Under the pieces are notes generated by a model. That model saw only the letters and a program-made list of their open reading frames with translations. It searched no databases and had not been told where the DNA came from. Both the position numbers and the translations under genes were made by a program. Positions 1 through 42,964 of a DNA stretch of 42,964 bases are shown one piece after another. The stretch is from an uncultured Flavobacteriales bacterium (GTDB lineage: Bacteria > Bacteroidota > Bacteroidia > Flavobacteriales_D > Parvicellaceae): positions 1-42,964 of the forward strand of contig CAJQPO010000076.1 of NCBI GenBank assembly GCA_905480225.1, in the 5' to 3' direction. Every line of letters begins with the position of its first letter. Within the stretch, counting starts at the first letter, position 1.

Positions 1-2654
1 ATGACTCAGGAGTAGTAATTTCTGATGAAACATGCGTAGGAAACGATGGAAGCATCACTGGTATTGTTGTTTCCGGAGGAATCGGTTCTTATAATTTTTT
101 ATACAATGGATCGATTGCAAGTGGAGCTGACACGATTGGTACTGCAGCTGGTAATTATACTTTAGAAGTATCAGATGCTGGAGGTTGTACGGATACATCA
201 GGCCCTTATACAATCGGCTCTTCATCAGGTTTAATTATCGACATAGCTAGCATGGTAATTACGGATGAGTCTTGTGCTGGAAACGATGGAAGTATCACTG
301 GCGTTATCTTATCAGGAGGTTCTGCTCCATACAGCTATGAATGGAATGGAGCCGCAGGGTCTAGCCTAGATACGATTGGTGCTGCTGCAGGAGTATATAC
401 GCTAATAGTTACAGATCAATTTGGTTGTTCTGTGACTTCTCCGCCACTCACTATTGGTTCTACCGCAGGACTTTCCGTAGATTTATCTGGCCTTTCTGTA
501 TTAGATGCTAATTGCTTGGCAACGGATGGTTCTATATCTGGAATTATTGTTTCAGGTGGAACCATACCATATTCCTACGCATGGAATGGACTTGTAGCAT
601 CTAGTGAAGATACTATTGGAATTGGTTCAGGTATTTATTCGTTGGAAATTACCGATGATTTGGGCTGCATTATTTCTGCGGGTCCATTCACTGTAAGCAG
701 TTTAAATACGCTATCTGTGGATTCATTAGGGTTTGCTACCGCTGATGAAAATTGCACTGCAGGAGATGGCAGTATTACTGGGATTATCGTTTCTGGAGGT
801 AGCGGCATTTATTCTTATACTTGGAATGGTATTTCGAGTTCTAGTCCAGATACCGTTGGATTGGGAACGGGAACGTATACTTTAATTGTAACGGATGATA
901 ATGGATGTTCTGACACAACAGGTACCTATCTTATCAACTCTTTAAATTCTCTTTCTATAGACACCTTAGGCTTTGTAACTGTAGATGAAAATTGTTTAGC
1001 GTTAGATGGCAGTATCACAGGAATTTCAGTCTCTGGAGGTAGCGGAGTTTACGCTTATGCTTGGAATGGATTAATTAGCTCAAATCCAGATACAGTGGGC
1101 TTAGGTGCAGGATCATATACGTTAGTGGTATCCGACAATAATGGATGTTCAGATACAACTGGCAGCTACGTTATACAAAGTGTTAACAATATGGTAATTG
1201 ATTCAACAAGTTTTATTATCACAGATGCGAACTGTTCTGCTTCAGATGGAGGCGTTTCGGGAATTTTAGTCAGTGGTCCGGGATCGTCTTACACGTATTC
1301 ATGGAATGGAACAATAAGTACTTCCATCGATTTAATCAATGCAAATTCAGGAAACTATACATTGCTAATTACGGATGACAATGGATGCGTAGACTCTACA
1401 GGAACATACTTTGTGAATAGTATCTCAACCCTTAATGTTGACACCACTGCATTGGTGATATTGGCCGAGAATTGTACCGCGTTAGACGGTAGTATTTCAG
1501 GTATCACCGTTTCGGGTGGCACTGCTCCATACTTGTACGATTGGAATGGCATTAACACCTTAGGAATAGATACTATAGGTTTAGGTTCTGGTGGTTACAT
1601 TTTAACTGTTACAGATGATGCAGGATGTTCTGAAGTACTTGGTCCTTTCACAATACCATCAGTTTCTTCACTTGTTACGGACGATATGGGGTTGCTTATT
1701 CTCGATGAGCATTGTGGTTTGACTGACGGTGTTATAAGCGGTATCAATGCCACGGGAGCTGGGGCATTAACTTACAGTTGGAATGGCGTGGTTTCTTCTG
1801 GTGCAGATACTAGTAACTTAGGTGCGGGCACTTATTTATTGACTGTTACCGATTCGAATGGCTGTATAGATAGTCTTGGATCGTATACGGTGTCTAATAT
1901 AAGTGGTCCTGTAATTGACTCTTCAGCAGTTGTTAGTATTGGTGATGCATGTGGTCAGGGGATAGGAAGTATTACAGGTTTGGCTGTTAACGGAGGTACA
2001 GGTCCAATATCGATTACTTGGGATAATGCTGACACAGTTCTTGATTTAAATGGTCTTTTTGCAGGAAATTATTCAATAACGGTAATTGATTCTGTTGGTT
2101 GCATAGATTCTCTAGGTCCAATAATATTGCTGGATTCTGGCAATCCAGTAGCTAACTTTGCAGCATCTCCAATAATAACAGACGTCAATAATCCATTGAT
2201 TAATTTTACCGACGCATCATCAACAGATGTAATGACTTGGAATTGGTATTTTGATACTTTGGGGACAGATATTTCAACGAATCCTACTTATAGCTTTAAT
2301 GAACCAGGAGTTTATCAAGTGGTTTTAGTAGTAATTAATAGTTTTGGTTGTACCGATACGGCAAGTTTGGAAATCACTGTTAACGAGGTAGATTCACTTA
2401 CAATTCCTAATATCATAACGCCAGATGGCAATGGTATAAACGATGTATTCTCAATAGCAGGATTATCTCCTGACAGTTATGTTGCGGTCTACAATAGATG
2501 GGGACAGAAAATTTTTGAAACATCTCATTACTTAAATAATTGGGATGGTCGAACAAGTACAGGTGAGAAGGTTCCGAATGGAACTTATTTTTATGTAGTC
2601 ATTGACCCGAATGGTGTCGAATTTACAGGACCGCTGTCGGTGAGCGGCCAGTAA
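1..2654 (+). CDS. giant SprB-type repeat adhesin with type-B T9SS sorting domain (5' end missing)
   Basis: The frame is already open at base 3 with no start codon, so this is the C-terminal part of a much longer cell-surface protein. It has nine ~80-residue tandem repeats, each with an Asp-rich xDExC or xDANC opening, a W/Y-NG motif in the middle and a closing TDxxGC. These match the SprB repeat family of gliding and adhesion proteins. From about base 2140 a PKD-like segment follows (PVANFAASP... TYSFNEPGVYQVVL). From about base 2395 there is a CHU_C gliding-motility domain (PNIITPDGNGINDVF, YNRWGQKIFE, NWDG, VPNGTYFY), the type-B signal for export by T9SS. Each repeat carries two cysteines, which suggests an intradomain disulfide outside the cell. 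The GH3 gene starts 13 bases downstream and could be co-transcribed. The family call is firm; the ligand cannot be inferred. Confidence 0.93.
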   Translation, partial: DSGVVISDETCVGNDGSITGIVVSGGIGSYNFLYNGSIASGADTIGTAAGNYTLEVSDAGGCTDTSGPYTIGSSSGLIIDIASMVITDESCAGNDGSITGVILSGGSAPYSYEWNGAAGSSLDTIGAAAGVYTLIVTDQFGCSVTSPPLTIGSTAGLSVDLSGLSVLDANCLATDGSISGIIVSGGTIPYSYAWNGLVASSEDTIGIGSGIYSLEITDDLGCIISAGPFTVSSLNTLSVDSLGFATADENCTAGDGSITGIIVSGGSGIYSYTWNGISSSSPDTVGLGTGTYTLIVTDDNGCSDTTGTYLINSLNSLSIDTLGFVTVDENCLALDGSITGISVSGGSGVYAYAWNGLISSNPDTVGLGAGSYTLVVSDNNGCSDTTGSYVIQSVNNMVIDSTSFIITDANCSASDGGVSGILVSGPGSSYTYSWNGTISTSIDLINANSGNYTLLITDDNGCVDSTGTYFVNSISTLNVDTTALVILAENCTALDGSISGITVSGGTAPYLYDWNGINTLGIDTIGLGSGGYILTVTDDAGCSEVLGPFTIPSVSSLVTDDMGLLILDEHCGLTDGVISGINATGAGALTYSWNGVVSSGADTSNLGAGTYLLTVTDSNGCIDSLGSYTVSNISGPVIDSSAVVSIGDACGQGIGSITGLAVNGGTGPISITWDNADTVLDLNGLFAGNYSITVIDSVGCIDSLGPIILLDSGNPVANFAASPIITDVNNPLINFTDASSTDVMTWNWYFDTLGTDISTNPTYSFNEPGVYQVVLVVINSFGCTDTASLEITVNEVDSLTIPNIITPDGNGINDVFSIAGLSPDSYVAVYNRWGQKIFETSHYLNNWDGRTSTGEKVPNGTYFYVVIDPNGVEFTGPLSVSGQ
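12..2135 (+). repeat. nine SprB-like coding tandem repeats, ~240-bp period
   Basis: Equivalent Asp codons in successive units lie 240 bases apart (for example 264 and 504). The first unit is seen near its start at the left edge of the window and the ninth (VSIGDACGQG) is the most divergent. Protein similarity is strong, but codons differ throughout between units. The array is therefore old or diversified rather than a recent slippage product. Confidence 0.9.
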
Positions 2655-2667
2655 GAAAATTGAATTC

Positions 2668-3753
2668 ATGCGATTTATCACGTTGGTTGCTATTTATCTT
2701 CTTTTCATTGCCAATTGTTTAGCTCAGAATAAATTGGAGATGTTTTTTTCTTCTGATGTGCAATTGGAGAGTAAAGTTGATTCAATATTTTGGCAATTGT
2801 CAAATACAGAAAAAGTTGCTCAAATGATAATGCCTGCTGTTGGTAAACACGGAAAACCTGTTTCTGAAGTCATAGATTTAATAAAACAGCGTAAAGTCGG
2901 TGGTATACTTCTCCTTAATGGCACTAAAGCTGAATTTTCACAACTGGTTATTAAACTTGATTCTATTGGTAAATTATATGGGAATTTGCCCTTTTTGTAT
3001 AGCGCAGACGCTGAACCTTCATTAATTCGATATAAAATTAAGGGTTGTGCTAAGGTTCCAAAAGCCAACGAACACCAATCTGAAATAGAAGTGATCAATA
3101 CTGCTAATTCCATTTCAAGTGATCTTGTAGATATTGGAATCAATTATAATTTTGCGCCCGTTGTTGATCAAGGTAATATGAACGCAGCAATCACTAACCG
3201 AAGCTTCGGGTCCAATGTCGATTCAATTTCTTTATGGAGCAATGCTTTTATACAGGCCTCACAAAAAATGGGTGTAATTGCGACAGCAAAGCATTTTCCA
3301 GGACATGGATTGGTTCATGGAGATACCCATGAAAAGTTGGTTTATATTGACGGAATATTACAAGAAGCGGTTAATTATAAGTCATTAATTAGTGCAGGAG
3401 TACTTTCTATAATGGTTGGCCACATTGCAGTCAAGAATAATCCAAAATACGGCACGAGTGGTTTGCCGGCAACCTGCTCAAAAAAAATTGTAACTAATTT
3501 GCTAAAAGAGGAGCTTAAATTTAAAGGCTTAATTGTAACGGACGCCATGAATATGGGGGGAGTGAGGAACGTAACCGATTGTGGAATAAAAGCAGTTGAT
3601 GCTGGCTGCGACATTCTCCTGATGCCTATTGACGAAAATAAAGAAATTCAAAATTTACTTCGTAAATATGAAATTAGCGAATCTTTTCAACGTCGAGTGG
3701 ATGAGGCCGTTAAAAAGATAATTCGAGTTAAAGTTTGTCTAGGAATATTATAA
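2668..3753 (+). CDS. exported glycoside hydrolase family 3 (beta-N-acetylhexosaminidase-like)
   Basis: A 361-residue protein with an N-terminal signal peptide (hydrophobic residues 3-17, cleavage near LAQ). It has a GH3 N-terminal TIM barrel. The NagZ-type signature KHFPGHG lies at residues 208-214 and continues to D219-T-H221, which supplies the Asp/His dyad of bacterial beta-N-acetylglucosaminidases. The nucleophile Asp is D292 in VTDAMNMGG. There is no GH3 C-terminal domain, as in NagZ. A role in trimming GlcNAc from peptidoglycan or glycans outside the cytoplasm is inferred. It starts 13 bases after the adhesin stop codon. No lipobox and no T9SS tail are seen, so a periplasmic location is likely. 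Confidence 0.88.
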   Translation: MRFITLVAIYLLFIANCLAQNKLEMFFSSDVQLESKVDSIFWQLSNTEKVAQMIMPAVGKHGKPVSEVIDLIKQRKVGGILLLNGTKAEFSQLVIKLDSIGKLYGNLPFLYSADAEPSLIRYKIKGCAKVPKANEHQSEIEVINTANSISSDLVDIGINYNFAPVVDQGNMNAAITNRSFGSNVDSISLWSNAFIQASQKMGVIATAKHFPGHGLVHGDTHEKLVYIDGILQEAVNYKSLISAGVLSIMVGHIAVKNNPKYGTSGLPATCSKKIVTNLLKEELKFKGLIVTDAMNMGGVRNVTDCGIKAVDAGCDILLMPIDENKEIQNLLRKYEISESFQRRVDEAVKKIIRVKVCLGIL

Positions 3754-3819
3754 AAATTATCCGATTTATTAGCCGTAACTACAGGAGATCAATTACTTTT
3801 TCAATTGAACTAAATTCAA

Positions 3820-4200
3820 TTATTGATTCACCGCAAATACTTGATCAAAAGTTAGTGTTTCTTCTGACTTATCGAAGGGTAAATAAACTTTAGGTAGCTT
3901 AACATTATTTATTTCAACGCATATGGCATCTTTTGGATTTTCAGATGCTTCCATTTGAACACTCACTTCATAGCATAAAGCGTAAGTTTCAAAATTTTCC
4001 AATGTGGCAAGTGCAACAAGCTGTTCAATTAGACTGCCGTTATTCGGAATGTTTTTTGATTCTATTTCTATTCCCATAGGGTGAACAATTCCCGATTTAC
4101 CGATAAATGCCCCAAAGGGATAAAACTCATGGTTCAGTGCAAGCATTTCTTTAGCAATTTCTAAACAGTGCTCGGTGAGCGCTTCTTGGTCTACAGTCAT
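3820..4200 (-). CDS. conserved-looking hypothetical protein, 126 aa
   Basis: I do not recognise a named family. The protein is soluble and acidic, with no signal peptide or membrane segment. The stretch HEFYPFGAFIGKSG followed by alternating hydrophobic strands (YALCYEVSVQM, AICVEINN, PKVYLPF) suggests a small alpha/beta fold. The codon pattern looks like a real gene. It is convergent with the GH3 gene (66-base gap) and starts with ATG. It is divergent from the acidic protein at 4319, with a 118-base gap between the two start codons. Confidence 0.72.
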   Translation of the reverse strand: MTVDQEALTEHCLEIAKEMLALNHEFYPFGAFIGKSGIVHPMGIEIESKNIPNNGSLIEQLVALATLENFETYALCYEVSVQMEASENPKDAICVEINNVKLPKVYLPFDKSEETLTFDQVFAVNQ

Positions 4201-4267
4201 GTTGCGAATTTAAGGTGCTCATTTGAACTAACAATGGAAAAAAGTTGGTAAGTTTTTTAATTCAAAA

Positions 4268-4298
4268 TTGAGAATGTCGAAAGGAAACAATATTTTCG
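4268..4298 (+). promoter_or_regulatory. candidate Bacteroidetes sigma-A promoter
   Basis: TTG at 4268-4270, a 20-base spacer, then TATTTTCG at 4291-4298. This fits the TTG / TAnnTTTG consensus with one mismatch. It lies 21 bases before the ATG at 4319. Confidence 0.45.
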
Positions 4299-4318
4299 CC
4301 AAGTAAAATTTAAGAATT

Positions 4319-4729
4319 ATGAAAAATCAGGAAGCTCTTGCTATAATTGATCAAATGAAAAAGGAAATTTCAAAGTCAGGTATAGTGGCGGAGAAATTGG
4401 TAGTGAACTTAAAAAAATTACGACCTTTTGCTATTGAAGAGGAAGACCCGAGTCTTACCAAGGTTATACGACTTACCTATGAGCATCTTGAAGAAAAGGG
4501 GTCTTTCAATATTCCTATTCCTGAAGAAGTAGTTAATGAAGAAGAAGAGGAATTAGAGGAAACACCTGTTGAAGAGGAAAAAGCACCTGTCGAAGAAATG
4601 GATGATGCTGCAAAATGCGAAAGCCTTGATTATTTACTTTCGATAATGATTAATTGCGATGAGAACGAATTAAATCGAGAGGATTTAATAGGGTACAGGA
4701 ATTTGATGATGGAATATCAAGAGCTTTAG
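4319..4729 (+). CDS. acidic hypothetical protein, 136 aa
   Basis: Function unknown. Residues 1-70 are predicted helical (AIIDQMKKEISKSG, VVNLKKLRPFA). They are followed by a glutamate/proline-rich linker at about residues 72-98 (EEEEELEE, VEEEKAPVEE) and a short C-terminal helical block ending in YQEL. There is no signal peptide. The two-block layout with an acidic linker resembles an adaptor or a protein-interaction module, but that is inference. It is convergent with the YciO-like gene, 10 bases away. Confidence 0.72.
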   Translation: MKNQEALAIIDQMKKEISKSGIVAEKLVVNLKKLRPFAIEEEDPSLTKVIRLTYEHLEEKGSFNIPIPEEVVNEEEEELEETPVEEEKAPVEEMDDAAKCESLDYLLSIMINCDENELNREDLIGYRNLMMEYQEL

Positions 4730-4739
4730 TACCCGTGAT

Positions 4740-5360
4740 TTAATACAGTAATTCCGTGTCTCCAATCCCTTCACGAACGATTTCAATTACATCGTTGGTA
4801 CAATTGACAACGGTGGAAGGCTGATTGTTTCCATATCCTCCACTAATCACTAAATCAACTAAGTGTTCGTATTTTTCATGAATCAAAGTTGGATCTGTTG
4901 TGTATTCTAATACGTCGTCATCATCATGCACTGAAGTAGCGATAATGGGATTGCCCAAAACTTGCACAATTTGCCTTGCGATGTTATTATTTGGAATTCT
5001 AATACCAACTTCTTTTCGATTCGTATCAAATAGTTTTGGTACTTTATTACTAGCGTTAAGGATGAAAGTAAAGGGGCCAGGTAGCGCCTTGTTCATAGCT
5101 TTAAATACTGATCGACCAAATTGTTTTGTATAATCTCCTAAGGCACTTAAATCGAAACAGATTAACGAAAAATTCGCATTTCGTAGTTTTACTCCTTTTA
5201 ATTTAGCCACTCGTTCAATGGCTTTTTTGTTTTTGAGGTCGCAACCAATACTGTAAATGGTATCGGTAGGATAGATGATTACACCGCCACGCTTCAAACA
5301 ATTAACCACTTCTTCAATCTTTCGGTCTTCTGGGTTTTCAGGGTGGATTTCAATCAGCAT
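4740..5360 (-). CDS. yciO: YciO-type member of the Sua5/YciO/YrdC family
   Basis: The start is set at the ATG at 5360 (MLIEIHPENPEDRKIEE), giving 206 residues, the same length as E. coli YciO. The longer frame to 5489 lies inside the upstream transaldolase gene and is spurious. The opening IHPENP and the motifs IIYPTDTIYSIGCD, GIRIPNNNIA, ATSVHDDDD, SGGYGNNQPSTVVN and VREGIGD follow YciO closely. The family binds ATP, bicarbonate and threonine (threonylcarbamoyl-AMP synthesis in TsaC/Sua5). YciO members share the fold, but their role in t6A modification is less certain. It starts 2 bases after the transaldolase stop, so the two genes are an operon. Confidence 0.9.
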   Translation of the reverse strand: MLIEIHPENPEDRKIEEVVNCLKRGGVIIYPTDTIYSIGCDLKNKKAIERVAKLKGVKLRNANFSLICFDLSALGDYTKQFGRSVFKAMNKALPGPFTFILNASNKVPKLFDTNRKEVGIRIPNNNIARQIVQVLGNPIIATSVHDDDDVLEYTTDPTLIHEKYEHLVDLVISGGYGNNQPSTVVNCTNDVIEIVREGIGDTELLY

Positions 5361-5362
5361 GC

Positions 5363-6022
5363 TTATGAGTTTCCTTTCGCATAATCTGCTAAGAATTTCT
5401 CCAGGCCAATGTCTGTTAAAGGGTGTTTTAATAGTGCGGTTATGGCGCTCAATGGGCCAGTCATAACATCTGCGCCAATTTCTGCACATTCGATGATGTG
5501 CATTGGGTGTCGAACAGAAGCAGCTAAGATTTCTGTGTCGTACAAATAGTTATCATAAATTAATCTAATTTGAGCAATTAGTCCCAAACCGTCTGTTGAA
5601 ATATCATCCAGTCTACCTACAAAAGGAGAAACATAAGATGCCCCAGCTTTAGCAGCTAGAAGTGCCTGACCTGCTGAAAAAATAAGTGTGCAATTCGTTT
5701 TGATTCCTTTATCAGAAAAGTATTTTAACGCCTTAACGCCATCTTTTGTCATCGGGATTTTTACGACGATGTTAGGATGAAGTTGAGCAAGTGCTTCACC
5801 CTCGCTAACCATTCCATCAAAGTCTGTGGCGATTACTTCAGCGCTTACGTCTCCATTAACTGTAATATTGCAGATGTCGACATAATGTTGTTTTATGTTG
5901 TCGTGTCCAGTTATTCCTTCTTTTGCCATGAGAGAAGGATTAGTAGTTACGCCATCTAGAATTCCAAGGTCTTGGGCTTCTTTTATTTGATCTAGGTTTG
6001 CGGTGTCTATAAAGAATTTCAT
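5363..6022 (-). CDS. tal: transaldolase (small TalC/FSA-type)
   Basis: A 219-residue class I aldolase of the short transaldolase/FSA family. The N-terminus [10 protein letters not shown] and DGVTTNPSL are family signatures, and the Schiff-base Lys is K88 in VVKIPMT. Two discriminating positions favour transaldolase over fructose-6-phosphate aldolase: Glu62 (SAEVIATD), where FSA has Gln, and Phe134 (SPFVGRLDD), where FSA has Tyr. It interconverts sedoheptulose-7-P plus glyceraldehyde-3-P with erythrose-4-P plus fructose-6-P in the cytoplasm (pentose phosphate pathway). It is the first gene of a two-gene unit with the YciO-like gene. Confidence 0.93.
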
Positions 6023-6216
6023 TACTGTTGCGTTGTTTCTTCAAAAGTATGGTTCAACGAGGCTTAAACCAAGTAAAAACAATTAACACTTGAAGTAGTT
6101 ATTAATAGTTTCGGTTAAGTGGTAGAATAAATATCCGCATTCAATACTTATAGATTGTACTAATAATAAGAATTGTTGGCACGCATATTGGATTAATATT
6201 CAAAAGATAAAACGAT

Positions 6217-6477
6217 ATGTTAATGGAATTGAGAGAAAGAATGATTTCGGCATTGGATCACCATGGAATTGATACAAAAAGAGAATTAATAATAAGTACC
6301 AATAACGGTGATTGGTGTTACATTCCTTTATTCCGATTAATAGAGATAGTTTCAAGCCTCTATAAAACGCAACAAAAGATAATAGAGCAACGACTAATTG
6401 AAGTTGCTTCTAATGCAAATCGATTAATGGAATTTCTATATTACTTAGCAAAACCAATTGCTGCGGTGAGAATTTAG
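6217..6477 (+). CDS. small hypothetical protein, 86 aa
   Basis: Unrecognised. The protein is basic and helical, with a short aromatic stretch (NNGDWCYIPLFRLIEI) and a possible coiled coil at residues 46-70 (LYKTQQKIIEQRLIEVAS). There is no signal peptide or clear membrane span. ATG codons at 6217 and 6223 are both possible starts. It lies alone between minus- and plus-strand genes, with AT-rich DNA on both sides. Coding-like composition supports it, but a chance frame cannot be excluded. Confidence 0.5.
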   Translation: MLMELRERMISALDHHGIDTKRELIISTNNGDWCYIPLFRLIEIVSSLYKTQQKIIEQRLIEVASNANRLMEFLYYLAKPIAAVRI

Positions 6478-6720
6478 CCCTTGTTGTAAAAGTGAGTTAA
6501 ACAGGTAATTTGTGCATTACGCACGTTTAGGAATGGATTTTTTCCGGTCCTTTTTTCTTGATTAAGTGCAGCGGTAACTTGGCATCTTTTCTCATTTCTA
6601 ATCCATGCAATTAGTTCAATTTTAGGTTAAGCACTTTACTTAGTATATTTATCCCAGATTTAGAAATTAGTCAGCTTTAAAAACGTTGGATAATTGTTGA
6701 ATTAATTCAGATAAAAAAAA

Positions 6721-8196
6721 ATGAACAAGATACTGATTGCAAATAGGGGGGAAATAGCATTGAGAATAATGCGTTCTTGCAAAGAAATGGGGATAGCAAC
6801 TGTAGCGATTTATTCTGAAGTAGATAGGAATGCACCATTCGTTAAATATGCAGATGAGGCAGTGTGTGTCGGCCCAGCAGCAAGTAGCGAGAGTTATCTT
6901 AGGGGCGATAAAATAATTGCAATTTGTAAAGATTTGAAGGTCGACGGAATCCATCCAGGGTACGGGTTCTTATCTGAAAATGCTGACTTTACAAGAGCGG
7001 TAACGGCAGCGGGAATCACCTTTATTGGTCCATCGCCCGAAGCTATGGAAGTTATGGGCAGTAAACTTGCTGCTAAGGATGCCGTGCGTAATTATGATAT
7101 TCCAATGATTGAGGGAACTGATCAAGCCATAACCGACATTGCTGAAGCAAAAAAGCGGGCGGGAGAAATTGGATTTCCTATTTTAATCAAAGCATCTGCA
7201 GGTGGTGGAGGAAAAGGGATGCGTGTGGTGGAAGACGAAAGTCAATTTGAAGAACAAATGAATCGTGCCGTTTCCGAAGCAGTTAGTGCTTTTGGTGACG
7301 GGTCTGTATTCATTGAACGTTTTGTAGAAAAACCAAGACACATTGAAATTCAAATTTTAGCTGACACATTTGGGAATGTCGTGTATTTATTTGATCGAGA
7401 ATGTTCCATCCAAAGAAGACACCAAAAAGTAATTGAAGAGGCGCCAAGTTCTTGTTTGACGGATGCATTGAGGGCTAAAATGGGTAAGGCGGCTTGTGAT
7501 GTAGCGAAGGCCTGTAATTATTATGGAGCAGGAACTGTTGAATTTCTATATGAAGATGGCGAATTTTTCTTTCTTGAAATGAACACACGTTTACAAGTGG
7601 AGCATCCAGTAACGGAAATGATTACGGGTATAGATTTAGTGAAAGAGCAAGTAAATATTGCTAGCGGAAATAAATTGCCTTTTGAACAGAGCGACTTAAG
7701 TATCAGTGGCCATTCAATCGAGGTGCGTGTATATGCGGAGGACCCTAGAAATAACTTTTTGCCGGATATTGGGAAATTGGAAAGGTATCGGAGACCATCT
7801 GGTATGGGTGTCCGGGTAGACGATGGTTTTGAGGAAGGTATGGAAATACCCATTTATTATGATCCAATGATTTCTAAATTAATTGTTTATGGTAGCTCAA
7901 GGGATGAAGCCATATCAAAAATGCTCCGTGCAATAAAAGATTATGAAGTCGTCGGAGTTGAAACCACTTTGCCATTTTGCTCTTATGCAATTGATCATGA
8001 GGCTTTTCGCTCTGGGAATTTCAGTACTAAATTCGTGGATGAGCATTTTACAGACCCGGAAGTGCTAGATGTTTACTTCGAGGATGAAGCAGAAATTGCA
8101 AAACTTTTTGCGGTAAAGTATTTTAATGATCACAAGCGATCTGGATTCCATATAGCAGATGAACAAATTTCGAAATGGAAACTTAACAGAATTTAA
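6721..8196 (+). CDS. accC: biotin carboxylase (acetyl-/acyl-CoA carboxylase subunit)
   Basis: A 491-residue ATP-grasp enzyme that carboxylates biotin on a carrier protein using ATP and bicarbonate. The N-terminal domain starts KILIANRGEIALRIMRSC. The glycine-rich ATP loop GGGGKGMR is at 161-168 and the active-site segment EMNTRLQVEHPVTE is at 286-299. It is about 40 residues longer than E. coli AccC; the extra C-terminus (after FVDEHF) is acidic and then basic. No biotin carrier protein (AccB) or carboxyltransferase gene lies beside it, so the partner is elsewhere. It could serve acetyl-CoA carboxylase or a propionyl/acyl-CoA carboxylase. Confidence 0.93.
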   Translation: MNKILIANRGEIALRIMRSCKEMGIATVAIYSEVDRNAPFVKYADEAVCVGPAASSESYLRGDKIIAICKDLKVDGIHPGYGFLSENADFTRAVTAAGITFIGPSPEAMEVMGSKLAAKDAVRNYDIPMIEGTDQAITDIAEAKKRAGEIGFPILIKASAGGGGKGMRVVEDESQFEEQMNRAVSEAVSAFGDGSVFIERFVEKPRHIEIQILADTFGNVVYLFDRECSIQRRHQKVIEEAPSSCLTDALRAKMGKAACDVAKACNYYGAGTVEFLYEDGEFFFLEMNTRLQVEHPVTEMITGIDLVKEQVNIASGNKLPFEQSDLSISGHSIEVRVYAEDPRNNFLPDIGKLERYRRPSGMGVRVDDGFEEGMEIPIYYDPMISKLIVYGSSRDEAISKMLRAIKDYEVVGVETTLPFCSYAIDHEAFRSGNFSTKFVDEHFTDPEVLDVYFEDEAEIAKLFAVKYFNDHKRSGFHIADEQISKWKLNRI

Positions 8197-8244
8197 CGTA
8201 ACCTGTTAGCAATAAGAACGGTAAACTATTTATTTCCTGTTGTT

Positions 8245-8895
8245 ATGCCAAAGTTCGTTCTAATTGTATGCCTGTTTCCGATTTTAATAGTTGCTCAAAC
8301 CCAAAAGAAGCAAGTAAAGAAGGCCATCTATAAAGGCGATACTGTATTTTACGATGAGCTACCAGCGGTGCCTGTCGGAGCCGGTTCAGATGATTTTTGG
8401 AAAAATTATCATCATGCGAAAACTTTTGTGCCCAAAGTATATTATTATGCAATTTTAGTAAAAGAACTATCGGACAAATACGACCGAGAGATGGATCTTA
8501 TGGATTCAAAACGGGAGAAGAAGAAATACATAAAAAAAGCTAAAAAAATCATCAAAAAGGAGTTCGGTGATGATATTCGAGAAATGTCCGTAACGCGCAG
8601 CTTTTATATGATAAAATTAATTGAAAGAGAAACAGATAAAATGGCCTACACTCTTTTAGCTGAATATTTAGGAAAAACTAAAGCACAATTATGGCAAGGC
8701 ATATCTAGATTGGGTGGTGCAGATTTAAAACGGCACTATGATCCGCAGAATGATGATGGTTATATTGAACTAGTTGTTAGAGAAATAGAATCAGGCACCT
8801 TAACGTACGAAGATCATACACCCAAGACTTTAGACGGAAGAGAGGTAATGAACAAACGAAAAAAAAGAATAAAAAAAGAGAAAAAAAAGGACTAG
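8245..8895 (+). CDS. DUF4294-family exported protein
   Basis: A 216-residue protein with a signal peptide (residues 1-18, ending VAQ). The body is highly charged and helical: KREKKKYIKKAKKIIKKEFGDDIREMS, then TRSFYMIKLIERETDKMAYTLLAEYLGKTKAQLWQGISRLGGADLKRHYDP. I recall this pattern as DUF4294, a Bacteroidetes-specific family of unknown function. The very lysine-rich tail (KRKKRIKKEKKKD) could bind anionic envelope polymers. It follows accC by 48 bases on the same strand and ends 7 bases from the convergent M14 peptidase gene. Confidence 0.82.
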   Translation: MPKFVLIVCLFPILIVAQTQKKQVKKAIYKGDTVFYDELPAVPVGAGSDDFWKNYHHAKTFVPKVYYYAILVKELSDKYDREMDLMDSKREKKKYIKKAKKIIKKEFGDDIREMSVTRSFYMIKLIERETDKMAYTLLAEYLGKTKAQLWQGISRLGGADLKRHYDPQNDDGYIELVVREIESGTLTYEDHTPKTLDGREVMNKRKKRIKKEKKKD

Positions 8896-8902
8896 AATTT
8901 CC

Positions 8903-10627
8903 TTAATTAATCCTGAACACAGGATATCTTCTATGGGATGGTTCGTAATTGTCAGAGTGCTTATAGATCCAATAGAGTTGATCCCAATGGTTCTTAGAAA
9001 AGTCTTCGTCATGTTGTTTTTGCAACTCAAAGGCTTGTTTTAACTCAGCGTTTTCAAGAAGAATCTTAGCTGCCTTTTCTTCAAATACATAGTGAGAGAA
9101 ATATTCTTTTTGTTGCAGGATTTCATCGAAAAAATTCCATGAAAAATAAGAGTCCGTCGCATGAGGTTCCAAGGTTTCCAAAATGAATCTTACATAGGGT
9201 TGGTCTGTTGGAATTAAATAATCGCCCTTTGAAAATGAAATGAGCTGTTTTTTTTGGCTAACCTTAATGTTTTTATGCAAATAATGCCCTTCGTAGGGCC
9301 AGCTATTTGTTTCGTAATCATCAATGAAATAGGCATCAATTACAAAGGAGGTGTCATTTTTAAACTTGGTCATTTGGATGTTGTTTATTACCAGCCGTTC
9401 TATAATTTGACTCCATGCTTGAGAGATGATATAGTATTTTGGTTTTTTTATGGAATCTACCGGTTGATACTTATTGTAGTACTTAATGTTTTTTTTCCAC
9501 GGCTTATTTCGATTGTATTTAAAGGTTTCAAGTCCCGTAACTTCACTGACGTATTTTTCTGATTCGTATCCAAGAAACTCAATCATCTCGAATTGTGCAG
9601 TGTCTAATTTCCAACTGATTGGGAAGTTATCCTGGTTATGTTGGAATTCGAAAGCACTTTTTCTTACTGCAATTATTTCGCTACTGTTCACATTTGCATA
9701 GGATTGAATGGTGTTAAGAAACTCAAATGTACTTTGAACACGCTCTGAAAACGGTTTCCACATGTGTGTTTCGGTTGTAAAGCCAATGGTGTTAAATAAT
9801 GCGGCATAACCAGTACAATAACGAGGTGTTTCAAGATAATCGTAAATACCACTTTCAGGTGTGGTTTTCATTGTATTGACGTATGGGCAAATCGGGTAAC
9901 CTTTGTTACTCATTTCAGTATGTATTACAGGCAAAAGTTTAGTGCTAATTAGTTCACTGACTTTGGGATTCAATTTGCTTAATTGTGTCGATAATAAAGT
10001 CATGGTGTATTGATAATCAGCACCATTAGAAGTGTGTGTATCTACTAAAATATCGGGATCAAGAAAATGAAAAATAGTAGTAAATGCCGCTGCATTTTTA
10101 GAATCCATTTTAATAAAATCTCGATTTAAGTCTAGGTTTTTAGCATTGCCTCGAAATCCATATTCTTCCGGTCCATTTTGATTGGCTCGACTACAGCATC
10201 CCCTGTTTAATGCACCACCTACATTATAAATAGGGATAATGCCGATAACAGTATTTGACGTTTTCTGATTAAAATTGGGGTCGGTTAAAAGGTTATTAGC
10301 AAAATTAATGGACGCATCAATGCCACAAGGTTCTCCAGGATGAATGCCGTTATTGATTAAAAGAACTGCTTTATTATCGTTTTTATTCGGATCAAATGTT
10401 TTTGACGGGTCAATGATAAAAAGATGGATCGGTTTACCATAGTCAGATTTACCCATCTCTAGTAAAACAGCCGCTTCGTGCTTTTCTGCAAGTTTTTGAT
10501 ACAGACCTATAGTTCTTTCATAGGTAAGTGAGTGATTGTTTTTATAAACGTTCAGATTTTCTTGACCATGGAAAAATGGAATCCAGCATAATAGGAATAC
10601 TATCGTAATCAGATTTATTGGTTTCAT
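8903..10627 (-). CDS. exported M14-family zinc carboxypeptidase
   Basis: A 574-residue protein with a signal peptide (residues 1-21). The peptidase_M14 core follows. Zinc ligands H96 and E99 lie in GIHPGEPCG, the third ligand His198 in VDTHTSNG, and the substrate-binding Asn-Arg in LDLNRDF (168-169). The general-base Glu is probably the E of TTETHMWKPF. It is longer than classical carboxypeptidases; the region after about residue 330 is an extra C-terminal domain seen in Bacteroidetes homologues. It starts 4 bases after the upstream phospholipase-like gene and is the last gene of a four-gene operon. The likely role is periplasmic or secreted peptide trimming. Confidence 0.9.
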   Translation of the reverse strand: MKPINLITIVFLLCWIPFFHGQENLNVYKNNHSLTYERTIGLYQKLAEKHEAAVLLEMGKSDYGKPIHLFIIDPSKTFDPNKNDNKAVLLINNGIHPGEPCGIDASINFANNLLTDPNFNQKTSNTVIGIIPIYNVGGALNRGCCSRANQNGPEEYGFRGNAKNLDLNRDFIKMDSKNAAAFTTIFHFLDPDILVDTHTSNGADYQYTMTLLSTQLSKLNPKVSELISTKLLPVIHTEMSNKGYPICPYVNTMKTTPESGIYDYLETPRYCTGYAALFNTIGFTTETHMWKPFSERVQSTFEFLNTIQSYANVNSSEIIAVRKSAFEFQHNQDNFPISWKLDTAQFEMIEFLGYESEKYVSEVTGLETFKYNRNKPWKKNIKYYNKYQPVDSIKKPKYYIISQAWSQIIERLVINNIQMTKFKNDTSFVIDAYFIDDYETNSWPYEGHYLHKNIKVSQKKQLISFSKGDYLIPTDQPYVRFILETLEPHATDSYFSWNFFDEILQQKEYFSHYVFEEKAAKILLENAELKQAFELQKQHDEDFSKNHWDQLYWIYKHSDNYEPSHRRYPVFRIN

Positions 10628-10631
10628 TTTG

Positions 10632-11645
10632 TTACTCGTTATGAATACGACCTTTAATTTTTTTAGCTTTATGCGCTGCGTTTACCCTTGAGAATTCCGC
10701 ATCAAGTTTTTTAGAAATGGGTTTACTTAAGAGGTTTTCTAAGTCTGGTTTCCCAGCCTTTATCCAGGCACTGTACCAAAAACTACCCACAGCTTGAATT
10801 GATTGTTGCATTCTTCGTTCAACCATGCCGTTTAGTTTGGCATTATATGCTTTTGTAAATTCAATTGAATACACCTTCATGATTACGGCTCCTCGGTTTT
10901 CAAAACTGTATTTTTTATCCGTATCAAAAGTAGTTGTTAGTTCTTTTTCAAAAGCAAGAACACTATCTAATGCATAATGGCTTTGTTTAATGATTTCCCA
11001 AGCCCTATTTAAAGGTGTTTCAATATAAGATGCTTGGCCAACAAAATAATCCCAATCTTCCGCAATTAGCTCTGGGATTCTGGATTCCCAAAAGCCATGT
11101 ATGCCGAGTTGTCCAGTTAGTTGTCCATTATAATTTTCTGTAGTATGTAATGGAACATGCGCATCACCAATGTAATGACCAATATCAGCTGAGAGTCGCA
11201 GAATGTTATCTAAGTCATTATTTCTAAATGCTTTGGTCAATCTGTTAGTCATTACTTCAATATGCCAGGGGACGATACCATAGGCTTCTAAAGTATCTTG
11301 AGTGTATTTCCTAACGGCCTCATCCCAATTATCTGGTACAACCTTAAATGGATCTTCATTTCCGCTTACATAGTGATCAATATCAATATAATGCCTGGGT
11401 GCTTCACCTTCTGCCGCATATCGTCTTTTATCTGGATCAACAGCGTGTTCCGTTATGAATTCAATATTCGATTTGTAAAATGAAAACAGTTCAGGAGGCA
11501 GCGTGAAGACTGCCATTCGATTGATTCGTTTATGACCATAAAATCCCCAAGAAGATGTACAGGTATGCTCAATACTAACTTTTTCTTTTTCGAATGTAAA
11601 AGAAAAAAAAGCCAATAATGAACTTAAAATAAATAGTTTGGTCAC
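10632..11645 (-). CDS. exported zinc-dependent phospholipase C/S1-P1 nuclease-fold protein
   Basis: The start is taken at GTG 11645 (VTKLFILSSLLAFF), which places a signal peptide at the N-terminus. An in-frame ATG at 11717 would add 24 residues and overlap comB by 41 bases. The body has the metal-binding pattern of the phospholipase C/S1-P1 fold: SWGFYGHKRIN, TEHAVDPDKRR, DIGHYIGDAHVPLHTTENYNG and GIHGFWESRIPEL, with Trp, His and Asp residues that bind three zinc ions. Substrate (phospholipid or nucleic acid) cannot be decided; Bacteroidetes homologues are usually named zinc-dependent phospholipase C. It follows comB in an operon with gcvT and the M14 peptidase. Confidence 0.82.
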   Translation of the reverse strand: MTKLFILSSLLAFFSFTFEKEKVSIEHTCTSSWGFYGHKRINRMAVFTLPPELFSFYKSNIEFITEHAVDPDKRRYAAEGEAPRHYIDIDHYVSGNEDPFKVVPDNWDEAVRKYTQDTLEAYGIVPWHIEVMTNRLTKAFRNNDLDNILRLSADIGHYIGDAHVPLHTTENYNGQLTGQLGIHGFWESRIPELIAEDWDYFVGQASYIETPLNRAWEIIKQSHYALDSVLAFEKELTTTFDTDKKYSFENRGAVIMKVYSIEFTKAYNAKLNGMVERRMQQSIQAVGSFWYSAWIKAGKPDLENLLSKPISKKLDAEFSRVNAAHKAKKIKGRIHNE

Positions 11646-11676
11646 ACTCAAATTTATGAAATAATATGGAGCTGGA

Positions 11677-12393
11677 TTAAATGGAAATTCGGCCGTCTTT
11701 GTATATGGGAACAACATTCACCTGATTAGGTGTTAGGCAATATTTTATGTCTTCATTTAGGTTTAGGTCCTGAAGCCTTCTTCGGTGAGATGATGCCTTG
11801 AGGTAACCTAAGTAATTGTCTTTGGCACTTAAATAAAGGTACTTTGCAGCAATCGTGGAATCCTCTTCTGATCTAAAATCTCCTGATGCAAGCAAACCAT
11901 CTGCTATAGCACCTGCACAAATGGTGTCTTCTAAACAGAATTTATTTCTCCAACCTGATCCAAGAAGCATTACGTTTAATTTTTTCTTAAGCAGATAATT
12001 AACTACTGCATCCAGGTTTATTAAGGACCCAATAATCATTTCATTGGCTCTTCTCGATGTATGAATCGCCTGTGTCCCATTGGTAGTCGTTAATACTACT
12101 GTTTTGCCAATTAATTCTGGGTTCATCCAACTGTAAGGAGAGTTCCCCAGGTTAAATCCTTCAACCACTTGGCCTTTTCGTTCAGCAGCAACAATATATC
12201 CACGTTGTCTGTATTCTAGTGCTTCCTCAATGGACGCAACGGGTATAATGGTTTTAACACCATTAGCCATGCCAGCACAAATAGCTGTTGTAGCTCTAAG
12301 AACATCAATAACTACCACCACATCAGCATCATCAAAATGCAAAGGATACAAATTGGGTGTGAAACACACTTCTACCGAAGGTCTTTGGTCCAT
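11677..12393 (-). CDS. comB: 2-phosphosulfolactate phosphatase
   Basis: A 238-residue ComB-family protein. The diagnostic blocks are VIDVLRATTAICAGMANG (29-45), the AAERKG...VEGFNLGNSP segment (69-86), LTTTNGT (101-107) and the later GSGWRNKFCLEDTICAGAI. ComB is an Mg-dependent phosphatase that releases sulfolactate from 2-phosphosulfolactate, a step of coenzyme M synthesis in archaea. Bacteroidetes carry it without the full pathway, so the physiological product here is unclear. No comA or comC lies nearby. It begins 2 bases after the gcvT stop and is translationally close-packed with it. Confidence 0.9.
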   Translation of the reverse strand: MDQRPSVEVCFTPNLYPLHFDDADVVVVIDVLRATTAICAGMANGVKTIIPVASIEEALEYRQRGYIVAAERKGQVVEGFNLGNSPYSWMNPELIGKTVVLTTTNGTQAIHTSRRANEMIIGSLINLDAVVNYLLKKKLNVMLLGSGWRNKFCLEDTICAGAIADGLLASGDFRSEEDSTIAAKYLYLSAKDNYLGYLKASSHRRRLQDLNLNEDIKYCLTPNQVNVVPIYKDGRISI

Positions 12394-12395
12394 TT

Positions 12396-13481
12396 TTAGT
12401 TTGCTTTATAAAAAGGTAATTTAACTACTTTAGCTTTAAGTTGTTTGTTTCTAACTTGAATTAAGATTTCAGTGCCAATTGCAGATAATGAATGGGGTAC
12501 ATACCCAAGGCCAATTGCTTTTTGCACTGATGGGCCCATTGTGCCAGATGTTACTTTGCCAATTTCTTTGCCGTTAACATCTATAATGGCATAACCGTGT
12601 CTTGGTATTCCCCTATCTAAAAGCTCAAATCCAACAAGCCGATTCTTGATACCATTCTCTTTTTCTGCTAGTAAATTATTAGCATTAGTAAATTGTTTAG
12701 TGAATTTAGTTACCCAACCTAAGCCAGCCTCTAAGGGCGAGGTGTTGTCATCGATGTCATTTCCATATAAACAAAAACCCATTTCGAGTCTTAATGTATC
12801 ACGCGCAGCTAGTCCTATTGGCTTGATTCCACAATTCTTGCCAGAATTAAAAATAGCCTCCCAGATTTGGTTGGCAGATTCATTCGGAAAGTAAATTTCA
12901 AATCCACCAGAACCCGTGTATCCCGTTGTAGAAACCAGAACGTTTTCGATTCCAGCAAAAGTGCATGTTTGGTGCGTGTAATAAGGCATCAAGTCCAGAT
13001 CAATATCGGTTAAGTCCTGAATGGCTTCAGCTGCCTTTGGACCTTGAACGGCCAACAAGGAAGTTTGGTCTGAAATATTTTCCATTTCACAATCAAAAGT
13101 GTTGTTTTTCACAAGCCAGTTCCAGTCCTTCTCTATATTTGATGCATTGACAACCAATAAGTATTCATCTTTTGAGATGCGGTAAGTCAAGAAGTCATCG
13201 ATGATTCCACCTGTTTCATTTGGGATACAAGCATATTGTGCTTTTCCGTCAAAAAGTTTTTCAGCATCGTTCGATGAAATCTTTTGGATAAGATCTAAAG
13301 CTCCTGTTCCCCTAAGCATGAATTCACCCATATGTGAAACGTCGAAAACGCCCACTCCATTTCTCACGATTTCATGCTCTTCATTAACACCAGAGTATTG
13401 CACAGGCATAGCATATCCTGCAAATTCTACCATTTTGGCACCTAAATCAATGTGTTTTTGTGATAATGCTGTTTGTTTCAT
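12396..13481 (-). CDS. gcvT: glycine cleavage system aminomethyltransferase (T protein)
   Basis: A 361-residue tetrahydrofolate-dependent aminomethyltransferase. It transfers the methylene group from the aminomethyl-lipoyl H protein to THF, releasing ammonia. Visible family motifs include MVEFAGYAMPVQY, GVGVFDVSHMGE, GGIIDDFLTYR (91-101), VNASNIEKDW, VQGPKA, TGYTGSGGFEIYF and GLAARDTLRLEMG. The length is normal. It is the first gene of a minus-strand operon with comB, the phospholipase-like gene and the M14 peptidase. No other gcv gene is present in the window. Confidence 0.96.
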   Translation of the reverse strand: MKQTALSQKHIDLGAKMVEFAGYAMPVQYSGVNEEHEIVRNGVGVFDVSHMGEFMLRGTGALDLIQKISSNDAEKLFDGKAQYACIPNETGGIIDDFLTYRISKDEYLLVVNASNIEKDWNWLVKNNTFDCEMENISDQTSLLAVQGPKAAEAIQDLTDIDLDLMPYYTHQTCTFAGIENVLVSTTGYTGSGGFEIYFPNESANQIWEAIFNSGKNCGIKPIGLAARDTLRLEMGFCLYGNDIDDNTSPLEAGLGWVTKFTKQFTNANNLLAEKENGIKNRLVGFELLDRGIPRHGYAIIDVNGKEIGKVTSGTMGPSVQKAIGLGYVPHSLSAIGTEILIQVRNKQLKAKVVKLPFYKAN

Positions 13482-13543
13482 TCTATTCTTGAATTTTATG
13501 TAATACCGTTCGCATGCAAACTTATACTTTTCTTTTACAATTT

Positions 13544-14623
13544 TTAATCTTTTAGGACTTCATTAAAATATCGCAGATACAGGTCTTCATTTGCAATAAT
13601 AGAGTATGAATCGACGACTGTCTTTCTTGCTTCCGCACCCATTTTGATTCGAGTTTCATGTTGATCAATAAGAATAGACAATTTGTCAATCCAGTCTTGA
13701 TTAGTTGCTGTAATGAACCCATTCATACCGTTATTAATGATTTTATTATTCACACCAACTGGAGACATAATGGTAGGTATTTCAAGTGCCATATATTGTA
13801 AGCCTTTTAGTCCGCATTTTCCTTTCGCCCAATCATCATCCGGCAAAGGCATAATACCAATATCAAATTCAGACAATTCTTTTACTTCATTTTTTTTATT
13901 CCAAGGTATGCCTTTTATGGCTAAGTGCTCATTGGTGTAATTCCCATCTCCTATTACTTTGAAATACACTTTTGAGCCATATTTCAATTTGATTTCCTCA
14001 AGAAAAGGCAGTGCCAATTTAAAATGTTCAATGGTAGTAACACTGCCACTCCATCCTATGCAGATCGCCTTATTTTTATTTTCGTGTCGTGTATACTCTT
14101 TTGTATCAATCGTTGTAGGAATTATTTTAACATTGGAATTAAATTGAGTTGCGTAATTAGCCAAGTATTGATTACCAGCGATGATTAAATCACACAATTG
14201 AATGATTTTACCGGTTTTTTTAGGTTTCTTCAAAAAACTCAGCGCTTTATTTCCTGATGAAACATTCAGTATAAAAATGGCATCATCAAAATCATAAATT
14301 AGTTTGGCACCAGATGCCTTCATCTTTTTTTCGTATTTAATAGAGCCAGTAGGCAGTGCGTCTCTAAAAATGAAAATGATGTCAAATTGGTTAGCTCGTG
14401 CGGCGTCTTTTTTTCTGCGCTTTATATACTTTAATAGCAACAGTGCCTTCTTCCAGTAGTTTCCTTTTGAGTAAAAAATACGATCTTCTTCTTCGCTGAT
14501 GAGGTAAGAAAGTTCACAGGAAAACCCATTTTCTTTAAGAGATTGAAAGTATTGTTCAAACCTGAATCTTTGTCCCGGTGATCTGTCCGGTCTATGCAAT
14601 GCTATGAATAAAACTTTTTTAAT
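13544..14623 (-). CDS. glycosyltransferase (GT-B fold, GT4-like), possible ATT start
   Basis: A soluble glycosyltransferase with a C-terminal GT-B domain (ICIGWSGSVTTIEHFKLALPFLEE, DIGIMPLPDDDWAKGKCGLKGLQYMALEIPTIMSPVG, MNGFI). Only rare or alternative start codons exist in frame. TTG at 14599 would truncate the first strand. Extending upstream gives I-K-K-V-L-F-I-A-L-H-R-P-D-R from an ATT at 14623, which restores the usual hydrophobic beta-1 of the fold, so that start is used here. A TGA stop precedes it by seven codons. It sits next to sugar-nucleotide epimerase genes and probably acts in surface polysaccharide or glycoprotein glycan assembly. Confidence 0.85.
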   Translation of the reverse strand: MKKVLFIALHRPDRSPGQRFRFEQYFQSLKENGFSCELSYLISEEEDRIFYSKGNYWKKALLLLKYIKRRKKDAARANQFDIIFIFRDALPTGSIKYEKKMKASGAKLIYDFDDAIFILNVSSGNKALSFLKKPKKTGKIIQLCDLIIAGNQYLANYATQFNSNVKIIPTTIDTKEYTRHENKNKAICIGWSGSVTTIEHFKLALPFLEEIKLKYGSKVYFKVIGDGNYTNEHLAIKGIPWNKKNEVKELSEFDIGIMPLPDDDWAKGKCGLKGLQYMALEIPTIMSPVGVNNKIINNGMNGFITATNQDWIDKLSILIDQHETRIKMGAEARKTVVDSYSIIANEDLYLRYFNEVLKD

Positions 14624-14742
14624 ACGATTCTGCTTTTCTCCAATAGTTGGTCACTGGGTCTTTTATGGCGAAACTACAATATTTTCGAAATTTCAGGGTG
14701 TCAGTATTATTAATAATTCTTGCATTTGCTCTATGTTGTATT

Positions 14743-14787
14743 CGGCTGCTGTTATTTAATTGTCAATAGGGAACAATTGTTCAGCCG
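14743..14787. promoter_or_regulatory. nested inverted repeat with a 12-bp perfect palindrome
   Basis: GAACAATTGTTC at 14771-14782 is a perfect 12-base palindrome. It lies inside a larger inverted repeat whose outer arms are CGGCTG (14743-14748) and CAGCCG (14782-14787) and whose inner arms are AATTGT (758-763) and ACAATT (773-778). It sits between the epimerase stop and the glycosyltransferase start, both on the minus strand. It could be an operator for the glycosyltransferase or an RNA hairpin. Confidence 0.4.
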
Positions 14788-14874
14788 ACCAAATGGTACT
14801 GATTTCAATCGAAATTACTAAAACTGAGTATGTTTTTAGCATTTTTAAATATGAACCAATCTGAATTGTAAGGG

Positions 14875-15870
14875 TTAGTCTTTTAACCAAATAGCAGGAA
14901 TGTTTTCTTTGATTTCAATACTGCCAAAAGTGCTGCTCTTTCGAGAACCGTTATTCTTGGCCCAGGTCGCCATTTTTTTAAGGCCCATTTCTAATGGAGT
15001 ACTTTCAGGTTCATTGAAAATTAGCTTGGCTTTCGAATGATCGGCATATGCGTGAACCACTTCATTTCTAGCCTCTAAAAAGTTAATTTTTCCAGAGAGT
15101 CCCATGGCCATTTGGGTGCTCTCGGCAAGCTCTTTTACACTATACTCTTTGTCTGCACCAATATTAAATATTTGATTAATAGCTGAAGGATTTGAAATGC
15201 TTGATGCTATTTGTGGCGCAATATCACCTATATAACTGAATGCTCTTGTTTGCGAACCATCTCCGAAAATGGTGAGGTCTTGACCTTGCATTAATTGATT
15301 CATGAAGATACCAACAACGTTTCTATATTTATCACCAATATTTTGGTATTCTCCATAAACATTGTGGGGCCTGAAAACTATGTAATTCAAACCGAACATT
15401 TCTTGTGCTGCTTTTAAATCTTGTTCAATTGCAAATTTTGCAATGCCATATGGGTCTTCGGGTTGTGGAGTGTCCGTTTCCTTCATGGGTGGAGCGGTAG
15501 TGCCATAAACGGCAATAGAGGAAGTGAACACAAAACACTCTACTTTAAAAAGAATAGATGCATTAATTAAATTTATACTGCCAATTAGATTATTTTGATA
15601 ATTAAACCTTCGAATGAAGTGGCTCAATCCTTCCGCAGCATATGCAGCGAGGTGATAAACATAATTAAACTTATGTTTCTCAAAAAGCTCTAATACAAGT
15701 GTATAATCTTCAATAGATCCCTTTACGAAAGAAGCATCGGCATGAATGTTTTCAATACTGCCACCACTGAGGTCGTCGAGCACGACTACCTTATGGCCCA
15801 TATTAATTAATTCATTGGTGACGTGTGCACCAATAAAACCTGCTCCTCCGGTAATCAAAGACGTTTTCAT
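14875..15870 (-). CDS. NAD-dependent sugar-nucleotide epimerase/dehydratase (GalE-like)
   Basis: A 331-residue extended short-chain dehydrogenase. The NAD-binding GGAGFIGAH is at residues 8-16, SSIAVYG at 117-123, and the catalytic pair Y141-x3-K145 in DPYGIAKFA. The C-terminal half has the substrate domain pattern RPHNVYGEYQNIGDKYRNV. The closest group is UDP-glucose 4-epimerase and related UDP-sugar epimerases; the exact sugar is not determinable. It is divergently transcribed from the CapD-type gene, with recognisable -7 elements for both in the 95-base gap. A role in surface polysaccharide precursor supply is likely. Confidence 0.9.
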   Translation of the reverse strand: MKTSLITGGAGFIGAHVTNELINMGHKVVVLDDLSGGSIENIHADASFVKGSIEDYTLVLELFEKHKFNYVYHLAAYAAEGLSHFIRRFNYQNNLIGSINLINASILFKVECFVFTSSIAVYGTTAPPMKETDTPQPEDPYGIAKFAIEQDLKAAQEMFGLNYIVFRPHNVYGEYQNIGDKYRNVVGIFMNQLMQGQDLTIFGDGSQTRAFSYIGDIAPQIASSISNPSAINQIFNIGADKEYSVKELAESTQMAMGLSGKINFLEARNEVVHAYADHSKAKLIFNEPESTPLEMGLKKMATWAKNNGSRKSSTFGSIEIKENIPAIWLKD

Positions 15871-15887
15871 AAATTTATAATAAGTAA

Positions 15888-15895
15888 CAAATATA
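15888..15895 (-). promoter_or_regulatory. -7 element for the epimerase gene
   Basis: TATATTTG on the minus strand matches the Bacteroidetes TAnnTTTG element exactly and lies 18 bases upstream of the epimerase ATG. No clear -33 TTG at the ideal distance is seen. Confidence 0.55.
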
Positions 15896-15937
15896 GTTAG
15901 CTCAATTTTATCTCCTATCCATGGGTAACCTTTTTAG

Positions 15938-15945
15938 TATATTTG
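15938..15945 (+). promoter_or_regulatory. -7 element for the CapD-type gene
   Basis: TATATTTG on the plus strand matches TAnnTTTG exactly, 20 bases before the ATG at 15966. With the minus-strand element 42 bases away it forms a back-to-back promoter pair. Confidence 0.55.
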
Positions 15946-15965
15946 AGCGGTTTTGAATAGATAAG

Positions 15966-17852
15966 ATGATAAAATTACCCGAAAAGAATACTCCACGGTG
16001 GCTCATTTTTTTAATTGACATCGGCATTTGTATTTTGTCATTAGCAATCGCTTATGCGATTCGATTTGATTTTATTGCCGAACCTGAATTGTTCTTAGCG
16101 TCTGAGTGGGAACAACTTAAATGGGCTTTTCCCTTTTTTATCTTAATTCGAGCATTTTCATTTTACATTGGAAAAACGTATCAAGGAATTATCAGGTTTA
16201 CAAGCACTGAAGATGCGAAAAGACTTTTTATCACCATTGCTTTTGGTTCGGCTATTTTCGCTGTAATATCACCATTGCGTTTTTATTTTGTAGACGATTT
16301 CTATTTTTTACCCAGACCCATACTTATTCTTGATTTCTTAATTACTTTGTTTTTTATGATTTTCAGCAGATTCATGGTGAAGCTATTTTACCGGGAAACC
16401 ATGAAAAAAGGAAAGATTAAAAAGAAAATACTCGTTTATGGTGCGGGTGAGCTAGGCTTAATTGTAAAACACGTTTTAGAAAGAGACCCGAACCAACTAA
16501 ATAGCATTTTCGCATACATTGATGACAATTCTAAGAAAATAGGTAAGCGACTGGAAGGTAAAAGTATTTTTAGTACCAATCAATTAGCACATATTCTAAA
16601 AACCAAGGAGATAGACAGCGTAATTATTGGCGTCTTAAATCCAAATTTTGAGAATAAAAAACGGGTGGTAGATCTTTGTCTTGAGTATGGTGTTGAAACC
16701 TTGTCTATTCCTCCTGTAGAGAGCTGGATAAATGGAGAGTTCAAAGTAGGTCAAATTCGGAAAGTAAAGATAGAAGATCTTCTTGGTCGAAAGCAAATTC
16801 AATTATCCATTGAAAAAATAGGGTTGGAGCTTAGCAATAAAAAAATACTTGTTACAGGAGCAGCAGGTTCGATAGGCTCGGAAATCGTAAGACAATTACT
16901 TCGTTTTTCACCTTCTCAGGTAGTTATATTGGATCAAGCGGAGTCGCCATTGTATACGATTCATAATGAGTTGAAAGCATTAGACGATCGAGGAATACTA
17001 AATGTAGTTATTGGGGACATCAGAAACAAGGCCAGAATGCAGAATTTATTTAACACTTTTGAACCCAATATTGTCTATCATGCAGCAGCATATAAACACG
17101 TGCCGTTAATGGAAGAAAATCCTTCAGAAGCGATACAGACCAATGTGTACGGAACAAAAATTCTTGCGGACTTATCGAACCAGTTTGGTGTGGAGAAATT
17201 TGTAATGATTTCTACAGATAAAGCTGTAAACCCGACAAATGTAATGGGTGCATCCAAGCGAATAGCGGAAATATATTGTCAGTCGTATAATGTACAGAGT
17301 AATACGAGATTTGTTACGACAAGGTTTGGAAATGTTTTAGGTAGTAATGGGTCGGTTATTCCCTTGTTTGAAAAGCAGATTATGGAGGGTGGACCAGTAA
17401 CCGTGACGCACGAAGAGGTTACTCGATATTTCATGACGATTCCTGAAGCTTGTCAGCTTGTTTTGGAGGCTGGCAATATGGGGGAAGGGGGAGAAGTATT
17501 CGTATTTGATATGGGTGAATCAATTAAAATTATTGACTTGGCAAAAAAGATGATAAAGTTGAGTGGCCTGATCATTGATGATGACATAGAGGTGAAAATT
17601 ACGGGTTTAAGGCCTGGAGAGAAGTTATATGAGGAATTGTTAACATCAGAAGAAAATACGCTACCCACTCATCATGAACAAATAATGATTGGGAGAGTTC
17701 GAGAGTACGACTATCTTGAAGTGGAAAAACAAATTAGCGAGTTAGTTAATTCTTTTGATGCTCAAAAGAATACTGATATTGTGTTAAAAATGAAGGAAAT
17801 GGTTCCTGAATTTAAGAGCAATAATTCTCAGTTTTCAATACTGGATAAGTAG
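15966..17852 (+). CDS. membrane-bound CapD/WbpM-type nucleotide-sugar 4,6-dehydratase
   Basis: A 628-residue protein with about four N-terminal membrane segments (residues ~12-32, 48-66, 88-106, 115-137). A first Rossmann domain (KKKILVYGAGELG) and a second, catalytic extended SDR domain follow, with GAAGSIGSE beginning at residue 298. STDKAVNPTNVMGASKR carries M427-x3-K431, where the usual catalytic Tyr is Met. This is typical of the long WbpM/CapD class, which 4,6-dehydrates UDP-GlcNAc-type substrates. TRYFMTIPEA and GLRPGEKLYEELL are further signatures. It acts at the inner face of the membrane in capsule, LPS or protein glycan synthesis. Confidence 0.93.
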   Translation: MIKLPEKNTPRWLIFLIDIGICILSLAIAYAIRFDFIAEPELFLASEWEQLKWAFPFFILIRAFSFYIGKTYQGIIRFTSTEDAKRLFITIAFGSAIFAVISPLRFYFVDDFYFLPRPILILDFLITLFFMIFSRFMVKLFYRETMKKGKIKKKILVYGAGELGLIVKHVLERDPNQLNSIFAYIDDNSKKIGKRLEGKSIFSTNQLAHILKTKEIDSVIIGVLNPNFENKKRVVDLCLEYGVETLSIPPVESWINGEFKVGQIRKVKIEDLLGRKQIQLSIEKIGLELSNKKILVTGAAGSIGSEIVRQLLRFSPSQVVILDQAESPLYTIHNELKALDDRGILNVVIGDIRNKARMQNLFNTFEPNIVYHAAAYKHVPLMEENPSEAIQTNVYGTKILADLSNQFGVEKFVMISTDKAVNPTNVMGASKRIAEIYCQSYNVQSNTRFVTTRFGNVLGSNGSVIPLFEKQIMEGGPVTVTHEEVTRYFMTIPEACQLVLEAGNMGEGGEVFVFDMGESIKIIDLAKKMIKLSGLIIDDDIEVKITGLRPGEKLYEELLTSEENTLPTHHEQIMIGRVREYDYLEVEKQISELVNSFDAQKNTDIVLKMKEMVPEFKSNNSQFSILDK

Positions 17853-17919
17853 CATTAGTATCTGCTGTGTTAACAGATATTTTTCAAGCGTGTACAACTT
17901 AATGTAGCGCATTATTAAG

Positions 17920-17927
17920 TATATTTG
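17920..17927 (+). promoter_or_regulatory. -7 element for the 17950 gene pair
   Basis: TATATTTG is an exact TAnnTTTG match, 22 bases before the chosen ATG at 17950. Its position argues against the in-frame TTG at 17938, which would lie almost at the transcription start. Confidence 0.55.
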
Positions 17928-17949
17928 CAGTCTAATTTTGGATAATAAC

Positions 17950-18351
17950 ATGAGTGCTGAGACGGTTAAATTAAGAGAAGTTGAAAAGGAAATAGAAGGA
18001 TACCTAGGTGGATTAGATTCACACAGTATTGTATTTGATTATAAGGAAGAAAGTGGACACATTAGATTAGAATTACTTACGGTTAATCCTAGGCATAAAC
18101 AGTCGTTCTTATTTCATTGTACGGAAGGATTGACTAAAGAGGATTGTTTGTATAAGATGTTGGCCTATCTGCGGGAATATAAAGTCAAAGAAAGTTCTTA
18201 TACTATTCAATGGAGTCTCATAGGAATCGACGAGCTGCATACCTCTTATTTTAGGGCAAATAATATTCTTTATGCCTTGGATAAGTTTTATCATGGAAGA
18301 GATTTAAACTCAATTGTAGTGTTTAGTGTAATTTTAAACCCCATCGCATAA
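17950..18351 (+). CDS. hypothetical protein, 133 aa, coupled to a thioesterase
   Basis: Unrecognised soluble protein. The ATG at 17950 is preferred over a TTG at 17938 because of the promoter element just upstream. It has an N-terminal helix (LREVEKEIEGYLGGLD) followed by alternating strands (SIVFDYKEESGHIRLELLTVNP, YTIQWSLIGIDELHTSYFRANN, SIVVFSVILNPIA). There are no cysteine clusters or membrane spans. Its TAA stop overlaps the next ATG by one base (TAATG). It is therefore translationally coupled to the thioesterase and probably works in the same process. Confidence 0.75.
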   Translation: MSAETVKLREVEKEIEGYLGGLDSHSIVFDYKEESGHIRLELLTVNPRHKQSFLFHCTEGLTKEDCLYKMLAYLREYKVKESSYTIQWSLIGIDELHTSYFRANNILYALDKFYHGRDLNSIVVFSVILNPIA

Positions 18352-18755
18352 TGAAAGGAATTTATCCGGTCGAAATTAGATTTAATGACATAGACCTTGC
18401 AGGACATGTTCACAACAGTGTCTATTTAGCTTATTTTGAGCAGGCCAGAATGGGTTATTTTAATGAACTTATTGGTGCTGATTGGGATTGGAGAAAGCAG
18501 GGGTTGATTTTAGCTAGGAATGAAGTTGACTATTTAGCTCCGGTTTATTTAGAAGATAAAATAATGGTCTCCGTGCATTGTGATCATATTGGAACCAAAA
18601 GTTTCACTCTTTCCTATACTTTGTTTTCGACTGATTCGAAAGAGAACCAAATTATTCATACAAAAGGTAGAAGCATTCTGGTGTGTATGGATTATGAAAT
18701 AGAAGAAACGGTAAACATTTTCCCTGAATGGAAAGATGTGTTGCATGTACTTTAA
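18351..18755 (+). CDS. acyl-CoA thioesterase (YbgC/4HBT hotdog family)
   Basis: A 134-residue hotdog-fold protein of the 4-hydroxybenzoyl-CoA thioesterase/YbgC type. The signature EIRFNDIDLAGHVHNSVYLAYFEQARMGYF lies at residues 8-37 (given here only as a landmark), with the catalytic-position Asp at D15 and H19. The rest matches the family (EVDYLAPVYLEDKIMVSV, RSILVCMDYE). It hydrolyses acyl-CoA or acyl-ACP thioesters in the cytoplasm; chain specificity is unknown. It is coupled by a one-base overlap to the unknown gene upstream. Confidence 0.9.
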   Translation: MKGIYPVEIRFNDIDLAGHVHNSVYLAYFEQARMGYFNELIGADWDWRKQGLILARNEVDYLAPVYLEDKIMVSVHCDHIGTKSFTLSYTLFSTDSKENQIIHTKGRSILVCMDYEIEETVNIFPEWKDVLHVL

Positions 18756-18883
18756 TCCTTAATTTTTCGTTTATAGATTAACACGTTTTCATGTGTCCTG
18801 TGATTCTTGACATCAATGAAACAAAATTTCAGTAGGACATGCTACCGTTAATGGTAAAGTGTTGTAGGCCTTTTTGTGATTTG

Positions 18884-18958
18884 GACGAAAAAAAAGAATC
18901 ATTCGTCGAAAAAAAAAAGGCTTTCGTCGTAATAATATAAAAAATGGTTGTATATTTA
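18884..18958 (+). promoter_or_regulatory. phased A-tracts with three TTCGTC-type boxes upstream of the 18995 gene
   Basis: There is a GACGAA box (inverted) at 18884, then A8, then TTCGTCGAA at 18902-18910, then A10, then TTCGTCG at 18923-18929. The boxes are spaced 18 and 21 bases apart and the A-tracts start 21 bases apart, about two helical turns. A -7-like TATATTTA follows at 18951-18958. The last box falls where the -33 region would be. This looks like bent DNA with an operator array. Confidence 0.45.
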
Positions 18959-18994
18959 CCTCGGATTAATGCTAATACTAACATTTAAAACCTT

Positions 18995-19384
18995 ATGTCA
19001 GATAAATACAATTACTCTTGCCCCGGCTGTTCTGCTGGTTTAAGTAGGGATGGTGAAGTTATGTTGACCATGACTAGAAGTACTGGGGAAAAATCAAATT
19101 TAATTCTTCATCCTAAACCCGGTGTATACGGCTATTACTGTAATCCGCCGCTAAAATTAGAAGATGGTGAGCTGGTTGAATGTTACTGTCCATATTGTTG
19201 GGAGTCATTGCGTTCGGATTCATTTCCAAATTTTGTATCCTTAAATTTGCATAAACTAGATGGAACCAATGTTAAAGTGCTTTTTTCTCGACTTGTAGGA
19301 CAGCACAAAACCTACGTTGTAAATGAAGCCTTTACCAATAAGTATGGTGATGGGTCTAAAAAATTGTTAGACTTGGTATCCTAG
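18995..19384 (+). CDS. cysteine-rich (zinc-ribbon-like) hypothetical protein, 129 aa
   Basis: No family recognised. Cysteines at 9 and 12 (CPGC), 49, 63, 65 and 68 (CYCPYC) could form a treble-clef or zinc-ribbon site from C9/C12 with C65/C68. There is no signal peptide. The C-terminal part (FVSLNLHKLDGTNVKVLFSRLVGQHKTYVVNEAF) looks like a small beta domain. It stands alone after a 239-base region with phased A-tracts and repeated TTCGTCG boxes, which suggests specific regulation. It is convergent with miaE, 8 bases away. Confidence 0.75.
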   Translation: MSDKYNYSCPGCSAGLSRDGEVMLTMTRSTGEKSNLILHPKPGVYGYYCNPPLKLEDGELVECYCPYCWESLRSDSFPNFVSLNLHKLDGTNVKVLFSRLVGQHKTYVVNEAFTNKYGDGSKKLLDLVS

Positions 19385-19392
19385 TGGTTGAT

Positions 19393-19974
19393 TCAGCCAT
19401 GAATTGTTTCGCTTTTCCCGTATTTCAACATTAAAGAAGACTCATAATCTAGAAATTCATTCCATTTGCTGTCAACGTCAACATTGTTGCCGTGTTTTCG
19501 AGCCAAAGAAATAAACGTCATGTAATGATTGGCTTCACTAATCATTAAGTCATGATAGAATGAGCGAAGTTCGGCGTCGTTTATTTCCTGAGATAGTATT
19601 CTAAAACGTTCGCAGCTCCTGGCCTCAATCATCGCAGCGAATAATAGGCGATCAACTAGTATTTCAGATGGACTCCCGCCTCTTCTAATGTATTTCATCA
19701 AGTCATGGACATAGGGATCTTTTCGTTCTGCGCCGAGTGTATATTTGCGCTTCTTAATTATGTCATGTACCAAACCAAAATGGGTAATTTCTTCATGGGC
19801 TATTTCGACCATGGCATCGACTAAATCAGTCAGATGAGGGTATTTTACCATCAGCGTAATTGCGTTGGTAGCCGCTTTTTGCTCACACCATGCATGATCG
19901 GTTAATATCTCCTCAATATTTTTTTCAACAACATTTACCCACCTTGGGTCACTCGCCATTTTCAGTCCTAACAT
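19393..19974 (-). CDS. miaE: tRNA 2-methylthio-N6-isopentenyladenosine hydroxylase
   Basis: The ATG at 19974 (MLGLKMASDPRW) is chosen over TTG at 19992 because it matches the usual MiaE N-terminus; this gives 193 residues. It is a diiron four-helix enzyme. Candidate iron ligands are E31 (WCEQKAA), E61 and H65-area residues (EEITHFG), E117 (EARSCERF) and E147/H150 (SEANHY). It hydroxylates the isopentenyl group of ms2i6A37 in tRNA using oxygen, so it implies an aerobic lifestyle. Confidence 0.92.
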   Translation of the reverse strand: MLGLKMASDPRWVNVVEKNIEEILTDHAWCEQKAATNAITLMVKYPHLTDLVDAMVEIAHEEITHFGLVHDIIKKRKYTLGAERKDPYVHDLMKYIRRGGSPSEILVDRLLFAAMIEARSCERFRILSQEINDAELRSFYHDLMISEANHYMTFISLARKHGNNVDVDSKWNEFLDYESSLMLKYGKSETIHG

Positions 19975-20107
19975 GCAAAATAATTTACACAAAGTTAATG
20001 GAATCCTATTTAAGCTAATTGTTAATAAAAGAAAAAAGAACCTGAATACTTAGATTGTCATTTATTTTATTTTTAGCCCCTTTAGAAATTATTAGTATTT
20101 CAAGTTT

Positions 20108-21205
20108 ATGATAAAGCAGATAACAATCGTTTCAAGTATCATTTTAAGTTTTAGTATTAGTTTTTGTCAATCTGATGAAGGATTAACTCCAGATGAGATT
20201 GCTTATAGAGATTCAATTGCTCTGCTGAATGCGGATAACGCGCGAACTTCAGCGGCTCAGGAAGCATACAACGAAGGCATTAACCTTTTTAAACAAAAGA
20301 AATACAAGGAGTCTATCTTGAAATTCGATTTGGCAATAAAAGGCGATACATTGTTTCAATTTGCCTATTATAACAAAGGAATTGCTCAAGTTGAGATTGA
20401 AAAATATTCTGCAGCTATATCGACCTTTACGGATTTAATCAAATTGAATGACGAACATGAGATGGCCTATTTCAATAGAGCTCGGGCATATCAAGCAAGT
20501 AAATATTTAACGGAAGCCATTGCGGATTATGATCAGGTTTTGTTCTTTAACCCTAAAAATGAAATGGCCTTATACAATAGTGGGGTTTCTTGGTTTTTGC
20601 AAAAGAAGTATATGAAAGCCATCTCGATGTATGATAAGGCTATTCGAGTCAAGGCGGACATGGCTGATGCGTATAATGACCGAGCCAGCTGTTATCGAAT
20701 GTTAAAGAAGTATGATCAAGCGATTATGGATTACCATAAAGCGATATCTTTTAATGCAGAGTATGCCTTTATTTACAATAACATAGGTACTACGAAAAAA
20801 TTGATGAAAGACTATCAAGGTGCAAAAAATGCATATAGTCGGTCACTTTCAATTGATCCTAAATTTTACTTGGCATATAGCAATAGAGCCGCGATGCTTT
20901 TTGAAGAAGGCAAATACGTCGAAGCTGAAAGAGACTATTCTGAATGTATTAAAATTAACGCTGAATATGTGCCTGCCTATAGTGGTAGGGCTGCATGCAA
21001 TCATAAATTAGAGAAGTATGAAATAGCGGTAGAAGATTGTAATAAAGCCATTTCAATCAATGCCAATTATGCTGGCGCATATGTAAATCGAGGCATTGCA
21101 AAAGAAATGCTTAGAGATCAAATAGGTGCTTGCGAAGATTGGAAAAAGGCGCGAGAACTGGGTTCTGAATTAGGTAAAAGATATCAATCAGGAAATTGTC
21201 AATAA
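20108..21205 (+). CDS. exported TPR-repeat protein
   Basis: A 365-residue protein with a signal peptide (residues 1-19) and about eight consecutive 34-residue TPR motifs from residue ~53 to ~355 (for example YYNKGIAQVEIEKYSAAISTFTDLI, YNDRASCYRMLKKYDQAIMDYHKAI). It has no catalytic domain, so it is a periplasmic or envelope scaffold. The TPR/OmpA gene starts 10 bases downstream on the same strand, so the two are probably co-expressed and may interact. Confidence 0.88.
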   Translation: MIKQITIVSSIILSFSISFCQSDEGLTPDEIAYRDSIALLNADNARTSAAQEAYNEGINLFKQKKYKESILKFDLAIKGDTLFQFAYYNKGIAQVEIEKYSAAISTFTDLIKLNDEHEMAYFNRARAYQASKYLTEAIADYDQVLFFNPKNEMALYNSGVSWFLQKKYMKAISMYDKAIRVKADMADAYNDRASCYRMLKKYDQAIMDYHKAISFNAEYAFIYNNIGTTKKLMKDYQGAKNAYSRSLSIDPKFYLAYSNRAAMLFEEGKYVEAERDYSECIKINAEYVPAYSGRAACNHKLEKYEIAVEDCNKAISINANYAGAYVNRGIAKEMLRDQIGACEDWKKARELGSELGKRYQSGNCQ

Positions 21206-21215
21206 CGGTATAAAG

Positions 21216-23300
21216 ATGAAGATTAATATTATGTTATTCATGGTGCTTTTTACGGGTGCTAGTTCGTTTTCTCAGCAGAATATTGAGTTTAAAGCTGGAA
21301 ATTTCAAAGACGATAAAGAAGGTTACAAAAAGGCCATTGAGGCGATTAAAACGGCAGATGAATATCGCAGTGCTGGAAATGAAGCAATTTATGCTGTTGT
21401 TAGTCCTAAAGAAAATTTTAAAATGGCTATTCAAGGCTATTTAGTAGCTTATCAATTTAACGCGAATAGTGCGATTTTAAATTTTAAATTGGGGAATTGT
21501 TACCTGTACACGAATGAGCGCTATAACGCACTGAAGTATTTAGAAAAGGCAGTAAAATTAAATGTAGAAGTTGATCCATTTATAGAATTCTACTTAGGAA
21601 TGGCCTATCAGTTAGAGATGGAATGGTCTAAAGCGACAAAATATTACAAGAGCTTTCAATCCTCTTCTAGATCTAAACAAATCGCTTCACTAGGTAAAAT
21701 GTTAGCCAAAAGAATAAGAGAGTGCAAGCACGGAATCACATTAGAGTCAGATAAAAAAAGAGTTTGGGTGGACAATGTTACAGCCGTTAATTCTGAATAC
21801 GACGATTACAGCCCCTGCGTGTCTATGGATGGTTCCATGTTAATGTTTACTTCCAATAGAGAAAATGGAAAAGTTTCAAAATCCGGATATGACTGGGATC
21901 ACGATATTTATGTTTCTTATTTAGAAAATGGTGAGTTTACGATTCCAAAGAACATGGGAGAACAAATAAATACCTCTGATAATGAAACAACAGGCATGCT
22001 GTCTTATGACGGAACGAAGCTACTCATATACAAGGAAGTAGATGGTCAGTTCGATATTTATGAATCGACTTTAAAAGGTTCTAAATGGATAACTGCGGTC
22101 TCTTTTTCACCTCAAATAAACACAAAAGACAATCAGACCTTTTGTAGTTTCAATGCTAAAGAGAACAAATTATATTACATCAATGATCGGAAAAAAGGAG
22201 AAGGTAATTATGGAAATGACATCTACGTTTCGCAAGTGATGGATGAGAAAACAAGAAAGTACGAATTTCCTAATTCCGCTGGTAACGCTGTTAACACGAA
22301 GTTCAATGAAGGTTCAGTCTACATGCATCCAAAAGGAGATTTAATGTTCTTTTCTTCGGAAGGACATAATTCGATGGGAGGGTATGATATTTTTATGTCT
22401 AAAAGGAAACAAGGTCAATGGAGCATTCCTGAAAATTTAGGATGGCCAATCAATACACCATACGATGATCATTTTTTTGCATTAACTGCTAGTGAGAAAT
22501 ATGCTTATATCGCTTCAAATCGTAAGGGTGGTAAAGGGGGCATTGATTTATATAAAATCAGTTTCTGGGGGCCTGATAAATTTCATGAAATTGATACGGA
22601 AGACTATTTGCTAGCAAGTGTTGCAAATCCAATTGCAGATGTTCAAATAGAGAATGCCGTTCAAGTGAACAGAAAGAGCTTAACGGTCTTCAAAGGAAAA
22701 ACCATTGATGCACTGACCAATGAGCCAGTTGAAGCGTTCATTGAAATCATAGATAATACTACGGGAAAAAAAATTGAAACAATTACGACGAATAGTGCTA
22801 CCGGTAAGTTTCTGTTATCTCTAAATAGTGGCAAGAACTATGGACTCGCCATCAAGTCTAAAGGATATTTATTTCATTCTGAAAATTTTGACATTCCAAA
22901 AAACAGTGAGTACAACCTCATTGACAAAACATTGAAATTGAAAAATGTCGCTGTAGGCAGTAAGATTGCTCTTAGGAATGTGTTTTATGATGTGGGAAAA
23001 TCTACCCTTCGACCTGAATCTGGTTCTGAGCTTAATCGATTGGTAAAATTGATGCAGGATGTTTCTACTTTAAAAGTAGAAATTTCAGGACATACAGATA
23101 ATATGGGTTCTAAAAGTTTGAATAGGAAGCTATCAGAGGACCGTGCCAAATCCGTAGTACTGTATTTGACCAAAAAAGGAATTGCAGTAGATCGATTGGT
23201 AGCAGTCGGTTATGGCTCTTCGAAGCCAATAGCTTCGAATAAAACCAACGAAGGGAGACAAGAAAATAGAAGAACTGAGTTTGAAATTAAGTCAAATTGA
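21216..23300 (+). CDS. PorE-like TPR / beta-propeller / regulatory-like / OmpA envelope protein
   Basis: A 694-residue protein. It has a signal peptide (1-20, ending FSQ), TPR-like helices (~25-175), a PD40/WD40-like propeller (~185-460; DYSPCVSMDGSMLMFTSNR, GYDIFMSKRKQGQWSIPENLGWPINTPYDD), a carboxypeptidase-regulatory-like domain (~485-575), and an OmpA_C peptidoglycan-binding domain from ~585. The OmpA domain shows FYDVGKSTLRPES, H626 in SGHTDNMGS and the Arg of LSEDRA. This order is that of PorE of Porphyromonas, which anchors the T9SS to peptidoglycan. PorE is a lipoprotein, whereas here no lipobox Cys is visible. Several paralogues usually exist, so the exact role is inferred. Confidence 0.88.
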   Translation: MKINIMLFMVLFTGASSFSQQNIEFKAGNFKDDKEGYKKAIEAIKTADEYRSAGNEAIYAVVSPKENFKMAIQGYLVAYQFNANSAILNFKLGNCYLYTNERYNALKYLEKAVKLNVEVDPFIEFYLGMAYQLEMEWSKATKYYKSFQSSSRSKQIASLGKMLAKRIRECKHGITLESDKKRVWVDNVTAVNSEYDDYSPCVSMDGSMLMFTSNRENGKVSKSGYDWDHDIYVSYLENGEFTIPKNMGEQINTSDNETTGMLSYDGTKLLIYKEVDGQFDIYESTLKGSKWITAVSFSPQINTKDNQTFCSFNAKENKLYYINDRKKGEGNYGNDIYVSQVMDEKTRKYEFPNSAGNAVNTKFNEGSVYMHPKGDLMFFSSEGHNSMGGYDIFMSKRKQGQWSIPENLGWPINTPYDDHFFALTASEKYAYIASNRKGGKGGIDLYKISFWGPDKFHEIDTEDYLLASVANPIADVQIENAVQVNRKSLTVFKGKTIDALTNEPVEAFIEIIDNTTGKKIETITTNSATGKFLLSLNSGKNYGLAIKSKGYLFHSENFDIPKNSEYNLIDKTLKLKNVAVGSKIALRNVFYDVGKSTLRPESGSELNRLVKLMQDVSTLKVEISGHTDNMGSKSLNRKLSEDRAKSVVLYLTKKGIAVDRLVAVGYGSSKPIASNKTNEGRQENRRTEFEIKSN

Positions 23301-23330
23301 CGACAAGTATTTACCAATTAATGGAAGTAT

Positions 23331-24245
23331 TTATTGTTCCTCTTTTTCCAATGCCCTCATGTGACTAGATGTTTTCAATTCACCATCATGACTCCAGCCA
23401 GGCGGTTGAAATAAGTAATTTAATTTGTCCTTAAATTTTGGTGCTCTTTTGACGTCCTTCCATAAAGCAATGTATTCGTGGGAAGCAATTTTAAATAAAT
23501 TGTAGGTGTCAATATTACTTGTGATGCCATAAATAGGATGGTCAGATTTTTTTTCAACTTGAAACGTTCTGAAAATACGATCCCAAATAATTAAAATGCC
23601 AGCGTGATTACGGTCTAAATATTTTACTTGGGTAGCATGGTGAACACGGTGGTGAGATGGGGTATTAAAAATCCATTCAATAGGTCCCAATTTACCTATT
23701 AGCTCTGTATGTTGAAGAAATTGATAAATGAGGCTGAACGCCATCATGGTCATAATGAAAACAGGATGAAATCCTATCAATGGTAGCCACATCCACCAAA
23801 TGTATTTGTAGAGAACTTCTACCCAGCTTTGCCTCAGGGCTGTGGAGAAATTTAAATGTACCGAACTATGGTGATTAACATGAGCAGCCCAAAGAATTCG
23901 CATGGAGTGGCTCAATCTGTGGTGCCAGTAGAAAGTGAAGTCATCTGCAAACAGAAGCAAGATCCAAACCCACCAATAATTATTTATTTCTGTCCAAACT
24001 CCGTAGTGGTTATAAATCCAATTAAATGCTATAAATGCTAAAGTCTTCATTCCGAGTCCAATAACTAATGATCCCAGGCCCATACCAATACTTGATATCG
24101 CATCTTTCCGATGATACAGTTTTAAGCTTCTTCTAATATCTATGAATAGTTCAATACCTATCATCAATACAAATAAAGGAATAGCGTAAACCGTAGGGTC
24201 GTCAAAATCAAAAACGGTTTTTACTTGATCTAAATTCTCAAACAT
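23331..24245 (-). CDS. fatty acid hydroxylase / sterol desaturase family membrane protein
   Basis: A 304-residue integral membrane diiron enzyme (ATG at 24245; a TTG at 24248 is less likely). Three histidine boxes are visible: HRLSH (109-113), HVNHH (122-126) and HHRVHH (198-203). About four hydrophobic segments are present. Members hydroxylate or desaturate lipids or sterol-like alcohols with oxygen; the substrate is unknown. Typical Bacteroidetes homologues act on lipids or carotenoid-like molecules. It is convergent with the OmpA-type gene across a 30-base gap. Confidence 0.88.
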   Translation of the reverse strand: MFENLDQVKTVFDFDDPTVYAIPLFVLMIGIELFIDIRRSLKLYHRKDAISSIGMGLGSLVIGLGMKTLAFIAFNWIYNHYGVWTEINNYWWVWILLLFADDFTFYWHHRLSHSMRILWAAHVNHHSSVHLNFSTALRQSWVEVLYKYIWWMWLPLIGFHPVFIMTMMAFSLIYQFLQHTELIGKLGPIEWIFNTPSHHRVHHATQVKYLDRNHAGILIIWDRIFRTFQVEKKSDHPIYGITSNIDTYNLFKIASHEYIALWKDVKRAPKFKDKLNYLFQPPGWSHDGELKTSSHMRALEKEEQ

Positions 24246-24333
24246 CAATAGACTAAATACTAGAGTTTAGTAAAATTAACTAAGTTAGTTGGAACTATTA
24301 AGATATTACACGACAATATTCTATGGATGTAAA

Positions 24334-25518
24334 ATGAACAGTTATCAAATCTATAAGAAAGCAATATCTGCCCAGCCACTTCCAAGTGCCTATATCGACA
24401 TGGATTTACTTGATGAGAATATTCAAAGCCTTTTGGAGAGAAGCGGCAATAAACCAATTAGAATTGCGACAAAATCTATTCGGTCTTTACCGATGTTAAA
24501 ATACCTAGCTTCGAAATCGGATACCTTTATTGGATTTATGGCTTTTACTTTATTAGAGGCTTGTTTCTTAGTTGATAACGGATTAGATAATATCTTGATG
24601 GGTTATCCAAGTATGCAAGAATCGGCTTTGAAAGAAGTAGGTAGACGAATTAAAGATGGAAAGCGAATTGTTCTTATGGTTGATCGAATGGAACATCTGG
24701 GTCCAATAGAAAAAGTAGCCAAGGAACTAGAATGTCGATTTTTAATTTGTGTAGATACAGATGTATCTACCCGTTTTCCAGGATTATATTTTGGTGTTCA
24801 CCGATCAGCAGTTAAGGGCAAAGATGATTTTGCTAAAATGTTAAATGGAATTATTAAAAGTGATTACTTGGACCCTGCGGGTCTAATGGGTTATGAAGCT
24901 CAGATTGCAGGTGTTGTTGACAATCAAAAGGGTAATAATTCGATGAACCTAGTGACTAAAGTACTGAAGAGAAATGCAATACCAAAAATAGCTACAATCC
25001 GAGAAGAATTAGTTGCTACATTCAAGGAGCTAACTGGATTAGAACCGGCCATTTGTAATGCTGGAGGTACAGGTAGTATCGAATCTTCTATTCAAGAGAG
25101 CTGGGTAAATGAAATTACCATCGGTTCTGGCTTTTTTCAACCGGCATTATTCGATAGCTACCGGAATTTCTTGCACAAACCAGCTGCTTTTTTTGCATTA
25201 GAGGTGGTTAGAAATCCGAAAAAAGGAATTTATACGCTGAATGGAGGCGGTTATATAGCCTCTGGTGACACTAACAAGAATAAATTGCCTCAACCTTTCT
25301 TACCAAAAGGAATGTCTCTTATTAAGCGTGAAGGGGCAGGCGAGGTGCAAACACCCGTAAGATATAATGGTATCCTAGATTTGGGTACCCCCGTCTTTTT
25401 TAGACATGCAAAAGCAGGAGAGCTTTGCGAACGGTTTAATACAATTTATTTAATCCGTGGTGATAAAATCTCTGATGAGTTCAAAACCTACAGGGGAGAC
25501 GGTTTTTCCTTTTTATAA
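24334..25518 (+). CDS. fold-III PLP enzyme (alanine racemase/D-threonine aldolase-like)
   Basis: The ATG at 24334 (MNSYQIYKKA) gives 394 residues; a TTG at 24289 is less likely. The N-terminal alanine-racemase-type barrel has SAYIDMDLLDENI and the PLP lysine K47 in IRIATKSIRS. Family features later on include CVDTDVSTRFPG, GYEAQIAG, ICNAGGTGSIESS and EITIGSGFFQPALFD. The C-terminal domain resembles D-threonine aldolase/amino acid deaminase proteins. The substrate is unknown. It is followed after 9 bases by an aldonolactone oxidase, a pairing I recall from other bacteria, so a shared pathway is likely. Confidence 0.86.
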   Translation: MNSYQIYKKAISAQPLPSAYIDMDLLDENIQSLLERSGNKPIRIATKSIRSLPMLKYLASKSDTFIGFMAFTLLEACFLVDNGLDNILMGYPSMQESALKEVGRRIKDGKRIVLMVDRMEHLGPIEKVAKELECRFLICVDTDVSTRFPGLYFGVHRSAVKGKDDFAKMLNGIIKSDYLDPAGLMGYEAQIAGVVDNQKGNNSMNLVTKVLKRNAIPKIATIREELVATFKELTGLEPAICNAGGTGSIESSIQESWVNEITIGSGFFQPALFDSYRNFLHKPAAFFALEVVRNPKKGIYTLNGGGYIASGDTNKNKLPQPFLPKGMSLIKREGAGEVQTPVRYNGILDLGTPVFFRHAKAGELCERFNTIYLIRGDKISDEFKTYRGDGFSFL

Positions 25519-25527
25519 ATTTGAGAT

Positions 25528-26823
25528 ATGAAATGGACTAACTGGTCAGGAAGCGTAAAATCAGAACCTATTGCAATTTTATATCCTTCTTCTGAGGATG
25601 AAATAATTGAGATTGTAAAAGACGCGCTAGGCACAAACAAAAAAATCAGAATGATTGGGAGTGGCCATTCATTCTCTAGAATTCTAGAAACGGAAGAGCT
25701 TTTAGTTTCACTAGATAACATGCAAGGTATCATTAGTCATGATGTTGAAAGTCAAACCGCAACAGTTTGGGCAGGAACCAAATTGAAGAAACTGGGTGAT
25801 TTGTTATTTGACATTGGTTTGGCTCAAGAAAATATGGGGGATATTAATGTTCAGAGTATTGCAGGAGCACTAAGCACAGGAACTCATGGAACAGGTAATA
25901 CATTAGGAACATTATCAACACAAATAGTTGAAATCACTTTTGTCAATGGTCTTGGCCAATTGCAAATGGTAAACGAACAAAAAGACAAATCATTATTTGA
26001 CGCAATTCGTCTAAGCTTAGGCACACTTGGGATATTTACGAGAGTGAAAATAAGGTTGGATAAGTGCTATCGATTAGCCGAAGTAACTCAAAAGGAGTCC
26101 CTGAAGCAATGTTTAGAACAATTAGAATGGAGTATAACGGAAAATAGGAATTTTGAATTTTTTTGGTTTCCTCATACAGATACAGTGCAAACTAAGTTTT
26201 TAAATAAAACAGAAGAGCCATTTAGAAGAGTTGGATTTTTAAAAAAAGTAACTGATTTGTTGATCGAAAATTGGCTGTTTTATGCGCTTTCGTCAATGGC
26301 ACGTATTTTACCGGGCTTTTCTAAACAAGTGGCCAAAATTTCCGCATGGGGCATTTCAAATGGGAAATTTGTTGATTGGAGTCACAATATTTACGCTACT
26401 TCTAGATCCGTAAGATTTAATGAGATGGAGTATAATGTGCCTATAGAGTACTTCAAGACGGCACTAATTGAGCTTAAAGAGCTGATTGAAAAAGAGGGGA
26501 TTAACGTTCATTTTCCGATTGAATGTAGATTCGTTAGGAAGGATGATATCATGATTAGTCCAGCATATAATCGAACCGCTGCCTATATTGCTGTGCATCA
26601 ATTTAAGGGTATGCCGTACGAGGGGTATTTTAAAAAATCAGAAGCAATTTTTAAAAAATACAATGGGCGACCACATTGGGGCAAAATTAATTACTTGAGC
26701 GAATCTGATTTTAGTAAGCTATATCCTAAATGGATAGAATTTAAAGAAATTCAAAATGTGCAAGATCCTAATGGCTTATTTTTGAATGCTTATTTGGAGA
26801 AACTATTCGCTAATGACGCCTGA
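25528..26823 (+). CDS. FAD-dependent aldonolactone oxidase (D-arabinono-1,4-lactone/L-gulonolactone oxidase type)
   Basis: A 431-residue vanillyl-alcohol-oxidase-fold flavoprotein. The FAD-binding N-terminus carries [10 protein letters not shown] with His47 at the position used for covalent flavin in gulonolactone oxidases, and [14 protein letters not shown]. The C-terminus has the family motif HWGK ([11 protein letters not shown]). It oxidises an aldono-lactone, alditol or related sugar with oxygen as electron acceptor. It is paired with the fold-III PLP enzyme upstream. Its last 21 bases overlap the 3' end of mnmA on the other strand. Confidence 0.88.
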
Positions 26824-27972
26824 TCCAATTAATTCATCTTTTTCATACCATGCTGCAAATTGACCTGGAGCGATGCTTTTCATTGGTGCATCGAAGACAA
26901 TAAATACGCCATTTTCCTCCTGAATCAAATGGGCGGAAGACAGCTGTTGACGGTACCTTATTCTTACTAAATAGTTCCTTTTTTCCCCTATTTTTAGTTT
27001 AAAACTCGGTCGAATCCAGTGTGCGTCGTCTTCATTTATAAATAGTGCATTTCTCCATAATCCAGGATGTTCTTCTCCTTTTCCCACAAAAACAGTATTG
27101 GAATCGACATCTGTACCGATTACAAACAAGGGTAGCGTAGATCCACCTATACCTAATCCTTTTCTTTGACCAACCGTGAAATAGTGGGCACCTTGGTGTT
27201 TGCCGATGACTACTCCGTAATCTTTTAAATAAACGTACTGCTGTGCACTTTTTAAAGAGGATTCAGGACGTTTTTTGTAAATGTGGTGTGTGTCTGGTAT
27301 TTCAATTACATCACCTTGCTTAGGTGCAAGCTGTTGCTGCAGGAAATCGGGTAGTCTTACTTTGCCAATAAAGCAGAGGCCTTGAGAATCTTTTTTCTCT
27401 GCTGTAGTAAGGTTGGCTTTTCGTGCGATCTCGCGTACTTCTGACTTTAATAATTCTCCAATCGGAAACAGTGCTCGAGCTAATTGCTCTTGGTTTACTT
27501 GACACAGGAAGTAGCTCTGATCTTTATTAGGGTCTTTACCAGCCAGTAACCGATAGGTCGGCGTGCCCTCTATCTCTATTACTTCTTTTCTGCAATAATG
27601 ACCTGTAGCAACATAATCTGCGCCCAATTCCAAAGCTGCTTTTAGAAATAGATCAAATTTAATTTCTCTGTTACAAAGAACATCTGGGTTTGGCGTTCGA
27701 CCAATTTTGTATTCATTGAACATGTAATCTACTATACGTTCCTTGTATTCTTTGCTCAAGTCGATAACTTGAAAAGGAATTTCCAACTTTTCAGCAACTA
27801 ATAGCGCATCGTTGCTGTCTTCAATCCAAGGACACTCATCATCTAAGATGACGCCGTCATCGTGCCAATTTCGCATGAAAATACCAATCACTTCATGTCC
27901 TTGCTCTTTTAATAAATGAGCGGTTACCGAAGAGTCAACTCCACCAGAAAGACCAACTACTATTCTAGACAT
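26803..27972 (-). CDS. mnmA: tRNA-specific 2-thiouridylase
   Basis: A 389-residue enzyme that thiolates U34 of tRNA-Lys, -Glu and -Gln using ATP and persulfide sulfur. It has the PP-loop SGGVDSS (9-15), catalytic C100 in [12 protein letters not shown] and the persulfide cysteine C199 in GLCFIGK; both cysteines are spaced as in E. coli. The DDDEC-like insert ([12 protein letters not shown]) and the C-terminal beta domain ([20 protein letters not shown]) are normal. The coding end overlaps the convergent lactone oxidase gene. Confidence 0.96.
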
Positions 27973-28300
27973 GCTACAAAAATATAGGTATTAATTGATG
28001 TTGCCTTGTTTTTTTATTCAATGTCTTTCTTTAGCCTTGCTGAAGTGCCTTGTATTTAAACGCATACTCAGCAGATAACTTTGCGTTTTTGTGTCTATAA
28101 AGTCCGCATTTAGCCTGCTATATAACGATATTGTCACGTTAGGAAATTGGAACGTCCCATTGGGATGATTAGAGTACGTTCACTATGGCAGTAGGCATAG
28201 TTTTACCGCATCAAACAATGCGTTTTAGTTGTTTACACCGATTTATTTTGCCTCATATCAAAAAGTGTAAATCGACTGGAACGATAAAAATTTAGTAACC
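27973..28300. other. 328-base intergenic region between divergent mnmA and histidine kinase
   Basis: No gene or RNA is recognised. It must contain the promoters of both flanking genes. One small palindrome, TCCCATTGGGA, lies at 28155-28165. No convincing TAnnTTTG element was found next to the GTG start of the kinase. Confidence 0.6.
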
Positions 28301-29818
28301 GTGAAACTAAGTAAGAAAATTACTGCAATAGCCGAAAAGCACCTCGTAAAAACAGATTGGAAAAACAATCCGGAAATGTTAAAATTTTTAGAAGGTGTTT
28401 CTGTTCACTCTTTACAATTAGAATTAGAGCGTATGTCGATTGAAACTGATTTCAGTTTGGCGAAGAAGGAATACCATGCGGTTACGACTAAATTAACAGC
28501 AGAGAAGAAGTTAAGAGAACAGAGTATAGAGACCATGCTCTCTGCCATTTCAACATTAGATGACGATCCTGAACATCGACTAACTTTGAATAAGAATAAC
28601 TTATTGATGGTCGCAGAATACTTGGATTTTCAAGTACAGAGAAGAAAAGAAATTGAGAACCAGTTGTTGCTTTCTATTGATGAAACAAAGAGAGCATCTG
28701 ATGCAAAATCTCAGTTTTTATCTATCATGAGTCATGAAATTCGGTCACCATTGAATGTTATTATCGGCATGGCGCATATTTTGCAAAAGGAACATCATTT
28801 AAAAGATCAAGAAGAAAATATCGATGTACTCAACATTGCCTCTAATAATTTAATGCTCTTAATTAACGATATCTTGGATTATAGCAAAATAGAATCTGGT
28901 AAACTTGAGTTAGATAATTCACCCTTTGACTTCTATAAATTAATTAACAATTTGAAGAAAGCACATACCGCAAGTGCAGCGGAAAAAAGAAATTGCCTCA
29001 GTTTAGAAATGGATAAAAAGATAGCTTCTTGTTATCATGGAGATTCAGTTAGAATAGGGCAGGTGATAACCAACGTGCTTAGCAATGCCATAAAGTTTAC
29101 TAAGAATGGTGAAATAAATTTGGCTGTTTCTGAAATAGAAGGAAATCGAAAACAAAGCACGATCAGAATCTCTGTTGAAGATACTGGAATTGGAATTTCT
29201 AAAGAAAATCAGAAAAAAATATTTGAAAAATTTACACAAGCAGAGTCACACATTACACGTGAGTTTGGCGGAACTGGATTGGGATTAACTATTTCCAGAG
29301 ACCTGCTCGGTATAATGGATAGTAAACTTCAAATATTATCAACTGAAGGAGTTGGATCAACATTCTACTTTGACATAACACTTCAAAAAGGAAATGTTCA
29401 AGAAGTTTTTCCAACACAGATTAACGATTTTAGAGATTTATCTAATGCCCGTATATTAATTGTGGATGACTTGGAATACAACTTGATGATTCTTCAAAAG
29501 ATAGTTAAAGATTGGAATGTTCAATTAGAGTTTGCTTCCAATGGAAAAGAGGCCGTTGAAATGATTGAAGCAAACAATTATGATTTGGTGTTAATGGATC
29601 TTCAAATGCCTATTATGGATGGAAGAAAGGCAACTATAGAAGTACGGAAATTTAACCAACATGTCCCGATAATAGCGTTGACTGCCTCAACGGATATTTC
29701 ATTAAAAATTGAGTTGATGGCAATTGGAATGAATGACTATTTGACAAAGCCCTTTAATCCAAATGAACTGTATCATAAATTAGAATCTACCATTAACCAA
29801 AGTCTAGTTTCGTCTTGA
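28301..29818 (+). CDS. hybrid sensor histidine kinase/response regulator without an obvious sensor domain
   Basis: A 505-residue protein starting at GTG. Residues 1-125 are helical or coiled-coil with no membrane span, PAS or GAF domain that I recognise. HisKA carries phospho-acceptor H145 in SIMSHEIRSPLN. The HATPase domain shows NVLSNAIKFTKNGEI, VEDTGIGIS and FGGTGLGLTIS. A C-terminal receiver has ILIVDDLEYN, phosphate-accepting D433 in LVLMDLQMPIMDG, and ALTAS. It is soluble, so it probably senses a cytoplasmic cue or a partner protein. No output regulator is adjacent. Confidence 0.93.
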   Translation: MKLSKKITAIAEKHLVKTDWKNNPEMLKFLEGVSVHSLQLELERMSIETDFSLAKKEYHAVTTKLTAEKKLREQSIETMLSAISTLDDDPEHRLTLNKNNLLMVAEYLDFQVQRRKEIENQLLLSIDETKRASDAKSQFLSIMSHEIRSPLNVIIGMAHILQKEHHLKDQEENIDVLNIASNNLMLLINDILDYSKIESGKLELDNSPFDFYKLINNLKKAHTASAAEKRNCLSLEMDKKIASCYHGDSVRIGQVITNVLSNAIKFTKNGEINLAVSEIEGNRKQSTIRISVEDTGIGISKENQKKIFEKFTQAESHITREFGGTGLGLTISRDLLGIMDSKLQILSTEGVGSTFYFDITLQKGNVQEVFPTQINDFRDLSNARILIVDDLEYNLMILQKIVKDWNVQLEFASNGKEAVEMIEANNYDLVLMDLQMPIMDGRKATIEVRKFNQHVPIIALTASTDISLKIELMAIGMNDYLTKPFNPNELYHKLESTINQSLVSS

Positions 29819-30013
29819 TAAATAGTTGGTAACCATGACTTTATTGGCTACTAGTTAAATCTATGGTGGAGGTTTTAAATAATTGTTTACAATTGATTTA
29901 ACCGTGTGCAGATGGATATGTGGTTTTGGTTCAATCAATAACAAAGCTTACTTTTCAAGTAATAGTACAATATCATATTTGTTTTCCGCTTTATCTGTTC
30001 TTATCTTTAAACT

Positions 30014-30388
30014 GTGGTCGAGCAACAAGGCAATAGGAATTGTATTGAATGTGCAATTGAAATAGCAGGAAGAGTAGATAAGCGATTTTGCTCTGATTAT
30101 TGCCGCAATGCATACAATAATAATCTCAATAGGGATGCGAATAAGTACATTCGCAATATCAATAACACGCTTAGAAGAAATAGGAAGATACTGGAAGGAT
30201 TTTGTCCTATGGGTACAGGAAAAGTACACAAAGATGAATTACTTTTTGAGCGATTTAATTTTGATTATTACACCAATGTTTATAGGACTAAGGCTGGATT
30301 AACCTATTTCTTTTGTTATGATTACGGCTATTTACCTTTGGATGATGAGAAGTTTGCGATTGTGAAAAGAGGCGAGTACATAAAGTGA
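30014..30388 (+). CDS. small zinc-ribbon protein (DUF2116-like), 124 aa
   Basis: The start is GTG at 30014. The N-terminus has C10-x2-C13 and C26-x3-C30 in the pattern CIECAIEIAGRVDKRFCSDYC followed by RNAYNN (shown as a landmark), typical of small Bacteroidetes zinc-ribbon proteins predicted to bind nucleic acid. A second part (KVHKDELLFERFNFDYYTNVYRTKAGLTYFFCYDYGYL) is aromatic-rich. There is no signal peptide. It lies alone between the kinase and fadH. Function is unknown. Confidence 0.8.
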   Translation: MVEQQGNRNCIECAIEIAGRVDKRFCSDYCRNAYNNNLNRDANKYIRNINNTLRRNRKILEGFCPMGTGKVHKDELLFERFNFDYYTNVYRTKAGLTYFFCYDYGYLPLDDEKFAIVKRGEYIK

Positions 30389-32499
<2,111 letters not shown>

Positions 32500-32500
<1 letters not shown>

Positions 32501-33312
32501 TGATGTTTACTGGTAACATACGGAAAATGCGGTCTGAATTGTTGGATGAAGTCGCGTATCAGCTGCCATTGTTCCATTTACTAGAGCCCAAGGAACTGAT
32601 TGATATGACAGGATTGGTTGGCCAAACCATCCGGATAGAATTTCAAAATGAAATCAACTGTGTTGTTACCGGTAAAAAAATTAAAAAGTCTTACGGTGAC
32701 GGTATGAGTTATGACGCTTTTATGTCATCACCATTGGCTACTCCAAGTATTATCAGACCAGAATTAAGTAGAATCCATGAGGGCGTGGCCTTAAGAGATG
32801 AGGAGTGGGAGAGAAAGCATCATTTACAACCGCATGTGGTTTACCTTTCCAATACCAGCGGAATAAAGGTGGGAGTTACTCGAACGACGCAAATTCCTAC
32901 GAGATGGATTGATCAGGGCGCAGTTGAAGCCATATTGTTAGCTGATGTTCCATACAGGCAGCTTGCGGGCCTTATAGAGGTGGCATTGAAACCATATGTT
33001 GCTGATAAAACCAACTGGCGTAAGATGCTTAAAAACGAATGTTCATCGGAAAATTTATTAGACAAAAAGGAGGCACTTATTGAATTGTTGCCTGAAGCGT
33101 ATTATGATTTTATTTCAGATAACGATGAAATCACCGCAATCAACTATCCTGTAATTGAATATCCCGAAAAAGTAGCCAGTATCAAACTGGATAAATTCCC
33201 AAGTATCGAAAAAAGGTTAAATGGGATAAAGGGGCAGTACTTGATTTTTGATGATGAAAGTGTACTTAATTTGAGAAGTCACACGGGCTATAAAGTAACT
33301 ATTGAGGTGTAG
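32500..33312 (+). CDS. DUF2797 protein with degenerate zinc ribbon
   Basis: A 270-residue protein (ATG at 32500, with a second at 32503). The DUF2797 core is clear: PELSRIHEGVALRDEEWE, HVVYLSNTSGIKVGVTRTTQIPTRWIDQGA, and ADKTNWRKML. In members I know, the N-terminal part holds two CxxC-type zinc knuckles and a cysteine after the RPE motif. Here nearly all are replaced (CVVTGKK, MSYDAFMS, IIRPELS), leaving one Cys. Function of the family is unknown. Translational coupling to fadH suggests co-regulation. It overlaps the plsC 3' end by 14 bases. Confidence 0.85.
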
Positions 33313-34021
33313 TTTTAAGCTTAATAATTTCTGATCGGATAAATGCAGCGAATTCATCATCGGATTTATCAACATGGTTCTTTGGGTCCACCGGTTTGCC
33401 AAAATTAACTTTTATTTTTCCCGGTTTTAATTTTAACTGATTCGATGGCCATACTTTGAAAGCGCCCGAAATTGAACACGGTATAATTCGAATATCTGCT
33501 TGCTTAGAAATGATAAAAGTTCCTCTTTTAAATGAACTAATTTCGCTGCCGTTGCCCCTAGTTCCTTCAGGAAAAGAAACGATGTCCTTTTTTTGTTTTA
33601 GAGCTTTTACTCCAGCTTCTTGCATGCTATTCATGGCTTTTTTTCGATTGCTTCTGTCAATAAAAATCATTCCTGCAGCCCAAATTGACCAACCGATGAA
33701 CGGTACTTTTTTTAATTCTTTTTTTGCAATGAAATAAAGAAATGTAGGGGAGGCATAGAATAATGCAGGAATATCTAAAATGGATTCATGGTTACACGTG
33801 AAAATGAAATTTTCTCCTTTGGGAATGTTTTTTCTTCCGTTTACCCGAACCGAAGCAAATGAAAGAAAAAGGATTCCTGGACTCCAGATATACTTTGCTA
33901 CAAAACCAAACACTTTTTCATTGAACAACAGAAAGCGAAAAATAAATGTTGGCACAAAGCAAATGGCTGTCCATGTGAACAACAATACTACGACCAACGG
34001 TGTAACGATTTTCCAAAACAC
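33299..34021 (-). CDS. plsC: 1-acyl-sn-glycerol-3-phosphate acyltransferase
   Basis: A 240-residue membrane-associated acyltransferase with a GTG start. The N-terminal membrane segment is at residues ~6-31. The catalytic HX4D is H78-D83 in CNHESILDIP, and FPEGTRG at 150-156 is the second conserved motif. It acylates lysophosphatidic acid to phosphatidic acid in phospholipid synthesis. A 9-bp inverted repeat lies just before the start. The gene is monocistronic, bounded upstream by the terminator of the preceding gene. Confidence 0.93.
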   Translation of the reverse strand: MFWKIVTPLVVVLLFTWTAICFVPTFIFRFLLFNEKVFGFVAKYIWSPGILFLSFASVRVNGRKNIPKGENFIFTCNHESILDIPALFYASPTFLYFIAKKELKKVPFIGWSIWAAGMIFIDRSNRKKAMNSMQEAGVKALKQKKDIVSFPEGTRGNGSEISSFKRGTFIISKQADIRIIPCSISGAFKVWPSNQLKLKPGKIKVNFGKPVDPKNHVDKSDDEFAAFIRSEIIKLKTTPQ

Positions 34022-34028
34022 AACTGTA

Positions 34029-34054
34029 AAAATGTAACATTTATTTTACATTTT
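34029..34054. promoter_or_regulatory. perfect 9-bp inverted repeat upstream of plsC
   Basis: AAAATGTAA (34029-34037) and TTACATTTT (34046-34054) are perfect inverted arms around an 8-base spacer, 8 bases from the plsC start. The form resembles TGTAA-N-TTACA operators. It could also fold as a weak RNA hairpin. Confidence 0.4.
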
Positions 34055-34061
34055 AACATAA

Positions 34062-34089
34062 AAAAAGGTGCGTTTTTACGCACCTTTTT
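34062..34089 (-). terminator. intrinsic terminator of the T9SS cargo gene
   Basis: The GGTGCG/CGCACC stem (34067-34072 with 34079-34084) is extended by A/T pairs, with a TTTT loop and T-runs on both strands. On the minus strand it lies 20 bases after the stop codon of the gene ending at 34109. Confidence 0.85.
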
Positions 34090-34108
34090 AGACTTGAACT
34101 AAAAGTTA

Positions 34109-35140
34109 TTACTTAATAACAATACGTTTGGTTGCTCGCGAACTTCCTGCATTCACGGTTACGAGATAAACTCCACTTGCTAAATCATTCACATCCAAAA
34201 CAGTTTTGATAGACGCTGAACTGGCTTGAATTGTTTTTTGCTGTAATTTTTTACCTAAAATATTTGATAATGTAATTGTTGCAGAAGATTCTGTTGCTGA
34301 CTTTAGCTCAATAGAAAGGTGATCTGCTGATGGATTTGGGAAAACAGTAAAACTGATGGATTGACTCTCTTCATTAACACCAATAATGGACAACAAGTCT
34401 TGGCTATAGACAATGTTTTGCATTGATCCTGCAGCATCTAAAGAAGTATGCATAAGTACAGGAAAGTTTTGCGTGCCTGGTTGGTAATAATTGTATTGAG
34501 TTCGGGTTAAAGGGATGGTGCCTAATAAACCCAGATTAGCAGTAGAAGACTCAACGATCTTCACTCTTAAAACATCAGCGTACGTATTCGTACCTAATAA
34601 CAGAGTTCCATAACCGTCTGCACTAATAATAGCTTCACCCACATAATCTCCTGATATAGGGAAACCGCCTACTATGTCCAACGTTCCTGATATTGAATCG
34701 TTGAATGAATCCAAGTAAGTAAATGGATAGTACATTACTTTAAGCTCATTCGTCGACAAAAGGACCAATACATCTCCAATGCTAGGTTCACTGAAAGTAT
34801 ACCCTTGAGCGAAAATGGAGTCTGCAACTTGATTCTCGTATACCATAAAATTTCCTTGTAATTCGTCTGCAAAAACAGAAGTTGGAAAGTCCGAAGCGTT
34901 AGCAGCAGTCGTTGCATCTACTATGTTGTTGTCAACAGTTGTGGTGTAACCTTGCAGGTTTGAATAATCCCACGTAACATTGGCTCCATTTATACCATCC
35001 AAATTGTTGGCATTAGAATCGGCTACATAATACATCTTATTCGCTCCGATGGCATTGATGTTTGCTGTTGTTAAACTTGGAACTTGTCCCAATAAGGTTG
35101 ATGCGGTGAAAATTAATAACGCCGTTAAAGTATTTTTCAT
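34109..35140 (-). CDS. secreted protein with T9SS type-A sorting domain
   Basis: A 343-residue protein with a signal peptide (1-18, ending LLGQ). The C-terminal ~80 residues form a type-A sorting domain: SFTVFPNPSADHLSIEL, ILGKKLQQKTI, LASGVYLVTVNAG, KRIVIK. The middle region is beta-rich with no catalytic motif I recognise (Thr/Asn/Asp-rich, ISGDYVGEAIISADGYGTLLLG). It is exported through T9SS and attached to the surface or released. It is followed by a strong intrinsic terminator and is probably monocistronic. Confidence 0.9.
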   Translation of the reverse strand: MKNTLTALLIFTASTLLGQVPSLTTANINAIGANKMYYVADSNANNLDGINGANVTWDYSNLQGYTTTVDNNIVDATTAANASDFPTSVFADELQGNFMVYENQVADSIFAQGYTFSEPSIGDVLVLLSTNELKVMYYPFTYLDSFNDSISGTLDIVGGFPISGDYVGEAIISADGYGTLLLGTNTYADVLRVKIVESSTANLGLLGTIPLTRTQYNYYQPGTQNFPVLMHTSLDAAGSMQNIVYSQDLLSIIGVNEESQSISFTVFPNPSADHLSIELKSATESSATITLSNILGKKLQQKTIQASSASIKTVLDVNDLASGVYLVTVNAGSSRATKRIVIK

Positions 35141-35338
35141 TTTTCTTGTTTAGATAGGCAAAGTACAAGAAAAATGAAAAAGTTGCTTTGAAAAATCAAC
35201 AAAAGGTAGTTTTTGCATTGTAAACGGTTAGACCAGGAGTGTTGTGGAATAAAACGAACCTAAGCATTCTCCAAACAAGCAGATCCATTTATGGTTGCTG
35301 TAGTCGGCACTATCGCTGCTCATTTTTCTCTTCCTAAA

Positions 35339-35854
35339 TCATCGATGTTGATCTAATAAAATTACGTTTCCATCAGGGTCATTAATCATCATACTAGCTG
35401 GACCACTTGATTTCGAATTAATTTTTTCATCAGAAATTATTCCTCGATTTTTAAGGTGTGCTTGGATGTCTCTAATATCATTGAATTCTGATAAGTCTTT
35501 GCCGTTATAGTCCCAGCCTGGATTAAAGGTTAAAATATTTCCTTCAAACATTCCTTGAAACAATCCAATTAGGGCATTTTCATTTTTCATGATGAGGTAG
35601 TTTGCGGCTTTACTTCCGGCCAGTACGGTAAATCCTAAATTTTCATAGAATTCTTGAGAGATGGCTAAATTTTTAACATTTAAACTGATAGAGAATGCAC
35701 CTAATTTCATAGTATCGTTTTGGTTAGTGTCATTTGAAATATTTAAGGATTGATTGTTTTCTTTTTGCTTCGCGTGGTCTTGATTGACGGTATTTGTGCA
35801 AGCCATTGTTGCGCACATCAAAATCATTGAGATTATTTTATAATTTAATTTCAT
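35339..35854 (-). CDS. VOC/glyoxalase-fold lipoprotein
   Basis: A 171-residue protein. The N-terminus ends in a lipobox-like CATMAC with Cys19 as the lipidated residue, followed by an Asn/Gln/Lys-rich linker. From residue ~50 there is one vicinal-oxygen-chelate domain (GAFSISLNVKNLAISQEFYENLGFTVLAG, ASMMINDPDGNVILLDQH). Catalytic metal ligands are not certain, so an enzymatic or binding role (antibiotic sequestration, dioxygenase or glyoxalase) cannot be assigned. Its start overlaps the flavin oxidase 3' end by 17 bases, so they form an operon. Confidence 0.85.
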   Translation of the reverse strand: MKLNYKIISMILMCATMACTNTVNQDHAKQKENNQSLNISNDTNQNDTMKLGAFSISLNVKNLAISQEFYENLGFTVLAGSKAANYLIMKNENALIGLFQGMFEGNILTFNPGWDYNGKDLSEFNDIRDIQAHLKNRGIISDEKINSKSSGPASMMINDPDGNVILLDQHR

Positions 35855-36941
35855 CGATTACTCTTTTTGCTGATTTCGCAGCAGTATGAACAGAAACCCA
35901 ATCCTCGCCATCTGTATATGCTCCACCTGCGAAATATAATTTTTCATTAATTGTAGTACCTAATTTTTTTACCATTTGCCAATCGGTATGATCGGAAAGA
36001 TATCCACTTCTAATAAATGGTTCCTTATTCCAATCTTGGCTAATGTGTTTTATATAATTGACTGTCGCCTGATTTGAGAACATAACATCTAGTTCGGTTA
36101 AGACAATTTTTTTCAGTTGGCTATCAGTTAAACCAGTATACTTATTTACAGAATGGCCAACAGCGAATAATCCAATGATTTTTTTTTGGCTGTCCTGGCC
36201 ATAGGAAGCATCGTAATAAATCTTTTGACCCGAAACGGAATTTTCTAGTATTTCTTCAAATCCTACGTTATAAAAACGGTCAGAAAATTCAAAAAAAGCT
36301 TTAAAACCATCCCATATTACCGCATCATTTATGGCGTTTTGTTTGTATTTGGGTAGTTCGGGCAGTAGTTCAATATCCTTGTCTTGAAGAATTTTTAGTG
36401 GGACACTTATAATTACCTTATCTGCTACTTGTTCGCTATTTTCGGTGGTAACAACAATTGGATCTCCAGAATAATTAATAGAACTTACGACAGAATCGAA
36501 AACGATATGATCTGCTATTGATGGAACGATGTATCGCTCAAAGAAAGTGAACCAAGATGAGTTGACAAATTTGTAATCTGGCAGATCAGATATGCTTTCA
36601 ATATCTACTTGAACGGAAGTATTATTGATGATTTTTGAGAGAACAGAAGGGTTGGACTCTATCCATTCAGCGCCTAAGGGTATTGGAAAATCTGTAAAGT
36701 CATTGTTGATTTTCATTCTACCTCCATAATTTGAAGATGCCTCTAAAATTTCAAAATCAATTCCCAATTGTTTTAGTAGGTAGCCAGCAGATAATCCTCC
36801 AGCCCCGGCTCCAATAATAATTACTTTCCCAGAAAAATTAGATTCTGCATTGTTCATTAAACTACTCGATAGACAGGAAGAATAAAACGGCATATTAATG
36901 CCTAATATTCCGCAAACTTTTAAAAATTCTTTACGAGTCAT
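35838..36941 (-). CDS. exported FAD-dependent amine-oxidase-like flavoprotein
   Basis: A 367-residue flavin-containing oxidoreductase. The dinucleotide motif VIIIGAGAGGLSAGYLLKQLG lies around residues 40-60, then EASSNYGGRM (the GG-R motif of the amine oxidase/protoporphyrinogen family), and a C-terminal FAD block LYFAGGAYTDGEDW. The N-terminus MTRKEFLKVCG resembles a Tat motif with R-K in place of R-R and precedes a hydrophobic stretch ending in SSC, a possible lipobox. Export of a folded FAD protein is therefore inferred. The substrate is unknown. It overlaps the VOC lipoprotein gene by 17 bases. Confidence 0.85.
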   Translation of the reverse strand: MTRKEFLKVCGILGINMPFYSSCLSSSLMNNAESNFSGKVIIIGAGAGGLSAGYLLKQLGIDFEILEASSNYGGRMKINNDFTDFPIPLGAEWIESNPSVLSKIINNTSVQVDIESISDLPDYKFVNSSWFTFFERYIVPSIADHIVFDSVVSSINYSGDPIVVTTENSEQVADKVIISVPLKILQDKDIELLPELPKYKQNAINDAVIWDGFKAFFEFSDRFYNVGFEEILENSVSGQKIYYDASYGQDSQKKIIGLFAVGHSVNKYTGLTDSQLKKIVLTELDVMFSNQATVNYIKHISQDWNKEPFIRSGYLSDHTDWQMVKKLGTTINEKLYFAGGAYTDGEDWVSVHTAAKSAKRVIDEIKL

Positions 36942-37051
36942 TTAAATTTATTATCCATGCAATTTCGGATGGGTGTAATGATGCATTAAAAATTAATAGT
37001 CTTTACGTGTCGGTGATAGCTATATTCATTTCAGCCATTTATTTTGTTCCG

Positions 37052-38551
37052 CTATATTTTAATAAGTGTAAACTGTTCATTCGACCAAACTTCATGCTTA
37101 TTTTGATGTTTTACAACATATTGATCAATTGCAGGATTCATTAATTGTTTGCAGGACAATACAAAGCTACATTTAAACTTGTCTTTTTGTCGTTCTAAGT
37201 CCCTTTGAGATGCGTCCTTTCGAATACTCCAAGAGTCTCTGTCAGCATACAGTCCAAGTACTCTAGGTTTTTGAAAGAGTATAACGGCATTCTCAGGTAG
37301 ATCCGACTTGATCATTTTAAAACATTCAATGGATTCTTGACTCAATGGACCGGGGATTTCACTTTTGTTATGGTCAAGGATGATTGCAATTTCGGGTTGG
37401 TAAACCATTCCTATTAGTAAAAATAAAAGGCAAGCCATGATTTTCTTTGAAAAACTAACTTTTAAGTCAATTGCGGCTAAACCCAGTACGGTATAATACA
37501 GTAAAAAAGGAAATATTGGAATCGTGTACCGAATGCCAACGACGGTTGAGTAAGGGAATACAAGTATAAGTATCATGGATCCTAGATAGACCAAATCAGC
37601 ATAGTCTAATGATTTTGTCGCAATTTTATTAATGATTGCTACAAGTGCAAAGATAAGACCAGCAGCTTCAAGAAGTACAATCAGATACAAGACGTGTGTT
37701 TCCTTTCCACCAAAGAAAATTTCAAAAATCATAAAGGAATGCTGTAGGTTCGTGTAAAAAGTTTCAAGAAAATTATAATTATCAAATAGCATGGTGTAAC
37801 CGCTATCAACAGCATTGCCAATAAAAATTTGATTAATCGTTAAAGCTGATAAAATTCCGACTCCAAAAATCACGGACAAGTTTTTTAAGGATTCTAGTTT
37901 TCTGTTGAGTAAATAAAATACGGGTATTGCCGCTAACAAGGCCCATCCGATACTGCGAATTGAAACAGTAAAACCCAATAAGACTCCTATTCCAATAGCC
38001 CATATTAAATTGGATCTGTATCTGTCGAAAAGCAATACTGTTAAAAGCAGAAATACGGCAAAAGGAATCTCTGACATCACTTCTAATTTGAATTGAAGCA
38101 TTAACGGGTTGTAAAATAAAATCAACACCAGTAGCAAAGCATAAAATGGTCCTAATCTCGATTTGAAAAAAATAAAAGAAAGAATTCCCATTAAAATGTA
38201 AAAGAAGGAGATGAGGCTAGTAAATGCACAGATATCGTTCCCGAATACTTTATAAATAGGCAATAATAGGATAGAGAACCCTACTGGATACACCTTTGGT
38301 CCGACACGATTGTGTTCATCGTTGAAGAGATAATGATTCTGTGTCAAGTCCTGACCGTTGCTTATTAATTTCGCCTGTTGAATATATAAAGCAAAGTCTC
38401 CCCCCCAATCGTGTGTGTTTTTATTGTTGATAAAATAGGTTGGCAATAGAAACAATAAACAAAGTCCTAAAAAGAACCGTGAACCAAAATGAAGTTGTAT
38501 GTATTTGAATAAACCCAGCACCGAGAATAAAGATAATGTGATTAGCCTCAA
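37052..38551 (-). CDS. polytopic membrane protein, GT-C glycosyltransferase-like
   Basis: A 499-residue protein with a TTG start (a TAA stop sits directly before it). It has about ten membrane segments. After the first one, the loop HDWGGDFALYIQQAKLISNG carries the acidic residues and aromatic placement typical of GT39/ArnT-type, polyprenyl-phosphate-sugar-dependent glycosyltransferases. A periplasmic C-terminal domain (~390-499) follows the last helix. The donor and acceptor are unknown. The gene stands alone in an envelope region. Confidence 0.78.
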   Translation of the reverse strand: MRLITLSLFSVLGLFKYIQLHFGSRFFLGLCLLFLLPTYFINNKNTHDWGGDFALYIQQAKLISNGQDLTQNHYLFNDEHNRVGPKVYPVGFSILLLPIYKVFGNDICAFTSLISFFYILMGILSFIFFKSRLGPFYALLLVLILFYNPLMLQFKLEVMSEIPFAVFLLLTVLLFDRYRSNLIWAIGIGVLLGFTVSIRSIGWALLAAIPVFYLLNRKLESLKNLSVIFGVGILSALTINQIFIGNAVDSGYTMLFDNYNFLETFYTNLQHSFMIFEIFFGGKETHVLYLIVLLEAAGLIFALVAIINKIATKSLDYADLVYLGSMILILVFPYSTVVGIRYTIPIFPFLLYYTVLGLAAIDLKVSFSKKIMACLLFLLIGMVYQPEIAIILDHNKSEIPGPLSQESIECFKMIKSDLPENAVILFQKPRVLGLYADRDSWSIRKDASQRDLERQKDKFKCSFVLSCKQLMNPAIDQYVVKHQNKHEVWSNEQFTLIKI

Positions 38552-38625
38552 TTACAATTGAAAGAATTGAGATTGTTTTTTTGTAATGCCAACGCTAGGC
38601 TATATAGTGATATCTTTCTATTCCT

Positions 38626-38751
38626 TTAGCTCAAACGAACTGCTCTATTTATTCCAACAGCAGCAACGTCACCAACGGTCGGATTTGCCTTGACCAAAGA
38701 TGGATTTCTTTTTGAATACTCCAATTCATTGAATAATAAAATGGAGTCCAT
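38626..38751 (-). CDS. possible 41-aa small ORF downstream of the surface-protein pair
   Basis: ATG at 38751 to TAA at 38626. It encodes a 41-residue peptide beginning MDSILLFNELEYSKRNPSL and ending VGINRAVRLS. It starts 13 bases after the stop of the repeat protein, on the same strand, so it could be the third cistron. The residue composition looks protein-like, but the ORF is short and could be chance or the remnant of a longer gene. Confidence 0.28.
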   Translation of the reverse strand: MDSILLFNELEYSKRNPSLVKANPTVGDVAAVGINRAVRLS

Positions 38752-38764
38752 TTAATTTATTGCT

Positions 38765-39859
38765 TCAATTACCAATCGCATGCCAGTTTATAAACCACTG
38801 ACCAATAAGTGCGTCGGTAGGTGTTAACGCTGTCAAACTATTTTTTTGAACATATACTGTAAAGCCAGTTGATGTTGAAGAGTATATGGCATTCACACCT
38901 ATTAATTCAAAATGTGAACCTACACCACCGATACTCGTAAAATAGCGTGGTGTAGTCGTATAGTTGCAACCTCCTGTGTTCACTTGAAGATAAATTGTAT
39001 TTGCATCATAAACCTGCCAACCAACTCCGGGTGCTGAACTTCCAGAACAAATTGAGGATAGACTTCCTGTAGATTCGGTTACTGGATCTGCTTGTTTTAC
39101 AAAGCCTCCATTAGACAGAAATATAGTATCGTTGCTAATGGTTAAATTTTGGAGTTCATTGCTCGGGTCAGCATCTGCATCATTTACCCCATCTTGTAAT
39201 GAAGAAAGATCCGTTACTATCGTACCATTACCATCTGTTATTTCTAGGTCTGTTCCGTTCAAAACAACACTGGTGTTCATTTCATTAGTCGAATCAGCAT
39301 CTGCGTCAACAACACCGTCTTGCAAGGCCGAAAGGTCTGCAATTATAGTTCCGTTAGCGTCGGTTATTTCCAGATCAGTTCCATTCAAAATCACGCCAGT
39401 ATTCATTTCATTGGTAGGATCACTGTCTGCATCTTCTACTAAATCATTAGTAACATTTTCTGCTGTTTTGGAATAAAGTGCATAAGGAACACTCATTAAT
39501 TGACTGGTGCCTGTAATGGTATATGTACTGCCACCTGATGGGTCGGTTTCTGTTTTAATAAAGTATGGTCCTGCACTCCAGTTTATGGTGTTAAAATCAC
39601 CACTAATAATGGTTCCTGATCCTATCTCGATACTTACCAAACCATTCGCGTTGGTCGTTGGATTTTGTATCTCTTCGTATACAGGAGTGCCCGAAACGGA
39701 ACCTTGCAAAATACTGATCTGCATTCCAACTGGTTGGCTCGTAACAAGTGAATTACTCGCATCTCTCACTACAGCTTGATAGCTCATTTTGTTGGGAGCC
39801 TGAGCAGTAACATTGCCTATTAGCAATAACCCTATAACTACACTGTAAAATTTCTTCAT
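38765..39859 (-). CDS. exported repeat surface protein without sorting domain (second gene of a pair)
   Basis: A 364-residue protein with a signal peptide (1-20, ending TAQ). The N-terminal region KMSYQAVVRDASNSLVTSQPVG is common at the start of Bacteroidetes exported repeat proteins. Two full 42-residue repeats (143-184 and 185-226) and a third, divergent one start DADxDxTNEMNT and contain LNGTDLEITDxNGTI. The C-terminal domain (GSLSSICSGSSAPGVGWQVYDA...) is beta-rich with two Cys. There is no type-A or type-B sorting tail. It begins 6 bases after a small T9SS-sorted protein. Confidence 0.82.
   Translation of the reverse strand: MKKFYSVVIGLLLIGNVTAQAPNKMSYQAVVRDASNSLVTSQPVGMQISILQGSVSGTPVYEEIQNPTTNANGLVSIEIGSGTIISGDFNTINWSAGPYFIKTETDPSGGSTYTITGTSQLMSVPYALYSKTAENVTNDLVEDADSDPTNEMNTGVILNGTDLEITDANGTIIADLSALQDGVVDADADSTNEMNTSVVLNGTDLEITDGNGTIVTDLSSLQDGVNDADADPSNELQNLTISNDTIFLSNGGFVKQADPVTESTGSLSSICSGSSAPGVGWQVYDANTIYLQVNTGGCNYTTTPRYFTSIGGVGSHFELIGVNAIYSSTSTGFTVYVQKNSLTALTPTDALIGQWFINWHAIGN
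39182..39433 (-). repeat. two tandem 126-bp coding repeats
   Basis: They encode the 42-residue DADxDxTNEMNT repeats of the 38765-39859 protein; a third, divergent copy follows toward base 39100. Many third-codon differences between copies show that the duplication is not recent. Confidence 0.85.
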
Positions 39860-39865
39860 GGTATT

Positions 39866-40345
39866 TTAATTTTTTACAATTCTAAATGATTTTATTACTG
39901 AATTGTTGTGCTGAATATTTAATAAATAAGTGCCTGCAGATAAATTTTTTACAGCAATTTGAGTGGTGCTGCTTATCACTTGCTGGTTCTTTAATAATTG
40001 ACCTTTTAAATTGTACAATTGATACGTTAATTTCTCTTCAATATACTTACCAATGTCTAATGTAAGAACCGTATTGGTTGGGTTAGGGTAAGCACCTATA
40101 TTCAGGCTAATCTCGTTTATTTTAATACCCACGTTTGTAGAAATTTCATAGGGTTGCTGCACTCCTTGTGCGACGGACCCCGTCGTCCCTGAATTAGTGG
40201 TATAAACTACTTGTCCAATGGAATAGCTCGATGAACCTCCGCTGCCACTGGCATCACCACCTGTAGATAGAACTGTTTCTTGAGCATGTAACTCAAAGAA
40301 ATAGCTTATAGTTGTCAAAATTGTGATTAGGCTTAATTTTCTCAT
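39866..40345 (-). CDS. small T9SS type-A sorted surface protein (first gene of a pair)
   Basis: A 159-residue protein with a signal peptide (1-21, ending HAQ). A Gly/Ser-rich block follows (STGGDASGSGGSSSYSIGQVVYTTNSGTTGSVAQGVQQPYEI), a pattern I recall in many small Bacteroidetes proteins. A type-A sorting domain comes next (IGAYPNPTNTVLTLDIG, YNLKGQLLKNQQVI, LSAGTYLLNIQHN, KSFRIVKN). There is almost nothing but the Gly/Ser block and the sorting signal, so it may act as an anchor or co-exported partner for the repeat protein encoded 6 bases downstream. Confidence 0.88.
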   Translation of the reverse strand: MRKLSLITILTTISYFFELHAQETVLSTGGDASGSGGSSSYSIGQVVYTTNSGTTGSVAQGVQQPYEISTNVGIKINEISLNIGAYPNPTNTVLTLDIGKYIEEKLTYQLYNLKGQLLKNQQVISSTTQIAVKNLSAGTYLLNIQHNNSVIKSFRIVKN

Positions 40346-40676
40346 ACAAAGGATTTAAGAATATACCAATTTAAGGATATTCCATGGATGTCTGTTTAGC
40401 TTATTTATTTCATTTGGCATTCAATTGTATTTTACCTTTTGTTGTCATAAAATGCCAACTTAGGGAAGTTGTAATAATCTTAAGAAGAATGGATTGTTGG
40501 AATAAAGATAAACAAGGTTGCTGAATTAAGCTTTATGTGTCATTGATAGCCTTAGTTGAGTAATTACTACTAAAATAGAACTCAAAGACTTCAATGTGCA
40601 ACCTCAAGGAACGATACTCCGATTCGAAATGTAATGTTACTTCGTGATTGCAAATGTGCGACACTAATTTTTTAGT
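40346..40676. other. 331-base intergenic region
   Basis: No gene seen. It contains an 8-base inverted repeat TTGGCATT (40414-40421) / AATGCCAA (40451-40458). It should also hold the promoter of the T9SS-sorted protein gene and the 3' end signals of the SRPBCC-like gene. Confidence 0.6.
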
Positions 40677-41198
40677 TTAAACGGTGTTAACTGACTCATA
40701 AACAAATGGGGTATTAGATTGAGCTTGTTTTTTAATGCCCACCAATGCTCTTTTCATAATCCCTTTGATCTGAATTTTAACCAGTAGCAACGTCAATGGA
40801 TTACATAGCCAGTTCCGAGAAAAGTAAGTATACGTATAGGTAACTTCAATTCTATTACTATTCACTTTTTTTATTTCCCATTCTCCGATTGCTTTATGAA
40901 CAAAAAAAAGTGTTTTGAATTCAAAATCATAAATGGTCCATTTCCAATATTTATTTTCTACTCTTTCTAGGATTAAGTCCTTAAACATTCTACCTTTTTT
41001 CACGAATAAATTCCCATTATTAATGGGATACCTTATTCCATTCACTTGTCCCCAAGTTTTATCATCTTCAAATCCTGTTACTGGTGGTTGAAACAGATAT
41101 CCTTTCATGAATTCTGTGGCATCGCCTAGAATTGGAGCTTTGAATGCTCTCTCCATTGAACAATCAAAAACATCTGTTATTTGGCAGCTGAACTTCAT
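40677..41198 (-). CDS. SRPBCC (START-like) superfamily protein, probable
   Basis: A 173-residue soluble protein. The order of elements fits a helix-grip SRPBCC fold: CQITDVFDCSMERAFKAPI, KTWGQVNGIRYPINNGNLFVKKG, ILERVENKYWKWTIYDFE, IGEWEIKKVNSNRIEVTYTYTYFS and a long C-terminal helix. Such proteins bind hydrophobic ligands; the ligand is unknown. No signal peptide is seen. Homology is judged from pattern only, so the call is moderate. Confidence 0.65.
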   Translation of the reverse strand: MKFSCQITDVFDCSMERAFKAPILGDATEFMKGYLFQPPVTGFEDDKTWGQVNGIRYPINNGNLFVKKGRMFKDLILERVENKYWKWTIYDFEFKTLFFVHKAIGEWEIKKVNSNRIEVTYTYTYFSRNWLCNPLTLLLVKIQIKGIMKRALVGIKKQAQSNTPFVYESVNTV

Positions 41199-41393
41199 TT
41201 TTTTTCGTTCAAGACTTATAACATATCTACTAACCCGGCCCTTAATGTAGCATCCTTAAATTTGTGTACTAAAATATCATGCGTTAAATAGGCAGCGTTT
41301 TCGCTAAATTTTTTAAAGTCTCTTTTTTATAAAGGACTTACTCAAGTTCTTGAAATAATTTGGGATTACTTTTTTTAATATACTTCTCATGAA

Positions 41394-41792
41394 TCAATTC
41401 ACTTTGAATTTCACTAATGCTTTTCCAGAAAGTACCATTTTATTTGATTCGGACTCAGTGATAGAAGTACGTAGCTGTATTTTGTCTTCATTAATATCAA
41501 GAATCTCAACTTCAGCCTTATACGTAACGTCAATAAATACAGGTCTAAGAAATTTTAGTTCTTGAGAGATGTATATTGAGCCAGGCCCTGGAAGTTTCGT
41601 ACCTATAAGCTTTGAAATAATACTTGAGCTGAGCATTCCATGCACGATTGGTTTTCCGAAAATTGTTGTAGATGCGTACGCTGCATCATAATGAATCGGA
41701 TTTGAGTCTCCAGTAACAGCTATAAAAGTATCTACATCCTTTTGACTAAATGAAAAATTTTCATAACACTTAGTACCTTCTGTTAATTTCAT
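41394..41792 (-). CDS. MaoC-family (R)-hydratase/dehydratase
   Basis: The ATG at 41792 (MKLTEGTKCYENFSFS) gives 132 residues, the usual size. An in-frame ATG at 41915 would add 41 unrelated basic residues and is unlikely. The hydratase motif TFIAVTGDSNPIHYDAAYA carries the catalytic Asp29 and His34, followed by FGKPIVHGMLSSS. It hydrates trans-2-enoyl-CoA (or a related enoyl thioester). The context gives no single pathway; fadH, accC and a thioesterase elsewhere in the window are also lipid genes. Confidence 0.88.
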   Translation of the reverse strand: MKLTEGTKCYENFSFSQKDVDTFIAVTGDSNPIHYDAAYASTTIFGKPIVHGMLSSSIISKLIGTKLPGPGSIYISQELKFLRPVFIDVTYKAEVEILDINEDKIQLRTSITESESNKMVLSGKALVKFKVN

Positions 41793-42098
41793 GAATTTCT
41801 TTTTTATATGTGGCAACGATTGAACAAAACTATATTTTAAAAGGTGTTTAGAATTTGCAAGGTATAGTTTGTACTCTCTAATTCTATCAATCAGATTGAT
41901 TTTTTTGCATCGCATCCAATTATTTTATTTTTTTCATAATAACTTATAAGCACATTTGGATATTGTACAGCCTTGTTTCAAGGTAATTACGTTAACCATT
42001 TATTTCAAGCACTATAATCTTGAATATTCAGATTCAACAATTAAAAACTTTCAAGTTCTACTCCTTTATTTTCTGAATTAAATTATCAAAGAATCTTT
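41793..42098. other. 306-base region between maoC and the deacetylase pseudogene
   Basis: No convincing gene or RNA. It contains the unlikely 41-codon upstream extension of the maoC frame and AT-rich DNA with no clear promoter match. Confidence 0.55.
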
Positions 42099-42791
42099 TT
42101 ATTCCGGGGGTACCTGTATTATATGCTCTTTGAGGTTTTCATATTGTTGAAAATAAGATCTGGCTTTATTGTATCGAGATAAATCTTCTGTGTTGAGAAA
42201 AAGGTGAATTGGATGGAAATCAAAAACTTTTAATCCGGGAAAATTCAAATAATAATTTATATCTGGATTGTCCTTGTACGACAGGTGAATATCGTCTTCC
42301 CAGAAATGCGGAATTCTCGTTAAACCTACTTACCAACTTTTTATTGGCTTCAATTCAATGTTCGCATTACGGGGGATGAATGTATTAAGATCAAATTCAA
42401 TGTTCCGTGATTCAAAACAATTTAATATTTGACTTCCTTGAATCAAAGAATGTGATCTCGCCGAAGTTGCTCCTGGAACCATTTTAAGGTAGAAATCAAT
42501 AACTTCTATGAAAGTTCTACCGTACCTGAAATCACCATTTAAAAGAAAATTAAAGTTAGGATAGATTCCTAATTCAATGTTTTTATTCTCCTTCATTCTA
42601 TTGAGGACAGGACTTTCATGCGCCACGAAAAATGTGGCAGAGAGGTTATCTTTTTCAACAATATCTAAGCAAAATTCGACACTTCATCAGATGCCCAATC
42701 GATATCAAATGTTAGAAAAATATTTTCATCAAAGATTACACTGGATTACACTGGAATTATGCAAGTTTTGAACCTTTAATGTCTGCTTCAT
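42099..42791 (-). pseudogene. degenerate polysaccharide-deacetylase-like (WbmS-type) gene
   Basis: Reading across three breaks gives a ~230-residue protein. It opens MKQTLKVQNLHN, then FLTFDIDWASDEV (catalytic-type Asp), ATFFVAHESP, ELGIYPNF, SARSHSL, TRIPHFWEDD and LKVFDFHPIHLFLN, the landmarks of WbmS-type polysaccharide deacetylases. The breaks are: a 10-base tandem duplication ATTACACTGG at 42735-42754 (frameshift to stop); loss of one base near 42680 (frameshift); and an in-frame TAA at 42330-42332, after which the same frame stays open to 42099. LGIHPNF of the family is LGIYPNF here, so a metal-ligand His is also lost. Neither frameshift is explained by a single error. Confidence 0.82.
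42735..42754 (-). repeat. 10-bp perfect tandem duplication inside the pseudogene
   Basis: ATTACACTGG occurs twice in direct succession (plus strand). Removing one copy rejoins the reading frame from the ATG at 42791 to the FDIDW motif. Confidence 0.85.
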
Positions 42792-42964
42792 AATCGTAAT
42801 TTATTACACTTAATGATAACTTTAAGCATGCTTATACAGCATTAGGGTTTAAAATTTTGCTTTCAATAAAAATATTAACCTGAACATAGTGATACATAAA
42901 ATAATGTATAATTTCCTGTTGCCCATTGGTGTAAAACACCAGAATAGATTAGAGCCAAAGAAAA

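Follow-up and report, generated by a model that had tools for sequence, protein, structure and literature searches.

Is the frame-broken wbmS-like gene at the right-hand end of this contig a dead gene, or was it broken by the assembly, switched off reversibly or trimmed to a shorter product? The window analysed here is the entire contig of 42,964 bases, from a draft genome of 2.76 Mb (129 contigs, 96.2% complete, 0.07% contaminated), and the gene lies on its minus strand. Our preferred reading, to which we give a probability of roughly 0.86, is that the gene died recently and is probably a recent pseudogene of a known family. Since relatives with open frames are present in many bacteria, the decay looks like the ordinary case of a gene that is no longer needed.

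Identity and lesions of the wbmS-like gene

Both main-frame pieces of the gene matched PF22537 (WbmS-like; Pfam), with E values of 1.7e-33 (42680-42333) and 4.2e-17 (42329-42100). Their bit scores (116.6 and 63.2) were above the curated cut-off of 27 bits, and the gene scored 191.5 bits when it was read through one stop. The closest solved structure was 3hft_A, Bordetella WbmS, which the first main-frame piece (P0001) matched at E 2.9e-23. The two lines of evidence uphold the WbmS identity given in the original prediction. Motif 1 of PF22537, D-x-D-W, was also present, in a frame that differs from the remainder of the gene. Rfam and tRNA scans of the whole window returned no match.

We observed that the pseudogene occupies 42058..42791 on the minus strand, from an ATG at 42791 to the original stop codon at 42060-42058. 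In minus-strand translation the ATG precedes a 10-bp tandem duplication (42734..42755, three possible registers), which is the first frame break after the start. This pair is the sole exact period-10 tandem among the 42,964 bases (0.1 positions expected per window, 30 first-order Markov simulations). It is followed by a piece in its own frame that holds the motif-1 sequence IFLTFDIDWASDEV (42681..42733, minus strand, lower border approximate). The FDIDWASDEV motif is in a different frame from the main part, which marks a frame change near 42680. The main frame opens with P0001 (42333..42680, minus strand; PF22537 positions 14-126), in which the motif-2 His is replaced by Tyr and an invariant Thr by Ala. 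It is interrupted by a TAA stop codon (42330..42332, minus strand) and continues as P0002 (42100..42329, minus strand; PF22537 positions 130-186), where homology stops near 42120. The duplication, the frame change and the stop codon had all been claimed before and were all present; that count was incomplete, as it missed a fourth lesion, a further frame change somewhere inside 42105..42124 (minus strand). Beyond it a C-terminal helix piece continues in a third frame (42061..42120, minus strand). This helix can still be read beyond the fourth lesion near 42120, which puts the end of the gene at 42058, ~40 bp further than the end at 42099 proposed earlier.

The closest relative found was L053, the wbmS of Flavobacteriales bacterium DT_38 (JABSPQ010000205.1; 60% identity over 206 aligned residues). 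Unlike the window gene, it has an open frame and the motif-2 His, and a formyltransferase gene follows with a 4-bp overlap. Comparison of L053 with the window by tblastn gave three main pieces in three frames (residues 30-57, 48-234 and 235-254). At window position 42120 the main-frame match stopped with residue 234, and the alignment picked up in the following frame at residue 235. The last piece was weak alone (E 0.01 with L053, 0.002 with L072); it was detected with five of seven tblastn queries and was absent with L055 and L057. Against a profile of the relatives' C-terminus, whose columns were derived from aligning this same window piece, the peptide 42120-42061 scored 22.3, a value reached by none of 20,000 shuffles (highest 22.0, mean -25.3, sd 8.8). 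It ranked first among the 30,191 stop-free 20-mers of the window (runner-up 9.7). In the predicted model of L053, the stretch after the fourth lesion is the terminal helix. Taking a pseudogene as a gene with at least two independent disabling lesions relative to an open relative, we count four against L053.

Changed residues and broken relatives

An alignment query of genome contigs gave 100 matches, 80 of which were kept as relatives; a scan of genome contigs with P0001 alone gave 78 pattern matches and no relative. No wbmS match was found in the phage collection, and the plasmid search matched three records, all Lawsonia, at 33%. The motif-2 residue (G-I-H-P-N-F) is His in 80 of 80 relatives, which came from a scan pattern permitting only H or Y there, and Tyr in the window gene. 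A Pfam-model search free of that limit gave 11 close homologues, all of which have His; at least five of them are on contigs that the set of 80 also includes, and the remote matches L005 and L009 were not counted. The Lawsonia homologue and 3hft likewise have His. The His-to-Tyr change reported earlier is therefore real. A second column holds Thr in 79 of 79 relatives and Ala in the window gene.

As a control, we counted relatives that depart at two or more of the 95% columns. Seven of the 80 did so, and one of the 20 nearest; the seven include two broken copies, L100 and L105. These counts cover the conserved columns outside the window's motif-1 piece, and the motif-1 columns were judged by eye and with tblastn.

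In the NodB fold, motif-2 histidines bind metal and come after a conserved GHEVG strand, according to the accessible text of PMC10967932. The window Tyr comes after an ELG strand, the counterpart of the GHEVG strand, and for that reason the changed His would, by the rule of the fold, be a metal ligand. The window gene, its motif-2 His changed to Tyr, is thus a broken member of PF22537 by descent and not a working enzyme.

Broken copies recur in the family. A frame change or stop relative to the best query was seen in 10 of the 80 relatives, and at least eight of these breaks are clear (L072, L073, L083, L085, L087, L088, L100 and L105). Those in L098 and L115 are doubtful because they fall at the very end or start. 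L072 (7878-7994), L100, L105 and L085 lack a long G tract, and their reading frames are interrupted by in-frame stops or by a frame change; they are possibly independent decayed wbmS copies.

The wbmS homologues of the Helicobacter group (L073, L075, L076, L083, L087, L088, L090 and L093) have an internal run of 8-13 G. The frame is open across the run in L075, L076, L090 and L093, and changes at a run of 10-13 G in L073, L083, L087 and L088. A G-tract deacetylase gene is already published for H. canadensis: HCAN_0153 is described in the available part of that report as a phase-variable polysaccharide deacetylase gene that is frame-shifted, contains a G12 tract and neighbours a gene for a sialyltransferase (PMC2823697). 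It has a G12 tract where the window gene has none, and is likened to it by description, not by PF22537 membership.

By analogy with these relatives, the window gene could be a phase-variable gene in its off state. Relatives elsewhere do have G8-G13 runs with frames open or broken, and the tandem duplication could in principle revert. We regard this as highly improbable. The four breaks are unlike one another, one of them being a stop codon, and no G run of eight or more is visible within 42058-42791, so no single slip opens the frame. In a phase-variable gene the length of one hypermutable tract sets the frame, whereas the window gene is broken by four unlike lesions.

Assembly, age and genomic setting

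The position of the gene raises a different concern, that assembly or sequencing errors at the contig end broke an intact gene. It lies within 0.91 kb of the end of a contig in a 129-contig draft, the contig stops 173 bp past it, where assemblies fail more often, and its pieces still resemble constrained coding sequence. We nevertheless consider such errors unlikely. They would have to account for at least four lesions of unlike types and for changes at two invariant residues, with the lesions ~210 to 850 bp from the contig end and an open MaoC-like gene only 142 bp away. Such a shortage of open frame is also not seen at left contig ends in this genome: no stop-free stretch in the window's last 865 bases exceeds 351 nt, and each of the 39 usable left ends had a longer one, in a control that concerned open frame only and took the left ends of 40 of the 129 contigs, one of which was all N and was dropped. 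Two of 93 internal windows were as short in open frame. The terminal 173 bp had no strong match in the rest of the genome (best other E 0.2); thus no repeat was seen at the contig break.

That part of the gene still yields a useful shorter protein is, in our judgement, scarcely credible. An open frame of 98 codons, beginning with GTG, does remain at 42626-42330, but it spans only profile positions 32-126 of 186, does not include motif 1 and encodes Tyr where the motif-2 His should stand.

We next consider when the pseudogene arose. The main pieces keep a coding signature in their codon-position GC (0.41/0.28/0.31). Between the window gene and L053, pN was 0.245 and pS 0.788, with pS near saturation; pairs among L053, L054 and L055 gave pN of 0.29-0.31 and pS of 0.77-0.83, also near saturation. 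A quick tree placed the window gene as sister to L053 (SH-aLRT 89; end branches 0.41 and 0.30, respectively). Set against the divergence from L053, the gene appears to have been lost recently. Relaxed selection, as proposed in the original prediction, is still the best reading of the decay, but the rates do not show it: 16 changes were specific to the window gene and 9 to L053, so that the relative rate was not significantly raised (P = 0.23).

The original prediction also placed the gene beside a surface-gene region, which is only loosely true. The window holds SprB repeats and type-IX secretion tails, the mark of a Bacteroidota genome, and the neighbours seen are the MaoC-like gene and type-IX-secreted proteins; its sugar genes are ~24 kb away. 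A suggested search for an intact paralogue elsewhere in the genome was carried out, and no second wbmS copy was found in the 96.2% complete draft.

The open MaoC-like gene next to the broken wbmS (41394-41915) had only 25-28% matches in 11 related genomes. MaoC-like relatives near wbmS were observed twice, one of 46% ~4.7 kb away in L115 and one of 28% on the L060 contig. We dropped MaoC as a linked pathway gene, as two contigs among 80 loci is about the chance level by estimate rather than computation.

In the same genus, genome G002 is collinear with the window from 25.5 kb to ~38.58 kb, with proteins 84-96% identical, and then departs; in G001, the anchor gene was matched only weakly. On this comparison the last 4.4 kb, with the MaoC-like gene and the broken wbmS, is a variable tail. 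Beyond the end of collinearity (window ~38583; L183 12035), a pseudouridine synthase gene and an ORF with no Pfam match follow in G002. PF22537 itself is patchy: with the window's own genome included, it was present in one of three genomes of the genus, 2 of 39 of the family and 6 of 399 from the order. In the phylum sample, again with that genome included, 15 of 392 genomes had it at E 0.001, seven of them above the curated cut-off.

The formyltransferase partner and the role of the family

At the loci of L053 and L054, a formyltransferase gene follows wbmS directly, its start sharing 4 bp with the wbmS stop. With the formyltransferases of these two loci as queries, we found a homologue just downstream of wbmS at 20 of the 80 loci and close upstream at 20 of 80. 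It flanked wbmS on either side at 32 loci and lay anywhere in the locus at 43. No match was seen at 34 loci, including the third-closest relative, L055, and three were too short downstream; the 80 loci are not all independent, as some share one genome. This pairing is undescribed in the literature searched, a search that left most subscription journals outside its reach. Predicted formyltransferase genes in one Bordetella wbm locus are noted in a figure legend (PMC12243275, text available in part).

No sugar formyltransferase was found in the window's genome (PF00551 search of the 96% complete draft). Two PF00551 genes were present: NCBIfam identifies one as Fmt (267 bits against a cut-off of 201.5); for the second, PurN is the best match, at 129.5 bits and thus under its cut-off (150.1). 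Beside the broken wbmS, no formyltransferase remnant rose above chance. The missing partner fits a loss of need for wbmS and is no proof of it.

These observations suggest a course of events for the pseudogene. This Bacteroidota lineage once had a WbmS-type gene, of a patchy family, for a NodB-fold sugar N-deacylase. Because no sugar formyltransferase partner was found, the step probably lost its use, which would have lifted the constraint. The gene gathered its four or more reading-frame lesions and the changes at two invariant positions, and a functional product is probably no longer made.

The fold was assessed on the open relative L053 only, with an alignment-based predicted model (pLDDT 93.8). 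The model matched 3HFT best (Z 32.6, rmsd 1.8, 236 residues, 37% identity), followed by the putative deacetylases 3QBU and 3RXZ, the PuuE allantoinase and ArnD (Z 14.2-15.5). GH57 enzymes, which have a related barrel, scored Z 11-13. In matching 3HFT and many CE4 deacetylases, the L053 model has the NodB-type barrel of CE4-like deacetylases. A shared fold shows no function.

PDB 3HFT is WbmS (BB0128) of Bordetella bronchiseptica and belongs to the same family as the window gene. Its title presents it as the structure of a protein encoded by a Bordetella O-antigen gene. The copy in the window, by contrast, is broken, and on the contig side we saw no O-antigen cluster next to it. In ovine Bordetella parapertussis Bpp5, O-antigen was lost by frameshifts in wbmO and wbmI, a decay of the same kind of pathway through other genes; wbmS is not named as broken in the accessible text (PMC12243275).

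ArnD, a sugar deformylase, acts after a formyltransferase. ArnD (PDB 8T0J) has a NodB-type barrel like that of the L053 model, of which it was the second Foldseek match (Z 14.2, rmsd 3.2, 181 residues, 13% identity). Other deacetylases and an allantoinase scored as high (Z 14.6-15.5), so no special kinship with ArnD is shown. In the part of PMC10967932 available, ArnD is called a deformylase in a reference title, and 3HFT is called uncharacterised.

As a tentative proposal, which we think has less than an even chance of being right, WbmS-type enzymes may work in an N-formyl pathway rather than as plain deacetylases. They could form an ArnA/ArnD-like pair with the formyltransferase, in which a formyl group would be put on and later removed by the WbmS-type enzyme. 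Alternatively, they could take part in a swap, in which acetyl would be exchanged for formyl on an amino sugar. Both versions fit the pairing at 32 of the 80 loci and the shared NodB fold.

As a pseudogene the window wbmS is ordinary: it documents that a single surface-sugar step was lost in one lineage of Bacteroidota. Across other lineages, the frame of WbmS-family genes has been switched or broken repeatedly. If the N-formyl proposal were true, the death of the window gene would follow from the loss of its formyl partner. For a family that is structurally solved and uncharacterised, the pairing with a formyltransferase suggests a substrate and a simple assay.
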